From an uncultured delta proteobacterium (GTDB lineage: Bacteria > Desulfobacterota > Desulfovibrionia > Desulfovibrionales > Desulfovibrionaceae): 62,901 bases of DNA. The number at the start of each line of letters is the position of its first letter. Position 1 is the stretch's first letter. A program made the translations under genes and the position numbers. Below are positions 1 through 62,901 of the stretch, piece by piece. The DNA lies in NCBI GenBank assembly GCA_900079685.1, contig LT599019.1, forward strand, positions 529,966 to 592,866, written 5' to 3'. The notes beneath the pieces are model-generated. The model saw only the letters and a program-made list of their open reading frames with translations. It was not told where the DNA came from and ran no database searches.

Positions 1-65
1 AACTCGGGGCTTGATAATGGTACTGACAAAAAAAATCAATAGACTCTACTGAGAAAGAAAGGCGG

Positions 66-89
66 ATTCAACTTGCAAGTGCAACACCC
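66..89 (+). repeat. IS30 left terminal inverted repeat
   Basis: The inner part AAGTGCAACACCC is found inverted at 1114-1126. The outer part (ATTCAACTTGC) matches the right end with a few mismatches. Confidence 0.8.
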
Positions 90-160
90 TCAAAGTTGAA
101 TGAAAAGGCAAGGTGGTATAGCCCTTTAGCCTCTCCATCCAACCAAAGATTGAGGGGCGT

Positions 161-1129
161 ATGGGCTATGCACACCTTGCCAGGGAAGAACGGTACTACA
201 TCTGCCAGGCAGTGAAAAGTGGAACGTCACTGAGGGCCATAGCCAAAGCGATAGGCCGTAGCGTCTCAACTGTAAGCCGCGAACTTGCGCGAAATACCGG
301 GGCGCGTGGCTACCGCTACAGGCAGGCACACAAGCGCAGTCAGAAAAGGCAGACCAGTAAAGGGAAGAAGCGCATTGGCCTTGAGGTATGGACGTATGTT
401 GAACAGTGTCTGCACCAGGACTTCAGTCCGGAGCAAATCTCTGGAGTTCTCAAACGCAAAGGTTTTGCCCTCAGTCATGAATGGATTTACCAGTACATTC
501 TGGCGGACAAAAAACGAGGAGGAACGCTGCACAGCCATTTGCGCTGCCAGCGCAAACGCAAACGACGATATGGCAAACCCGACAGACGAGGTCAAATCAA
601 GGGGCGTATCAGCATAGACATACGCCCGTCCATTGTTGCCGAGCGCTCACGCCTTGGTGATTGGGAGGCTGATACCGTTGAAGGCAGTAAAGGAGGCCCC
701 GTTTTGGTGACACTTGCAGAGCGTAAAAGTCGTCTTTTCCTGTTTGGCAAGGCTCCCAACAAAAGCGCCAGCGAAGTAAGGCGGGTCATTGAAGGACTCT
801 TGACACCCATTAAGGACTTTGTTCAGACTATTACCTATGATAACGGCAAGGAGTTCAGCTACCATGCCGATGTGTCAGCTACACTCGAGGCTCAGGGATT
901 TTTTGCGCACCCCTACCATTCGTGGGAGCGTGGCTTGAACGAGAACTCCAATGGCCTTCTACGCCAATACTTCCCCAAGGGGGTAAGCTTGGCATCGGTC
1001 ACGCAAGATGAGATCATAGCGGCAATGTGCCGCTTGAACTGGCGGCCTAGAAAATGCCTTGGGTTTAAGACACCCTATGAAGTTTTTTTAGAAGACGCCA
1101 ATACCCAAGGACTGGGTGTTGCACTTTGA
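161..1129 (+). CDS. IS30-family transposase
   Basis: A 322-residue DDE transposase catalysing cut-and-paste or copy-out movement of the surrounding element. The N-terminal 50 residues contain an HTH typical of IS30 (LREERYYI-type start, then IGRSVSTVSREL). The integrase-like core shows GDWEADTVEG (Asp171), TYDNGKEF (Asp227) and WERGLNENSNG (Glu261). The D-to-E spacing of 33 residues is the IS30 signature. A GAGGGG ribosome site lies just before the ATG. The length is normal for the family and there is no internal stop, so it may be active. Its last codons run into the right terminal repeat. Confidence 0.95.
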   Translation: MGYAHLAREERYYICQAVKSGTSLRAIAKAIGRSVSTVSRELARNTGARGYRYRQAHKRSQKRQTSKGKKRIGLEVWTYVEQCLHQDFSPEQISGVLKRKGFALSHEWIYQYILADKKRGGTLHSHLRCQRKRKRRYGKPDRRGQIKGRISIDIRPSIVAERSRLGDWEADTVEGSKGGPVLVTLAERKSRLFLFGKAPNKSASEVRRVIEGLLTPIKDFVQTITYDNGKEFSYHADVSATLEAQGFFAHPYHSWERGLNENSNGLLRQYFPKGVSLASVTQDEIIAAMCRLNWRPRKCLGFKTPYEVFLEDANTQGLGVAL

Positions 1130-1137
1130 ACTTGAAA
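1114..1137 (-). repeat. IS30 right terminal inverted repeat
   Basis: Reverse complement of the left end, with the perfect 13-base core (CACTTTGAA side) at the inner edge. It overlaps the transposase stop codon and the apparent start of the following ORF. Confidence 0.8.
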
Positions 1138-2549
1138 CCGCGTTTCTCTTTATTGCGGTCCTATGTTTCTCTCTCGGGACGGGCCTGTCCGCGACCGCGG
1201 CGGACAGAACCGGCGCCGTGGCGCCGGACGGCTCCATCAAGGACACCGTCCTCTCCACGTTGTACTACACCCCTGATATCAAAGCCTTCCAGGAATACCG
1301 CCAGGCTGCCGAGCACGACCTGAGCCGCGCCCGGAGCGGCTGGCTGCCCCGCCTTGATGCGCGCGCCGGCTGGGGGTATGAACAGTGGAGCAACCAGGCG
1401 ACCAGACAGCCGGCTCACCCGCGCCGGGGAACCGACGGCCAGAACGACAGGGAATTTTATGAACGCAGCGAAGCGTCCCTGGTTCTCCAGCAGACCATCT
1501 GGGACGGCCTCGCCACCTGGAGCCGCTATCAGATCGGCGTAACCCGCCTTGATTCGGCAACCTCCCGCCTGCTCGACAACTCCGAAGCCTCTGTCCTCGA
1601 CGCGCTGCTCGCCCACCTTGAAGTATACCGCCAGCGCCGCCTTGTGGCCCTTTCCGAACTGAACGTACAGAACCACAAAGACATTCTGGGCTCCCAGGTT
1701 GAACGGCAGCGCCTCGGCGCCTCCAGCGTCGCCGACGTGACCCAGACCCGCGGCCGTTTGGCCCGCGCCCAGGCCAGCCTTGTGGAAACCCAGTCCGCGC
1801 TGGAAATCGCCATGGCGCAGTATAAGCGCCTTGCCGGCAAGGACCCCGGCGAACTGGAAGCCCCCTATCTGCCCGAAAACCCCTACCCGAGCCTCGAAGC
1901 CGTCCTTTCCGACAGCCAGACCAAGAACCCCAAAGTCAAGGCCCTGCAGTCCGACGTGGAAACCGCGAAGGCCCAGATCAAGTTGGACAAGTCCACTTAC
2001 CATCCCCAGATTTATCTGGAAGCCGGCCCCACCTACAACTGGCAGGTGCAGGGTTCCACCACGTATGAATGGGGTACCGGGATCATGCTCCGCGCGTCCT
2101 GGAACCTGTTCAACGGTTTCTATGACTACTACAACGTGAAGGGCGACGCCGCCCGCATGCGCCAGGCCCGCGAACAGCTGAACAGCCAGACCAACAATCT
2201 GGCCCAGGAAACCGCTGCCACCTGGAGCTCCCTGATTTCCGCGCAGGAACAGAGCAAGTTCTTCGAAGTGGCCGTGGAAAACAGCACCATGACCCGCGAC
2301 GCTTACCTGCAACAGTTCAACGTGGGCCAGCGCTCCCTCCTGGACGTGCTCGACTCCGAAAACGAACTGTACAGCTTCTCCATCCAGCTGGTTACCTCCA
2401 AGCTGAACGAAGTCGCCGCGCAGTACAAGCTGAAGGCCCTCGGCGGCGAACTGATCCCCTCCATGGGATTTGACCCCTCCCTGTTGAACGTCAATACCGA
2501 TGACTACGCCCGCGCGAAAGACGTGTACCACGTCAACCTGCCGCACTAA
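1116..2549 (+). CDS. TolC-family outer membrane efflux/secretion protein, 5' end altered by IS30
   Basis: An outer-membrane exit-duct protein of the TolC/LapE type, as used by type I secretion and RND pumps. The body shows the two-fold TolC repeat pattern: long amphipathic helices (for example RQRLGASSVADVTQTRGRLA near residues 195-215) and the second-half counterpart LQQFNVGQRSLLDVLDSENE near 395-415. Residues 10-30 are a hydrophobic signal segment ending in SATAAD. The reading frame continues straight back into the IS30 right end, so the native start is missing and the first in-frame start (GTG at 1116) lies inside the IS repeat. That start gives an acidic, Lys/Arg-free n-region, so export may be poor. 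A strong terminator follows. Confidence 0.85.
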   Translation: MLHFELETAFLFIAVLCFSLGTGLSATAADRTGAVAPDGSIKDTVLSTLYYTPDIKAFQEYRQAAEHDLSRARSGWLPRLDARAGWGYEQWSNQATRQPAHPRRGTDGQNDREFYERSEASLVLQQTIWDGLATWSRYQIGVTRLDSATSRLLDNSEASVLDALLAHLEVYRQRRLVALSELNVQNHKDILGSQVERQRLGASSVADVTQTRGRLARAQASLVETQSALEIAMAQYKRLAGKDPGELEAPYLPENPYPSLEAVLSDSQTKNPKVKALQSDVETAKAQIKLDKSTYHPQIYLEAGPTYNWQVQGSTTYEWGTGIMLRASWNLFNGFYDYYNVKGDAARMRQAREQLNSQTNNLAQETAATWSSLISAQEQSKFFEVAVENSTMTRDAYLQQFNVGQRSLLDVLDSENELYSFSIQLVTSKLNEVAAQYKLKALGGELIPSMGFDPSLLNVNTDDYARAKDVYHVNLPH

Positions 2550-2567
2550 GACGTACCGTCCATACAA

Positions 2568-2603
2568 CAAAACAGCCCGGAAATTTTCCGGGCTGTTTTG
2601 TTT
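2568..2603 (+). terminator. Terminator after the tolC-like gene
   Basis: A 12-base GC-rich stem (AAAACAGCCCGG pairing with CCGGGCTGTTTT) with a short A/T loop, flanked by A and T runs. It can act in both directions and so also serves the convergent gene at 2634. Confidence 0.9.
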
Positions 2604-2633
2604 CCCGCTGTCCCAAAATAGCGGAAGAGCCGG

Positions 2634-3485
2634 TCAAACCATTTGCAGATAGCCCAGAAACGTTTCTTCCAGGTGATTTATCCTGCAATCGATATAGCGT
2701 GATACATATTGACTGAACGTCATACCCCGGCCGAAGACAGGGTAGAGCGTCTCCTCCCCGGCGAACGGCAGGCCGTGGAACGCCGCGACCCCCGGATGGA
2801 TCGGCAGACAAAACCCCTCGTAATCATAGGTAAACGCCTCGCACACAGCCGCCGGCAAAGGCGGCAGGCCAAGGCACGCGAGCAGCCCCTGCGCCACGTG
2901 CAAGAGCAGCGGCGTGTCCGGGTGGTTCACGGTCTGGAACATCCGGGTCGTTTTCCAGTTTTCCGCCACAAACCCGGCCGTTTTCACGGCGCAACGCTCC
3001 TCTTTGGCGAATTCCGTCTCCAGGGTTTTTCGGACGACGTCTTCCAGGTCGGCCATTTTTGTCACATCACCGCGCAGGTAGATGCGGAGCATCTCCGGTT
3101 TTCCCGCCCCGGCCTCGAACAGTTTGTCCAAAAAGTAATCACCGAATTCCATGGGGCTATTTTTGGTCCAAAAGGGCCAGTATCCCAAAAAAAACATGGT
3201 GGGAATGCACACCGGCCGCGTCTGCGGCCCGATGCGCGCGAGCAGGGATTCCGAACTGAGTTCCCCCCACTCCGGCGTAAGGTGTTGATACAAAAAGAGG
3301 CTTGCGTTTTTCAACGCGGCGGCGGGTATGGCTTCCCGCGTGTAATTGGTATAGATACGGATACGCCAGCGCGCGGCGAATTCGGGCGACGCCAGAAGAA
3401 GCCGCGCGAGCGGCTCGGCCTGGCAGTTGGCGTGTATGAGACAATCCTCACGGGCATCAACGTTCATGCCGCTACTATAAGACAA
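2634..3485 (-). CDS. WcbI-type polysaccharide biosynthesis protein (putative acetyltransferase)
   Basis: About 283 residues. The N-terminal motif LIHANCQAEPLARLLL matches the conserved NCQ-x-x-x-L start of the WcbI family, found in capsule and LPS biosynthesis loci. These proteins are thought to be SGNH-like acyltransferases. The remainder is soluble with no signal peptide. Start choice is uncertain: a TTG at 3485 lies behind a GGAAAAG-like site, and an ATG at 3467 (MNVDARED) lacks a good ribosome site. It is divergent from the amidohydrolase gene with only about 20-40 bases between starts and converges on the tolC-like gene. The specific sugar target is unknown. Confidence 0.7.
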   Translation of the reverse strand: MSYSSGMNVDAREDCLIHANCQAEPLARLLLASPEFAARWRIRIYTNYTREAIPAAALKNASLFLYQHLTPEWGELSSESLLARIGPQTRPVCIPTMFFLGYWPFWTKNSPMEFGDYFLDKLFEAGAGKPEMLRIYLRGDVTKMADLEDVVRKTLETEFAKEERCAVKTAGFVAENWKTTRMFQTVNHPDTPLLLHVAQGLLACLGLPPLPAAVCEAFTYDYEGFCLPIHPGVAAFHGLPFAGEETLYPVFGRGMTFSQYVSRYIDCRINHLEETFLGYLQMV

Positions 3486-3505
3486 CTTTTCCGGAGCGCA
3501 AAGCG

Positions 3506-4741
3506 GTGAGTCGCGACTATTCTTATGAGCCTAGCATGCAATCTTTTTCTGAAAACACGTCACTGACCGCCGTCAGGGCCAAAACCATCCTCCCTCTGGC
3601 CGGGGAAACCGTTGCCAGGGGCTTGGACGCCCTGGCGCGCCCCCTCGCCCGCATTGACGACGGCGTGGTCCTGGTCCGTGACGGCGTTATCCTGGCCGTG
3701 GAGCCGTACACAACGTATACCCGCAGACCGGACGCCCTGCCCGACGCCGCCATCCATGACCTTGGCGATGTCATTCTCGCCCCCGGCCTCGTGAACTGCC
3801 ACACGCACCTGGAAATCTCCCACATGGCCGGGAAAACCACACTGGGTAACGGCTTTGCCGCGTGGGTCGCCAGCCTGGTGGCTCTGGACAGAAACACTCC
3901 GGGGAGCGCCGCGACGGATCTGGATGCGGCGGCCGCGTCCCTGGCCGGTTACGGCGCCGCCTGCGTGGGGGATATATCCAGCCGCATGCCGCGTACGGTA
4001 TTGGAGACGCTCCGGAAGCACGGCCTTGAATCCAGAGTTTTTCACGAAATAATCGGGCACGGGAAAACCGCCTTCGCCGACGCGGCATCCGCAGCCGAAG
4101 AGGACGCGGCCTTTTCTCTGGCGGGGCACGCCTTTTACACCACGCCAGGCAAAGCCATGGCCGAGGCAAAGGCCTGGTGCGCGGCGCATGCCCGCCCCTT
4201 TTCCCTACACCTGGCGGAACATGAGGACGAAGTACAGTGCCTGCGGGACGGCAGCGGCGCGTTGCACGACCTTTTGCGGGAGCGGGTTTTGCCCGCCTCC
4301 TGGCGTGCGCCGGGGAAAAGGCCGGTGCAGTATGCCGCCTCCCTCGGTTTGCTCTCCCCCGGCACCATGGCCGTGCATTGCGTGCAATGCGACGAAAACG
4401 ACACGGCAACGCTCGCGGCGGGCGGCGCCGCCGTTTGCCTGTGCCCCCGCAGCAACAAGGCCATCAACGTGGGGGAAGCGCCCGCGCGGGCCTTCGCGGC
4501 GGCGGGCATTCCGCTTTGCCTGGGCACGGACAGCCTTGCCTCCAACGCGGATCTGGACGTCTGGAACGAGGCGGAATTTTTTTTGAAAAAAAATATCTTC
4601 CCCGCAAAGGCTCTTCTCCGTATGGCGACCGTCAACGGAGCGGCAGCTCTCGGCATGGCCGGGCGGGCCGGGAGGCTGGAAAAAGGCCTGCGATTCTGGT
4701 ATAGAACATTTCCGAGCGAGATGATTGCCCTTTTTGCCTGA
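3506..4741 (+). CDS. Amidohydrolase of the TrzA/SAH-deaminase group
   Basis: A 411-residue metal-dependent hydrolase of the cytosolic deaminase type. Visible metal and catalytic motifs are NCHTHLEIS (His99, His101), SLHLAEHEDE (His in strand 5), AVHCVQCDEND (His in strand 6) and GTDSLASN (Asp342). Such enzymes deaminate adenosine-like or other aminated heterocycles. In menaquinone-making anaerobes, relatives act on 6-aminodeoxyfutalosine, so a menaquinone role is possible but unproven. A GTG start at 3506 with CCGGAG upstream is favoured; ATG 3536 (MQSFSEN) is the alternative. pyrB follows, but a leader region separates them. Confidence 0.75.
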   Translation: MSRDYSYEPSMQSFSENTSLTAVRAKTILPLAGETVARGLDALARPLARIDDGVVLVRDGVILAVEPYTTYTRRPDALPDAAIHDLGDVILAPGLVNCHTHLEISHMAGKTTLGNGFAAWVASLVALDRNTPGSAATDLDAAAASLAGYGAACVGDISSRMPRTVLETLRKHGLESRVFHEIIGHGKTAFADAASAAEEDAAFSLAGHAFYTTPGKAMAEAKAWCAAHARPFSLHLAEHEDEVQCLRDGSGALHDLLRERVLPASWRAPGKRPVQYAASLGLLSPGTMAVHCVQCDENDTATLAAGGAAVCLCPRSNKAINVGEAPARAFAAAGIPLCLGTDSLASNADLDVWNEAEFFLKKNIFPAKALLRMATVNGAAALGMAGRAGRLEKGLRFWYRTFPSEMIALFA

Positions 4742-4848
4742 ACACGGGCATGGCCGCCACACGGCGGAAAGGGCCGCCCGGAACGGCACCCCCCTGTTCC
4801 ATTGTTCCATTCCGGGTCGCACGGCAGCAATACTTGGAAGGGAAGACC
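4742..4848 (+). promoter_or_regulatory. 5' leader region of the pyrB transcript
   Basis: No gene is seen between the amidohydrolase stop and the leader ORF start at 4849. It contains pyrimidine-rich stretches (CCTGTTCCATTGTTCCATT near 4792-4810) but no convincing -35/-10 pair, so the promoter may lie here or within the preceding gene. Confidence 0.35.
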
Positions 4849-5085
4849 ATGCGCGGTATACACACCATTTCCATCTGCAGACGGACACTGAAAGGCCGAT
4901 TCGAGGCCTTTTTTTGTGGCCCAAGGCCTGCGGACGCGCCTGGAATTTCCGTAATTGGGCAGCGCCTCGGCGGGCCGGCAGCGAGCTTCGCGACCGGCCC
5001 CGGCAGGACAGACCCGCAAACATTGGAAGGCCGGAACCGGATACCGCTCCTCCGCGCGCTTCCCTGGTGGCAGTATGGACAATAG
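4849..5085 (+). CDS. Putative pyr leader peptide, 78 aa, overlapping pyrB
   Basis: A small ORF starting [17 protein letters not shown] with a strong ribosome site (GGAAGGGAAG) 3-4 bases upstream. It reads through the terminator hairpin at 4891-4915; the U-run encodes part of EAFFC. Its stop lies inside the pyrB start (ATGGACAATAG), giving translational coupling. The layout parallels the enterobacterial pyrLBI attenuator, in which UTP-dependent RNA polymerase pausing lets ribosomes melt the terminator. The coding reading is inferred from ribosome site, frame and overlap; the peptide itself need not be functional. Confidence 0.55.
4891..4915 (+). terminator. Attenuator-like terminator upstream of pyrB
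   Basis: Stem AAAGGCC / GGCCTTT with a 7-base loop, followed directly by a run of seven T. It sits about 160 bases before pyrB on the same strand, inside the leader ORF, so it would stop pyrB transcription unless relieved. Confidence 0.75.
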
Positions 5086-6025
5086 TTTTACCTGGCCGCA
5101 CAAGGACCTTATCGACGTCACCCAATTAACGGTCGCGGAGACCACGTACCTGCTTGATCTGGCGGAACAGTTCCACGAAGTGAACACCCGCCCGGTGAAA
5201 AAGGTGCCCACGCTGCGGGGCAAGGGCGTTGTGCTGTTCTTCGCCGAGGACAGCACCCGGACGAAAACCTCCTTTGACATGGCCGGAAAGCGCCTTTCGG
5301 CGGACACCTTCTCCCTCGGCAAATCCGGCAGCAGCATGAACAAGGGCGAAAGCCTGAAAGACACCGCCCTGACCCTTGAAGCCATGAACCCCGACGTCAT
5401 CGTCATCCGCCACCGCTCCAGCGGCGCGGCGCAGTTCCTGGCCGACCGCCTCAAATGCGCTATCATTAACGCCGGCGACGGCTGGCACGCCCACCCGACC
5501 CAGGCGCTCCTCGACCTGTTCTCCCTGCGCCGGTACTGGAAGGGCGAACTGAAAGGCAAAAGCCTTCTTATCATGGGCGATGTCGGCCACAGCCGCGTGG
5601 CCCGCTCCAACGTGCACCTCTTGACGAAGATGGGCGTCAACGTCCGCCTCTGGGCGCCGCGCACCCTGCTGCCCGCGGGCGTCTCCCGCTGGCCCGCGAC
5701 GGTCTATTCCAACCTCAATGACGCCCTGACGGACGTTGACGGCGTCATGTGCCTCCGCCTCCAGCGCGAGCGCATGGCCGCCGGGCTCATGCCGGATATT
5801 TCCGAATATTCCTCCATCTTCTGCCTGACCCGCGCCATGATGGAACGCGCCAAACCCGGCGCGCCCGTCATGCACCCCGGCCCCATCAACCGGGGCACGG
5901 ATATCGCGGCGGATCTCGCCGACTCGGTGGAAAGCCTCATCCTCGACCAGGTCAACGCGGGCGTGGCCATCCGCATGGCGGTCCTGCTCGCGCTGTGCAC
6001 GCGCACCGGCCTTTCCGAGGAATAG
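5075..6025 (+). CDS. pyrB: Aspartate carbamoyltransferase catalytic subunit
   Basis: Catalyses carbamoyl phosphate plus aspartate to N-carbamoylaspartate, the first committed pyrimidine step. The 316 residues match the family length. The carbamoyl-phosphate loop reads [13 protein letters not shown] (usual STRTR, here STRTK), with the HRSSGAAQ segment and the C-terminal HPGPINRG motif. The start [11 protein letters not shown] overlaps the leader ORF stop and has GGTGG upstream. pyrC lies 150 bases downstream with a dispersed repeat in between. No pyrI regulatory subunit is present; the HPGPxNRG form is typical of enzymes that pair with a PyrC or PyrC-like partner. Confidence 0.96.
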
Positions 6026-6064
6026 AGCAGATGAACATTTTAATGGTAATCTGCTCTGGCGGCG

Positions 6065-6150
6065 GGAACCGACGCCCGCCGCGTAGGCGTAGACGGGCTT
6101 TGCCCGTCGTTAATCGCCGAAGCGAGCGTCTTAAAATTAGGTTGCTTTAG
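6065..6150 (-). repeat. Multi-hairpin dispersed repeat, copy C (minus orientation)
   Basis: The reverse complement contains CGCTCGCTTCGGCG, TTAACG, a GACGGGC/GCCCGTC hairpin and CTACGCCTACGCGGCGGGC. These align in order with the copy at 61650-61800 and, more distantly, with 32820-32945. It fills the pyrB-pyrC gap. Confidence 0.7.
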
Positions 6151-6175
6151 CAACGACAACGAACGGAGCTACTCC

Positions 6176-7450
6176 ATGTCAGACAATACATCGTTTCTTC
6201 TCACCAACGCCGCGTACCTCGGCGCCGCCACGGACGTACTGGTCACGGGCGGCCGCATCGCGTCCGTGGGCAAGGCCGGGAGCGTCACCGCGTCTCCCGG
6301 CACCGCTACAATCGACGCGGGCGGCACAATTCTCTTCCCCGGTTTCATCGACGCGCACACCCACATGCGCGACCCCGGCTACGAATGGAAGGAGAATATC
6401 GCCTCCGGCCTCGCGGCGGCGGCGAACGGCGGATTTTCCGCCATCATGTGCATGGCCAACACCATGCCGGTCAACGACAACGCCTCCATCACCCGCCTCA
6501 TCCTTGAAAAGGCGGCAAAGGCCCATCCCAACGGGCCGAGGCTCTACCCCATCGGCGCCCTGACCGTCGGCCTTGAAGGAAATGAACTCGCCCCCATGGC
6601 GGAACTCGCCGAAGCCGGGTGCGTGGCCTTTTCCAACGACGGCAGGCCCATCACCAACACGGAGATTTTCCGGCGCGGCATGGAGTACGCCTCCATGTGG
6701 AACAGGGTGGTCATCGACCATTGCGAGGACCCCTTCATGGCCAAGGGCAGCCATATGAACGAAGGCTACACCAGCGGCCTCATCGGCGTGAAGGGCCAGC
6801 CTTCAATCGCCGAAGCGCTGCACGTTGCCCGGGACATCCTGCTGGCCGAGTACCTCGACCTGCCCGTCCATCTCGCGCACATCAGCTGCCGCCAGTCCGT
6901 GGAACTCATCATCTGGGCCAAGAACAAGGGCCTCAAGGTCACGGCCGAAACCTGCCCGCATTACCTGCATTTCACCGACGACCTGCTCATGGGCTACAAC
7001 ACCGCCGCCAAGGTCAACCCCCCGCTCCGTACGCCCGACGACGTGGCATATTTACGCAAAGCCCTGGCGGACGGCGTGTTCGACATGCTCGTCACCGACC
7101 ACGCGCCCCACGCGCCGCACGAAAAGGAAGAACCGCTGGATGAGGCCCCCCAGGGCATCATGGGGCTGGAAACCGCCCTACCCCTCACCTACGCCCTGGT
7201 CCGCGACAACGTCATCAGCGAAAAACAGCTCGTCAGCCTGTGGAGCGCGGGACCGGCCAGAGTCTTCAACCTGCCCGCCAACGGCATGAAAACCGGCGAC
7301 GCGGCCGATTTCGCCCTCTACGATCCGGATGCCGAATGGGTTGTGGGTGAAACCACGGTCAAAACCAAAGGCCGCAACACCCCGCTCTGGGGCAAGACCA
7401 TGCGCGGCAAAGTCACGGCCAACTGGATCGGCGGCGTGAAAGTGGTGTAA
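6176..7450 (+). CDS. pyrC: Dihydroorotase
   Basis: Catalyses reversible cyclisation of N-carbamoylaspartate to dihydroorotate. The 424 residues fit the class I (Bacillus/Aquifex-like) enzymes. Motifs: DAHTHMRDPGYEWKEN (metal-binding HxH and substrate Arg), CMANTMPVND, VIDHCED, VHLAHISCR, ETCPHYL and VTDHAPHAPHEK (catalytic Asp). An ATG start with GGAG upstream is clear. It probably forms a transcription unit with pyrB, although the intergenic repeat could affect mRNA processing. Confidence 0.96.
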   Translation: MSDNTSFLLTNAAYLGAATDVLVTGGRIASVGKAGSVTASPGTATIDAGGTILFPGFIDAHTHMRDPGYEWKENIASGLAAAANGGFSAIMCMANTMPVNDNASITRLILEKAAKAHPNGPRLYPIGALTVGLEGNELAPMAELAEAGCVAFSNDGRPITNTEIFRRGMEYASMWNRVVIDHCEDPFMAKGSHMNEGYTSGLIGVKGQPSIAEALHVARDILLAEYLDLPVHLAHISCRQSVELIIWAKNKGLKVTAETCPHYLHFTDDLLMGYNTAAKVNPPLRTPDDVAYLRKALADGVFDMLVTDHAPHAPHEKEEPLDEAPQGIMGLETALPLTYALVRDNVISEKQLVSLWSAGPARVFNLPANGMKTGDAADFALYDPDAEWVVGETTVKTKGRNTPLWGKTMRGKVTANWIGGVKVV

Positions 7451-7457
7451 AAGAAGT

Positions 7458-7535
7458 AATGCCTCCGGCGGCTCAAGAGGGGGCGCTGCCCCCTCTTGAG
7501 AATCTCCCCCGGCAGGCGCGCGCCCCTGCACCCGC
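7458..7535 (+). repeat. GCCTCCGGCGGC-hairpin dispersed repeat, copy 1
   Basis: Conserved box GCCTCCGGCGGC, then a 12-base-arm hairpin (CTCAAGAGGGGG with CCCCCTCTTGAG, 7472-7500), then AATCTCCCCCGGCAGG. About 50 bases are nearly identical to the inverted copy at 51232-51284. The hairpin could also stop transcription after pyrC, but no T-run follows. Confidence 0.8.
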
Positions 7536-7556
7536 ATTAAGGTTTTTAAGAATACC

Positions 7557-8255
7557 ATGACAAGAGCATTCATTTCATTTTCCGGCGGTATCGACTCGAC
7601 CACCCTTCTCGCGCATATGCTGGCGGAAGGCTATCAGGTCACCCCGGTTTTTTTCGCCTACGGCAGCAAGCACGGGGCAGCCGAGGAAGCCGCCGCCCGC
7701 AACGTTTGCCGCCACTACGGCGTCACATGCCCGGTTGTCGACCTGACCGGCATCTTTGACCTTGCCTGCTCCGACTCCGCTCTCATGGCCAGGATGCCGG
7801 ACCGGGAGATACCCTCCGGCGACCAGGGGTATCGGGAGCCCGGCAGCCTTGATGCGACGGTCGTCCCCGGGCGGAACACCCTCTTCGCCTCGGTCCTTCT
7901 GGCCTTCGCCGAAGCGGAAGCCTTACGCACGGGGCAACAGGCGGTGATCGCAATGGGAATCCACGCGGGCGACCACACCCTGTACCCGGACTGCCGCGAG
8001 CCCTTTTTCACCGCCCTCGGCAACGCCTTTGACCTGGGCACCGAAAAACGGGTCAAGACCGTCGCCCCCTTCGTCCGCATGGACAAAAGCGCTATCGTCA
8101 AACGCGGCCTTGAACTTGGCGCTCCCTATCACTTGTCGTGGTCATGCTACAAGGGCGGCACAAAAGCCTGCGGCGTCTGCGGCACCTGCCGGGAACGCCT
8201 CAAAGCCTTTGCCGACGCCGGAATCGCGGACCCGATCGAGTATGAAGCGCGATGA
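7557..8255 (+). CDS. queC: 7-cyano-7-deazaguanine (preQ0) synthase
   Basis: Converts 7-carboxy-7-deazaguanine to preQ0 with ATP and ammonia, in queuosine biosynthesis. The 232 residues contain the PP-loop (SFSGGIDSTT), the VVPGRNTLF segment, the MGIHAGDHTLYPDCREPFF substrate region and a four-Cys zinc site near the C-terminus (SCYKGGTKACGVCGTC). All are diagnostic of QueC/ExsB. Other que genes are not in this window. A dispersed repeat separates it from pyrC. Confidence 0.95.
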   Translation: MTRAFISFSGGIDSTTLLAHMLAEGYQVTPVFFAYGSKHGAAEEAAARNVCRHYGVTCPVVDLTGIFDLACSDSALMARMPDREIPSGDQGYREPGSLDATVVPGRNTLFASVLLAFAEAEALRTGQQAVIAMGIHAGDHTLYPDCREPFFTALGNAFDLGTEKRVKTVAPFVRMDKSAIVKRGLELGAPYHLSWSCYKGGTKACGVCGTCRERLKAFADAGIADPIEYEAR

Positions 8256-8330
8256 TGCGCGCGGGGTGCACGGAAAGGTCCATATAATTTCTCCCCTATC
8301 ATTTTTTGTATTTCCTGGTAGAGTACTCTC

Positions 8331-8354
8331 TTGATATGCCACCCCGGCTATAAT
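8331..8354 (+). promoter_or_regulatory. Weak candidate promoter for the hybrid kinase
   Basis: A perfect TATAAT lies at 8349-8354. The nearest -35-like TTGATA at 8331-8336 is only 12 bases away, too close for a normal sigma70 promoter, so the upstream box may be different or absent. Confidence 0.3.
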
Positions 8355-8469
8355 GGAACATGGGGAAGGCCAAAGGCGATTGTAACCCGGTATTGCGCCG
8401 GTTTTGTACGCCGTATGGTTTGGGTGTTCCGGATGGTGACAAACCGTATTTGCAACGGAACTTTCTACG

Positions 8470-10749
8470 ATGAGCGAGCAGCTTCCTTCCCAAAACGCCG
8501 CGCCTCTCCCCGCCGCTACGTCACGCCGGTTCGGCTTGAAAGCAAAACTCCTGGTCCCTCTGTTCGGCATAACGGCCGTTGTGCTGTGCATCGCAACGTT
8601 CGCCGTAACGCGCAGCGCGGAAAAGGCCCTTCTGGAAACAGCCAGGGAAAAACTCACGAATGCCGCCGTGACGGCCGGCAACAACATCGACCTGCAAATC
8701 CAGCGGGCGCGGATCGACGTCATTTCCGCCTCCCTCGTGCCGGATATCCGCGCGACCCTCTCTCCCCAGGCCACGGGCGCCTTTGCCACCAGAAGCGAGT
8801 TCCTCCAGTACATGAACATGCTGTTGAAGACTCTCGGGGAAGCCTCCAACGCCTACGAGACCTTTTACGTCACCTCGGACCGGGGCATGACGCTGGCGAG
8901 CAACTTGGCCGCTTCCGTCGGCGTTCTGGATATCTCCGACAGGGTCTGGTTCCACGAGGTCATACGGCGCGACGATATCATCATTTCGTCCCCCTTTATC
9001 AGCCGCATCACCGGCGACACACTCATGGCCGTCGCCAAAAAAATCCGCTACGGCGACTATACCGGAGCCATGATCGGCTCGCTCCAGCTCGAAAAGACCA
9101 TCATGCCCGCCCTGCAACTCGGCTCGCGCGACAGCTTCCAGACGGCGGTCATTACGGAATCGGGCATTGTGGCGGCCGCGCTTGTGGGCGACCTCAAAAA
9201 CACCTCCGTCAGGGATGAGCCGTGGTTCACGACCGTTCTGAACGCGCAAGAAGGGTATATCCCCATCACGGTCGAGGGCTCGGAAAAAATGCTCGCCTTT
9301 TACCGCCTGCCCAACGCGCCGCTCTATTCTCTGGCCATTGAGGAGACGCACAAGCTTCTCGGCCCGGCCCGGTTCGTGCGCAACCTCGGCATTCTGGTCC
9401 TCATCCTGACCTTTGCCCTCGCGTACGCCACCATTTACAACATCATGGTCCCCATGATCGCTTATATCCGCACCCTGGCGCTCGCGGCCAACAACATCGG
9501 CGCCGGGGACCTGGCCCAGGATATCCCGGTTTCCCGCAACGACGAATTGGGCGACCTCGCCGCCTCCCTCGGCGATATGCTGGAGAGGCTGAAGCAGATG
9601 ATTTACCGGGCGGAGGAAGCCACCCGGGCGAAGAGCGACTTCCTCGCCCGGATGAGCCACGAAATCAGAACGCCGCTTAACGCCATCATCGGCATGGCGT
9701 ACCTCAGTTTGCAGAGCACCATCAGCGACAAACAGCGGGACGCCTTTTCCAAAATCCATGCCGCCGCGACCAACCTTTTGGGCATCATCAACGACATCCT
9801 GGATTTTTCCAAGGTCGAGTCCGGCAAGATGGAACTGGAGAACGCGCCCTTCTCGCTCAGAAAAACGCTGGAATCCACTCTCACCCTTCTCTCGGGACCG
9901 GCAAAAGACAAGAACATCGACCTGCGGCTGGAAGTGGCCGAAAACATCCCGGATATTCTGGTCGGCGACGCGTTGCGGCTCTCGCAGGTCTGCATCAATC
10001 TCTGCGGCAACGCCATCAAGTTTACCCAGCACGGGAGCGTCATCCTCCGGGTATCCCTGAACGAGATGGAAAACCGGATGGCGACCCTCTACTTCCGGGT
10101 GGAGGATACCGGCATCGGCATGTCCCTCGAGCAGCAGCGCGGCATCTTTGACGCCTTCTCCCAGGCGGACGGTTCCATTACGCGGCGGTTCGGCGGCACG
10201 GGCCTCGGGCTTGCCATATCCAAACTTCTCGTGGAACTGATGCGCGGGACGATCTGGGTTTCCAGCAAACAGGGCGAAGGGAGCGTTTTTCAGTTCACCG
10301 TCTCGTTGCCGGTCAATGACGAGCAGACCTTGCCGGACGGCCGGGATGCCGTCGAAGACAGCCTGCCCCAGGTGGCCGGGGCCAGGGTTCTGGTCGTGGA
10401 AGACAATGAGCTGAACCAGGAAATAGCCGTGGGGCTGCTGGAACTCATGGGCATAACGCCCATCCTCGCGGGCAACGGGGAAGAAGCCATCGCCGTGTGC
10501 GCGGAAAAAGAGTTCGACCTGATTTTCATGGATATCCAGATGCCGGTCATGGACGGCCTGGAAGCGACAAAACGCATCCGCGCGAGCGGCAAATTCAATA
10601 GCGCCTCCGTGCCCATCATCGCCATGACAGCCAACGCCATGACCTCCGACAAGGAAAAAAGCATGGCGGTCGGCATGAACGCCCATATCGCGAAACCCAT
10701 CAACCACGCGGAACTCGCGGCGGCCGTCCGGCACTGGTACAAGACATAG
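8470..10749 (+). CDS. Hybrid sensor histidine kinase (Cache-HAMP-HisKA-HATPase-REC)
   Basis: A 759-residue membrane sensor. TM1 lies at about residues 25-47 and TM2 at about 305-328, enclosing a periplasmic double-Cache-like domain (ISDRVWFHEV, SSPFISRITGDTLMAVAK) that probably binds a small ligand. Then come HAMP, HisKA with SHEIRTPLN (His397), the HATPase boxes (NLCGNAIKF, DTGIGM, FGGTGLGLAISK) and a C-terminal receiver with phosphoacceptor Asp688 (FMDIQMPVMDG). Such kinases normally relay to an Hpt protein or a separate regulator; neither is adjacent. A perfect 24-base-arm hairpin follows the gene. Confidence 0.93.
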   Translation: MSEQLPSQNAAPLPAATSRRFGLKAKLLVPLFGITAVVLCIATFAVTRSAEKALLETAREKLTNAAVTAGNNIDLQIQRARIDVISASLVPDIRATLSPQATGAFATRSEFLQYMNMLLKTLGEASNAYETFYVTSDRGMTLASNLAASVGVLDISDRVWFHEVIRRDDIIISSPFISRITGDTLMAVAKKIRYGDYTGAMIGSLQLEKTIMPALQLGSRDSFQTAVITESGIVAAALVGDLKNTSVRDEPWFTTVLNAQEGYIPITVEGSEKMLAFYRLPNAPLYSLAIEETHKLLGPARFVRNLGILVLILTFALAYATIYNIMVPMIAYIRTLALAANNIGAGDLAQDIPVSRNDELGDLAASLGDMLERLKQMIYRAEEATRAKSDFLARMSHEIRTPLNAIIGMAYLSLQSTISDKQRDAFSKIHAAATNLLGIINDILDFSKVESGKMELENAPFSLRKTLESTLTLLSGPAKDKNIDLRLEVAENIPDILVGDALRLSQVCINLCGNAIKFTQHGSVILRVSLNEMENRMATLYFRVEDTGIGMSLEQQRGIFDAFSQADGSITRRFGGTGLGLAISKLLVELMRGTIWVSSKQGEGSVFQFTVSLPVNDEQTLPDGRDAVEDSLPQVAGARVLVVEDNELNQEIAVGLLELMGITPILAGNGEEAIAVCAEKEFDLIFMDIQMPVMDGLEATKRIRASGKFNSASVPIIAMTANAMTSDKEKSMAVGMNAHIAKPINHAELAAAVRHWYKT

Positions 10750-10764
10750 CGCCTTTGGACGCGG

Positions 10765-10817
10765 CCTTCATACCGGCAACGGCCCGCCATGTTGGCGGGC
10801 CGTTGCCGGTATGAAGG
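10765..10817 (+). terminator. Perfect 24-base inverted repeat, terminator-like
   Basis: Two perfectly complementary 24-base arms (starting CCTTCATACCGG) flank a 5-base loop ATGTT. It lies between the hybrid kinase stop and the convergent mobB stop. There is no clear T-run on either side, so it may be a bidirectional stem without intrinsic termination. Confidence 0.6.
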
Positions 10818-10860
10818 ATGGAAGCAGCCGCGTGAACTTGTCTGTAAACGTAAGAACGCT

Positions 10861-11352
10861 TTAAACCTTCAAGCCGCGCTCAAGCACCAGCGTCGCGATG
10901 TTTTCCGCCGCCACGGGATCGGTTTCCGGGAAATAGGGTTCCCCGGCAATCGCGGCGACGCCGCCCACGGTTGCGACAAGGGTGAAGGAACGGGCTTCCT
11001 CCATATAGGCTTCGGCGTCCTCGGCATCTTCGGGCAGGCACAGGACGCGCGGCACGCGAAGAGGCGCGTCCCCGCCTTCCAGCAGAACCACATCGGCCTC
11101 CAGATGGGCGACCAGACTCTCAAAGGAAAGCTCTTCGGGCCAGAACGCGACCGTTTCGCCGGGAGCGACGCTGACGACCGTCCGGTTCGGGCGTCGCAGC
11201 CAGAAGGCATCGGTGTTGTCATGTTCCAGCGGGTGGTTGCTGTATTTCACCACAGCCACTTTTTTCCCCCGCCGTTCCAGCATTTCCGCGACCAGCGACA
11301 AAAGGGTCGTTTTCCCGCTTTTCTTGGGTCCCGCGATGACGACTGCCTGCAT
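10861..11352 (-). CDS. mobB: Molybdopterin-guanine dinucleotide biosynthesis protein MobB-like GTPase
   Basis: A 163-residue P-loop protein starting MQAVVIAGPKKSGKTTL, the MobB Walker A, then KVAVVKYSNHP, the DTDAFW-type segment (DNTDAFWLRR) and VVLLEGG, typical of MobB. MobB binds GTP and assists MobA in adding GMP to molybdopterin, for molybdenum or tungsten enzymes such as formate dehydrogenases. The start at 11352 is set by AAAGGAG just upstream. It is the last gene of the minus-strand run from dapA; mobA is not in view. Confidence 0.85.
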   Translation of the reverse strand: MQAVVIAGPKKSGKTTLLSLVAEMLERRGKKVAVVKYSNHPLEHDNTDAFWLRRPNRTVVSVAPGETVAFWPEELSFESLVAHLEADVVLLEGGDAPLRVPRVLCLPEDAEDAEAYMEEARSFTLVATVGGVAAIAGEPYFPETDPVAAENIATLVLERGLKV

Positions 11353-11374
11353 ACCTGCTCCTTTGATCAAAAAA

Positions 11375-12118
11375 CTATATATGCCAGAGGCTCCGCGCCC
11401 GCACAAGCTCCCTGCCGTCCGCCTCGCGGACAAGGGAGTGCGCGAAGCCGTTCTCCCGCCCGTCCGGCATGGTCCGCGCGCAAATCACGTCATTCCGGAA
11501 ACTTTCCGCCCGGAACGTGACCTCCAGGTCCGCGAGCCGCATGCGGTCGCGCACCGCCTCCGGCAGGCTTTCCAGTATCCATTCCATGTACCGCACGTTG
11601 TTGACGTGGTGGTTGCGGTCAACATCCGCGAGGCGCGCGCGGAACCTGCCGGTTTCCCACTCTTCGCCCGCCTCGGGCAGGCGGCTTTTGCCGTCATCCA
11701 TGGCCGTTGCGGCGTTATCCAGGGCTATTGCGGCGATAAAGGCCGGGATGCGCCCCACCTTCCGGGTTTCCAGGGAAACCACCACCCAGTGCGACACCGC
11801 CCGCGCGAGAACCGTGCCGTCTTCGCCCCGCACGATGAAGTCGCGGCGGAACTGCAATCCTTCCACGCCCACGGGCCAGGTTTCCACCTGAATGCGCTCG
11901 TGAACCGCGGGCAGGGAAACGGGCGCAACCCGCATGCGGGCCAGCACCCAGGCGAGCCCTTCCGCGTACAAACGGTCTATGGACACGCCCAGCGCCGCGG
12001 CGTGGTTGCCCGCCGCTTCCTGCATATAGTCGCACAGAGCCTGCACCCTGGCGGTACCGTTCTGGTCCTCCTGGAAGGTGTAGACCGTAAACCATTCCGT
12101 ATGCGGCGCGATAGTCAC
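11375..12118 (-). CDS. Acyl-ACP thioesterase-family protein (double hotdog)
   Basis: A 247-residue protein with two 4HBT-like halves, as in FatA-type bacterial acyl-ACP thioesterases. The second half has RLADVDRNHHVNNVRYMEW, the conserved D-x-N-x-H-x-N-N-x-x-Y-x-x-W motif of this family. The first half has YMQEAAGNHA and LAWVLARMRV. It would release fatty acids from ACP or hydrolyse related thioesters. A GTG start at 12118 follows GAGGACATC. It lies 22 bases upstream of mobB on the same strand; there is no obvious functional link. Confidence 0.82.
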   Translation of the reverse strand: MTIAPHTEWFTVYTFQEDQNGTARVQALCDYMQEAAGNHAAALGVSIDRLYAEGLAWVLARMRVAPVSLPAVHERIQVETWPVGVEGLQFRRDFIVRGEDGTVLARAVSHWVVVSLETRKVGRIPAFIAAIALDNAATAMDDGKSRLPEAGEEWETGRFRARLADVDRNHHVNNVRYMEWILESLPEAVRDRMRLADLEVTFRAESFRNDVICARTMPDGRENGFAHSLVREADGRELVRARSLWHI

Positions 12119-12180
12119 GATGTCCTCACAAACAGTACACGCTTTGAAGCTGTCGCAGAATTATGATCTTTGTTTCCCGG

Positions 12181-12465
12181 TTATGCCTGCATCCAGGCCT
12201 CAAGCACGTCAATGAGCTTGCGGGCCTGATCCGGGCTGGAAATGGTAAATTTCGACTGCTGCCGGTAATCCCCGCCGGATTTCTTGTACCGGCGGATGGT
12301 GTATTTGTCCGGCCCGTACGCCTCCTTGGCCCGGTCCCATTCCTGGTAGCGGAAAACCACGGTGGCCCAGGCTCCCTTGCTGAGTACGGACTTGTCGATC
12401 TCTTTCACGATAACGACGCCGTCTTCCTCGTATTGGATTGTCAATTCTTCAACGGTTGCAGCCAT
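12181..12465 (-). CDS. Small conserved-looking protein of unknown function
   Basis: A 94-residue soluble protein starting MAATVEELTIQYEEDG, with AAGGAAG seven bases upstream of the ATG. It is acidic in the first third and basic in the middle (RRYKKSGGDYRQQSKFT), ending in an amphipathic helix (SPDQARKLIDVLEAWM). The strand-rich body followed by a C-terminal helix is reminiscent of small nucleic-acid-binding folds, but I recognise no family. It sits between the MFS gene and the thioesterase on the same strand. Confidence 0.6.
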   Translation of the reverse strand: MAATVEELTIQYEEDGVVIVKEIDKSVLSKGAWATVVFRYQEWDRAKEAYGPDKYTIRRYKKSGGDYRQQSKFTISSPDQARKLIDVLEAWMQA

Positions 12466-12513
12466 ATCTACTTCCTTTATGCAATCATGCCCGTTGCGGG
12501 CGGTATATAACAC

Positions 12514-13774
12514 TCACAAAAGCCCTTTTTCCCGGAGTATCTCCGGTACGCTCGCATCGTATGCCTTTTGCCGGAGCGCGTGCATGATCCCCACGATGAG
12601 GGACATCACGGCGCATACGACGAGCGCCGTGCGGGCGTCCATGTGGTCCGCGAACTTGCCCGCCAGCAATGCGCCCAGCGGCCCGAAACCCAGCAGCCCG
12701 AACGAGTAATAACTAAGCACCCTGCCCCGCTTGTCCTCATCCACAATGGCCTGGATCAGGGAGTTGTTGCTCACCAGCGAGGAAACCAGGGAGAAGCCCA
12801 GCACGGGCGCGAGGGCAAGGGCCACGAGCCAGTCCGTCACCAGACCGTACGCGATAAGCGCCGCGCCGAAAAGGGTCTGCATGTGCCAGATGTGGGCGGG
12901 CAGCCGGGAAGCGGATACCCTGAACGCGATGAACATGGCCCCGGCCAGCGCGCCGATCCCGATGCCGCCCATCATGAAGCCCAGATGCCGGGAATCGCCG
13001 TCCAGCACGTCCGTAACGAAAAGGGGCATGAGCACGACATACGGCAGGGCCAGAAAGCAGAACACGTAGTTGTAGAGGATGCACAGCCGGATGGGCGTCA
13101 CCTTCCACATGTAATTCAGGCCCTCTTTCAGCGAATCAATGACGCGCATGTCGCGGGAGCTCTTTTTCCGCTCCGGCAGCCGCATGATCCAGAAGGCGTA
13201 AAGCACGGCCAGGTGCGCCACGGCGTTCAGCACGAAGCAGGCCATTTCCCCGGCGGCGTTGATGATGAAGCCCGCGACGCTCGGCCCGAGAAGGCGGGCC
13301 AGGTTAAAACTGCCCGATTGCAGGGAAAGCGCGCTCTGCAACTGGCTCGGGTGGTCTATCATCTGCGTTATGCTGGCTTGCCTCGCGGGCATGTCCACGG
13401 CGGTTATAATGCCAAGCAAAAAGCTGAGGAAAAGTATCGCGGTGTACGTCACGGTGCCGGTATACAGCATAAAGGCGATGGCCAGGGAGTGCAGGATCAT
13501 GGCGATCTGCGTGCCCATGAGCACGGCGCGCAGGTCGTACCGGTCGAGAAACACGCCGATGAAAAGGCCGACGGGCGCAAAAAACGGGACACTGGTTGAG
13601 AAACTCCACCAGCCCCATTTTCGCACCTGAGCCGGTGAGGACCAGCACGAGCCAGGTCAGGGCGAGCCGCTGCATCCAGGTGCCGGTCAGCGCGCAGCAT
13701 TGGCCGAAAAAGTACAGCCTGAAGTTCCTGGCTTCCAGGGCGGTAAACGCCTTGAGCTGTGTGAATCTGGACAC
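12514..13774 (-). pseudogene. MFS exporter (EntS-like) interrupted by a frameshift
   Basis: Two overlapping reading frames together encode one MFS_3-type permease of about 420 residues. The 5' frame gives MSRFTQLKAFTALEARNFRL, the first helix and LTGSGAKMGLVEFLNQ. The 3' frame continues with FAPVGLFIGVFLDRYDLR and the remaining helices to the stop at 12514. The break is at a homopolymer of six T on the coding strand (13579-13584): removing one T joins the frames as NQCPVFAPVGLFIG. It may be a real loss of function, a sequencing indel, or slippage-dependent expression. The start is taken as GTG 13774; the TTG at 13834 is an alternative. The probable role is small-molecule efflux. Confidence 0.8.
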
Positions 13775-13812
13775 GGAAAAACCCCGCTTGGCCCCCGGAA
13801 CGTTCGAGCGAA

Positions 13813-13844
13813 ACCGGCGGCATTGCCGGAGCAACGCCGCCGGT
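13813..13844 (-). terminator. Hairpin between dapA and the MFS gene
   Basis: Stem ACCGGCGGC / GCCGCCGGT, extended inward by TTGC/GCAA pairs around a CGGA loop. It sits just after the dapA stop. No T-run follows, so partial termination or mRNA stabilisation is more likely than full termination. Confidence 0.5.
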
Positions 13845-13858
13845 ACAACACGGCAGCC

Positions 13859-14737
13859 TTAAATCAGGGATAAATCCTTGAGGGCCGCATCAAGAATCTT
13901 CTCATTTTCCGGCTGCATGCGAACGAGCGGCAGCCGCATTTCGATATCCATCCTGCCCATTTTGTAGAGCGCGGTCTTCACGGGAATAGGGTTGGTTTCC
14001 ACAAAGCAGGCCCGGGAAATGGGCATCATCGCGTAGTGGAGCTTGCGGGCCTTCGCCAGGTCCCCGGCCCGGAACGCGGCGCACAGTGCCGCCATTTCCT
14101 TAGGCAGAATGTTGGAGACGACGGAAATGACCCCGGACCCGCCGATGGAAAGAATCGGCAGCACGGTGAAATCGTCGCCGGAAAGCACGTCGAGCCCGTT
14201 GCCGCAATATTCGATGATGTCGGAAATCTGGGCCAGGTTGCCCGTGGCTTCCTTGACGCCCACCACGTTGGGGATTTCCTTGAACATCCGGGCCATTGTC
14301 GCGGGGGCGACGTTCACGCTGGTTCTGCCCGGCACGTTGTAGACGATGATAGGCAGATCCACGGCCGCGCCGATGGCTTTGAAATGTTCGAACAACCCCT
14401 GCTGGGTGGGTTTGTTGTAGTACGGCGTAATGTGCAGCGCGGCGTCGGCGCCGGCCTCCTTGGCGAATTTGGTCAGGCGGATGGCTTCGGTAGTGTTGTT
14501 GGAACCGGCGCCCGCGATGACGGGAACCCGTTTTTTCACCTGGTCGATGCAAATCCTGATGACTTCCTCGTGTTCCTTGTGGGACAAGGTAGCCGATTCT
14601 CCGGTGGTGCCGCAGGGCACCAGGCCGTCAATGCCTTCGGTTATCTGCCACTCGATAAACTCGCGATACTTTTCCTCGTCCACCTTTCCGTTCTTGAAAG
14701 GCGTCAGGAGCGCGGTATAAGCGCCGACATACTGCAT
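13859..14737 (-). CDS. dapA: 4-hydroxy-tetrahydrodipicolinate synthase
   Basis: Condenses pyruvate with aspartate semialdehyde in lysine and meso-diaminopimelate synthesis. The 292 residues match the family. Motifs: CGTTGESATLSHKEH (Thr-Thr proton relay), ITPYYNKPTQQGL (relay Tyr), YNVPGRTSVN and GVKEATGN (Schiff-base Lys). The ATG at 14737 (MQYVGAYTAL) is preferred because AAGGAGA lies seven bases before it. A promoter-like sequence lies at 14794-14821. It heads a minus-strand run that includes the MFS, thioesterase and mobB genes. Confidence 0.97.
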   Translation of the reverse strand: MQYVGAYTALLTPFKNGKVDEEKYREFIEWQITEGIDGLVPCGTTGESATLSHKEHEEVIRICIDQVKKRVPVIAGAGSNNTTEAIRLTKFAKEAGADAALHITPYYNKPTQQGLFEHFKAIGAAVDLPIIVYNVPGRTSVNVAPATMARMFKEIPNVVGVKEATGNLAQISDIIEYCGNGLDVLSGDDFTVLPILSIGGSGVISVVSNILPKEMAALCAAFRAGDLAKARKLHYAMMPISRACFVETNPIPVKTALYKMGRMDIEMRLPLVRMQPENEKILDAALKDLSLI

Positions 14738-14793
14738 ACACAATCTCCTTCGTTACGGACGCCGCCTCATAACGGCGTTCACGTTCTGCTTAT

Positions 14794-14821
14794 TTCTTAC
14801 ACTGGAAAATGTTTTCGTCAA
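14794..14821 (-). promoter_or_regulatory. Candidate sigma70 promoter of dapA
   Basis: On the minus strand, TTGACG (14816-14821) and TAAGAA (14794-14799) are separated by 16 bases, about 60 bases upstream of the dapA ATG. Confidence 0.5.
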
Positions 14822-15042
14822 TCAGGATCGTTTCTTGGGGTCCATATCAATTTTATCGTTAAATGATACATAAAAAAATCATACTTTGCGATATGGGCAC
14901 CCTTGCAGGCCGCATTATGATTTTTATCTTTACAACTATTTATTTTATTTAAATATACTCCACAATTCTCCTTCCTGCTTTCGAACGATGCCCGCAACCG
15001 ACCGCCTTGACCGGGGGGCGGGATTGCCTTAGGCATAGTAGA

Positions 15043-15063
15043 GAATAGTTAGTGATACTATTC
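15043..15063 (+). promoter_or_regulatory. Inverted repeat upstream of the RsbRD_N-dsrMKJOP operon
   Basis: GAATAGT and ACTATTC form a perfect 7-base inverted repeat with a 7-base spacer, 29 bases before the first ATG. It is downstream of a TTGACC / TAGGCA pair with 17-base spacing, so it would sit near the transcription start. An operator is possible; an RNA stem in the 5' leader is the alternative. Confidence 0.4.
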
Positions 15064-15092
15064 ACCGGTTGCCCGCTTCCATGGAGTTCCGT

Positions 15093-15644
15093 ATGAGACT
15101 AGCCCCTGTTCTGGAAAATTCCTGTACACCCCTCATCCAGAGCTGGATCACCGCGGCCAACGCCATCTACCCTTTTGCGACAACCGGTTTTCTCCGTTCC
15201 CAACAGGACCCCTTTGCCAACCCCGTGGGCCGGCGCAGCGCCGACCTTGCCCCGCTTCTCTGCCGCGCCGTTATCGGCCTCCCTCACGACGGCGCGGCCT
15301 TGCGCGCCGCCCTTGAGGAATTTGTACGGGTCCGGGCCATGCAGGATCTGCCCGCGGAAACCTCCCTTGAGGCGCTCTTTGCGTACAAGGGCATCATCAG
15401 GGCGAGCCTTAAGGAGCAGGGGCTCGAGCTCACGGCGGCGGACCGGGAAGAACTGGAAGCCATGGACGCGCGGTGCGACTCGCTCGCGCTTCTGGCGTTC
15501 GGCATGTACACGCGGCTGCGGGAAACGTTTTTTGAAGCCAGGGTTCAGGACGTGCGCCGCCGCCACAGCCAGATATTGCGGCTCGCCGAGCGCCACGGCC
15601 TGGCCGAATCCGTTCCGGAGCCGGACGGCGGTGAAACCTCCTGA
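15093..15644 (+). CDS. RsbRD_N-domain protein upstream of dsrMKJOP
   Basis: A 183-residue, all-alpha soluble protein (MRLAPVLENSCTPLIQSW, FLRSQQDPFANPVGRR, LPAETSLEALFAYKGIIR, GMYTRLRETFFEARVQDVRRR). It resembles the RsbRD N-terminal domain, a globin-like sensor fold first seen in stressosome proteins. The same gene precedes dsrM in Desulfovibrio genomes, so it belongs to the operon, but its role is undefined; sensing or assembly of the Dsr membrane complex is inference. ATG 15093 is chosen because GGAG lies six bases upstream; an ATG at 15081 is in frame. Confidence 0.78.
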   Translation: MRLAPVLENSCTPLIQSWITAANAIYPFATTGFLRSQQDPFANPVGRRSADLAPLLCRAVIGLPHDGAALRAALEEFVRVRAMQDLPAETSLEALFAYKGIIRASLKEQGLELTAADREELEAMDARCDSLALLAFGMYTRLRETFFEARVQDVRRRHSQILRLAERHGLAESVPEPDGGETS

Positions 15645-15725
15645 GTTGCCGCTCCCGGCAGGCGTTTGTGGAAAAAGGAAGCGGCCCGCGGTGTTGCGCC
15701 GCCCCCTGAAAAGACGAGGTGATGT

Positions 15726-16739
15726 ATGGCAATAGCGTTCATGGTCGTTACCGGCATAGGCGTTCTTTCCCTGGTCTGTTATGCCCTCGGCATGACGTAC
15801 TTCCTGGGCGTCGTCCTGCCTTACGCGGCCATCCTTGTTTTCATGGCCGGGTTCATCTGGCGGATCGTCTGCTGGGCCAGGTCGCCCGTTCCCTTCCCCA
15901 TCGCGCTGACGGGCGGGCAGCAAAAATCCCTGCCGTGGATCAAACATGCAAAGTTTGAAGCCCCGGCATCAACCCTGGAAGTCGCGGGGCGCATGGTGCT
16001 GGAAGTGTTCCTGTTCCGCTCCCTGTTCCGCAACACCCGCGCCGAAATGCGCGATACCCCGGAAGGACCGCGCCTCATCTACTGGTCGTCGAAATGGCTG
16101 TGGGTGTTCGCGCTCCTGTTCCATTACGCCTTTCTGGTCATTTTCATCCGGCACTTCCGGTTCTTCATTGAGCCGGTTCCCATCTGTTTGCAGGCCGTGG
16201 AGTTTTTCGACAGCATCATGGCTGTGGGCTCCCCGGTCCTGTTCCAGTCCGATCCGGTCATTGTGGCGGCCCTTCTGTTCCTGTTCCTCCGCCGCCTCTA
16301 TGATCCCAAACTGCGGTACATCTCGCTCCTCGGCGACTACTTCCCCCTGTTCCTCCTGCTGGCGGTGGCGCTTTCCGGCATTTCCCTGCGCTACTGGACA
16401 AAGGTGGACATCGCGTCCGTCAAGGTGCTGACCATGGGCCTCGTGACCTTCTCGCCGACGGTCCCGGCCGGTATCGGCGCGGCCTTTTACGTGCACATGG
16501 CCTTCGTGGCCTCGCTCCTTATTTATTTCCCCTTTTCCAAGCTGATGCACGCGGGGGGCGTTCTGCTCTCCCCCACCAGGAACCTTGCGGCCAATTCCCG
16601 TGAGTTCCGGCACGTGAACCCCTGGAACGGGCCCAAGCAATACAGAACCTATGCCGAGTATGAGGACGAGTTCCGCGACGCCATGGCTGAGGCGGGACTT
16701 CCCCTTGAAAAAGAACCTGAAGCGGCCCCGGCCGAATAA
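15726..16739 (+). CDS. dsrM: DsrM, membrane cytochrome b subunit of the Dsr complex
   Basis: A 337-residue NarI-like membrane protein with about six helices; His residues such as LLFHYAFLVIFIRHFR and FYVHMAFVASL are candidate haem b ligands. In DsrMKJOP it takes electrons from the menaquinol pool and passes them to DsrK for reduction of the DsrC trisulfide produced during sulfite reduction. The 9-base gap to dsrK indicates tight co-transcription. Confidence 0.95.
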   Translation: MAIAFMVVTGIGVLSLVCYALGMTYFLGVVLPYAAILVFMAGFIWRIVCWARSPVPFPIALTGGQQKSLPWIKHAKFEAPASTLEVAGRMVLEVFLFRSLFRNTRAEMRDTPEGPRLIYWSSKWLWVFALLFHYAFLVIFIRHFRFFIEPVPICLQAVEFFDSIMAVGSPVLFQSDPVIVAALLFLFLRRLYDPKLRYISLLGDYFPLFLLLAVALSGISLRYWTKVDIASVKVLTMGLVTFSPTVPAGIGAAFYVHMAFVASLLIYFPFSKLMHAGGVLLSPTRNLAANSREFRHVNPWNGPKQYRTYAEYEDEFRDAMAEAGLPLEKEPEAAPAE

Positions 16740-16748
16740 GGAAGCGCC

Positions 16749-18464
16749 ATGGCAAAATTACCCACACCCAACGAACTCATCGCCACGGGCAAGGCGGCCT
16801 TTCCCAAGGCCAACCTTACCGGCACCGGCTGGATGGACACCAAACCCGTGTTCAAACCCGGTTCCTACTGTTACCCGGCCAAGGAAGAGACCATGCGGGC
16901 TCTCGGCATGCCCAACCCGCACAACTGGTCGCCCGAGGCCGAGGACTGGAACCTGCCGGACGGCTGGGAGCGGATCATCCACGATGCCTTCGCGGACAGG
17001 CTCAAAAAATACCGCTCCCTGAAAATCTTCATGGACACCTGCGTGCGCTGCGGCGCCTGCGCGGACAAGTGCCACTTCTTCCTCGGCACCGGGGACCCCA
17101 AGAACATGCCCGTGCTGCGGGCGGAGCTCCTTCGCTCCGTGTACCGCAAGGACTTCACCACCGTGGGCAGGCTTCTCGGCAAGGCGGGCGGCGGCCGCTC
17201 CCTTGACCCGGACGTCATCAAGGAGTGGTTCTACTACTTCTACCAGTGTACCGAGTGCCGCCGGTGTTCGCTCTTCTGCCCCTACGGCATCGACACGGCG
17301 GAAATAACCATGATCGCGCGGGAGCTCCTGCACGAGGTCGGGCTCGGCATCCACTGGATCATGGACCCGGTTTTCAACTGCAACAGGACCGGCAACCACC
17401 TGGGCATCCAGCCCCAGGCCTTCAAGGAAATCGTCGAATTCCTGTGCGAGGACATTGAGACCATTACCGGCGTCTCCATCACCCCGCCCATCAACGAAAA
17501 GGGACACGAGATCCTGTTCATCGCCCCGTCCGGCGACGTGTTCGCGGACCCGGGCATCTACACCTTCATGGGCTATCTCATGCTCTTCCATGAGCTCGGC
17601 CTGGATTACACCTTGTCCACCTACGCCTCCGAAGGCGGCAACTTCGGCCTTTTCACATCAAGCGCCATGATGAAAAAGATCAACGCCAAGATGTATGCCG
17701 AGGCCGAGCGCCTGGGAGCCAAGTGGATTCTGGGCGGCGAATGCGGGCACATGTGGCGCGTGGTGCATCAGTATATGAACACCCTGAACGGCCCCACGCC
17801 AAAAAACATGGTCACCCCCAAAAGCCCCATCACGGGCACGGTCTTTGAAAACGCCGCGTCCACCAAAATGGTGCATATCGCGGAATTCACGGCCGACCTC
17901 GTCCGCCACGGCAAGCTCAACCTCGACCCGTCGCGCAACGATCACCTGACCGTGACCTTCCACGATTCCTGCAACCCCGCGCGGGCCATGGGCCTGCTGG
18001 AGGAACCGCGCGAGATCCTGCGGGCCGTGTGCAACAATTTCGTGGAAATGCCGGAAAACACTATCCGCGAGCAGACGTTCTGCTGCGGCGCGGGTTCCGG
18101 CCTGAACACCGACGAGATCATGGAACTCCGGATGCGGTCCGGCATGCCGCGCGGCAACGCGCTCCGGCACGTGCAGCTCACCCACGGCGTCAATCTGATG
18201 GCCTGCGTCTGCGCGCTTGACCGGGCAACCCTCCCGCCGCTCGCGGATTACTGGGCGCCGGGGGTCGCGATCTCCGGCCTGCACGAGTTGGTTGCCAACG
18301 CCCTGGTCATGAAGGGCGAGGGCAAACGCACCATGGACCTGCGCCAGGAAGACCTGCCCGGCGTTGCAGACGATGAGGAGGCGGACGCCGCCATAGGGCC
18401 GGACGCCACCATAGGGCCGGACGCCACCATAGGGCCGGACGCCACCATAGGGGAGGACGCGTAA
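16749..18464 (+). CDS. dsrK: DsrK, HdrD-like iron-sulfur subunit
   Basis: A 571-residue cytoplasmic iron-sulfur protein related to heterodisulfide reductase HdrD. Two [4Fe-4S] motifs occur (CVRCGACADKC and CTECRRCSLFCP). The CCG-type catalytic cluster region contains GGECGHMWR, HDSCNPARAMG and FCCGAGSG. It reduces the DsrC disulfide or trisulfide using electrons from DsrM. The last 25 residues are an acidic repeat tail (ATIGPD units) encoded by an 18-base tandem repeat, not typical of the family. The stop overlaps the dsrJ start (TAATG). Confidence 0.96.
   Translation: MAKLPTPNELIATGKAAFPKANLTGTGWMDTKPVFKPGSYCYPAKEETMRALGMPNPHNWSPEAEDWNLPDGWERIIHDAFADRLKKYRSLKIFMDTCVRCGACADKCHFFLGTGDPKNMPVLRAELLRSVYRKDFTTVGRLLGKAGGGRSLDPDVIKEWFYYFYQCTECRRCSLFCPYGIDTAEITMIARELLHEVGLGIHWIMDPVFNCNRTGNHLGIQPQAFKEIVEFLCEDIETITGVSITPPINEKGHEILFIAPSGDVFADPGIYTFMGYLMLFHELGLDYTLSTYASEGGNFGLFTSSAMMKKINAKMYAEAERLGAKWILGGECGHMWRVVHQYMNTLNGPTPKNMVTPKSPITGTVFENAASTKMVHIAEFTADLVRHGKLNLDPSRNDHLTVTFHDSCNPARAMGLLEEPREILRAVCNNFVEMPENTIREQTFCCGAGSGLNTDEIMELRMRSGMPRGNALRHVQLTHGVNLMACVCALDRATLPPLADYWAPGVAISGLHELVANALVMKGEGKRTMDLRQEDLPGVADDEEADAAIGPDATIGPDATIGPDATIGEDA
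18387..18458 (+). repeat. 18-base tandem repeat at the 3' end of dsrK
   Basis: Four contiguous 18-base units (GCCACCATAGGGCCGGAC; first unit with one change, last with changes in its end). They encode AAIGPD, ATIGPD, ATIGPD, ATIGED. The unit is a multiple of three, so copy-number change keeps the frame. Confidence 0.93.
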
Positions 18465-18880
18465 TGTACAACAGACGCTATATCATCCCCGGCATCGTGG
18501 CCTTTGTCGTCGCATGCCTGTTCCCGTTCCTGCTCAATGTCGCCGCCAAGCCCTACTCCCGCCCGGCCCTTGAGTTGCCGCAAGGAGAAAAGGCCTGCAT
18601 CGAGCCCACAAGCGTCATGCAGTCCGAGCACATGCGCATTCTGATCGAATGGCGCGACGCGGCCATCCGCGACGGCAAACGCAGCTACGTCGCCAGCGAC
18701 GGCAAAATCTGGGAGGCCAGCCTCCAGAATACCTGCATGAAATGCCACGCCAACCAGCAGCAGTTCTGCGGCTCCTGCCACGACGCCAACAGCGTGCGGC
18801 CGGATTGCTGGACCTGCCATGTCAAACCGGAAACGCCCGGCGCGAAACGCATTGCGGCAAACGGAGGGAAAATGCAATGA
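18464..18880 (+). CDS. dsrJ: DsrJ, periplasmic triheme cytochrome c
   Basis: A 138-residue protein with an uncleaved N-terminal anchor (YIIPGIVAFVVACLFPFLL) and three haem c sites: CMKCH, CGSCH and CWTCH. Cys45 (GEKACIEP) corresponds by position to the conserved Cys reported as an axial haem ligand in DsrJ. It receives or donates electrons on the periplasmic side together with DsrO and DsrP. It overlaps dsrK by one base and dsrO by four. Confidence 0.95.
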   Translation: MYNRRYIIPGIVAFVVACLFPFLLNVAAKPYSRPALELPQGEKACIEPTSVMQSEHMRILIEWRDAAIRDGKRSYVASDGKIWEASLQNTCMKCHANQQQFCGSCHDANSVRPDCWTCHVKPETPGAKRIAANGGKMQ

Positions 18881-19638
18881 AACGCCGCGATTTTCTGAAA
18901 ACAGCGGGGCTTGCCGCCGCTTCCCTCACCCTTGCCGCCCCGGCCGCGGCCCTGGCAAGCAGCGTATCCGGCTCCTTCGCCCGGAGCGAGGGCTCGCTTG
19001 CCGCCAAACGCTGGGCCATGGTTATCGACACCCGTAAAATGGCCTCCCCGGCCGCGCAGCAGCGGGTCATCACCGCCTGCCACGCGTGGCACAACGTCCC
19101 GTCCCTCACCGGCCCGCAAGAGGTGAAGTGGCTGTGGAGCGCGGCCTATGACGCGGCCTTCCCGGAGCAGGCACTGGACCTGCCGCCCAAAACCCTGGCG
19201 CAGCGCCCTTTCCTGCTTTTGTGCAACCACTGTGAAAATCCGCCCTGCGTGCGCGTGTGCCCGACCGGGGCCACCTTCAAACGCGAGGACGGCATCGTGG
19301 GCATGGACTACCACCGCTGCATCGGCTGCCGGTCCTGCATGTCCGGCTGCCCTTACGGCGCGCGCAGTTTCAACTTCACCGACCCGCAGCCGTATGTGAA
19401 AGAGCCCAACCTGGAATTCCCCATGCGCACGAGCGGGGTCGTTGAAAAATGCACCTTCTGCGTGGAACTCCTGAACAAGGGTAAACAGCCCTTGTGCGCG
19501 GCGGCGTCCGACGGCGGCATCCTGTTCGGCGACCTGGCCGACGCGAATTCTCCCGTCCGCAAGGCGCTGGAGAAAGGCATCGCCATCCGGCGCAAACCCA
19601 GCCTCGGCACCGGCCCTGGCGTTTATTACATTCTGTAG
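18877..19638 (+). CDS. dsrO: DsrO, periplasmic ferredoxin-like subunit
   Basis: A 253-residue protein with a twin-arginine signal (MKRRDFLKTAGLAAA) and ferredoxin cysteine clusters: CNHCENPPCVRVCPTGA, CIGCRSCMSGCPYGA and CTFCVELL. The start is the ATGA overlap with dsrJ. It probably moves electrons between DsrJ and the NrfD-like DsrP. The Tat signal predicts export as a folded cluster-loaded protein. Confidence 0.95.
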   Translation: MKRRDFLKTAGLAAASLTLAAPAAALASSVSGSFARSEGSLAAKRWAMVIDTRKMASPAAQQRVITACHAWHNVPSLTGPQEVKWLWSAAYDAAFPEQALDLPPKTLAQRPFLLLCNHCENPPCVRVCPTGATFKREDGIVGMDYHRCIGCRSCMSGCPYGARSFNFTDPQPYVKEPNLEFPMRTSGVVEKCTFCVELLNKGKQPLCAAASDGGILFGDLADANSPVRKALEKGIAIRRKPSLGTGPGVYYIL

Positions 19639-19649
19639 GAGGCCGTGCC

Positions 19650-20813
19650 ATGATGGAAAAACTCCTCCAAAGCTCCTCCGCCTTCAAAGCCTGGATCGCC
19701 GGTCTGCTCCTCCTGGTGCTCGCCGGCACGGTTGCCTACGTGTGCCAGCTCGTTTACGGCCTCTCCGTGACCAACCTCTCCCGCGACGTGTCCTGGGGCT
19801 TTTACATCGCCCAGTTCTCCTTCCTGGGGGGGGTGGCGGCCTCCACCCTTATTCTGCTGATTCCCACGTATTTCCACGGGTTCGCCCCGTTCCGCAAAAT
19901 ACTCATCTGCAGCATGTTCATGGCCGTGGCCGCGACCGTCATGGCGCTCCTCTTCATCATCGTGGACCTGGGCCAGCCGCAGCGGGCGCTCAACGTCATC
20001 CTGCACCCCTCGCCGTCCTCCCTGATGTTCTGGGACATGGTCACGCTCAACGCCTACCTCATCCTGAGCATCGTCATCGGCTGGGTCAGCCTGGAATGCG
20101 AGAAAAACGGCCTTGAGCCGCCCAAGTGGATCACCACCATGATCTACGTTCTCGCGATCGCGGCCCTTTCCACCCGCATCGTGGGCGCGTTCCTGTTCTC
20201 CGGCCTGCCGGGCAGGCACTACTGGCTGACGGCCATCCTGGCGCCCCGCTTCCTGGCCTCCGCCTTTTCCGCCGGGCCCGCGCTGCTCCTTCTCATGGTC
20301 TTCATCCTGCGCCGCCTGACCGGGTTCGACCCCGGCAAACAGGCCGTGCGGAGCCTGGCCATGATTACGGCCTATGCCATGGCCGCCAACGTGTTCTTCT
20401 TCCTGCTGGAACTTTTCACCGCGTTTTACAGCCAGGTTCCCGGCCACATGCACGCGTTCACGTATCTCTTCTCCGGCCACGGCGGCCACGGCGCCTGGAT
20501 CAACGGCTGGATGTGGTTCGCGGTGTTCGCGGCGCTGTTCAGCCTGGCGCTCCTCATCCCGCCGGGATTCCGCGACAACGAGAATATCCTGCCCTTTGCC
20601 CTGGTGCTGGTCGTTATCGCCAACTGGATCGACAAGGGCCTTTCCTTCATGATCGGCGGGTTTACCCCCAACCCCTTCGGCACGGTGACGGATTACTACC
20701 CCTCCCTCGCGGAAGTCGCCATCGGGATCGGCATTTTCGCCATCGGGCTGGCGATCCTTTCCTGCCTGTGGAAAATCGTTCTGGACGTCAAGAAGGACGC
20801 CGGTACCTGGTAG
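19650..20813 (+). CDS. dsrP: DsrP, NrfD-like integral membrane subunit
   Basis: A 387-residue polytopic protein of the NrfD/PsrC family with about ten helices. Family-typical features are DVSWGFYIAQFSFLGGVAAS in the N-terminal half and VDLGQPQRAL in helix 3. It binds menaquinone and connects it to DsrO. TAGGAGG precedes the ATG; the second ATG at 19653 is equally possible. It closes the operon, followed by a strong terminator. Confidence 0.95.
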   Translation: MMEKLLQSSSAFKAWIAGLLLLVLAGTVAYVCQLVYGLSVTNLSRDVSWGFYIAQFSFLGGVAASTLILLIPTYFHGFAPFRKILICSMFMAVAATVMALLFIIVDLGQPQRALNVILHPSPSSLMFWDMVTLNAYLILSIVIGWVSLECEKNGLEPPKWITTMIYVLAIAALSTRIVGAFLFSGLPGRHYWLTAILAPRFLASAFSAGPALLLLMVFILRRLTGFDPGKQAVRSLAMITAYAMAANVFFFLLELFTAFYSQVPGHMHAFTYLFSGHGGHGAWINGWMWFAVFAALFSLALLIPPGFRDNENILPFALVLVVIANWIDKGLSFMIGGFTPNPFGTVTDYYPSLAEVAIGIGIFAIGLAILSCLWKIVLDVKKDAGTW

Positions 20814-20831
20814 ACACGCATCAAGCAACAC

Positions 20832-20870
20832 GACACAAAAGGGCCTGCCGGCGGCAGGCCCTTTTGTGTC
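20832..20870 (+). terminator. Terminator of the dsrMKJOP operon
   Basis: An 18-base perfect stem beginning GACACAAAAGGGCCTGCC, with a GGC loop and an internal TTTT near the 3' side. It lies between convergent genes, so it can serve both strands. Confidence 0.85.
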
Positions 20871-20892
20871 GGCGCCATTTCTTTCCTTACCC

Positions 20893-23514
<2,622 letters not shown>

Positions 23515-23895
23515 GCAAACCCCTTTGCCTCCGGCAAACTCGGAGAACACTGAACTATCCATTGCATACCACAAAATGATTGTCATGGACAAGCGCTGTC
23601 ATCTTTTGGCGCAACATAATAAAACCGATAACAGCTTATTTTTCTGGGATGCTTCGGACGGCGCGGCTGCGGGAAGGCGCGCGCGGGCAGAAAAACCGGG
23701 ACAGCCCGCCCGGGAAAAGGAAAAACTATAGGCAGGGCGGACGGCTTGGACCTGTTCCGAGCGGTTCCGGGCATACCGGGGCGCAACCGGAAGAATCGAA
23801 GAACGCTCCACGCCCTTGACTGCAGGCCGTTTCATGCGCATAGCTGAACTGTCGCTCTTGCTCCACACGATAGACAACAGGAAACAGCATCCAGA
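23515..23895. other. Divergent intergenic region
   Basis: Up to 380 bases between the hybrid kinase (minus) and a membrane protein gene (plus), less if the kinase starts further upstream. It contains TTGACT at 23816 as a possible -35 for the plus-strand gene, with a poor -10. I see no RNA gene or strong repeat. Confidence 0.5.
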
Positions 23896-24681
23896 ATGAC
23901 AGAAAACCGGAAAAAAGGCGCAGCGGAAAAAACCTCGGGGACCTCGCCCGTCCGCCGCTCCGACTATTGGACCAGCGTGATAGTCCTGGTCTTTGTCGCC
24001 GCCTTTTTCATCACCATCGCCGCCGTGTGTTACGGTATCATCGTCACGCCGCCCCCGGTTCCGGGCGTCATCCCGACGATGGCCTTCCCCTGGATCGGCT
24101 GGTTTGCCGCTCTGCTCGTTGCCACGGCGGTGATTGTCGGCTTTGCGCAGTATATGGCCGGGAAACACTCCCCCGGGGAAGAAGCGGACGACAAGGCCGA
24201 AAAAGCCTGGGCCTCCCAATTGCCGGAACACGCCCTGCGGGTGTACCGCTTCATCAAGGACGCGCCGCTCTTCATGGTCTGTTTCGCGTTCATCGCGCTC
24301 GGCGCGACGCTCCTGGTCATTGACGGAGCGTTCACCCTTGTCTCCGGAATCGTACTCGCCCTTATCCCCTACGCGCCCTATTTCATCGGCGCCATAACCG
24401 CCTTTGCCGTCGCCATAGCCGCGCTCATGGCCTGGTTCCGCCATGCCAACAACAGACTGGCCGCTGAATACGCCTTCCGGCGGGAGGTCATGGAAAAAAC
24501 CGGCGTCATCCTGCTGGACGATAAAGGCAAGGCCATCCTGCCGCCGGGCGGTGGCCGCGACCGCTACGCCATAGGCTCCGTTAAGGAAATTGCCGCCGAT
24601 GACGGCCCGGTGCTGGAAGCCGAGCCGGTAAAAGCCCTGCCGGAAGGCGAAGACAGCGGCAAGGCCGTCCCGCCCTCCTGA
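23896..24681 (+). CDS. Membrane protein of unknown function (four predicted helices)
   Basis: A 261-residue protein with a charged N-terminus, two pairs of hydrophobic segments (about residues 27-50, 58-80, 130-155 and 157-180) and a soluble, acidic C-terminal tail of about 75 residues (VMEKTGVILLDDKGKAILPP, then Glu/Ala-rich). The first two helices flank a proline-rich turn (VTPPPVPGVIP). I recognise no family. It converges with the ankyrin-like lipoprotein gene, which starts its own transcript, so function cannot be read from context. Confidence 0.7.
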   Translation: MTENRKKGAAEKTSGTSPVRRSDYWTSVIVLVFVAAFFITIAAVCYGIIVTPPPVPGVIPTMAFPWIGWFAALLVATAVIVGFAQYMAGKHSPGEEADDKAEKAWASQLPEHALRVYRFIKDAPLFMVCFAFIALGATLLVIDGAFTLVSGIVLALIPYAPYFIGAITAFAVAIAALMAWFRHANNRLAAEYAFRREVMEKTGVILLDDKGKAILPPGGGRDRYAIGSVKEIAADDGPVLEAEPVKALPEGEDSGKAVPPS

Positions 24682-24704
24682 CAAGCACCCTATGGTGCTG
24701 CCCT

Positions 24705-26102
24705 TCAGCGGATCTTGAATGCAACCCCCTTTTCTTCCAGCACGGCTTGCAGCGCTTCCGGCTCCGGACCGTCTGCGGCAACGGACAGCGTACGGTCACC
24801 GGAGAGCGCCCCCCTTTCGAGCAGCGTGCGCACGGGCGCGGCGTACCCCATTGTGACGGCGTACCGCAATGCGGCGCTCCCGCTTTCGCCGCCGACGTAA
24901 ACATGATCCGCGAGATACTGGATGATCTTCGCGTCATGCCCCATCTTCCAGGAGGCCACGGACATGATATTGTTGCTGGCCCGTGAGTCCTCCCGCGAGC
25001 AGTCCGCCCCCTTTGCGACAAGCGCCCAAAACAGATCGGCATCGGCCTTTTTCAATGCGGCTTTCAGCATTTCCATGCCGGTGGTTCCGTCCTTGGGCAG
25101 CCCGTTGGTCCGCCGCAGCAGCGTTTCGAGGACCGTCATATTGCCGGTCCCGCAGGCGGCGACCAGCGCTTTGCCCGCGTTTTTGCCGTTCAGGGGAACC
25201 GTCTTGGCGAGGTGCAGCAGCACGGCCGCGTCATCAACCGGCGCATCGGCGGCAACGGCCATGAGGGTGTTGTTGCCGTCGCCATCGACCAAGGAATTTT
25301 CCAGCCCCTTGCCGGTCAGTAGCCAGAAGGTCTCGGGGCTGCGAGCCCGCAAGGCCGCGGCAAGCAATTCGAGCCGCCCGTCGGCATCGGCGGGCAGCAC
25401 CGCGCCGCGTTCCAGCAGAAACGCCGCGGCGGACGCCTTCCCTCCCTGCACCGCGCTCTTGAGCGGATACTCCTTCCCGACCGCGCAGGCGGCGGACGTT
25501 CCCGGCAGGCCGAGGCAGTATTCCAGCATGGAGGTATCTTTCATCATCCGCGCGAGCCATATCATCGATTCGCACCGCGCCTTGGACGAGCAGCGCGCGA
25601 GCAGTATCCGGCTTATTTCCGGGTCAGACCCCGGCGAGCAAACATACTGCGCCACATTGACCGTATCCGGGTCGGCCCCGGCGTCGATAAGGGCCGTCAC
25701 CACCGCCGGGTACGGCGTGTTCCGCACGGCAACCTGCAAAGGGTACATGGGCGCGTGGTCATCCACGGACGACATGGGGATGAACACGCTCTGCACGGAC
25801 TTTACCTTGCCATCCAGCGCCGCCAAAAAACCGGTTCCCTCGGTATTCGCGGCGTAGTAGCGCTCGGTGTAATACTCGTCCGCGAGCGAGCGCGAGCCGA
25901 TGGCTTTTTTGACCTCTTCCACCGTGGCGGTCTGGTAAAACTCCGGTGAATACAGGTCGCCGGGCGGGAGCTGGATGGCGCGGACATGGTTCACCCCGTC
26001 GGCCACAAGGCCGCAGCCGGACATAGCCGTGACCAGCACGAACAGTATGGCCCAGAGTACGATGCGGATGGCGCGGTTTTTTTTCTGGCGTGAGCGGTAC
26101 AT
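24705..26102 (-). CDS. Ankyrin-like repeat lipoprotein
   Basis: A 465-residue protein with a lipoprotein signal ending TAMSGC (Cys30). The rest is a string of roughly 33-residue helix-pair repeats of ankyrin type (for example YPAVVTALIDAGADPDTVN; AAVRTLLERGALSGD). It probably sits on the inner or outer membrane facing the periplasm and binds proteins. AAAGGGG precedes the ATG. A strong promoter and a perfect palindrome lie directly upstream, so its expression appears individually controlled. Confidence 0.82.
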   Translation of the reverse strand: MYRSRQKKNRAIRIVLWAILFVLVTAMSGCGLVADGVNHVRAIQLPPGDLYSPEFYQTATVEEVKKAIGSRSLADEYYTERYYAANTEGTGFLAALDGKVKSVQSVFIPMSSVDDHAPMYPLQVAVRNTPYPAVVTALIDAGADPDTVNVAQYVCSPGSDPEISRILLARCSSKARCESMIWLARMMKDTSMLEYCLGLPGTSAACAVGKEYPLKSAVQGGKASAAAFLLERGAVLPADADGRLELLAAALRARSPETFWLLTGKGLENSLVDGDGNNTLMAVAADAPVDDAAVLLHLAKTVPLNGKNAGKALVAACGTGNMTVLETLLRRTNGLPKDGTTGMEMLKAALKKADADLFWALVAKGADCSREDSRASNNIMSVASWKMGHDAKIIQYLADHVYVGGESGSAALRYAVTMGYAAPVRTLLERGALSGDRTLSVAADGPEPEALQAVLEEKGVAFKIR

Positions 26103-26117
26103 GGCATTCCCCTTTAC

Positions 26118-26141
26118 AACTACATAAATAGTTATGTAGTT
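26118..26141 (-). promoter_or_regulatory. Palindromic operator candidate
   Basis: AACTACATAA and TTATGTAGTT form a perfect 10-base inverted repeat with a 4-base spacer. It begins two bases downstream of the -10 box of the lipoprotein promoter, so a bound repressor would block the start of transcription. It is AT-rich in a GC-rich chromosome. Confidence 0.7.
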
Positions 26142-26143
26142 AT

Positions 26144-26172
26144 TAAGTACCGGTATCGCTCCTTTCTGTCAA
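26144..26172 (-). promoter_or_regulatory. Sigma70-type promoter of the ankyrin-like lipoprotein gene
   Basis: On the minus strand, a consensus -35 TTGACA (26167-26172) and -10 TACTTA (26144-26149) are separated by exactly 17 bases. Confidence 0.7.
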
Positions 26173-26193
26173 GACGGAAAAAGATGCAAAAGA

Positions 26194-26219
26194 AGGCGAC
26201 CGGCATATGCCGGTCGCCT
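26194..26219 (-). terminator. Terminator of the rpsF-dnaB operon
   Basis: A perfect palindromic stem of 13-base arms beginning AGGCGACCGG, followed on the minus strand by TCTTTTGC. It lies 30 bases after the dnaB stop. Confidence 0.8.
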
Positions 26220-26248
26220 GAGGCGTTTTCCTGAAATTCCGGGGCTGC

Positions 26249-27685
26249 CTACATCCCTTCGGACGGCCCGTGCGGGGCGATGTCCTCAAAGGCGGTGTAG
26301 GAGGGAATGTACATCAGGCGCACGGTGCCCACCGGCCCGTTGCGCTGTTTGCCGATGATGATCTCCGCCTCGTCCATGGCGGGCCGGTCCACGCCCTTGG
26401 GCAGGTAGGCGGCGTCGCGGTAGATGAACATGATGATGTCCGCGTCCTGCTCGATGGCGCCGGATTCGCGCAGGTCCGACAGCATGGGCCGCTTGTCCGC
26501 GCGCTCTTCCACTTTGCGGTTGAGCTGGGAGAGGGCGATGACGGGCACGTTCAGCTCTTTGGCCAGAGCCTTGAGGCTGCGGGAAATTTCCGAGATTTCC
26601 AGTTCGCGCGAATCCACCCGGCGGGAGGAGCGCATGAGCTGCAAGTAATCCACCACGACCATGCCGATCCCGTGCTCGGATTGCAGGCGGCGGGTGCGCG
26701 CGCGCAACTCCAGCGGGGTCAGGGCCGGCGTGTCGTCAATGAAGATGGGCGCGGCGGAAAGCGCCCCGGCGGCGGCGTGCAGGTTTTGCCAGTCGCTCTC
26801 CTGGAGAAAGTTCTTGCGCAGCCGGGAAAGATCCACCTTGCCCCAGGCGCAGAGCATGCGCTGCATAAGCTGCTCCATGCTCATTTCCAGGGAGTAGACG
26901 ACGACCGGCACGTTGCCCCAGACCGCCGCGCGCATGGCGAGGTTCAGCACGAAGGCCGTCTTGCCCATGGCGGGCCGGGCCGCCACGATGATGAGGTCCG
27001 AAGGCTGGAGCCCTGCGGTCATCATATCCAGGTGGGTGTACTTGGTGGGCACGCCGGTAATCATGTCGTTCCGGTCCATGCGGTTGGCCAGGTCTTCAAA
27101 GACCTTGGTCGCCAGCTCCTTGGCGCTGCGGACCGTTTTCCCCGCCGTGCGGTTGGAGATGGCGAAAACCGCCTGTTCCGATTCGTCCAGCAGTTCGTTG
27201 ACCGGGACGGTCGTGTCGAAGCAGCGGCCGATAATGTCCGAGCAGGAAGAAATAAGGGACCGGGCCAGGGATTTGTCGCGGACCATCTTCGCGAAGTATT
27301 CCACGTTGGCCGTGGAAATCGCGGAGTTCATGAGTTCCCCGAGATAGGCAGCCCCGCCCGCGCGCTCCAGCTTGGATTGGTTTTTCAGGTGCGCGGCCAC
27401 AGTGGCGAGGTCGATCGGCGCGGCGGCGGTGGAGAGATCCAGAAAAGCGGTGTATATGTCCCGGTGCGCGGGCATATAAAAATCGTCGGCGGACAAGGTT
27501 CCCACCAGGGGGTTCAACGCGTCCGGCTTAATAAAAATCCCCCCGAGCACGGCCTGTTCGGCCTCAACGCTGTGGGGGGGAACCTGGCGCAGCACGTCAG
27601 CCGAGGAAGCCTCGGCCGAGGCGGCCTTTTTCCTGCTCCCCCGGCGAACCGGGGGAGCGTCGTTTTCATTGTTCAGACTGGACAT
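26249..27685 (-). CDS. dnaB: Replicative DNA helicase
   Basis: A 478-residue DnaB. The N-terminal collar domain (PPHSVEAEQAVLGGIF) is followed by the RecA-like ATPase with Walker A (ARPAMGKTAF), the YSLEMSMEQLMQR helix, Walker B (VVVDYLQLM) and LSQLNRKVEERADKRP plus an arginine-finger region. It unwinds DNA at the fork as a hexamer. The start overlaps the end of rplI by 20 bases, as often seen in the rpsF-rpsR-rplI-dnaB order. There is no intein. Confidence 0.97.
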   Translation of the reverse strand: MSSLNNENDAPPVRRGSRKKAASAEASSADVLRQVPPHSVEAEQAVLGGIFIKPDALNPLVGTLSADDFYMPAHRDIYTAFLDLSTAAAPIDLATVAAHLKNQSKLERAGGAAYLGELMNSAISTANVEYFAKMVRDKSLARSLISSCSDIIGRCFDTTVPVNELLDESEQAVFAISNRTAGKTVRSAKELATKVFEDLANRMDRNDMITGVPTKYTHLDMMTAGLQPSDLIIVAARPAMGKTAFVLNLAMRAAVWGNVPVVVYSLEMSMEQLMQRMLCAWGKVDLSRLRKNFLQESDWQNLHAAAGALSAAPIFIDDTPALTPLELRARTRRLQSEHGIGMVVVDYLQLMRSSRRVDSRELEISEISRSLKALAKELNVPVIALSQLNRKVEERADKRPMLSDLRESGAIEQDADIIMFIYRDAAYLPKGVDRPAMDEAEIIIGKQRNGPVGTVRLMYIPSYTAFEDIAPHGPSEGM

Positions 27686-28199
27686 CGCCGGCAGCCGGAG
27701 CGTCTACAGCGGCGGGAGCGGCGGGCTGAGCCGGCTCGTCGTCATAGACGGGGTGCTCTTCGGGCTGAACCTTGATGGTGAGTTCCGCCAGAACGTCGGC
27801 ATGGAGCCGGACGCGGACGGGGAATTCGCCGACGGTTCTGATAGGCGCGTCGATGATGACCCGGCGGCGGTCGATTTCGATGCCCTTGGCGGCCAAGGCG
27901 TCGGCAATAACTGCGCTGGTGACGGAGCCGTACAGTTTGTTGTTTTCGCCCACCCGCATGGTGATGGTGATATCCGCATTCTTGATGCGGCCGCCCAGTT
28001 CCCCGGCGGCGGCGCGGAGCGCGTCCATTTCCGCCTGCAGTTTTTTGCGCTCAAGCTCGAACACCTTGAGGTTGGCTTTGGTCGCGGGCATGGCCATGCC
28101 CTGGGGAAGAAGGTAGTTGCGGCCGTAACCGGGCCTCACGGTGACAACGTCGCCGAGGCGGCCCAGATTTTCCACGTCTGCTCTGAGAATTACTTGCAT
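27666..28199 (-). CDS. rplI: Ribosomal protein bL9
   Basis: A 177-residue bL9 with the N-terminal domain MQVILRADVENLGRLGDVVTVRPGYGRNYL, which binds 23S rRNA, a connecting helix and the C-terminal domain. About 25 extra Pro/Ala/Asp-rich residues follow the usual 150-residue body. TAGGAGG lies before the ATG. It is third in the rpsF-rpsR-rplI-dnaB operon. Confidence 0.97.
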   Translation of the reverse strand: MQVILRADVENLGRLGDVVTVRPGYGRNYLLPQGMAMPATKANLKVFELERKKLQAEMDALRAAAGELGGRIKNADITITMRVGENNKLYGSVTSAVIADALAAKGIEIDRRRVIIDAPIRTVGEFPVRVRLHADVLAELTIKVQPEEHPVYDDEPAQPAAPAAVDAPAAGDVQSEQ

Positions 28200-28208
28200 G
28201 GCGACCTC

Positions 28209-28472
28209 CTAGAGCACGCTTTTCTTTTTCACGTCACTGGCGTGCGCGGCGGTGTAGATCATAAGCGCCATCTGGCGCGAGCGTTTGATCTGCACGGTCA
28301 GGCGGCGCTGATGGAAAGCGCAGGTGCCGGTGATGCGGCGGGCAATGATCTTGCCGCGCTCGGTGACGAAATCGCGCAGAATGTCAACGCGCTTGTAATC
28401 CAGGGGCAGGTCCTTGTCCGCGCAGAAACGGCAGAACTTGCGGCGCGGGGTGAATTTTTTCTTAAAGGCCAT
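28209..28472 (-). CDS. rpsR: Ribosomal protein bS18
   Basis: An 87-residue small-subunit protein starting [20 protein letters not shown], with the conserved [17 protein letters not shown] and [16 protein letters not shown] segments. The CRFC pair could bind zinc, as in Cys-containing S18 forms. AGGAGG lies nine bases upstream, and the gene begins one base after the rpsF stop. Confidence 0.96.
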
Positions 28473-28473
28473 C

Positions 28474-28779
28474 TTATGCAACCTCCTCAACGCTGTCCGC
28501 GAGCTTCACGGAAGTGAACTTGAAAATGCCGTCAGCGATGCGGATGTTGCGTTCCAGTTCCGCGACAAGCGCGCCGGGAGCGGCATATTCCAGGCGCACG
28601 TAAAAGCCGCGCATCTGCTTCTTGACAGGGTAGGCGAGGTCGCGCATGCCCCAGGGGTCCGTGGCCAGCATTTTGCCGCCTTCCCGTTCGACAACGGCGA
28701 CCAGCGAGGCGATGATGCCGTCGCGCTGTTCGACCGTCAGCTCCGGGGACAGGAGCAGCAAAGTCTCAAACTTTCTCAT
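28474..28779 (-). CDS. rpsF: Ribosomal protein bS6
   Basis: A 101-residue bS6 ([39 protein letters not shown]) that pairs with bS18 on 16S rRNA. It heads the operon, with AAGGAGAAAGT before the ATG. Confidence 0.97.
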
Positions 28780-28905
28780 ACTTTCTCCTTATGGTCATTG
28801 GCCCTTTCCATCCGGGAAAGAGCAAGGTGAACCACGGTGTTTAGCCGGACAAGCGGCTTCTGTCAAGCAGGCAAACGCGGGAGAAAGGGAATATGTTTTT
28901 GGCCG

Positions 28906-30102
28906 TTACCCTGCGTACACGCGCGGGTTCTTTCCCAAAAGGCAGAAGACTTCATAGGGGATGGTGCCCCAGTCGCGGGCGATGTCCCCCATGGAAACAG
29001 CCCCCTCCCCTTCGCCGCCGAGGATATACGCCGCGTCGCCGACAGCCGCGCCGGGCACGTGGGTCACGTCCGCCACATGCATCTGCATGCAGACGCGCCC
29101 GAGCACCGGGCACCGCCGCCCCCGGATGCAGACGTGCCCCCGGCTTGAAAGCCCGCGCGAGAAACCGTCCGCGTAGCCCGCGCCGATAACGGCGATCCGC
29201 ATGGCTTTTGGGGCCGTGAAGGTGCAGCCGTAACTCACTGTCCGCCCGGGCTCAAGGTCGTGCACGCCCATGACGGGCGCGGCGACTTCCATGGCGGGCA
29301 GGAGCGCGCTTCCCAGGCCTTCCCGGCTCGTCCCGGCGAACGGATTGCCCCCGTAAAGCGCGAACCCGGGCCTGCCGATATGCGGCGGCAGTTTGGCCAG
29401 AAGAATATCCCGCGCAAGGTGACCGGCCGAGTTGGCGAGGGATACGGCGATATCCGGCCAGAAGGCGCGCATGGCCGCATGGGCGGCGAGAAAACGGTCC
29501 ACCTGGACGGCCACGGACGCGTCTTTCGCCGGGTCGTCGGAGGCTGCCAGATGCGACAGCAGCAGGACCGGCCGGATATTGGCGAAGGAGCGCAAGGCCG
29601 CGATGAACTCTTGTGTTTCGGTGGCGCGGAAGCCCAGGCGCGACATGCCGGTTTCCACTTTCACCGCCACGGGCAGGGAGTCCGCTCCGGTCCAAGCCTC
29701 GCTGACAAAAGCGGCCTGCCGGGCCGAGGACACGATGGGAACAAGGCCGTTTGCCACGGCGGCCGCGGCATCCTTTTGACTCAGAACGCCGAGCAGCGGC
29801 AGAACGGTGACGTCCTTGCCGTCCTCGCCGAGAGCGCGGCGAAGGAGCACGCCCTCATCCATGCTGCCAACGGCCAGGGTACGGCACCCGGCATCCAGCA
29901 GGGTGCGGGCCACGGGTTCGAGGCCGTGGCCGTAAGCGTCCGCCTTGATGACAGCCATGGGCGGGGGGCTCCCGGCGAGCGACGACAAAAAGAGCCAGTT
30001 GCGGCGGATATTTTCCAGGGAGATACGGGCCGTAGGCAATCCCGCCGGGAAATCCGCCGCCGGGCCGGCGGAAGAGCCTGAAAAATCGGAAAAAGACGTC
30101 AT
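28906..30102 (-). CDS. alr: Alanine racemase
   Basis: A PLP enzyme interconverting L- and D-alanine for peptidoglycan. The 398 residues include the PLP-lysine motif AVIKADAYGHG and the conserved GMSRLGFR and TVSYGCTFTA (catalytic Tyr). The position usually read as GRVCMD is GRVCMQ here. The start at 30102 (MTSFSDFSG) has ACGGAG upstream and gives about 20 extra N-terminal residues relative to most Alr proteins. It is divergent from lptD across about 150 bases. Confidence 0.94.
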   Translation of the reverse strand: MTSFSDFSGSSAGPAADFPAGLPTARISLENIRRNWLFLSSLAGSPPPMAVIKADAYGHGLEPVARTLLDAGCRTLAVGSMDEGVLLRRALGEDGKDVTVLPLLGVLSQKDAAAAVANGLVPIVSSARQAAFVSEAWTGADSLPVAVKVETGMSRLGFRATETQEFIAALRSFANIRPVLLLSHLAASDDPAKDASVAVQVDRFLAAHAAMRAFWPDIAVSLANSAGHLARDILLAKLPPHIGRPGFALYGGNPFAGTSREGLGSALLPAMEVAAPVMGVHDLEPGRTVSYGCTFTAPKAMRIAVIGAGYADGFSRGLSSRGHVCIRGRRCPVLGRVCMQMHVADVTHVPGAAVGDAAYILGGEGEGAVSMGDIARDWGTIPYEVFCLLGKNPRVYAG

Positions 30103-30250
30103 GACGGCTCCGTTGGTTGCAAGAGGAACGGGCGTTTCAACCGCCGCAAACGAAAGGAATAAACCTTTGCCCTTCATGGCAAGTCGTGATATTTATCCCA
30201 ATTGTTCAGCCTACGCTTTTATCCTCGTACATTCAACTGTTGGGGCGACA

Positions 30251-32587
30251 ATGATCCGTGCGGCTTACCGGCTCCTTTCATATTGCGCCGGACTCTCCAT
30301 CCTTACTATCGTTCTGTGCTCCTCGGCGCTCGCCGCCGGGGCCACGGGCCGGAGCGATCTGGCCATGCAGGCTGAAGATGAAAAGGCCGTCACCTGGACC
30401 CTCAACGCGGACAAAGTCACATCGCTCAGCGCCAACGAGGTTATCGAAGCCGAGGGGAACGTCGTTTTACAGCGCGGCGGCGAGTACCTGAAAGCGGACT
30501 ACGCGCGCTATTATGCGGGAACCAAGTGGGTCTTTTTGCGGGGCAACGTGTCCGCGCGCATGGGCCGGGACGACATGAAGGCCGACGAAGCCGAGTTCGA
30601 CCTGCGCAGCCGGGTCGGCTGGCTGAAACGGGGCCAGATATTCATGGACGGCCCGCACATGTATTTCGCGGGCGAGCGTATCGACAAGCACTGGGGCGAC
30701 GTTTACAGCTTCAAGGAAGCCAAGGTCACCGCCTGTGACGGCGACGTCCCCGCCTGGTCCCTGGAAGCGGACGAAGCCGTTGTGGAAATTGACGGCTACG
30801 CCCAGCTCTGGCGGCCCAAGTTCCAGGTTAAGGATACACCGGTCCTGTTCAGCCCCTGGATGGTCCTTCCGGCCAAAAAGGAACGCCAGACCGGCTTCCT
30901 CACACCGGAATACGGCACCAGCAGCAAACGCGGCTTCTATTACAACCAGCCGTTCTTCTGGGCCATCGACGAAAGCCAGGACATGACCCTCAATGAATAT
31001 TACATGGAAAAACGCGGCCTCATGCAGGGCGTTGAATACCGCACCCGCCCGTCCGTCCGGGAGACGGGCTGGATACGGCTGGACTGGCTGAATGACAAGG
31101 TGACGGACTCCTCCGGGGACCACTACAACTCCGGCGACGGCTTGTCGCGCAGCAACGCGGACCGCTACTGGGTGCGCGGCATGTACGAAGGCTTCCTCGC
31201 GGACCCCAAATGGAAGATCCGCGCGGACCTTGACTATGTTTCCGACCAGGACATGCTGCACGAGTTCAAATCCGGCTATTCCGGGTACAACAGAAGCCGT
31301 GACGAGTTGTTCAACATGTTCCGGCGCGACATTCAGGAAAAAGACCTCGCCCGGCAAAGCGGCGTTATGCTGTTCCGCGACTGGGACCGTGTTTCCGTGG
31401 CCCTTTCCTCCACCTACACCCAGGACCAGACCCTCGGGCACGGCAACGCGCCCAAATCGTCGGACACCACCGTCCAACGCGTTCCCCAGCTTGACCTCTT
31501 CCTGCACAAGGGCGGCATAATCGATACCCTGCCGCTGGAAATCGCGGCCAGCGCGGAAACCGGCTACATGTACCGGCGCGACGGCACCCGGGGCATGCGC
31601 TATACCATGACGCCTTACCTGTCCGTGCCCATCAACGGCAAATACGGATCCCTCATGGCGACAGCCGGGGTGCAGCAGGCGTTTTACGGAACGGACACCT
31701 ACTCCAAAACCGACCCGGAAGATGACAGGCAGACCGGAAAAAGCCAGACCATCCCCACCTTCCAGGCGGACGGGTCCACGGAATTCTCGCGGGTATTCAA
31801 GCTGGGCGGCGCCTCCCTCGCGCCGACAAAGGAAAACACGGGGAAAAGCCAGTGGACGGCCGTCCAGCATGCCATCCAGCCCCGGGTCCGCTACCGGAAC
31901 GTCCCCCTGGAAGACCAGCACAGAAACCCGAACTACGACAGCAAGGACAGAATCAGGGCCGCCAACGAGCTTACCTATTCCGTCGCCAATATCCTGACCC
32001 GCAAACGGGAAAGGGTCACCGCCCAGAAACCGGCCAAGGAAGGCGAGGAGCCGACGCCGGTCGTCACGACGGACTACCTTGAATTCGTGCGTTTTTCCCT
32101 GGAGCAGTCCTACGACCTGCGCGAAGCGACGCGCACGGACGAGCGCGAGGAATACGAGCGCCGCCCGTTCAGGGATGTCATCGCGGAATTGCAGATCAGT
32201 TTTGACGAGTATATCAGCCTGATCTCCCGGACGTATTGGTCCCCCTACGAGGAAAGGATAACCAGCCACGACCACGGGGTGAGCTTCCGGTACGCGACGT
32301 GGGGTTCCCTCTACACGGGCATCGGGTTCCGCGACACGATCGACGAGTACCTGCGCGAGCGGAACCACAAGGTGAAAACCCTGAAGCTGGCCGGCGACAT
32401 CAATCTTTACGGCCCGTTCGCCATGGCCTTCTCCTATGACCATGACTACGAGCGCAATGAGAGCGCGGACAAGTCCTTCAGCCTTATCTACAACCACCAG
32501 TGTTTCAAGCTTGAAGGCATTTTCAGGCAAGACGGGTACGACACAAGTTACGGCTTTCGCATAAGCCTAAGCGGACTCGGCGACTGA
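30251..32587 (+). CDS. lptD: LPS-assembly protein LptD
   Basis: The outer-membrane translocon that, with LptE, inserts LPS. The 778 residues contain a signal peptide (ending SSALAAG), a beta-jellyroll OstA domain (residues about 60-220: EVIEAEGNVVLQRGGEYLKA) and a C-terminal beta-barrel (SPWMVLPAKKERQTGFLTPE; FRISLSGLGD). Only two Cys remain in the mature chain, Cys162 and Cys751, which could form the single inter-domain disulfide. The start at 30251 has GGGG upstream. lptE is not adjacent. A T-tailed terminator follows. Confidence 0.94.
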   Translation: MIRAAYRLLSYCAGLSILTIVLCSSALAAGATGRSDLAMQAEDEKAVTWTLNADKVTSLSANEVIEAEGNVVLQRGGEYLKADYARYYAGTKWVFLRGNVSARMGRDDMKADEAEFDLRSRVGWLKRGQIFMDGPHMYFAGERIDKHWGDVYSFKEAKVTACDGDVPAWSLEADEAVVEIDGYAQLWRPKFQVKDTPVLFSPWMVLPAKKERQTGFLTPEYGTSSKRGFYYNQPFFWAIDESQDMTLNEYYMEKRGLMQGVEYRTRPSVRETGWIRLDWLNDKVTDSSGDHYNSGDGLSRSNADRYWVRGMYEGFLADPKWKIRADLDYVSDQDMLHEFKSGYSGYNRSRDELFNMFRRDIQEKDLARQSGVMLFRDWDRVSVALSSTYTQDQTLGHGNAPKSSDTTVQRVPQLDLFLHKGGIIDTLPLEIAASAETGYMYRRDGTRGMRYTMTPYLSVPINGKYGSLMATAGVQQAFYGTDTYSKTDPEDDRQTGKSQTIPTFQADGSTEFSRVFKLGGASLAPTKENTGKSQWTAVQHAIQPRVRYRNVPLEDQHRNPNYDSKDRIRAANELTYSVANILTRKRERVTAQKPAKEGEEPTPVVTTDYLEFVRFSLEQSYDLREATRTDEREEYERRPFRDVIAELQISFDEYISLISRTYWSPYEERITSHDHGVSFRYATWGSLYTGIGFRDTIDEYLRERNHKVKTLKLAGDINLYGPFAMAFSYDHDYERNESADKSFSLIYNHQCFKLEGIFRQDGYDTSYGFRISLSGLGD

Positions 32588-32610
32588 CGCACTGTTTGAA
32601 ACACGCCATA

Positions 32611-32643
32611 AACCGGCCACGGCACGCCCCGGCCGGTTTTTTT
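32611..32643 (+). terminator. Terminator after lptD
   Basis: Stem AACCGGCC / GGCCGGTT with a 12-base loop and a run of seven T. Confidence 0.85.
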
Positions 32644-32770
32644 ATATTCCATGCTCTACCCAGCCGCGTCAAATAATGGTATTCATATAGGAATAGTTTT
32701 TGCTATTTTCCCAGCATCATGGGTATCACGACGGTTTTCCGTCAGCCCTAAACCCGGTGCCGGAGGATTC

Positions 32771-34660
32771 ATGCAACAGGAGAACCGCATCGCGTGCGGC
32801 GCGTGTCTCGGACGAATAACAAACCCCGCAAAGCCGTGGTTTGTAAAGGCACGCCCACTCCGGCGCTTAACGGCGGCAATGAATGCCGCCTACGCTTCCG
32901 TGGCGGGTTGTTGCCAAAGAGGACTTTGGCAACAACCTCAAGCGCGCGCCGCGCGCTTGCTCTTTCTTTCCATCCCCTTGACCGCTCTTTTTCTCGGCGG
33001 ATGCGGGGGAGCGAAATACGCGCCCGGCCCGGAATACTCCTCCCAGGAGCACGATTATTTACGCGCGGACGATAGCGCGGCGTTCAACGCCTGCGTGGCG
33101 ACCTGCTCTGAAAACACCTCTCTGGCGCTCGTGACCCGCACGGGCTGCCTTGAAGGCTGCGAAGAAGTCCGCCGGATGTTCCCTCTGTCCGGCAAAGCCT
33201 TTTCTTCCCGCCGGGACTGCCTCGACGCCCTTCTCCAGCAGGAAGTAGCCAAAGACGCGCGTATCCAGGAAATGCACCGGATGTGCGACGCCAAATGGAC
33301 GCACGTGCACAACCGCAAAGGCTGCTATATCGCCACCGAGGCCTTTTACGCCAACCTGGAACCCGCCGCCATGTGCGGCAGCGACGCCGCCGAAGCGGCC
33401 GCGTACGACCTTTCCCTCACCCGCGCGCGGGAAGATGCCGCCAAAGAACCTCCCGCGCCCGTGATGCCGGAACCGCCCGCCATGGCGGCTCCCGTGCAAT
33501 CCCCTCCGCCCGCGTCTTTTGCGGAACCGGTCGCGGAACCGGCGCCGGAACCACCCGCCGCAATCGCGCCCGCGCCTGTGCCCGCGTCCCCGGCGCCCCT
33601 GGCGGAACCGGCCAAAGAACCGGTCAGAACAACCCAGCCCGCCGGTCCGTTGGAGCCGCCGCCCTACGTGGCCGGGGACCCTCGCCCGGAAAGCGCCGCA
33701 TCCCCGGCTCCGGCCCCGGCACAGGCAGCCCCCGGCGGTTTGCCGGAAATCCATGATACGCCGAAATATCAAAAATCCGCTTCCCCGCAATCTTCCGCGC
33801 CCACCGCACCGGCACGGACGGAACCCGCCGCGCGGCCAGCGCCCGTCACCCCATCGTCCGTCACGGCACCGGCGGCTCCGGTAAAAACGCCTGCCGCGCC
33901 AGCGCCTTCTCCGTCCACGCCACCGGCACCGCAAGCCGTTCCCGGCCCCACTCCAGCGCAGACACCGGTGCAAGCACCGGCGACTCCCGCACCGTCGGGC
34001 AAGCCCGCCGCCGCGCCCGCGCAGCCTTCACCGTCTTCGCCGTCTTCTGCGACACCGCAGCACCCCCCGGCGGCAAGCCCAACTCCGGCGCAGCCTCCGG
34101 CAAGCGCTCCGGCCACGCCTGCCACGCCTGCCCAGGCCGCTCCGCCCGTGACGCAAACCGCTCCCAAACCGGCCCCCGCTGCAACGCCGGCTCCCGCGCC
34201 AGTGGTAACGCCCGCGCCCGCGACGACGGCAACACCCACAGCAACACCCGCGCCCGCGGTAATACCGGCTCCCACGCCTACTCCGGCTCCCGTGACGGCG
34301 CCCGCTCCCGTGGTTCCGCCGGAGCCGTCCGCCGCAACGCCCCGCGCCCTGCCTTCACCCGGCCCGCGGCCTTCCGCCGCGCCCGCTCCGGTGGAACCGG
34401 CGCCCGCGCTCCCCGCTCCGGCACAAACAAAAGCTACTCCCCCGGCGCAAACGCCGGACCCCGGAACGCCGCCGGAACGCCAGGGACCGCCGACGCCGGG
34501 CCTGAACGCCAACAGGCCTATTCCCCCGGCGACGGAACCGGCGTCCCCGGCCCGGCCCACCCTTATGCCGCCTGTTCCCTCCATGCTCGACAGGCCCTAT
34601 ACCGCGCCGACACTTATCGTGCCGCAGATCGACGTGCCGGAAAACGAACCACCCCGCTGA
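32771..34660 (+). CDS. Long Pro/Ala-rich lipoprotein with Cys-rich N-domain; signal region carries a dispersed repeat
   Basis: A 629-residue protein if started at the ATG that follows GGAGGATTC. The lipoprotein signal is LLFLSIPLTALFLGGC, but the lipobox Cys is residue 78. The unusual 60-residue leader before the hydrophobic core is encoded by a copy of the multi-hairpin repeat, in frame. An internal ATG at 32879 would shorten the leader to about 41 residues. The mature part has a compact domain with eight or more Cys (CVATCSENTS, GCLEGCEE, MCDAKW, GCYIATE, AAMCGSD). From residue about 226 it is a very long Pro/Ala-rich region, probably extended and spanning the periplasm. Function unknown. 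Confidence 0.7.
   Translation: MQQENRIACGACLGRITNPAKPWFVKARPLRRLTAAMNAAYASVAGCCQRGLWQQPQARAARLLFLSIPLTALFLGGCGGAKYAPGPEYSSQEHDYLRADDSAAFNACVATCSENTSLALVTRTGCLEGCEEVRRMFPLSGKAFSSRRDCLDALLQQEVAKDARIQEMHRMCDAKWTHVHNRKGCYIATEAFYANLEPAAMCGSDAAEAAAYDLSLTRAREDAAKEPPAPVMPEPPAMAAPVQSPPPASFAEPVAEPAPEPPAAIAPAPVPASPAPLAEPAKEPVRTTQPAGPLEPPPYVAGDPRPESAASPAPAPAQAAPGGLPEIHDTPKYQKSASPQSSAPTAPARTEPAARPAPVTPSSVTAPAAPVKTPAAPAPSPSTPPAPQAVPGPTPAQTPVQAPATPAPSGKPAAAPAQPSPSSPSSATPQHPPAASPTPAQPPASAPATPATPAQAAPPVTQTAPKPAPAATPAPAPVVTPAPATTATPTATPAPAVIPAPTPTPAPVTAPAPVVPPEPSAATPRALPSPGPRPSAAPAPVEPAPALPAPAQTKATPPAQTPDPGTPPERQGPPTPGLNANRPIPPATEPASPARPTLMPPVPSMLDRPYTAPTLIVPQIDVPENEPPR
32820..32945 (+). repeat. Multi-hairpin dispersed repeat, copy B (inside a coding region)
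   Basis: Aligns over about 125 bases with 61652-61775 at roughly 80% by eye. Shared blocks include AAACCCCGCAAAGCCG, GGTTTGTAAAGGCACGC, AACGGCGG, AATGAAT, GCCTACGC and TTGCCAAAGA-GACTTTG. It lies between the ribosome site and signal core of the lipoprotein gene and keeps the frame open. Confidence 0.8.
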
Positions 34661-34662
34661 CC

Positions 34663-34696
34663 AAACCCGCCCTCCGCTTCCCCGGAGGGCGGGTTT
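34663..34696 (+). terminator. Terminator after the Pro-rich lipoprotein gene
   Basis: A 14-base perfect stem (AAACCCGCCCTCCG / CGGAGGGCGGGTTT) with a 6-base loop and a short T-rich tail. Confidence 0.85.
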
Positions 34697-34877
34697 ATTG
34701 CCCATCCAACCATTCTCTCCCTATTGAGGAAGGCGCGCGTTGCCCGCCATCCCCATCGCGTCAGGCGAATTCTCTGACAGATTACCGGCACCACACCGCT
34801 CTGCGTCTCTTGCAGAAAAAGTTTTCCAAAATCCGGGAAAGTGCTGGACGAAATGTTCCAATGGTGATAATTTTTTC

Positions 34878-34903
34878 TTATCGTAGATAATAAATTTTTA
34901 TCT
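34878..34903 (+). promoter_or_regulatory. AT-rich inverted repeats before the YheO-type regulator
   Basis: Two overlapping inverted repeats: TTATC-GTA-GATAA (34878-34890) and AGATAA-N7-TTATCT (34885-34903). They lie 22-48 bases before the regulator ATG in an unusually AT-rich stretch. They are candidate autoregulatory operators. Confidence 0.45.
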
Positions 34904-34925
34904 AAAAATACGTAAAGGAATCCCC

Positions 34926-35609
34926 ATGACCGATGCGAAAGTTCTGCAACAGTATGCGGCCGTAGCGGAATTCTTTTCCAAAGTCTTTGCGGACAACGTT
35001 GAAATAGCCATCCATTCGCTCGAGGATCTGGACGCCTCCACGGTCGCTATCTTCAACAACCACGTCAGCGGACGCGACATCGGCGCGCCCATGACGAATT
35101 TCGGCCTGGAACTCCTTGAAAGCCGCCAGCACGAGCATTGCGACTATATCGTCAACTACAAGGGCGTGGCCAAAGGCGGCACGCCGCTCCGCTCCTCGAC
35201 CTTCTTCATCCGCAACGAGGGGCGGCTCATCGGGTTCCTGTGCGTCAATACCGACATCTCGGCCTACCTCGGGATGTTCGGCGAGTTGAAAAAACTCATC
35301 CACGTGGAGAACGGCGACGGGGCGACACCGGTCGCCGACAAACAGCATGCGGAAACCTTCCCCAGAACGTTGCAGGAAATCGTTTCCGACACCGTCTCCG
35401 ACTATATCAGCGCGACGCAGACGCCTCCGGATGCGTTCAGCGTGAAGGACAAGACGGAAATCACCCGGCGTCTTGCGGAACAAGGTCTGTTCCGGTTCAA
35501 AGGGGGCATCGGCGTTGCCGCCGCGGCTCTCGGCATCTCGGAACCGACCATCTATAGATATGTGGCAAAACTGCCCAAAAACACCCTCAAACAGGAGACC
35601 GTATTGTGA
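34926..35609 (+). CDS. YheO/DauR-type PAS-HTH transcriptional regulator
   Basis: A 227-residue regulator. The N-terminal YheO-like PAS domain (HSLEDLDASTVAIFNNHVSGRDIGAP; SSTFFIRNEGRLIGFLCVNTD) is followed by a C-terminal DAUP-type HTH (GVAAAALGISEPTIYRYVAK). Members such as DauR repress amino-acid utilisation genes. Here it is the first gene of a run with ridA (GTGA overlap), a dehydratase and a symporter, suggesting control of amino-acid uptake and deamination. AAAGGA lies upstream of the ATG. Confidence 0.88.
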   Translation: MTDAKVLQQYAAVAEFFSKVFADNVEIAIHSLEDLDASTVAIFNNHVSGRDIGAPMTNFGLELLESRQHEHCDYIVNYKGVAKGGTPLRSSTFFIRNEGRLIGFLCVNTDISAYLGMFGELKKLIHVENGDGATPVADKQHAETFPRTLQEIVSDTVSDYISATQTPPDAFSVKDKTEITRRLAEQGLFRFKGGIGVAAAALGISEPTIYRYVAKLPKNTLKQETVL

Positions 35610-35974
35610 AACGGGAAATCGTCACAGGCGCCGCGAAGCTCGGCCCTTATTCAGTCGCAGTGGAAAACAACGGCGTGTTGTACATTTCCGGACAGTTGGG
35701 CGTCACCCAGTCCGGCGAATTCGCCGGGCCCAGCTCCGCGGAGCAGGCGCGCCAGTCCATGGAAAACCTAAAAAGCATCCTCACCGCAGCCGGGTACACC
35801 CTGGATGAAGTCCTTAAATCCCTGATCTTCGTGACGGATCTCGCCGACTTCACCGCGGTGAACGAGGTGTACGCCTCCTTCTTCAGCGGAACCTACCCCG
35901 CCCGCTCGTGCGTGCAGGTGGCCGCGCTCCCCAAGGGAGCCAAGGTCGAAATTGAAATGATCGCCGCGCATTGA
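35606..35974 (+). CDS. ridA: RidA-family enamine/imine deaminase
   Basis: A 122-residue RidA/YjgF protein (GAAKLGPYSVAVENNGVLYIS; conserved ARSCVQVAALPKGAKVEIE with the catalytic Arg). RidA hydrolyses 2-aminoacrylate and 2-aminocrotonate, the reactive products of PLP serine/threonine dehydratases. The dehydratase encoded next is its likely substrate source. A GTG start overlaps the preceding stop. Confidence 0.92.
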   Translation: MKREIVTGAAKLGPYSVAVENNGVLYISGQLGVTQSGEFAGPSSAEQARQSMENLKSILTAAGYTLDEVLKSLIFVTDLADFTAVNEVYASFFSGTYPARSCVQVAALPKGAKVEIEMIAAH

Positions 35975-36006
35975 GTGTCGCCGAAAATCGTAAAGGGACA
36001 GTCACG

Positions 36007-37221
36007 ATGGCATTTATCGACACAATAGAAGACGCGCGGGCGGCCCTGGAAGGGGTCATCGAACGCACGGCCATGATACCCGCCCACGGCTTGTGCCAGG
36101 CGAAACAGGTCCTGCTGAAAGCCGAAAACCTGCAAAAGACCGGCTCGTTCAAAATACGCGGCGCGTATTACCGCATCAGCCGCCTGAGCGACGAGGAAAA
36201 AGCCCGCGGCGTCATAGCCTGTTCGGCGGGCAACCATGCGCAGGGCGTGGCGCTCTCCGCAAAGCGCGAAGGCATCAAATGCGTTATCTGCATGCCCGAG
36301 GGCGCTCCCATCTCCAAGGTGGAAAAAACGCGCGCTCACGGCGCGGAGGTCGTGCTCTGCCCCGGCGTGTACGACGACGCGTACACCCGAGCCCTGGAAC
36401 TGCAGAAAGAGCACGGCTATACCTTCATCCACCCCTTTGACAATCTCGACGTCATCGCGGGCCAGGGCACGATCGGCCTGGAGATCGTCGAACAGGCTCC
36501 GGACACGGATATCGTGTTCGTGCCGGTCGGCGGGGGCGGGATAATCGGGGGGATCGCCTGCGCGATCAAAAACCGCAACCCGCGCTGCAAGGTTTACGGC
36601 GTGGAGCCTGTCGGCGCCGCATCCATGAGGGAATCCATCGAGGCGGGCAGGATACTGACCCTGCCGAGCCTCGCGACCATGGCGGACGGCATTGCCGTGA
36701 AACGGCCCGGCGAGGAAACCTTTGCCCTGTGCCAGCAGTATGTCGACGGGTTCGTCTGCGTGAGCGAGAGCGAGATCGCTTCCGCCATGCTGACGCTGAT
36801 GGAAGATTACAAGGTTGTCGCGGAAGGGGCCGGCGCGGTCTCCGTCGCGGCCGCCATGTACGGAAAGGTTGATGTGCGGGGGAAAAACGTCTGCTGCGTC
36901 GTCTCCGGCGGGAACGTGGACGTTAACGTCGTCGCCCTGATCATCAACAAGGGTTTGAAGAAAACCGGCAGAGTAATGGAGTTTGAAACCGTTCTGGACG
37001 ACAAACCCAGGCAGCTCAAAAAGCTGCTCGGGATCCTGGCCGACGAGGGCGCGAACATCCTTGCGGTCCAGCACGAACGGGAAAGCGGCGATATGGACGT
37101 CGGCAAATGCGTGGTGGGTCTCAAGCTGGAAACCCGCGGCCGTGAGCATATCGACCAGATCACGCACGCGTTGCAGTCGCAGGGTTACAAAGTCTACTGC
37201 CAAAACAAAAAATACGAATAA
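36007..37221 (+). CDS. Threonine/serine ammonia-lyase with C-terminal ACT domain
   Basis: A 404-residue PLP enzyme deaminating threonine to 2-oxobutyrate or serine to pyruvate. Lys49 lies in the PLP motif KTGSFKIRGA; SAGNHAQG and the glycine loop VGGGGIIGG are present. An ACT-like domain (residues about 325-400) suggests allosteric control, as in the medium-length IlvA form. ATG 36007 with AAGGGA is preferred over a start at 35971. The neighbours point to a catabolic role rather than isoleucine synthesis. Confidence 0.88.
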   Translation: MAFIDTIEDARAALEGVIERTAMIPAHGLCQAKQVLLKAENLQKTGSFKIRGAYYRISRLSDEEKARGVIACSAGNHAQGVALSAKREGIKCVICMPEGAPISKVEKTRAHGAEVVLCPGVYDDAYTRALELQKEHGYTFIHPFDNLDVIAGQGTIGLEIVEQAPDTDIVFVPVGGGGIIGGIACAIKNRNPRCKVYGVEPVGAASMRESIEAGRILTLPSLATMADGIAVKRPGEETFALCQQYVDGFVCVSESEIASAMLTLMEDYKVVAEGAGAVSVAAAMYGKVDVRGKNVCCVVSGGNVDVNVVALIINKGLKKTGRVMEFETVLDDKPRQLKKLLGILADEGANILAVQHERESGDMDVGKCVVGLKLETRGREHIDQITHALQSQGYKVYCQNKKYE

Positions 37222-37236
37222 TTCATGGAGAATATA

Positions 37237-38478
37237 ATGAAAAACATTGGTTTGGTCCCCCGCCTTATCATCGCCATCATCGCCGGCATCATCATCGGGT
37301 ACTTTCTGCCCGAAGCAATCGTGCGGCTTGTCGTCACCTTTGCGAGCATTTTCTCCAACTTCCTGAAGTTCATCATTCCCCTGATGATCATCGGCTTCAT
37401 CATCGCCGGGATCGCGGACCTGGGCCGGGGCGCGGGAAAACTGCTCGCCATCACCACCGGCATAGCCTACGCCTCCACCATCATCGCCGGGACCCTCGCC
37501 TTCATGATGGCGAGCACGTTCTTCCCGCTCTTCATCACCGCCGGCTCCGTGACGGGCCTGGACGCCGAAGCCGGCATGCTCGCGCCCTTCTTCACCATAG
37601 CCATGCCGCCGATGCTTGACGTAACCCAGGCCCTGGTGTTCGCCTTCACCTTCGGCATGTGCATTTCCGCCCTGATGCGGGGCGGCTCGGGAACCGGCGC
37701 CGCGCTGTACAACTTTTTCGGCGACTTCTCTTCCGCCATCAACCTGGTGCTCGGTAAGGTCATCATCCCCCTGCTGCCGATATACATTTGCGGCACCTTC
37801 GCCAACCTGACCTATTCCGGGCAGGTCTTCACCATTCTCTCCATTTTCTGGAAGGTGCTGGTTCTCGTCATCGCGCTCCACCTCCTCTACCTTACCGCCT
37901 TCTTCTTCCTTGCCGGGGCGATCGGCCGGAAAAACCCCTTCCAGCTCATCCGCAACCAGGTCACCGGCTACCTGACCGCCATCGGCACCCAGTCTTCGGC
38001 GGCCACCATCCCCGTCAACCTGACCTGCGCCGAAAAGAACGGCATATCCAAAGGCATCCGCGACTTCGTCGTGCCCCTGTGTGCCACGATTCACCTGTGC
38101 GGCAGCATCATCACCATCACCTCCTGTGTGGTCGCGGCCCTGATGATGAGCGGCACGACCTTCAGCTTCACGACCTTCTTCCCCTTCCTCCTGACGCTCG
38201 GCATCGCGATGGTTGCGGCTCCCGGCGCTCCCGGCGGCGCGATCATGGCGGCCCTGCCGTTCCTCGCCATGGTCGGCATTCCGCCGGAAGGCGCCGTCGC
38301 CAGCTTGCTGATCGCCCTGTACATCACGCAGGACAGCTTCGGCACGGCGGCGAACGTCTCCGGCGACAACGCCATTGCCGTCATTATCGACGCGCTGCAC
38401 CAGAAGTTCGCGACAGCGGAAGGCGCCGCGCCGCAAACGGCCTGTTCCGGCGCCGCCGCTCCCAGCCAGGGAGATTAA
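37237..38478 (+). CDS. DAACS-family sodium:amino acid/dicarboxylate symporter
   Basis: A 413-residue polytopic protein. Family hallmarks are the serine-rich loop GTQSSAATIPVNL, the APGAPGGAIMA segment and the DSFGTAANVSGDNAIAVIID helix 8 motif. Relatives include GltP, DctA and the serine/threonine carrier SstT. Its position 15 bases behind a threonine/serine dehydratase argues for serine or threonine as substrate, by inference. ATG 37237 has GGAG six bases upstream; ATG 37225 is the alternative. Confidence 0.88.
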   Translation: MKNIGLVPRLIIAIIAGIIIGYFLPEAIVRLVVTFASIFSNFLKFIIPLMIIGFIIAGIADLGRGAGKLLAITTGIAYASTIIAGTLAFMMASTFFPLFITAGSVTGLDAEAGMLAPFFTIAMPPMLDVTQALVFAFTFGMCISALMRGGSGTGAALYNFFGDFSSAINLVLGKVIIPLLPIYICGTFANLTYSGQVFTILSIFWKVLVLVIALHLLYLTAFFFLAGAIGRKNPFQLIRNQVTGYLTAIGTQSSAATIPVNLTCAEKNGISKGIRDFVVPLCATIHLCGSIITITSCVVAALMMSGTTFSFTTFFPFLLTLGIAMVAAPGAPGGAIMAALPFLAMVGIPPEGAVASLLIALYITQDSFGTAANVSGDNAIAVIIDALHQKFATAEGAAPQTACSGAAAPSQGD

Positions 38479-38494
38479 CCCAAACAAAAAAACA

Positions 38495-38524
38495 CTCCCC
38501 GCTGCCTGTACCGGCAGCGGGGAG
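38495..38524 (-). terminator. Terminator of the mtnA-pfpI transcript
   Basis: Stem CTCCCCGCTGCC / GGCAGCGGGGAG. On the minus strand it is followed by a T-run (the plus strand shows seven A just before the stem). Confidence 0.85.
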
Positions 38525-38561
38525 CATATTCAGGCCCCGCAAGGGGCTTTTTTCATATCCC

Positions 38562-39083
38562 TTACTTGAAAAAGGCGATGACGGCCTTCATGAACGCGGG
38601 CAGGTCGTCGGGCTTGCGGCTGGTTATCATGTTGCGGTCCACCACCACGGGCGCGTCCTGCCAGTCGCCGCCCGCGTTGACCATGTCGTCCTTGATCGCC
38701 ATGAACGACGTCACTTTCCGGCCTTTGACCACCCCCGCTGAAATGGGCAGCCAGCCCGCATGGCAGATATAGGCCACGAGTTTGCCCTGTGCGTCCATGT
38801 CCTTCACGAATTTTCTGGCGGCCTCGGACCGGCGCATAAAGTCCGGCGCGAACCCGCCGGGAATGATCACGCCGTCGAAGTCCGCCGTCTTCAAATCGGC
38901 AAAAGCCGCCTCGGATTTGGCGCCCAGGCCGATTTTACTGCGGTATTCCTTCCCGGCCTCGGTCCCGGCCACGACCACGCTCGCGCCGGCTTCCAGCAGC
39001 CGGTAGCGCGGGTACCAGAACTCGTGCTCGTTGTACAGATCTTCCACGAACACAACAAATTTCTTGCCGTTCAATTCGCTCAT
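38562..39083 (-). CDS. DJ-1/PfpI-family protein
   Basis: A 173-residue class I glutamine-amidotransferase-like fold. The nucleophile elbow [14 protein letters not shown] has the Cys-His pair of PfpI/YhbO proteins, and [12 protein letters not shown] precedes it. Proteins of this type act as stress-related deglycases or proteases. The start overlaps the mtnA stop (TATGA), so the two are translationally coupled. Confidence 0.9.
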
Positions 39084-40147
39084 AATTCTTGCTCCCGGTT
39101 GGAGTTTCTCGCAAAGCGCGCGATGCTCTCAGTATACGGAGGGAACAATACCCCTTTTTCCGTGATAATGCCCGTTATAAATCGGGCCGGGGTCACATCG
39201 AAGGCAAAATTGTAGGCTTCCACGCCTTCAGGCATGACCCGCGCCCCGCCGAGGCAGGCGACTTCGCCGGTGCCGCGCTCTTCAATCGGGATGGCGTCGC
39301 CGTCCGGCGTTGCGGGATCGATGGTGGAAAACGGCGCGGCCACGTAAAACGGCACGCCGTGTTCCTTTGCCAGCACGGCCACGGAATAGGTGCCGATCTT
39401 GTTGGCCGTATCGCCGTTGGCGGCTATCCGGTCCGCGCCCACCACAACCCTGTCCACCAGGCCCTTGCGCATGAGAAGGCCCGCCGCGTTGTCGCAGGCG
39501 ACCTTTACCGGTATGCCGTCTTTCGCAAGTTCGTAGGCCGTCAGGCGCGCGCCCTGCAAGACGGGCCGCGTTTCATCCGCAATGACCGATATTGTCTTGC
39601 CCTGGGCAATGGCCGCCCGTATCACCCCGAGCGCCGTGCCGAACCCGGCTGTCGCCAGCGCCCCGGCATTACAGTGGGTCAACACGGTATCGCCGTCCTG
39701 GAACAGTTCCGCGCCGTACGCGCCCATGGCCCGGTTGGCGGCGACGTCCTCCGCCTGCATGGCGGCGGCTTCCGCCCTCCACAACGCGGCAAGGTCCCCG
39801 GCGGTTCCGGGAGAAGCGTTTTCCATCACCCGCCGCATCCGGGAAACAGCCCAGGCCAGGTTCACGGCCGTTGGCCGCGCGTTTTCCAGGCGGGCCAGGG
39901 CGGCATCCACAAAATCCCGCCAGTCTTTTGACTCCGGCAACCGCGCCGCTTCCTCGGCGGCCAGCAGCGCGCCCCAGGCCGCCGCGACCCCGATGGCCGG
40001 AGCGCCGCGCACGGTCAGATCCTTGATGCAAGCCGCGACCTCGTCGGATGTCGCGCAGGCCACGGTTTGTTCCGCCAGGGGCAGAGCTTTCTGGTCCAGA
40101 AGCAGGAGTTGTTTGGCGGCGGCGTCGTACCGGATATGCGTGTCCAT
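39080..40147 (-). CDS. mtnA: S-methyl-5-thioribose-1-phosphate isomerase
   Basis: A 355-residue MtnA/eIF2B-alpha-like protein converting methylthioribose-1-phosphate to methylthioribulose-1-phosphate in methionine salvage. Motifs: [33 protein letters not shown] (catalytic Cys), [37 protein letters not shown] (catalytic Asp). The start MDTHIRYD is at 40147. It lies 15 bases after purF on the same strand. No other mtn genes are in the window. Confidence 0.95.
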
Positions 40148-40161
40148 GGAGTGAATGCCTC

Positions 40162-41559
<1,398 letters not shown>

Positions 41560-41578
41560 ACGGTTCCTTTATGTTGAT

Positions 41579-41660
41579 GGTGCCTCCGGCGGCCAGAGAG
41601 GGCGCTGCCCTCTCTGGACTCTCCCGCCAGGGGGATGATCCCCCTGGACCCCGCGCTCCG
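41579..41660 (+). repeat. GCCTCCGGCGGC-hairpin dispersed repeat, copy 2
   Basis: GTGCCTCCGGCGGC, then a hairpin (CCAGAGAGGG with CCCTCTCTGG), then CTCTCCCGCCAGG and a second small hairpin. The stem sequence differs from copy 1 on both arms but pairing is kept. It lies between glmS and purF. Confidence 0.75.
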
Positions 41661-43493
41661 CTACTCAACCGTCACGCTTTTCGCCAGGTTTTTGGGCTTG
41701 TCCACATCCGCGCCGCGCGCCACGGCAGCGTGGTACGCGAGCAGTTGGAGCGGCGCGGAGCAGAGGATGGCGTTCATAACCCCGCAATCGTCGTGGATGC
41801 GGAACACGTCGTCCGCGTACTGCCCGATTTCTTTGTCGTCCTCGCTGATGATCGCGATGATGCGGCCCTCGCGCGCTTTGACTTCATTTATATTGGCGAC
41901 GAGGCGGTCGTACCGCTCGCCTTTAAGGGCGATGAACAGCACGGGCATTTCCTTGTCCACCAGGGCCAGGGGGCCGTGCTTGATCTCCGAGGAATTCATG
42001 CCTTCGGCGTGGATGTAAGAAATTTCCTTAAGCTTTAAAGCGCCTTCAAGAGCCAGGGGCCAGCCGGTGCCCCGGCCGAGGAACATGAAATGCTCCTTGT
42101 CCGCGTATTTCAGGGCCACATCCTTGATGCCGTCGGCTTTCAGCAGAACTTCATGCATGCGCGCGCTGACCCGGAGAAGATCCCCGGCGCGGCGGCGCGC
42201 TTCCTCGACAGTGAGGGCGCCGCGCCGCATGCCGAAGCGGAGCGCCAGGAGATACAAGGACGCGATCATGCTGGTGAAGGCTTTGGTGGACGCCACGCCG
42301 ATTTCCGGCCCGGCCATGAGCGGGGAAACGTAGGTCGCCTCCCGCGCGATGGTGGATGAGGGAACGTTCACGACGGCCAGGGTCGGGTGGCCGAATTCCT
42401 TGACCAGCCGCAGGGCGGAAAGCGTGTCGATCGTTTCCCCTGACTGGGTGACCACGACGTAGAGCGTGCCCGGTTCTATGATGGGGTAGCGGTAGCGGAA
42501 ATCCGAAGCGTATTCCGGATAACACGGGATGCGGGCGACGCGCTCGATAAGCAGCCGCCCGACCATGGCCGCGTGGTACGCGGTGCCGTGGGCCAGGAGC
42601 ACGATGCGCGTGGCCTTGTCCAGGGCCTCGTCCGGGATATCCCCTTCCGGCGAGGTTATCAGCGGCATGCCGTCAGCGGGCAGGGAAAGGCGCGCGTCGA
42701 TCAGGGTTTTCAGGGCCTTGGGCTGCTCGTAGATCTCCTTGAGCATGTAATGCTCATACCCTTCCTTGCTGGCGTCTTCCGCGCTCCACTCGATGGTGGT
42801 GATGACCGGCGTCACGACGGAACCGTTCTGGCGGATTTCATACCCGTCCGGGGTCAGCACCGCGATCTGGCCGTCGTCAAGATATAGCGCCTGGCGGGTA
42901 TGGGTGAGGAAGGGAACGACGTCGGAAGCCAGCATCTGCACGCCGTCGCCGAACCCGACTGTCAGCGGGCTGCCCTTGCGCGCGCCCACCAGAAGACCCG
43001 GCTGGTCCTTGGCCATGATGCCGAAGGCATACACCCCGACGATGCGCGGCAGCACCGCTTCCACGGCGGCCACCAGGTCGCCCTGGTACTCCCTGGCGAT
43101 CAGGTGGGCCACCACTTCCGTGTCCGTTTCGGACGTGAACGCAGCGCCCTGTTCTTCCAGTTCCGCGCGCAATTCCGCGTAATTGTCGATGATGCCGTTG
43201 TGCACGACCGCGATGGTCCCGGCCGGGTCCATATGCGGGTGCGCGTTGTATTCCGTGACCCCGCCGTGCGTCGCCCAGCGGGTATGGCCGATCGCCGTGG
43301 TGCCGCAAGCGCCTTCGGGCATGGCCGCTTCAAGGGCGTCCACCCTGCCGACCACGCGTTTGATGCTGAGTTTTCCGTCTTTCTGCCAGACCATGCCGAC
43401 AGAGTCGTAACCGCGATATTCCAGGGCGCGCAGCCCCGCGATAACACCGGGAACCGCGTTGCCGCGCCCGGTAATGCCCATTATGCCGCACAT
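41661..43493 (-). CDS. glmS: Glutamine-fructose-6-phosphate aminotransferase (isomerizing)
   Basis: Makes glucosamine-6-phosphate for peptidoglycan and LPS. The 610 residues include the N-terminal glutaminase (mature Cys1 of CGIMGITG; RWATHGGVTEYNAHPH; HNGIIDNY) and two SIS sugar-isomerase domains (LLAHGTAYHAAMVGR; VVTQSGETIDT; EIGVASTKAFTS; NLAKSVTVE at the C-terminus). AGGAG precedes the ATG. No glmS ribozyme is apparent upstream; a dispersed repeat lies there instead. Confidence 0.97.
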   Translation of the reverse strand: MCGIMGITGRGNAVPGVIAGLRALEYRGYDSVGMVWQKDGKLSIKRVVGRVDALEAAMPEGACGTTAIGHTRWATHGGVTEYNAHPHMDPAGTIAVVHNGIIDNYAELRAELEEQGAAFTSETDTEVVAHLIAREYQGDLVAAVEAVLPRIVGVYAFGIMAKDQPGLLVGARKGSPLTVGFGDGVQMLASDVVPFLTHTRQALYLDDGQIAVLTPDGYEIRQNGSVVTPVITTIEWSAEDASKEGYEHYMLKEIYEQPKALKTLIDARLSLPADGMPLITSPEGDIPDEALDKATRIVLLAHGTAYHAAMVGRLLIERVARIPCYPEYASDFRYRYPIIEPGTLYVVVTQSGETIDTLSALRLVKEFGHPTLAVVNVPSSTIAREATYVSPLMAGPEIGVASTKAFTSMIASLYLLALRFGMRRGALTVEEARRRAGDLLRVSARMHEVLLKADGIKDVALKYADKEHFMFLGRGTGWPLALEGALKLKEISYIHAEGMNSSEIKHGPLALVDKEMPVLFIALKGERYDRLVANINEVKAREGRIIAIISEDDKEIGQYADDVFRIHDDCGVMNAILCSAPLQLLAYHAAVARGADVDKPKNLAKSVTVE

Positions 43494-43504
43494 ATCGAAC
43501 TCCT

Positions 43505-43600
43505 GTTACTGTCTGGCGTCCGAGGGAGCGTATCCCCTCGGACTCCCCCGGCAGGAGGTGCGACCTCTGTGAGAGCGCACCTCCCGCGCCCGTATCCGGG
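43505..43600 (+). repeat. Divergent GCCTCCGGCGGC-type hairpin repeat, copy 3
   Basis: GTCCGAGGG / CCCTCGGAC hairpin followed by TCCCCCGGCAGG, the same architecture as copy 1 but with different arms, plus a second stem (GAGGTGCG region). It lies between the PBP1A and glmS genes. Confidence 0.6.
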
Positions 43601-43744
43601 AATAACGGGGAAGTGTGCCTTTTTCCCGTCCGCCCGCCGTCAACGGCTCGCGGACTGATGGCGAATACCCGCAACGGCGTAGTTACCGGGCGGTTGCCAC
43701 TCTCTGCTCATACAATCGTCAAGGAGACGGCAGGGGCAATTCTC

Positions 43745-46306
43745 CTAATTGATCTGCCGCAACAAATCCTCGCCGCTTTCCACCACGCTGCTCTGGTCGG
43801 ACCGCACGCTCGGCGCCGTGCCCTGCATGAAAGGCAGGTAGAAGGACTGGTCCGAATTCTTGCCGGCCAGCTTGCCCGTTTTGGCGTCAACCGAGGCCCA
43901 GACGATGCCGGACGGCTGCACGAAATCATCGGGCGGATACAGGTGGTCGATGATCCTGTGGTAATAGATGAACGCTGGGAGCGCCGTTCTGCCGCCCGTC
44001 TCCAGCCTGCCGAGGGACTGCACCTTGTCGTAGCCGGTATACACGCCGGTAACGAGATGCGGCGAGAACCCCATGAACCAGGTATCGCGCTCTTCGTTGG
44101 AGGTGCCCGTCTTGCCGCCGAGGGGGATGCCGAGCGCGCGCGCTTTATACGCCGTGCCCGCGTTGACCACTTCCTTCAGGAGCGTCGCCATGATAAAGGC
44201 GTTCTGCTCGCTTAACGTCTGAATTTTCTGCGGCTCCATCACAACGAGATCCTGGCCCCAGGTATCCGTCACACGGGTAATGAGGCGGGGAACGGACCGC
44301 TTTCCGCCGTCCGCAAAGGCCGAATACACGCTGACCATGTTGAGCGGCGTCACTTCGTGCGCGCCGAGGCTGACGGCCAGCTCCGGCGGGATGTCGCCCT
44401 CCACGCCCATGGTTTTGGCATGTTCCACAATGGGTTCCATGCCCATGCGCTGGGCGATCTGGACCGTGCAGAGGTTGCGCGACTTGGCAAGGGCCGTGCG
44501 CAGGATCATCGGCCCCATGAACGTGCCGTCGTAGTTGCCGGGCCGCCAGGTTTTCATGGTGGGGTCCGGCGCGGTCACGTAGGGGGAATCCAGCAGCATG
44601 CTGCCGGCCGTGAACCCGTGATCCAGCGCGGCCGAATACACGATGGGCTTGAAGCTCGAGCCGGGCTGGCGCCGGGCCTGGGTCGCGCGGTTGTACTGGT
44701 TTCTCTGGGAGTATTCGTACCCGCCCACCAGCGCCACAACGTCGCCGGTCGCCGTTTCCATGGAGACAAAGGCCCCTTCGGCAACGGGGAGTTCCTCAAG
44801 GCAGAGGGGGATGGGGGCATCCTTCTTCACGGCGGCGGGGTCGTACGCGGGAACGCCGCCCTTGCCCTTGGCGTCGGGTTCCTTGAACGGAGCGCCCACC
44901 GGGTTGGCGTCGCCTTTCGCGCCCACGGCCGAAACCCAGACCACGTCGCCCACGTTCAGGATTTTCGTGGCGTCGCGCATGTTCACGCCGTCCGGCGCCT
45001 GCTTGATGTTCGGCGTTCTGGCCCAGGACATGGTGGCGACGCTGATGAACCCGGAATACGCGCCCAGGCGCACCTGGGCTCCGTCCGTCTTGACTTCCGT
45101 GACGAGCGCCTTGGCCCAGCCCGCGTTGTCCAGTTCGGCGGGGTCAAAGGGATGCTTCTCCAGATACGCCGTCACCTTGTCGGCCTCGACGGTCTCTATG
45201 GGGCCGTGCCAGCCCTGCCGCTTGGCGGTTTCCAGAAGCGACGCGCGCAGGGATTTCTCCCCGGCGGCCTGGTGCACGGGGTCCATGGCCGTGTAGACGT
45301 GCAGCCCGGCCATGTACACGGCGTCCTTGCCGTACATTTCGATGGGGATGTTCTTCTCCCGCACATTGGCTTCGGAGAACATCTGCAACAGCTCGCGGCG
45401 CACTTCTTCCAGATACCACGCGCCGAGCTTCCAGGAAGGATCTTCCATGGCGGCGTAGACCAGCGGCTGGGCGTACGCTTCGTCGAACTCGGCCTGGGTT
45501 ATCCAGCCGTGGCGGAGCATCTGCTCGAGCACGTAACGCTGGCGGCCCTTGGTGGCGATGGGGTTGGCGTACGGGTTGTTGGTGGACGGCGCCTGGGGGA
45601 GCGTTGCGAGCACCGCGGCTTCCGCCAGGGTCAAATCCTTGGTGTGCTTGGCGAAATACGTTCTCGCGGCGGCTTCCACGCCGTGCGCGCCGCTGCCGAG
45701 ATAAATTTCGTTGAGGTAGATTGTCAAAATTTCGTTCTTGGAGAGATACTTCTCCACCTGGATGGCGAGAATGGCCTCCCGTATTTTACGGATATAGCTT
45801 TTCTCGCCGCCGACGAGCAGGCGTTTCACGATCTGTTGGGTGATCGTGCTGCCCCCGCCCGTGATCTTGCCCGAGCGGATGTTGTTTAAGGCCGCCCGGC
45901 CGATGGCCATGGGGTTGATGCCGATATGGTTGTAGAACTCCCCGTCTTCCGCGGCCACAAAGGCCCGGCGCAGGTGCTCGGGCATATCTTCCAGGCTGGT
46001 GAGGAAGCGTTTCTCGTCGTACAGATACCCCAGGACGGAATTGTCGCGGGCGTAAACGGAGGTGACAACGGGCAGGCGGTAATCCGCAATCCGGGTGTAG
46101 GGCGGCAGGTCGCGCGAGGCCCAGTAAATCATGGCGGCGGTCGCGCACATGCCGAGCGCGCCGAGGCCGACCAGGCTTACCAGGGCATACAGGAAAAACC
46201 GCCTTTTGCGTTTTTTCCCGGCGGGCGGCGGCACCGGAACCGGAGCGCCGTGTTCGGATCCGGGCGCTTTCGCGTTCTGCCCGGCGGTTTCTTCGTTTTT
46301 CGTCAT
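43745..46306 (-). CDS. mrcA: Class A penicillin-binding protein (PBP1A)
   Basis: A bifunctional peptidoglycan glycosyltransferase and transpeptidase of 853 residues. The cytoplasmic tail is Pro- and Lys/Arg-rich, with one TM at residues about 38-60. The GT51 domain shows AAEDGEFYNHIGIN, GGSTITQQIVKRLL and KYLSKNEILTIYLNEIYLG. An ODP-like insert follows, then the transpeptidase domain with QPGSSFKP (catalytic Ser), KSRNL and GGKTGTSNE. The start at 46306 (MTKNEETAG) has GGAG upstream and overlaps the stop of the preceding gene. Confidence 0.95.
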   Translation of the reverse strand: MTKNEETAGQNAKAPGSEHGAPVPVPPPAGKKRKRRFFLYALVSLVGLGALGMCATAAMIYWASRDLPPYTRIADYRLPVVTSVYARDNSVLGYLYDEKRFLTSLEDMPEHLRRAFVAAEDGEFYNHIGINPMAIGRAALNNIRSGKITGGGSTITQQIVKRLLVGGEKSYIRKIREAILAIQVEKYLSKNEILTIYLNEIYLGSGAHGVEAAARTYFAKHTKDLTLAEAAVLATLPQAPSTNNPYANPIATKGRQRYVLEQMLRHGWITQAEFDEAYAQPLVYAAMEDPSWKLGAWYLEEVRRELLQMFSEANVREKNIPIEMYGKDAVYMAGLHVYTAMDPVHQAAGEKSLRASLLETAKRQGWHGPIETVEADKVTAYLEKHPFDPAELDNAGWAKALVTEVKTDGAQVRLGAYSGFISVATMSWARTPNIKQAPDGVNMRDATKILNVGDVVWVSAVGAKGDANPVGAPFKEPDAKGKGGVPAYDPAAVKKDAPIPLCLEELPVAEGAFVSMETATGDVVALVGGYEYSQRNQYNRATQARRQPGSSFKPIVYSAALDHGFTAGSMLLDSPYVTAPDPTMKTWRPGNYDGTFMGPMILRTALAKSRNLCTVQIAQRMGMEPIVEHAKTMGVEGDIPPELAVSLGAHEVTPLNMVSVYSAFADGGKRSVPRLITRVTDTWGQDLVVMEPQKIQTLSEQNAFIMATLLKEVVNAGTAYKARALGIPLGGKTGTSNEERDTWFMGFSPHLVTGVYTGYDKVQSLGRLETGGRTALPAFIYYHRIIDHLYPPDDFVQPSGIVWASVDAKTGKLAGKNSDQSFYLPFMQGTAPSVRSDQSSVVESGEDLLRQIN

Positions 46307-46830
46307 TATTTCTCCATCCCCCAGTCGTGACACAAGGAACGATATACGGTTTTAGCCTGCTCATGGGTCATGCCCAGCGTGGCGAACACATCCTGCAAGC
46401 GCGGCGATTCGCGCGTCAGCAAGCAGGATTCGGGCTGAAAGCGGTCGAAGTAATTCCGCCGCACCCAGAGCGGGAATAGTTGGCAATACCATGGCCGGGC
46501 ATCCCTCGGCAAGAAGCAACCATCTTCCTGTAAAAACAGGCAGGTGCCGTCTTTTGCCAGGGGCAGGCGCCAGTGTTTCTCCCCCTGGGGAAAGGCCGCG
46601 GCCAGCCGCTTCTGCCCGTCGGGAAAAAGAAGCAGCATGAGCCGGAGAAATTCCGGGGTGTTTTCTTCCTCCGCGGCGGCGGGGACGTTCAGGGACGCCG
46701 CGTGCGGGGCGAGCCGCTTCTTCTCCGCCTCGGAGAGCGGGAAACACTTGTCGCTGCCCGCGGGATCCGTCCGGCAACAGGTGGGGCCCGTCGCGGCGCA
46801 CCGCGCGCAGATGAAAGGATCGTTACACAT
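46306..46830 (-). CDS. YkgJ-type cysteine-cluster protein
   Basis: A 174-residue protein rich in conserved Cys: FICARCAATGPTCCRTD near the start, then GTCLFLQEDGCFL and RPWYCQLFPLW. This pattern fits the zinc/iron-chelating YkgJ (UPF0153) family, whose biochemical role is unclear. It overlaps PBP1A by one base (TAATG), so the two are co-translated. Confidence 0.8.
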   Translation of the reverse strand: MCNDPFICARCAATGPTCCRTDPAGSDKCFPLSEAEKKRLAPHAASLNVPAAAEEENTPEFLRLMLLLFPDGQKRLAAAFPQGEKHWRLPLAKDGTCLFLQEDGCFLPRDARPWYCQLFPLWVRRNYFDRFQPESCLLTRESPRLQDVFATLGMTHEQAKTVYRSLCHDWGMEK

Positions 46831-46918
46831 GCTTTTTCCTGGTCCGGGAGCCCCGCCATCCGGAACTATTCAAAGGAGCCTCTCCAACCATAAGCTTTTT
46901 TTCGCCAAAGCCAAGGGA

Positions 46919-48553
46919 TCAGTATATGCCGCGGCTCATGCTCGGCCATTCGCCCGTAAACCCGCGCAGGACAAGAATGCCGAACTCCCTGCCCGGCGCG
47001 CCCCGGTGCGTGGACCGGTAGATTTCGGGGGTCCCCCTTTGCAGGAACATGGACCGCAGGGCCTCGGGCGGTTCGTCAAACGGCTTGCGCCGCACGAAGA
47101 TGGCGTCCCAGCCTTTTTTATCCTGGGGGCCGGGCCAGAAATCATACTGGCTGAGCCGCCTGCCGAAATCCGCGCAATAGGCCGCCGGCTGCCCCGGCAC
47201 GTAAAAGGCGAGTTGGGCCGTCACGTCGTACTGGTCCGAAAAAACGAACACCTTGTCCGGGTCCGGCAGGCTGTTCCGGAGTTCCCCTACCCTGCGGCCC
47301 AGATCGTCCCAGCCCTTGAGGCGCATGGTCGGGTTTACCGCTTCCGGCAAAACGCGGGACAACGGCTCCTGCGCGTACAGGAGCAGGCAGAAAAAAACGC
47401 TCAAGCCCGCCCAGACGGGCAGCAGCCTCCTGGTCCAGGGTATGGGGGTGGACGGCGCGGCGTTTTTCCATACATCCACGTCCGCGCGGTATTTTTCCAG
47501 CACCCGGTCAACGCCGTACGCCGCCAGCACAACCCCGGAGGCGTAGCACATGGCCGACCAGTTGGCGTAAATGCGCGTGTGCAGGCTCCAGACCAGGAAA
47601 AACAGGAAAATGGGCCAGAACCCGGAACACAGCAGCGCGGCTTCGGCGGCCTCCCGTTTTTCCCGTTGGGAATCCGGGGCGGCGCGGCGCAAACACTGTC
47701 CGGCGGCGACGATGCCGCCGTAAACCATGAACGCCAGCCACCAGGGGAACACAAGGCCCAACTGCCCGCCGAGATATTCCGGCAGCCGGTCGAACCGCAG
47801 AAAAGGCGGCGCTTCGCCGGGAGCGGGCGCGACTCCGGCAAGGCGGCCCACGTGACGGAAACTGGCCCAATCGTTCGCCGCGTTCCACAAAACGATGGGC
47901 AAAAAGCCGATGACAATGCCCGCGCCAAAGGCCAGGCCCAGCTTTTTCATATGCCCTTCGGGCAACAGCCCCTGCCGCAGCAGAATGAGCGCATGCAGGA
48001 GGGCGATCCCGGCCATGCCCAGCATGGTGTATTTGGCCAGGATGCCGAACGCCGCGGCCAGCGCCAGGCCGATCCAGGGCCAGCGCGCATCGGGTTTCAC
48101 CACGCTTGCGTGCAGGCAGAGCAAGGCGGCCAGCCAGCAGACCAGGAGGGGGTTGTCCGTGGTCATCAAAATGCCGCTGGCCTGGAACAGGAAGGTGGTA
48201 TTGAGGATGAACAGTGAGATCAGGGCCAGACGCGGCTTTTGCATCAGGATGCCGACGAGGCCGTACAACAGCAGCTGCGCGGCCAGGGAGCCCAGAACCG
48301 CGCCGAACCGCACGCCGAACTCCGTAACGCCCCAGAACGCGGTGGAGGCCCTGATGATCCAGGCGATGAGCGGGCCCTTGGAATAATAAGAAAGCTGGAG
48401 ATGCCGGGACCAGTCCCAGTACTGGGCCTCGTCCTGCACCAGGTCGAGCTGGCCCGACGCCGCGAACAGATACCTGGCCGCAGTGGCTGCCAGGACGAGC
48501 GCGACGGCGAACCCGTGCGGATACCGCCGCCAGAGGGAAAACACAGCGTGCAC
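46919..48553 (-). CDS. ArnT/PMT-like membrane glycosyltransferase
   Basis: A 544-residue protein with about 11-12 TM helices and a periplasmic C-terminal domain. The first loop carries LVQDEAQYWDWSRHL, the DEA-x-YW catalytic motif of lipid-phosphate-sugar transferases (GT83/ArnT-like). It probably transfers a sugar from a polyprenyl carrier to lipid A or another periplasmic acceptor. A GTG start with AAGGAAG upstream is 18 bases after an O-methyltransferase gene, suggesting a pair. Confidence 0.85.
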   Translation of the reverse strand: MHAVFSLWRRYPHGFAVALVLAATAARYLFAASGQLDLVQDEAQYWDWSRHLQLSYYSKGPLIAWIIRASTAFWGVTEFGVRFGAVLGSLAAQLLLYGLVGILMQKPRLALISLFILNTTFLFQASGILMTTDNPLLVCWLAALLCLHASVVKPDARWPWIGLALAAAFGILAKYTMLGMAGIALLHALILLRQGLLPEGHMKKLGLAFGAGIVIGFLPIVLWNAANDWASFRHVGRLAGVAPAPGEAPPFLRFDRLPEYLGGQLGLVFPWWLAFMVYGGIVAAGQCLRRAAPDSQREKREAAEAALLCSGFWPIFLFFLVWSLHTRIYANWSAMCYASGVVLAAYGVDRVLEKYRADVDVWKNAAPSTPIPWTRRLLPVWAGLSVFFCLLLYAQEPLSRVLPEAVNPTMRLKGWDDLGRRVGELRNSLPDPDKVFVFSDQYDVTAQLAFYVPGQPAAYCADFGRRLSQYDFWPGPQDKKGWDAIFVRRKPFDEPPEALRSMFLQRGTPEIYRSTHRGAPGREFGILVLRGFTGEWPSMSRGIY

Positions 48554-48571
48554 GCGGCCCGGCTTCCTTGT

Positions 48572-49591
48572 TTACCCGGGCATCCGGCCGACCAGGATGC
48601 CGCAGCCCATGGGCAGGTCGATATCCAGACGGCTGACGGCAACCGCCCCGGCGGCGCGGAGCATGGCTTCGATTTCCGCCCAGGTGTAAGTCTGCCCGCC
48701 CTCGGTGCCGGTCAGCATGTTCAGCGCGAACAGCGCCGGGTGCGCGGGACCGCGCCTGTCGTTATCCAGCACGAAGTCCTGGATGATCAGAAGGCCGCCG
48801 GGGTTGCAGAGCTTTCCGGCGTCAACCACGAGCTTTGCCGCTTCCGCCGGGGTATCCCCGTGGATGATCTGGGAAATCCAGACCACGTCGTACCCTGTGG
48901 GCAGGGGATCGCGCAAAAAGTTGCCGCCCGCGAAGTCTATCCGGTCCTCAAGGCCGAACCGGCGGACAATGCCGCGCGCGATGGGCTCGGACGTGGGCCT
49001 GTCGTAAATGGTGGCGCGCAGATCCGGGTTGGCGCGGCAGAAAAAGACCGCGTAGGTGCCCGGCCCGCCGCCGAGGTCGAGCAGGCGCTTCCTGCCGGAA
49101 AGGTCCAGGGCGGCGGCGATTTTCTCGGCCTGGTTCATGGCCACGTTGAACATGCCGAGGAGGAAGGCTTCGCGCTCTTCCGCGTCGTCCGTGTGGCTCG
49201 ATGAAATGTCGCGCGCGGGGCCGCCCGTTTTCACGGAGTCGGCCAGCTTGCACCAGCCCGGAGCGATATGGGCCTGGTGCCTGATGATGAAACCGACATA
49301 GGCCGCGGAATTGCGGGAAAGATAGGTGCGGGAATGTTCCGGCAGGGAGAGGATGTCCCCGTCCCGGTCAAGAAAACCCAGGGCGATGAGGGCCGTCACC
49401 AGCATGCCGAGCGAACGCTCGTCGCACTGGAGGGTTTTTGCGAGGTCCGCCACGGCCGTTTGTTTGCCGTCCTTTTCCCGGTTGTCCATCACCGTGAAAA
49501 GATCGAGAACGACGCCCGCCTGCAAGGCAAACGTCCGCCAGTGCGCGTTGGAAAGTTCCAGTATCTCGCCCGCTGTCCATTGCTTCGCCAT
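48572..49591 (-). CDS. SAM-dependent O-methyltransferase (Methyltransf_2/CrtF-like)
   Basis: A 339-residue protein. The N-terminal winged-helix dimerisation domain (LQAGVVLDLFTVMD; LVTALIALGFLDRDGD) is followed by the Rossmann domain with LLDLGGGPGTYAVFF (SAM loop) and DVVWISQIIHGDTPAEAAKLV (catalytic-His region). Relatives methylate small hydroxylated substrates such as quinones, porphyrin side chains or neurotransmitters. AAAGGAGGAG precedes the ATG. The substrate is unknown; co-transcription with the ArnT-like gene is likely. Confidence 0.85.
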   Translation of the reverse strand: MAKQWTAGEILELSNAHWRTFALQAGVVLDLFTVMDNREKDGKQTAVADLAKTLQCDERSLGMLVTALIALGFLDRDGDILSLPEHSRTYLSRNSAAYVGFIIRHQAHIAPGWCKLADSVKTGGPARDISSSHTDDAEEREAFLLGMFNVAMNQAEKIAAALDLSGRKRLLDLGGGPGTYAVFFCRANPDLRATIYDRPTSEPIARGIVRRFGLEDRIDFAGGNFLRDPLPTGYDVVWISQIIHGDTPAEAAKLVVDAGKLCNPGGLLIIQDFVLDNDRRGPAHPALFALNMLTGTEGGQTYTWAEIEAMLRAAGAVAVSRLDIDLPMGCGILVGRMPG

Positions 49592-49643
49592 AGCTCCTCC
49601 TTTGCTTACCCGCGAATACTACCAGCAGGCCCTTGATTAGGCA

Positions 49644-50252
49644 ATGCACCTTCCTGAACGGTCCTTTTCTTTCCCGCTGAAAAGCGCTACCGTCCGGATG
49701 CCTCTCTTCCCCCGACAACGCGGCACGTCCCGGCGCGGCGCGAAAAAAAGCGCCCTCCCCCGGCTTTTCCGCCGCAAGCTCATCATGCTCGTTATCGGCC
49801 TGGCCGTTACCGCGGCCGGGTTTCATTTCACCACGGGCCGGGTCATCCAGGTGGCGGACGGCGACACCATCGTCGTGCACACGGGAATGGGCAAAACCGA
49901 CCGGGTCAGGCTCTACGGCATTGACGCGCCGGAATCCCAGCAGCGCGGCGGGGACGAGGCGACCGGATTCGCCAGAGGCATGCTGCTCTTTTCCCCGGTC
50001 TCCCTGTCCGTGATCGATACGGACCAGTACGGCCGGAGCGTGGCGCTCGTCCGGCTGGAGGACGGCCGCATCGCCAACGCGGAAATGGTGCGCGCGGGCC
50101 ACGCCTGGGTATACCGCAACTTCTGCCGCGAAGCGTTCTGCGCCCAATGGCTCGCCCTGGAGCATCGGGCCAGGAAACAGGGGCTCGGCCTCTGGCGGCA
50201 GGGCAATCCCCTCCCGCCCTGGCAATGGCGCAAGGCCAACCCCAGACGGTAA
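49644..50252 (+). CDS. Membrane-anchored thermonuclease-like protein (SNase)
   Basis: A 202-residue protein with a basic N-terminus and one TM (LIMLVIGLAVTAAGFHF, about residues 47-63), then a staphylococcal-nuclease fold: IQVADGDTIVV, RVRLYGIDAPES, VIDTDQYGRSVALVRL and RARKQGLGLW. The catalytic Arg/Glu pattern is recognisable. It is predicted to cleave nucleic acid on the periplasmic side. ATG 49698 is an alternative start; neither has a strong ribosome site. It is divergent from the methyltransferase gene. Confidence 0.82.
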   Translation: MHLPERSFSFPLKSATVRMPLFPRQRGTSRRGAKKSALPRLFRRKLIMLVIGLAVTAAGFHFTTGRVIQVADGDTIVVHTGMGKTDRVRLYGIDAPESQQRGGDEATGFARGMLLFSPVSLSVIDTDQYGRSVALVRLEDGRIANAEMVRAGHAWVYRNFCREAFCAQWLALEHRARKQGLGLWRQGNPLPPWQWRKANPRR

Positions 50253-50321
50253 GGCTTTTCCCGCATGCGAAAAGGGCCCGCCGGATGACGGGGGCTTGCG
50301 GCGCCGGATCACAATCCTCCG

Positions 50322-51071
50322 CTACATCGGGAAGTACGCCCCGCCGTTGACGTCCAGATTGACGCCCGTAATGTAGGACGCAAGCGGACTCGCCAGAAAG
50401 GCGATGGCCGCCGCGACTTCCTCGCGGGTGCCGCGCCTGCCCATCAAAATATCCGACGGCACGGTCTTGTCTTCATATTTGAGGCCGCCGATATCCGTCA
50501 GGCACGGGCCGGGCGCCACGCAGTTGACGGTGACGCCGTGTTTGGCCGTATCTTTCGCCAAGGTGCGGGAGAACGCGGCAATCCCGGCTTTGGCCGCGCA
50601 ATAGTGCGCGCCGCCGGTCACCCCGCCGTTGCGCATGCCGAGCGAACTGATGCTGACGATCCGGCCATACCCCTTTTGCGTCATATGCGGGATGATCGCC
50701 TGGGCGCACAGGAACGAGCCGGTCAGATGCACGGCGATCATTTTGTTCCAGTCCGCCAGGCCGATATCCTGGGACGCGATTTTCTGGGTATAGCCCGCGT
50801 TGTTGATGAGGATGTGGATCTGGCCCATGGCTTTGACGGCGTCTTCCATGGAGGCCGTGACGGAGGATGGATCCGTCACGTCGCAGAACATGCCGATTGC
50901 CTTGCGGCCCTTTGCCTCGACAAATTTGGCCGTCTCCCTGGCCCCGGCTTCGTCCAGGTCCGAGGCCACGATGTTGCAGCCCCTTTCCGCCAGGAACTGG
51001 GCGATGGTCCTGCCGAATCCGCGCTCGGACCCGGCTCCCGTGATGATAGCGGTTTGTCCTGAAAAATTCAT
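50322..51071 (-). CDS. Short-chain dehydrogenase/reductase, left arm of the IclR cluster
   Basis: A 249-residue classical SDR. The cofactor loop is TGAGSERGFGR; ASDLDEAG suggests NAD(H) preference; NNAGYTQ, the catalytic Ser in SISSLGMRNGG and YCAAK (Tyr-x-x-x-Lys) are present. The C-terminus GVNLDVNGGAYFPM is typical. It oxidises or reduces a hydroxyl/carbonyl of an unknown small substrate. GGAGAGAGT precedes the ATG. It is the last gene of garR-like/PPC/ThDP/SDR and is separated from the ThDP gene by a 225-base gap with a dispersed repeat. Confidence 0.88.
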   Translation of the reverse strand: MNFSGQTAIITGAGSERGFGRTIAQFLAERGCNIVASDLDEAGARETAKFVEAKGRKAIGMFCDVTDPSSVTASMEDAVKAMGQIHILINNAGYTQKIASQDIGLADWNKMIAVHLTGSFLCAQAIIPHMTQKGYGRIVSISSLGMRNGGVTGGAHYCAAKAGIAAFSRTLAKDTAKHGVTVNCVAPGPCLTDIGGLKYEDKTVPSDILMGRRGTREEVAAAIAFLASPLASYITGVNLDVNGGAYFPM

Positions 51072-51213
51072 ACTCTCTCCAAATAGCGTTTGCTCTTCCG
51101 TTCCAGGATCAAAGAAGCCTCCCTCCGCGCCTGCGCGCCATCAGTATGCGAGCCCTGGCAAGGGCGAGCGGAACGGGAAAGAGGCACACTTCCCCATATC
51201 CCCAAACGCAGGT

Positions 51214-51284
51214 CCAGGACGGCAGTCCTGGCGGGGGAGATTCTCAAGAGGGGGCAGCGCCCCCTCTTGAGCCGCCGGAGGCAT
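51214..51284 (-). repeat. GCCTCCGGCGGC-hairpin dispersed repeat, copy 4 (inverted)
   Basis: The reverse complement reads ATGCCTCCGGCGGC, then the same 12-base-arm hairpin as copy 1, then AATCTCCCCCG, nearly identical to 7459-7511 over about 50 bases. A second small stem (CCAGGAC-GGCA-GTCCTGG, 51214-51231) adjoins it. It sits between the ThDP enzyme stop and the SDR start. Confidence 0.8.
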
Positions 51285-51296
51285 TCTTCTCCTCAA

Positions 51297-53051
51297 TCAA
51301 ACAGGCCGGTCTCCGGCCCGGAACGCCAGGGCCCGGTTGTCGGCGGCGGGCAGCATCTGGCCGGGATCGCGGGTGACGACCACGTCCACGACCGTGGGTT
51401 TATCCTTGTTTTGGGCGGCCTGCCGGAGCGCCGCCTGCAGGTCCTCGGGCTTTTCCACCCGGATGCCGTGGCAGCCGTAGCTGCGGGCAACTGCCGCGAA
51501 ATCCGTGTCCGTGATGGCGCTGGACTGGTAATGCCCCTCGCCGTAGAACGCGTGCTGGAGCGCCCGCACGTAGCCGGACGCCGCGTTGTTGACCACGATC
51601 AGGATAAAGGGCGTTTTGGCCCGCATGGCGGTATCCAGCTCGCCGATGGACATGTTCAGCCCGCCGTCGCCGGTGATGCTGACAACAGGCCCTTGCAGGC
51701 CGCCGTGCTTGGCCGCCAGGGATACCCCGATGGCCGCCGGGATGCCGTACCCGATGGACGCGAAGCCCCGGTTGGCGATGAAGGTGCGGCCCGTGCCCTT
51801 GGTGTCGTAAAGCAGCGCGCCCCAGTGCGCGGCAAACCCGCCGTCCACGATGAGGACGCCGTCCTCGGGCATGAATGCGTTGAGCTCGGCCATCATGCGG
51901 CCCATGTTGATGGGCGATTCCGTGCTTTCGTACCGGGCGCGGGCCACTTCGAACCAGTCGGCCTTGCGCTTTTTGATTTCCGCGAAATATTCGGGCCGGG
52001 CAACCGGTCCGCCGGTTTTTTTGCGCAGCATGGGCGCGAGTTCTTGCAGGGTTTCTTTCGCGTCGCCCCAGAGCGCCACGTTGGTCTTGGCCCAGCGCTC
52101 AATTTCCTCGGGCACGATGTCCAGATGGATGATCGGCGTGCCGGCCTTGGGCAATTCATACCGCTTGCTGGCGATTTCGCCGAGCTTGCAGCCCACCACG
52201 AACAAGCAGTCGGCCTGCTCCATCAGGTCGTTGGCGATCCGGGAATAGCGGCCGAAAAGCCCCACGGACAATTCGCCGGTATCCGCCACCACGCCTTTGC
52301 CGCTCATGGTGTAGGCCACGGGGATGGAAAATTCCTTTGCGAAATCGTTCAGCGTCTGCTGCGCCCAGGACAGGTGCACGCCGCCGCCGGCCAGAATCAT
52401 GGGGCGCTTGGCTTGCGCCAGCAGGGCGGCGGCCGCTTCCATGCCGTCCGCCGCCGGGCGGGAACGGAGCGCGGGCGCGGAAAGGATGCGCTCGTTGACG
52501 TAAAAATCTTCAGGCTTGAACTCGTGGTCGCCGTGCATCACGTCTTCGGGAAGATCGAGCAGCACGGGGCCGGGGCGGCCGCTGGTCGCGACGGCAAAGG
52601 CGCGGCGCACCAGTTCCGGCACGCGGGCCACCACTTCCACCCGGATCAACTCTTTGACGCAAGGACGGAGCAATTCCATCTGCCGCGCTTCCTGGGTCAT
52701 GTTTTTCCAGGAATGGGCGCGGTGGGTATCGCCCACCACCGCGATGACCGGCACCCCGGCGTTCAGGGATTCAATAAGGCCGGTCGCCAGGTTGGCAGCG
52801 CCGGGGCCGGTTGTGCCGTCGCAGACCGCCGGGCGGCCCGTCATGCGGGCGTAAGCGTCCGCCGCGAGCGCGCCGTTGTTTTCGTCCGTGATAAGGTAAT
52901 GCTCCATGCCGAGGGCGCGGATGCCCTCGTAAAAGGGCAGCATCTGGAACCCGCCCATCCCGAACATCGGCCCTACCCCGCAGATTTTCAGCATCTCCGC
53001 GAGGGCGCGGCCGCCCGTCATTCTTCCGCCTTTGCACTGTGCGCTGGACAT
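51297..53051 (-). CDS. ThDP-dependent enzyme of the acetolactate synthase family
   Basis: A 584-residue three-domain ThDP enzyme. The N-terminal PYR domain has the catalytic Glu in YLITDENNGALAADAYAR. The C-terminal PP domain has the ThDP/Mg motif starting GDGGLNMSIGELD and ending VNNAASG (GDG to NN spacing as in the family). Family members perform acetolactate synthesis, glyoxylate carboligation, sulfoacetaldehyde cleavage or 2-oxoacid decarboxylation. This one matches none of these clearly enough for a name. The start at 53051 (MSSAQCKGGRMTGG) is fixed by AAGGAG. The neighbouring beta-hydroxyacid dehydrogenase suggests a semialdehyde product. Confidence 0.85.
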   Translation of the reverse strand: MSSAQCKGGRMTGGRALAEMLKICGVGPMFGMGGFQMLPFYEGIRALGMEHYLITDENNGALAADAYARMTGRPAVCDGTTGPGAANLATGLIESLNAGVPVIAVVGDTHRAHSWKNMTQEARQMELLRPCVKELIRVEVVARVPELVRRAFAVATSGRPGPVLLDLPEDVMHGDHEFKPEDFYVNERILSAPALRSRPAADGMEAAAALLAQAKRPMILAGGGVHLSWAQQTLNDFAKEFSIPVAYTMSGKGVVADTGELSVGLFGRYSRIANDLMEQADCLFVVGCKLGEIASKRYELPKAGTPIIHLDIVPEEIERWAKTNVALWGDAKETLQELAPMLRKKTGGPVARPEYFAEIKKRKADWFEVARARYESTESPINMGRMMAELNAFMPEDGVLIVDGGFAAHWGALLYDTKGTGRTFIANRGFASIGYGIPAAIGVSLAAKHGGLQGPVVSITGDGGLNMSIGELDTAMRAKTPFILIVVNNAASGYVRALQHAFYGEGHYQSSAITDTDFAAVARSYGCHGIRVEKPEDLQAALRQAAQNKDKPTVVDVVVTRDPGQMLPAADNRALAFRAGDRPV

Positions 53052-53089
53052 AGGAATCTCCTTTTTACGCGTCGTAACGGCGCGAGTAT

Positions 53090-53566
53090 TTATTGCTCCG
53101 CGGGAACCATACGGACGACACGTATGCCGCGATCGGGGTCGGTGACCATACGCATGTCGATGCCGCCGAACACGCCGACGACGCATTCCACGGTCAGAAG
53201 AACTTGCACGTTTTCCAGGGCCAGGTGCCCGGCGTGGACCGCGCCCCGGCTGTCCGCGAGGGTTACGTGCAGGTGCGGCTCAATGGTGCCGTCGTCGGCA
53301 TGGCAGATGAAGCCGGACATGGAAACAAGCGATAGCGGCCCATCGACGCGGATGGGGTCCGGGCCGTACCCGTAACCGAATTTCAGCTCCGGCCGGGCCA
53401 TGGGAACTTTCAGTTCCGCCCCGTTCAGGCTGCCGATGGCCGTAAGAATACAGCCGCTCCGCACGCCGTGCGCCTTGCAGGCCTCGTTGAGGCTTTCCAC
53501 GAAGTTGACGCCCGGCGCGAGCTTGAAGGTCACGATCCGGGAAATGGTGCCTGGCAGATGCAGCAT
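53090..53566 (-). CDS. PPC/DUF296-domain protein
   Basis: A 158-residue protein of the plants-and-prokaryotes-conserved fold. Typical features are SRIVTFKLAPGVNFVESL, SGCILTAIGSLNGAEL and the metal-binding PHLHVTLADSRGAVHAGHL. Bacterial single-domain members form trimers with a metal site; their biochemistry is largely unknown. The ATG at 53566 has GGAGG four bases upstream. It sits between the GarR-like and ThDP genes in one operon, so a role in the same pathway, enzymatic or regulatory, is likely. Confidence 0.85.
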   Translation of the reverse strand: MLHLPGTISRIVTFKLAPGVNFVESLNEACKAHGVRSGCILTAIGSLNGAELKVPMARPELKFGYGYGPDPIRVDGPLSLVSMSGFICHADDGTIEPHLHVTLADSRGAVHAGHLALENVQVLLTVECVVGVFGGIDMRMVTDPDRGIRVVRMVPAEQ

Positions 53567-53594
53567 GGGTCCTCCATACGATAGGGAGTGTTGA

Positions 53595-54476
53595 TTACTG
53601 TTCGGCAATACCGCCGAGCCGCTCATAGATGGTGAGCAGCCGCGTCACGTCATCGTCCTGAAAATGCGCGGCCTTGGCGGCCTTAAGCAGATCAAAGACC
53701 ATTCCGGTCAGGGGGAGGGGCATGTCCGCATCCTGCCCGGCGGCCAGAACGTTTTTGATATCCTTGTGTACGATGGAAACCTTGGCGCCGGGGCTGAAAT
53801 CCCGTTTCAGGATTTTCCCGGTCCGGTTGTGCAGCATGGCGCTGGAAGCGGAACCCGCGCCCACCGCCTTGTAGACGGTTGCGATGTCCACGCCCAGCTT
53901 CTCCGCAAGGGCGTAGGCTTCGCAAACCGCCGCCATGGTCACGTGCACCAGGATCTGGTTGATAATCTTGGCCGCGCACCCGCTGCCGTGGCCGCCCACC
54001 AGATTGACCTCGCCGCCCATGGCCTTGAGATAGGGAAGAACGGCCTCGTAACAGCGCGTCTCGCCGCCCGCCATGATAGCCAGCTCGCCGCTGACGGCCT
54101 TTGGCTCGCCGCCGCTGACCGGCGCGTCAATGAAATCGACGCCCATGGCGGTCAGCCGCTCCGCGAAGGAACGCGTTTCCGCCAGTTCGTTGGTGCTCAT
54201 GTCGCACACAATGGTACCGGGTTTCAGTTTGCCGGCAAGGCCATTCGCGCCGAACAGCACGGACTCGACCACCGGGCCGCTGGGGAGAATCAGAAAAATG
54301 ACGTCGCACCGCGCGGCCATTGCAGCCGGAGAGGCCGCCGTGGCGCCGCGGGCGACCAGATCCGCGACAGCCGCCCCGTTAAGGTCGTGCACCAGCAGGC
54401 CGCCCGTGGCCGCTATCAGATTCTTCGCCATGGGCCTGCCCATGATCCCCAGACCGATGAAACCGATTGTATGCAT
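53595..54476 (-). CDS. Beta-hydroxyacid dehydrogenase (GarR/YihU-like)
   Basis: A 293-residue NAD(P)-dependent enzyme. Motifs: IGFIGLGIMGRPMAKNL (dinucleotide), DAPVSGGEPKAVSG (substrate binding), GSGCAAKIINQILV with the catalytic Lys, and KDIKNVLAAG. Family members reduce tartronate semialdehyde (GarR) or sulfolactaldehyde (YihU), or oxidise 3-hydroxyisobutyrate. The KxxNQ form resembles GarR. It is the first gene of the minus-strand arm, with GGAG before the ATG, and divergent from iclR across an operator-like region. Confidence 0.9.
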   Translation of the reverse strand: MHTIGFIGLGIMGRPMAKNLIAATGGLLVHDLNGAAVADLVARGATAASPAAMAARCDVIFLILPSGPVVESVLFGANGLAGKLKPGTIVCDMSTNELAETRSFAERLTAMGVDFIDAPVSGGEPKAVSGELAIMAGGETRCYEAVLPYLKAMGGEVNLVGGHGSGCAAKIINQILVHVTMAAVCEAYALAEKLGVDIATVYKAVGAGSASSAMLHNRTGKILKRDFSPGAKVSIVHKDIKNVLAAGQDADMPLPLTGMVFDLLKAAKAAHFQDDDVTRLLTIYERLGGIAEQ

Positions 54477-54549
54477 ACGGTTCTCCACACATGCAGCGTT
54501 CCGTGAAGCCGAAACCCTCTTGTCATCCCGACAGCGAAAAAGACTTGAT

Positions 54550-54585
54550 GTTCTGTTAAAAAGAACATATGTTCCTTTTAAAGGA
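54550..54585. promoter_or_regulatory. Clustered palindromes in the garR-iclR divergent region
   Basis: Three inverted repeats abut or overlap: GTTCT-N7-AGAAC (54550-54566), the perfect palindrome GAACATATGTTC (54563-54574) and TCCTTT-T-AAAGGA (54573-54585). They lie 74-110 bases from the garR start and 65-100 from the iclR start. They are good candidates for autoregulation by the IclR protein, inferred from position and symmetry. Confidence 0.55.
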
Positions 54586-54649
54586 CAATACTGGGACGAA
54601 TATCCCCTGTCAACTCATTTATACCGCCGCCGCCCCGCCGGGAGAATCG

Positions 54650-55477
54650 ATGCTCCGGCATTGCGGCAACCAGGAAAACAGCGTGAAAAACAGCTACGAA
54701 GAAACCTCGGACGGCGCGCACCAGAACATCGCACGGGCAACCCACATTCTGGACGTCCTTGCCGCTTCCGGCAAAAACGGCCTGCGCCTGACGGACGTGG
54801 TTCTGGCCACGGGGTTGAAAAAAACCGTGGTGCACAGAGCTCTCGCGGGTCTGACGGCGCACGGCCTGGCGATCCACGATGGGGCGACATCCCGCTTCCA
54901 CCTTGGGGACAAGCTCTTCGCCTGGGTCCACAAGGCGCGGGACCGGTTCGCCCTGGCGGACAGGGTGCGGCCCTTCCTGGAATCCCTGGCCGCCGATATC
55001 CTGGATACCGTGTATTTTTCCGTGATTCGCGGGGATGACGCCATCTGCTACTGCCGGGTGGAAGGCAGCTTTCCCATCCGGACGCTGACGCTTGAGGTCG
55101 GCTCCGTACGGCCCCTTGGCGTGGGCAGCGGGAGCCTGGCCCTTTTGGCCTTTCAGCCCGTGGCGGTGCGGGAGCGGATCATCGCGGAACGCGCGGCGGA
55201 GCGGGTTCGTTACGATATCGACGATGCGGCGTTGCGCCGCAACATCACGGTAACGCGGGAGAAAGGGTACGCCCTGCACAAGGGGCTTTTCGCGGAAGGC
55301 ATGATGGGGCTTGGGGTTCCCGTGTACAATACCGCGGGGATCAGTGTGGGCGCGCTCAGCACCGCCGCCATAACCGCCCGCCTGGAAGGACCCCGCCTGG
55401 ATGAGGTGGCCGCCAGGATGCAAACCGAGGCCGACGCCATACGCGCGGGCCTCGCCGAGTTGCTGGACGAGATATAG
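54650..55477 (+). CDS. IclR-family transcriptional regulator
   Basis: A 275-residue regulator. The N-terminal winged HTH (IARATHILDVLAASGKNGLRLTDV; LKKTVVHRALAGLTAHGL) is followed by the GAF-like effector domain (TVYFSVIRGDDAICYCRVEGSFPIR; GVGSGSLALLAF; MMGLGVPVYNTAG). IclR proteins sense small carboxylates or aromatics and often repress adjacent catabolic genes. The start at 54650 (MLRHCGNQENS) has GGGAG upstream; an upstream ATG at 54569 is less likely. It stands between two divergent arms and probably controls both. Confidence 0.92.
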   Translation: MLRHCGNQENSVKNSYEETSDGAHQNIARATHILDVLAASGKNGLRLTDVVLATGLKKTVVHRALAGLTAHGLAIHDGATSRFHLGDKLFAWVHKARDRFALADRVRPFLESLAADILDTVYFSVIRGDDAICYCRVEGSFPIRTLTLEVGSVRPLGVGSGSLALLAFQPVAVRERIIAERAAERVRYDIDDAALRRNITVTREKGYALHKGLFAEGMMGLGVPVYNTAGISVGALSTAAITARLEGPRLDEVAARMQTEADAIRAGLAELLDEI

Positions 55478-55573
55478 CCCGCGCCGCGCGCGGCAGGCGG
55501 AACACCAGCGTTTTCCCGGCGCCGCCGCATACTGGGGCGCGGCCATGCGCCCGCCGCGCCGGATTGAAACCCC

Positions 55574-55602
55574 TTGACAAAAAAATAACCTTCGCGATAT
55601 AA
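55574..55602 (+). promoter_or_regulatory. Sigma70-type promoter of the TRAP/dehydrogenase operon
   Basis: A consensus TTGACA at 55574-55579 and ATATAA at 55597-55602 with 17-base spacing (TATAAA one base later with 18). The spacer is A-rich. Confidence 0.75.
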
Positions 55603-55612
55603 ACCGAACTAC

Positions 55613-55646
55613 GGAATAAAATTCCTCTAGACGGAATTTCATTTCC
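55613..55646 (+). promoter_or_regulatory. Duplicated GGAAT-N3-ATTCC operator candidate
   Basis: GGAATAAAATTCC (55613-55625) is a perfect 5-base inverted repeat with a 3-base centre. A second imperfect copy GGAATTTCATTTCC (55633-55646) is centred about 20 bases (two helical turns) further. They begin about 10 bases after the -10 box, so binding would repress. They resemble IclR-type sites of the GGAA-x-TTCC kind. Confidence 0.6.
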
Positions 55647-55788
55647 CAGAGAGATAAAACTTTGTTCAGAAACGGAAAAATCGTCCCATAGTAAACGTTT
55701 CCACCCTGTCGAGGCAAAAACACCAGTCCGATCGCGGCATCCGCCGGTTGGCGATGTCCTCGGGCGCAACACCCTTGTGGAGGTCCCC

Positions 55789-56778
55789 ATGCGTCTATGG
55801 AAATCTTTCCTGGTTCTCACGTCCCTGTGCGCCCTTCTTGCCGTTCCCGCCGTTGCCGGCGCCGCGGAAAAGAAAACCCTCATGTGGGGCGCCACCTCGG
55901 CCTCTTCCGGCTACTACCCCATGAGCGTCGCCATGGCTGAAGTGGTCAACAGAGAAGTGCCCAGCATTGCCGTCACCGTTGTTGAAACCGGCGCCACCAA
56001 CGACAACTTCCGCCGTATGGAAAAGGGCGAGTTGTCCTTCGGGCAGGGCGGCGCCACCGACGTGTACATGGCCAACCACGGCGCCGGCGTTTGGAAAGGC
56101 CGCGACATGAAGCGCCAGCGCGTGATGCTCTCCTCCCACCCGCAGGTGTACGTGTTCGCCGTGACGGAAGAATCCGGCATCACCAAACTTTCCGACCTCA
56201 ACGACAAGCCGTACACCCCCGGCCTCAAGGGCAGCATCACGGAAATGCTGGCTTACGCCGCCTTTGACTCGCTCGGCATCAAGCCCAAACTCATCCCCAG
56301 CAGCACCGGCGAAGCCGTTGACGCCATGAAGGACCGCCGCATCGTCGGGTTCACCAAGGCCACCAGCGTCAACGCCCCGGACTCCTCTTTGCAGGACGTC
56401 GCCACCGCCCGCAAGGTCCGCATCCTCTCCTTCACGCCTGAAGAGCAGAAGAAGTTCAAGGCCGTGCTGCCCATGTTCGGTTTCTTTGACGTGGACAACA
56501 CCCTGTACGGGCATGAAGGCAAATCCCAGACCATCGGCGGTCACTTCGGCATGGCGGTTGACACCGAACTCGACGCCGATACCGTGTACCAGATCGTGAA
56601 AGCCATCTGCGAACACAGCGAAGAAATCGGTAAGACCTATGCCGGCGTGCGCGGTTTCGACCTCGCCAAGCTGACCAGCGAAGCCAACGCCTGGCTGCAC
56701 CCCGGCACCATCCGCTACCTCAAGGAAAAGGGCTTCAAGCTCGACAAGGGCCAACTGCCCCCCGAATACAAGGAATAA
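55789..56778 (+). CDS. TAXI-family TRAP transporter solute-binding protein
   Basis: A 329-residue periplasmic binding protein. The signal peptide (MRLWKSFLVLTSLCALLAVP, cleaved near AVAGAAEKK) is followed by the TAXI fold (LMWGATSASSGYYPMSVAMAE; FGQGGATDVYMANHGAG; GLKGSITEMLAYAAFDSLG). TAXI proteins deliver organic acids or sulfonates to a fused TRAP permease, encoded next. GGAGG precedes the ATG. It is the first gene of the right arm of the IclR cluster. Confidence 0.92.
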   Translation: MRLWKSFLVLTSLCALLAVPAVAGAAEKKTLMWGATSASSGYYPMSVAMAEVVNREVPSIAVTVVETGATNDNFRRMEKGELSFGQGGATDVYMANHGAGVWKGRDMKRQRVMLSSHPQVYVFAVTEESGITKLSDLNDKPYTPGLKGSITEMLAYAAFDSLGIKPKLIPSSTGEAVDAMKDRRIVGFTKATSVNAPDSSLQDVATARKVRILSFTPEEQKKFKAVLPMFGFFDVDNTLYGHEGKSQTIGGHFGMAVDTELDADTVYQIVKAICEHSEEIGKTYAGVRGFDLAKLTSEANAWLHPGTIRYLKEKGFKLDKGQLPPEYKE

Positions 56779-56791
56779 CCTTTTGCACCGT

Positions 56792-56823
56792 CCCCTGGCC
56801 GCGCCATCCGGCGCGGCCAGGGG
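56792..56823 (+). terminator. Intercistronic hairpin between binding protein and permease
   Basis: A perfect 14-base stem (CCCCTGGCCGCGCC / GGCGCGGCCAGGGG) with a 4-base loop, 14 bases after the binding-protein stop. No T-run follows. It probably stabilises the upstream message or partly terminates, so binding protein exceeds permease, as in other binding-protein operons. Confidence 0.65.
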
Positions 56824-56934
56824 AGCGCCGTCATTCCCGAACCGGACGGGCGAGCTCCACCAAAGGCCCCCGCACGTTGACCACCGACGACACCCATCGC
56901 CGAGGCATGCCGCCGCCGGCCACAGGAGAGACCA

Positions 56935-58869
56935 ATGGCTGATTCCGCAACCAACAGGGCCGGGCTGACCCTGGACAAAATCATCTACGTCCTTGCCGTC
57001 CTTTTCGCCCTTTTCCATCTGTACACGTCTCTGTTCGGGGCGTTCCAGACCATCATCCAACGGTCCATCCACGTTGGCGGCGGGATCATCATTTTTCTTC
57101 TTCTCGCCGTCAGCAAGCGCAAAGGCGAAAACAAGCTTCTTTCCGGCATCGATATTCTGCTCGCCGTTGTGACCGCGTGTATCGTGGCCTACCTGGTGCT
57201 GTATTTTGATGACATCATGCACCCCATGTTCGAACCCCGGCCGCTGGATGTGGTGCTGGGCGTCATCATGGTGGGCGTCGTTTTTTACGTGACACAGCGG
57301 CTTATCGGCTGGGCCATCCCCCTGCTGTCCATGTTTGCCGTTTTTTACGCGCTGTTCGGAGACTATTTCCCCGGCATATGGAAGCACGCGGGCGTGAGCC
57401 TGAACTACATCATGGAAGTGCTCTTCCTTTCCGACCGCGGCCTCTGGGGCCTGGTTACCGGCATTTCCGCCACCATCATCGCCATGTTCATGATTTTCGG
57501 CGCGGTGCTCTTTACCACCGGCGGCGGCAAAGCCTTCATGGACCTCGCCACATGCATCACGGGGAACTCCTACGGCGGCGCGGGGAAACTCGCGGCTGTC
57601 GCCAGCGGCCTGTTCGGCATGATCTCCGGTTCCGCCGCCGCCAACGTGGCCACCACCGGCGCCTTCACCATTCCGCTTATGAAACGGCTCGGCTATGCGC
57701 CGGAATTCGCCGGCGGCGTGGAATCCTCCGCGTCCTCCGGCGGGCAGATCATGCCCCCGATCATGGGCGCGGCCGCCTTCATCATGGCGGAAATTCTGAC
57801 CATGTCCTATTCCAAGCTGGCGCTCGCAGCCATCATTCCCTCGGTGCTGTTTTACTTCGGCGTTATCCTCGCCATCCACTTCGAATCGAAAAAAATGAAC
57901 TATCGCGGTATCCCGCGCGACGAAATTCCGCCGTTCCGCGAAGTTATCCACTATAAAAACTCCCTCGCGGTCTTTGTGCCCATCGGCGTGCTGCTGTTCT
58001 TCTTCTTCGCGGGCTACACTCCGGTTTCCTGCGCCATGCGCGCGCTGGGCGCCGCCGTCGTCCTGTACCTCGGCGTCGCGCCCAAAGAATTTTTCCGTCG
58101 CGTCAAGGTGCTCATTGACGGTCTGGCCGAGGCCAGCAAGGATATGCTCAGCGTTATCGCCCTTATCGCCTGCGCCCAGGTGCTGCTGGCCATGATCGGG
58201 CTGACGGGCGTCGGGGTCAAGTTCACCAACATCATCATCGCCGTGGGCGGGTCCAATATCTTCATCGCGGGCATCTGCGCCATGCTCGGCACCATGCTTC
58301 TCGGCATGGGGCTGCCCACGGTCGCCGCGTATCTCGTGGCGTCCGCAGTCATGGCTCCGGCGCTCGTCAAACTCGGCGTGGAGCCCATCGCGGCCCACTT
58401 CTTCATCTTCTACTACTCCATCTTCGCGGGCATCACCCCGCCGGTCTGCGGCACGGTCTTCATCGGCGCGACCATCGCGGGCGCCAACTGGCTCAAAACC
58501 GCCTGGGTCGCCATGCGCGTCAGCCTCGGCGCGTATATCGTGCCCTTCATGTTCCTGGTTTCCCCGGCGCTCCTGCTGGTGGGCACCACGGCTGAAATCA
58601 TCCACTGCACGGTGACGGCGACGCTCGGCGTTTTCGCCATGTCCGCGGGCGGCATGGGGTATCTGCTGACGCGGGCGAACGTCATCGAGCGGCTTATCCT
58701 GTTTGTCGGCGGGCTGCTCATGGTTGAACCCAACATCATAACGGACACCATCGGCGGCGCGCTCTTCGCCGTTGCCATAGGCTTCCAGGTGTACAAATGG
58801 AACCGTGAGAAAAGAACGGCCCTCCCCCCCACCGCCGACGACGGCGACACGGACATCGCCGCGGCCTGA
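56935..58869 (+). CDS. TRAP transporter fused permease (4TM plus 12TM, TAXI type)
   Basis: A 644-residue protein combining the small DctQ-like and large DctM-like membrane subunits. The N-terminal helices occupy residues about 15-135. The DctM part contains SGSAAANVATTGAFTIPLMK, SSASSGGQIMPPIMGAAAFI, LGTMLLGMGLPTVAAYLVA and IFAGITPPVCGTVFIGA. It forms a sodium-driven secondary transporter with the TAXI binding protein. AGGAGA precedes the ATG. A dehydrogenase gene follows after 64 bases. Confidence 0.94.
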   Translation: MADSATNRAGLTLDKIIYVLAVLFALFHLYTSLFGAFQTIIQRSIHVGGGIIIFLLLAVSKRKGENKLLSGIDILLAVVTACIVAYLVLYFDDIMHPMFEPRPLDVVLGVIMVGVVFYVTQRLIGWAIPLLSMFAVFYALFGDYFPGIWKHAGVSLNYIMEVLFLSDRGLWGLVTGISATIIAMFMIFGAVLFTTGGGKAFMDLATCITGNSYGGAGKLAAVASGLFGMISGSAAANVATTGAFTIPLMKRLGYAPEFAGGVESSASSGGQIMPPIMGAAAFIMAEILTMSYSKLALAAIIPSVLFYFGVILAIHFESKKMNYRGIPRDEIPPFREVIHYKNSLAVFVPIGVLLFFFFAGYTPVSCAMRALGAAVVLYLGVAPKEFFRRVKVLIDGLAEASKDMLSVIALIACAQVLLAMIGLTGVGVKFTNIIIAVGGSNIFIAGICAMLGTMLLGMGLPTVAAYLVASAVMAPALVKLGVEPIAAHFFIFYYSIFAGITPPVCGTVFIGATIAGANWLKTAWVAMRVSLGAYIVPFMFLVSPALLLVGTTAEIIHCTVTATLGVFAMSAGGMGYLLTRANVIERLILFVGGLLMVEPNIITDTIGGALFAVAIGFQVYKWNREKRTALPPTADDGDTDIAAA

Positions 58870-58933
58870 CGCATAGCAACCACTAACACCGGCCAGCGCC
58901 TTTTACGCCGACCGCATATATTCGGAGGATACA

Positions 58934-60355
58934 ATGGCTTCTCTTAAGGAAATCACACCGGACCAGCAGAATGAACTGGATGCTCTTTTCGCCCGCTCCC
59001 GGGCCGCGCTGAAAGCGATCGCCAACTACGACCAGGCCAGAGTCGACCGTATCGCGCAGTGCGTGGCCTGGGCCGCGGGCAACGCGCAGGCTTTTGACAA
59101 GCTCGGCAAGATGGGCGTGGAGGAAAGCGGCGTCGGCGACTGGAAAGGCCGCATCGGCAAGCGCCACAAGATCATCGGCGTCATGCGCGACGCCATGCGC
59201 CAGAAATCCGTGGGCATGATCAACTACGATGCCGCGAAAGACCTGGCCCAGTATGCCAAGCCCGTGGGCGTCATCGCCTCCCTCATTCCGATGACCAACC
59301 CCGAACTGACCCCCATCGTGACGTCCATCTACGCGATAAAAGCGCGGGATACCGTTATCTTCTCCCCGCACCCCAAGACCAGGAAAACCACCAACGAAGT
59401 GGTCAACATCATGCGCGCGGCGCTCAAATCCATCGGCGAGCCCGAGGATATCCTGCTCTGCCTGCCCAACCCCAACCTGCCGCAGGTCAACAAGCTCATG
59501 AGCATGGCGAACCTGGTCATGGCCACGGGCGGCCCGGCCATGGTGAAGGCGGCCTATTCCTCCGGCACCCCGGCCTTCGGATCCGGCGCGGGCAACTCCA
59601 CCATGATCTTCGACGAAACCACCAACGTGGAGGAAGCCGCCGCCAACACCCGCATGAGCAAGACCTCGGACTTCGGTTCCGGCTGCTCCGCCGACGGCAA
59701 CCTGATTATCCATGAAAGCGTCTACGACGCCATGGTGGCCCAGCTGAAAAAGGAAGGCGGCTACCTCATCCCCGACGACTGCCGCGACAAGCTTGCCGCC
59801 GCCATGTGGGACGAGCACGGCGCGCGCCGCGTGGAGACCGTGGCCCAGCCCCCGCAGAAGATGGGCCAGGCGGCCGGGTTCCCGGTGCCCGAAGACGCCA
59901 AGTTCCTGATGGTCAACGGCACGGGCATCGGCAAGGAGCACCCCTTCTCCAGGGAAAAACTGACCACGGTGCTCGCGCTCTACAAGTACAAGGGCGATTT
60001 CGAGAACGCGTTGCAGATGATGGAAGCCGTGTACGAAGTGGGCGGCAAGGGCCATTCCTGCGGCATCTACAGCTTTAACGACGACCATATCCACCAGCTG
60101 GCCATGCGCGCCCCGGTCACCCGCATCATGGTGCGCCAGCCCCAGTCCAAGGCCAACGCGGGCGCGCTCAACAACGGCATGCCCATGACCTCGTCCTTGG
60201 GCTGCGGCACCTGGGGCGGCAACGTGGTTTCCGACAACATCTCCCTGAAATACTATCACAACAGCACCTGGGTGGCCCGTCCGATCGCGGAAGACAAACC
60301 CTCCGAGCAGGAACTGTTCGGGGAGTTTTACGACGCATCCAAAAACGTTCTGTAA
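58934..60355 (+). CDS. CoA-acylating aldehyde dehydrogenase (SauS-like)
   Basis: A 473-residue member of the acylating aldehyde dehydrogenase group (EutE/PduP/SauS relatives). Nucleotide-binding and catalytic segments include GVIASLIPMTNPELTPI, NLVMATGGPAMVKAAYSSG, FGSGAGNSTMIFDET and the nucleophile Cys251 in DFGSGCSADGN. It interconverts an aldehyde plus CoA and NAD(P) with an acyl-CoA. The resemblance to sulfoacetaldehyde dehydrogenase (SauS) is my recollection of the family, not a search result. No encapsulation peptide or microcompartment gene is present. CGGAGG lies upstream. Confidence 0.85.
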   Translation: MASLKEITPDQQNELDALFARSRAALKAIANYDQARVDRIAQCVAWAAGNAQAFDKLGKMGVEESGVGDWKGRIGKRHKIIGVMRDAMRQKSVGMINYDAAKDLAQYAKPVGVIASLIPMTNPELTPIVTSIYAIKARDTVIFSPHPKTRKTTNEVVNIMRAALKSIGEPEDILLCLPNPNLPQVNKLMSMANLVMATGGPAMVKAAYSSGTPAFGSGAGNSTMIFDETTNVEEAAANTRMSKTSDFGSGCSADGNLIIHESVYDAMVAQLKKEGGYLIPDDCRDKLAAAMWDEHGARRVETVAQPPQKMGQAAGFPVPEDAKFLMVNGTGIGKEHPFSREKLTTVLALYKYKGDFENALQMMEAVYEVGGKGHSCGIYSFNDDHIHQLAMRAPVTRIMVRQPQSKANAGALNNGMPMTSSLGCGTWGGNVVSDNISLKYYHNSTWVARPIAEDKPSEQELFGEFYDASKNVL

Positions 60356-60370
60356 CCCATTCAACCGACG

Positions 60371-60394
60371 GCGGGCGCGGGCAACCGCGCCCGC
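60371..60394 (+). repeat. Intercistronic stem between the two dehydrogenase genes
   Basis: A perfect 10-base GC stem (GCGGGCGCGG / CCGCGCCCGC) with a GCAA tetraloop and no T-run. It probably acts in mRNA stability. Confidence 0.6.
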
Positions 60395-60415
60395 GCTCTT
60401 TGCGGGAGATTTACC

Positions 60416-61588
60416 ATGCTGGCTGCCAATTTTCCCCGGCGTATCCTCTTCGGCCAGGGGAGCATCGAATTTGTCGCCACCCTGAAGGCAAAACGGGCCT
60501 TCTGCATCGTGGACACGGTTTTCCACCAGTACAACCCCCAGCTCTTTGCCGGGCTTGAGGCGATCTTTAAAAAACAGGGCACGGCATACCACATCTGCTT
60601 CGGCCAGGGCCAGGAGCCCACGCTGGAATACGTCCAGGAATCCGCCGTTGCCATGCGCGAATTCGGGCCGGACCTGATTCTCGCCATCGGCGGCGGGTCC
60701 GTGCTGGACGCGGCCAAGGTCATGGAAGTGTATTACGAGCACCCGGAAATCACCCTGGCGCAGCTCTCCGACCGCTTCAACCTGCCGCCCATCCGCCGCA
60801 AGGCCAAATTCGTGGCCGTGCCCACCACCAGCGGCACCGGCTCGGAAGTGACGGCCGTGGCCGTTCTCTACGTGCCTTCCGGCAACCCGGACATGCCCTA
60901 CGTCAAACGGGGCATCGCCGATACCCAGCTGATCCCGGATTACGTCATCCTGGACCCGGCCTACACCCTGACCATGCCGGCCTCCATCACGGCGGCCACG
61001 GGCCTGGACGCCTTTGTCCACGCCATGGAGGGGTACGTCTGCAACAAGCCCAAGAACGCCTTTTCCGACGGATTCGCCCTTGAGGCCATGAAAAAGGTCG
61101 TCACCTACCTGCCGCTGGTTCTGAAAGAACCGGACAACCTCGAGTACCGCTCCCAGATGCAGATCGCCGCCACCATGGGCGGGCTGGAGCTTGCCAGCCG
61201 GGCTTCGGGTGCCTCGCACGGCATCGGCAAGCAGGTAGCCACGCTCAAGCATATGCCGCACGGCACGTCCGTGACCATGATGCTGCCGGCGGTCATCCGG
61301 GCCAATGCGTCCGTGTGCTTGAAGGAGTATGCGGCAATCGCCCGCTATATCGGCGTGAACGCGGCGGACGACAAAGAAGCGCTGGAGGGGCTGCTCGCCG
61401 TTCTTGAAGATCTCCTGACCGTGGCAAAATGCCCGCGCACCATCGCGGATATCGGCCTGGACAAGGAGACGTTCATGAAGAACCTCGACCTGCTCATCAC
61501 GAACTCGCAGAACGACGCGGCCATGAAGGGGAACCCGCGGGAACTCTCCCCGGAAGAAATACGCGGAATTTTGATGACGATCGCATAA
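60416..61588 (+). CDS. Iron-containing alcohol dehydrogenase (SarD-like)
   Basis: A 390-residue group III dehydrogenase. The NAD loop is ILAIGGGSVLDAAKVM; TTSGTGSEVTAVAVL, the metal ligands in ATGLDAFVHAMEGYV and the ASHGIGKQVATLKHMPHGT segment carry conserved Asp/His residues. Relatives reduce small aldehydes, including sulfoacetaldehyde to isethionate (SarD). Paired with the acylating aldehyde dehydrogenase it would link an alcohol, an aldehyde and an acyl-CoA. GGGAG precedes the ATG. It is the last gene of the right arm; a dispersed multi-hairpin repeat follows. Confidence 0.9.
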   Translation: MLAANFPRRILFGQGSIEFVATLKAKRAFCIVDTVFHQYNPQLFAGLEAIFKKQGTAYHICFGQGQEPTLEYVQESAVAMREFGPDLILAIGGGSVLDAAKVMEVYYEHPEITLAQLSDRFNLPPIRRKAKFVAVPTTSGTGSEVTAVAVLYVPSGNPDMPYVKRGIADTQLIPDYVILDPAYTLTMPASITAATGLDAFVHAMEGYVCNKPKNAFSDGFALEAMKKVVTYLPLVLKEPDNLEYRSQMQIAATMGGLELASRASGASHGIGKQVATLKHMPHGTSVTMMLPAVIRANASVCLKEYAAIARYIGVNAADDKEALEGLLAVLEDLLTVAKCPRTIADIGLDKETFMKNLDLLITNSQNDAAMKGNPRELSPEEIRGILMTIA

Positions 61589-61649
61589 CCAGTGCCGTCA
61601 CGGAACAGAAAAGGAGCGCCCGCCGGGTCCGGCGAGCGCTCCAGGCTGA

Positions 61650-61801
61650 TGACAAACCCCGCAAAGCCGGGGTTTGTAAAGGCACGCTCGCTCCGGCGTT
61701 TAACGGCGGGAATGAATCCCGCCTACGCCTACGCGGCGGGCCGTTGCCAAAGAAGACTTTGTCAACGGCCTCAGGCGGGCGCGCATCGCGCCGCCCGCCT
61801 G
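61650..61801 (+). repeat. Multi-hairpin dispersed repeat, copy A
   Basis: About 150 bases of successive hairpins: AAACCCC/GGGGTTT, GGCGGGA/TCCCGCC, CCGTTG-CAAAG/CTTTG-CAACGG and AGGCGGGCG/CGCCCGCCT. It is the best-preserved copy; the others are at 32820-32945 (same strand) and 6065-6150 (reverse). It lies between the alcohol dehydrogenase and the GT9 gene, and the last stem could terminate transcription. Confidence 0.82.
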
Positions 61802-61835
61802 TTTTCCCGGAATAGCGATTGCCCATGGAAGGACT

Positions 61836-62901
61836 ATGACCAAGATCGGCGTATGGAACACGGCATTTCTCGGGGACGCCATCCTCACGTTGCCTTTGCT
61901 GCAAACCTTGCGCGCGGCCTACCCGGATGCGGTCATCGATTTTTGGGTCCGCAAGGGATTCAAGGGTTTGTTCGCGTCCCACCCGGCGCTGACGAACGTG
62001 TACGAATACGACAAACGCGGCCGGGACAAGGGCGCGCTGCAAGCGCTCCGCCTTGGCCGCGCCCTGGGCCGCGAACGCTACGGGTTGTGGATTTCCGCCC
62101 ACGGGAGTTTGCGCAGCGGCATGCTGGCCCGCTGGAGCAGCGCCAAGGTGCGCATCGGCTACGCGGAACCCAGGGCCAACGCCTGGTTCTATACCCATAC
62201 GGTCCCGAGGCTGTTTACGGAATTTGAGGAAGTGGAGCGGCTGCTCCGCCTCCTCCTGCCGCTGGATCTCGGCGCGCGCGGCGTGCCGCTTTCCGGCTGG
62301 CCGGATATAGTGCTGCCCCAGGAGGCGGCGGATGCGGCTGAACGGTTTTTCGCCTCCCTCGCGGCGGAGCGGGCAGCGCCCGTTCTCGGCGTGCATCCGG
62401 GGTCCATCTGGGGCACCAAGCGCTGGCCCCTGGAATATTTCGCCGCCATTGCGGCTAAGGCCGCGCGGGAAGGCGCGCGGGTCCTGGTGTTCGGCGGCCC
62501 CGGCGATGAAGAGGCCATGGCGGAGGAAACCGTCTCCCTTGCGGTGAACGAGTTGTCCAAAGAAGACGGCAAGAGTATCATCAATCTCGCGGCCAAGCTC
62601 TCTTTGCCGGAACTCGCCGCCTTTATCGGCCGTCTTTCCTGCTATTTGACCAACGACTCCGGCCCCATGCATCTGGCCTGGCCCCAGAAAACGCCGGTCA
62701 CGGCCCTTTTCGGCCCCACGGTGCGGGAACTGGGGTTTTTCCCCAGAGGCGAAGGCGCGACGGTCATGGAACTGCCGCTTCCCTGCCGCCCGTGCGGGCT
62801 GCACGGCCCGCAGGAATGCCCGTTGCAGCACCACAAGTGCATGCGCGACATGACGCCGGAGATGGTCTGGCCCGACGTCGCGGCCAAAATGTTCGCTACG
62901 C
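61836..62901 (+). CDS. GT9-family heptosyltransferase-like protein, truncated by the window end
   Basis: An open frame of 355 codons running off the window edge. It starts MTKIGVWNTAFLGDAILTLP behind GGAAGGACT. Family features are the N-terminal GDAI-type loop, GVHPGSIWGTKRWP, the nucleotide-sugar motif TNDSGPMHLAWP, FGPTVRELGFFP and a Cys-rich C-terminal segment (CRPCGLHGPQECPLQHHKC). It probably adds a heptose to the LPS core (WaaF-like). The stop lies beyond 62901. It is separated from the IclR cluster by a dispersed repeat. Confidence 0.88.
   Translation, partial: MTKIGVWNTAFLGDAILTLPLLQTLRAAYPDAVIDFWVRKGFKGLFASHPALTNVYEYDKRGRDKGALQALRLGRALGRERYGLWISAHGSLRSGMLARWSSAKVRIGYAEPRANAWFYTHTVPRLFTEFEEVERLLRLLLPLDLGARGVPLSGWPDIVLPQEAADAAERFFASLAAERAAPVLGVHPGSIWGTKRWPLEYFAAIAAKAAREGARVLVFGGPGDEEAMAEETVSLAVNELSKEDGKSIINLAAKLSLPELAAFIGRLSCYLTNDSGPMHLAWPQKTPVTALFGPTVRELGFFPRGEGATVMELPLPCRPCGLHGPQECPLQHHKCMRDMTPEMVWPDVAAKMFAT

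Follow-up and report, generated by a model that had tools for sequence, protein, structure and literature searches.

An IS1182-type MITE in the signal-peptide region of a predicted lipoprotein gene, probably carried as an in-frame passenger

Introduction

The window, by which we mean the whole stretch of 62,901 nucleotides analysed here, contains a predicted lipoprotein gene whose start codon is separated from the hydrophobic core of its signal peptide by a repeat (D1, 159 nt, 82% identical to positions 61624-61782). What is this repeat, was it inserted into an older gene, how did it come to lie in frame within an export signal, and what has become of the gene? A sequence-only reading had proposed that a palindromic element interrupts the signal-peptide coding region in frame and has been exapted there, possibly providing a new start codon. 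The features concerned are the following (window positions).

32762..32766, plus strand: Shine-Dalgarno sequence (SD) GGAGG of the lipoprotein gene, read from the sequence; GGAGG also lies 5' of the ATG in the orthologues L022 and L086; SD duplex -9.5 kcal/mol
32771..34660, plus strand: predicted lipoprotein ORF, 629 aa, with signal peptide, Cys-rich domain and long Pro/Ala-rich tail
32790..32808, plus strand: left flank, which agrees with the right flank at 12/19 positions and may be a degraded duplicate of the target stem-loop
32809..32939, plus strand: putative MITE of IS1182 type, 131 bp, in frame with the lipoprotein; borders set by comparing copies; 8 substitutions relative to the consensus of L002-L004
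32940..32958, plus strand: right flank, probable target stem-loop, a 19-bp near-perfect palindrome abutting the MITE (18/19 self-complementary)
32957..33004, plus strand: hydrophobic core and lipobox LGGC with Cys78, aligned with Cys30 of L022; in L086 the counterpart is Cys29
61642..61772, plus strand: the other MITE copy in the window (L008), which overlaps no ORF scored as coding

Results

The predicted lipoprotein gene and its interrupted leader

The ORF at 32771-34660 is predicted to encode a lipoprotein on the strength of its hydrophobic core and its lipobox (LFLGGC at Cys78, codon 33002-33004), as judged by eye rather than with a predictor. It lies downstream of an lptD gene (PF04453), and it had no match in Pfam or NCBIfam at an E-value of 0.001. 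The coding score of the lipoprotein (-0.16) is uninformative for this gene. A comparison with L022 over the 145 codons that begin at the Cys gives a dN of 0.17 and a dS of 1.19, hence a dN/dS of about 0.14 with dS near saturation; the gene has thus been under constraint, the ratio being silent on the period after the insertion. The Cys-rich domain (window positions 33002-33439) is likewise without a Pfam or NCBIfam match, and has relatives in 25 of the 247 family genomes searched, own genome included. Among 22 loci whose leaders were inspected (minus-strand ones unoriented, so that only some are readable), L091, L095, L096, L098, L099 and L102 have, by eye, ordinary short lipobox leaders, and L092 has a short leader whose lipobox, also by eye, is not clear.

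Two orthologues allow the history of the leader to be read. The first, L022, comes from a genome of the same genus (G001) and is 70% identical over the aligned segment, its leader ending at Cys30; the contig of L085, a MAG record, is apparently the same as the 6368-base contig of L022. The second, L086, is 62% identical, has its cysteine at position 29, and belongs to a MAG labelled Candidatus Gastranaerophilales, a label that may be a binning error. Both share the GGAGG/ATG layout of the window gene, with Cys at 30 and 29 as opposed to 78. In the DNA alignment of the window gene with L022 the gap falls at the element, and a blastn search with the 131-bp element against L085-L088 gave a best E-value of 0.076. 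Because these two orthologues have the same start layout, short leaders and no repeat, we take the insertion to be real, in frame and derived. The palindromic repeat at 32809-32939 thus does interrupt the signal-peptide region as the sequence-only reading had it, and that reading was also right in setting the ribosome site and the ATG at 32771 apart from the core and lipobox at Cys78, GGAGG standing at 32762-32766 and the frame being open from 32771 to 34660. The comparison with repeat-free orthologues that it had suggested accordingly returned short leaders in both. Its estimate of 40-45 added codons was right as to the presence of extra codons and slightly low as to their number: relative to L022 and L086 the leader has grown by 48-49 codons, so that about 30 aa have become nearly 80. 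Element and flank together measure 131 + 19 = 150 bp, which agrees with an insertion in frame accompanied by a target duplication. No other carriers of the insertion in this leader were found; G001 does have two matches to related elements, at other places in the genome.

A MITE-like element with the ends of a resident IS1182-family IS

In its own genome the repeat gave 20 matches, which correspond to 18 distinct places plus two opposite-strand matches to the internal palindromes of two copies, and it was found in seven of the 59 related genomes searched, own included. Ends and flanks were measured after leaving out four partial copies (L013, L016-L018); of the 14 copies measured at both ends, ten have a length of exactly 131 bp, and the consensus ends are CAGACTGATGACAAAC and TTTGTCAAC(AA/GG)CCTC. 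The same genome harbors nine full copies of an insertion sequence (1571 bp in the eight measured) that is assigned to IS1182 by NCBIfam model NF033551 (463 bits, cut-off 270). The left end of the family consensus matches the 3' end of this IS at 16/19 positions and its right end matches the 5' end at 17/19, scores that in either case none of 2000 shuffles equalled, with crossed pairings scoring lower (equalled by 14 and 282 of 2000 shuffles). Compared with each other, the two ends of the element share TGACAAA alone in a local alignment, which 211 of 2000 shuffles equal. Because both ends match the resident IS1182-family IS, and do so with polarity, the repeat is on sequence grounds a MITE-like element: it has IS-like ends, a fixed size that leaves no room for a transposase, and a resident autonomous partner. 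The window copy carries eight changes relative to the consensus of L002-L004, of which five are apparently common to L005 and about three are private. An Rfam search of the window gave no match at gathering scores, and a plasmid search with the IS gave distant matches only (46 records, none covering 80%).

Stem-loops at the insertion sites

Seven of the nine IS copies have an exact duplicate of a stem-loop on both sides (21-40 bp); the other two are L073, which is without its left end, and L077, which abuts an assembly gap. The flanks are also duplicated, with at most two mismatches, in nine of the 14 MITE copies measured (15-35 bp). Those without a good duplication are the window copy (L001), L004, L008, L012 (at an assembly gap) and L015. 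L049, a related element in the genome of the same genus, has a duplicated hairpin too, and the hairpins of its neighbour L043 are similar and unequal. By eye, several of the flank hairpins are followed by T runs, as in terminators. Deletion of the target without duplication, as with IS1272, is thus not the pattern here. We consider it fairly likely that the IS1182-family transposase and the MITE duplicate whole stem-loops on insertion, the opposite of what IS1272 does, that any palindrome inside a gene is accordingly a landing site, and that in-frame landings give rise to long-leader proteins.

At the window copy a 19-bp target duplication is probable. The match of 12/19 between its flanks is equalled by 13.8% of random flank pairs and is not significant alone, and a palindrome scoring as well as the right flank begins at 191 of 62,701 window positions. 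The symmetry is 8/19 on the left compared with 18/19 on the right. Plain decay explains this mismatch poorly, because the element itself has only about three private changes; selection or mutation within the palindrome would be needed, or the site may not be a clean duplication.

An IS1182 element joined to a MITE that is without its left end forms a composite (L071/L070, G000:C1 ~1870300-1873450), with an identical 27-bp hairpin at its two outer ends. This fits shared end recognition by the IS1182 element and the MITE, though separate insertions followed by a deletion would give it too.

Discussion

A probable tolerated passenger in the leader

Our preferred reading starts from the match of the element's ends to the IS, from the stem-loop flanks that are mostly duplicated, and from two close orthologues that lack the insertion. 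We regard it as highly probable that a 131-bp non-autonomous MITE was inserted in frame at a palindrome of the signal-peptide region, and that the long leader is a tolerated passenger. The IS1182-family transposase of the own genome, or of a close relative, would have moved the element to a GC-rich palindrome among the n-region codons, where insertion plus duplicated palindrome (150 bp in all) would have preserved the frame. Translation would still begin at the old SD and ATG 32771, and the leader, whose n-region comprises about 62 residues, is predicted still to direct export, lipidation and cleavage at Cys78 through its core and lipobox, the extra residues presumably being lost with it.

Three of the six reading frames of the element are open, both in the consensus and in all ten copies tested (at least three open frames occur in 9.6% of shuffles), and since these frames are open anyway, roughly one in six insertions into genes would be expected to stay in frame (a factor of 1/3 for length and one of 3/6 for frame). 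Among the 18 copies, that in the lipoprotein gene is the sole clear in-gene case by a rough coding heuristic, which fails to score even the lipoprotein gene as coding. By this heuristic 16 of the other 17 copies lie clear of coding ORFs, a count in which it could miss cases. L015 was considered as a second in-frame copy and rejected: its frame is open, but the downstream gene has a plausible start codon past the element.

Other fates of the gene

It is possible, though we think it unlikely, that the insertion silenced or crippled the lipoprotein gene and that the gene is now decaying. Pairing between the element and the ribosome site is possible, and the leader structure is very stable: the 220 nt from the ATG fold with -97.5 kcal/mol (z -5.4). 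The mean unpaired probability of the SD of the window gene is 0.08 in a 180-nt fold and 0.29 in a 300-nt fold, compared with 0.48 and 0.29 in the orthologues (180-nt folds only). Thus, according to these models, the element could lower expression by folding back on the ribosome site. Against decay stand the 551 open codons 3' of Cys78 and the Cys-rich domain, which keeps the cysteines that are invariant among the four aligned relatives.

The exaptation proposed by the sequence-only reading fares less well. According to this explanation, the residues encoded by the element, or its mRNA hairpins, are now useful, for example by slowing translation or export. On the one hand, the frame is preserved, and the asymmetry of the left palindrome as compared with the right one would loosen the structure by the start codon. 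On the other hand, the open frames of the element exist whatever the site, so that the preserved frame does not bear the claim out; the private changes are too few for selection to be visible, and no second carrier of the insertion was found by which conservation could be judged. We therefore consider exaptation doubtful.

A comparably low probability is given to a new start in or after the element, which would yield a shorter leader. Five in-frame ATG, GTG or TTG codons precede the Cys, and from ATG 32879, the start suggested by the sequence-only reading, the cysteine would be residue 42. With an anti-SD sequence that we assumed, the duplex energies are -9.5 kcal/mol at ATG 32771, -1.7 at ATG 32879, +0.4 at GTG 32900, +0.6 at TTG 32957 and +1.6 at TTG 32978, so that 32771 alone has a strong SD. 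Moreover, the old SD and ATG are intact, and two orthologues have the same kind. These values speak against the start at 32879.

Finally, it is extremely unlikely that the repeat is a static REP- or BIME-like palindrome or an unrelated coding repeat: although it is palindromic, measures about 150 bp with its flanks, has an open frame common to its copies and has weak terminal inverted repeats, the length of 131 bp fixed in most copies, the IS1182-like ends and the hairpin duplications point to a transposable element.

Relation to known elements

Long direct repeats are listed in the ISfinder tables for some IS1182 members. According to the portions of PMC5678879 and PMC4923244 drawn on here, IS1272/TnSha1 of staphylococci, also of the IS1182 family, recognises its target stem-loops, many of them terminators, by their structure and not by their sequence, and the stem-loop is deleted upon insertion, with no duplication. 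The elements analysed here are alike in targeting stem-loops, but these are duplicated, as in the whole-stem-loop duplication that PMC5678879 draws as its possible pathway b; that paper also refers to a review in which other IS1182 members have palindromic targets. An excerpt of PMC3281130 lists ISPse1 (IS1182) with ends of 16/16 and a direct repeat of 4 bp, and stem-loop duplication is therefore, on that excerpt, no rule of the family. MITEs of 160 and 169 bp in Methanosarcina acetivorans, listed with the IS1182-family partner ISMac2 in the part of PMC3852290 used here, are similarly short non-autonomous elements tied to an IS of this family. If the last two columns of that listing are IR and DR, as the pattern of its rows suggests, these MITEs have direct repeats of 4 and 0 bp, in contrast to the stem-loop duplicates of 15-35 bp here.

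With respect to the protein, the nearest parallel is formed by the Rickettsia palindromic elements, which according to the part of PMC10969869 used here are about 150 bp long and lie in frame in protein genes, as do nearly half of those of R. conorii. The MITE is alike in size and in its in-frame position, but it differs in frequency, with one clear case among 18 copies by the rough heuristic. A literature search for a palindromic element in a signal peptide found no paper. Nor do the literature searches as a whole prove that stem-loop duplication is unreported. In-frame fusion through the insertion of a MITE is already known, and what is added here is the export-signal site and the stem-loop duplication. 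The locus shows, by comparison with orthologues, how a MITE has entered an export signal without breaking the reading frame of the gene. Furthermore, one IS1182-type transposase of this genome appears to leave whole-stem-loop duplications, making the branch between deletion and duplication directly testable, and annotators may bear in mind that a long leader can owe its length to a transposon passenger.

Other copies and neighbouring elements

Several further observations concern single copies. The full-length MITE L004 (G000:C1 ~2619080) lies between two different hairpins. The second window copy, L008, has unlike hairpins at its sides, and since its right flank is common to L009, recombination or an assembly join is the likely cause. 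Directly past the window end at 62901 there is an N, beside another MITE right end; the assembly near 61642-61772 and 62901 may be misjoined. At L062 (G000:C1:561582-561597) about 16 bp of a MITE left end stand directly beside a hairpin, the rest of the element being absent. A second family of short elements, at L063 (~1993-2180) and L064 (~2350-2520), has similar CAGAYTGMTGACAAA ends, interior palindromes of the TGGATTCCCGC/GCGGGAATGAC type, and a hairpin at its right but not at its left.

The IS110 insertions in L006, L014 and L016 were considered as an autonomous form of the repeat and rejected, the element (NF033542, 329 bits) lying inside the repeat's palindrome. In L068, L069 and L070 an IS110-family element (NF033542) occupies the same point of the internal palindrome of the MITE. 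Because this one point was hit in three copies, the MITE is itself a landing site, for an IS110-family element.
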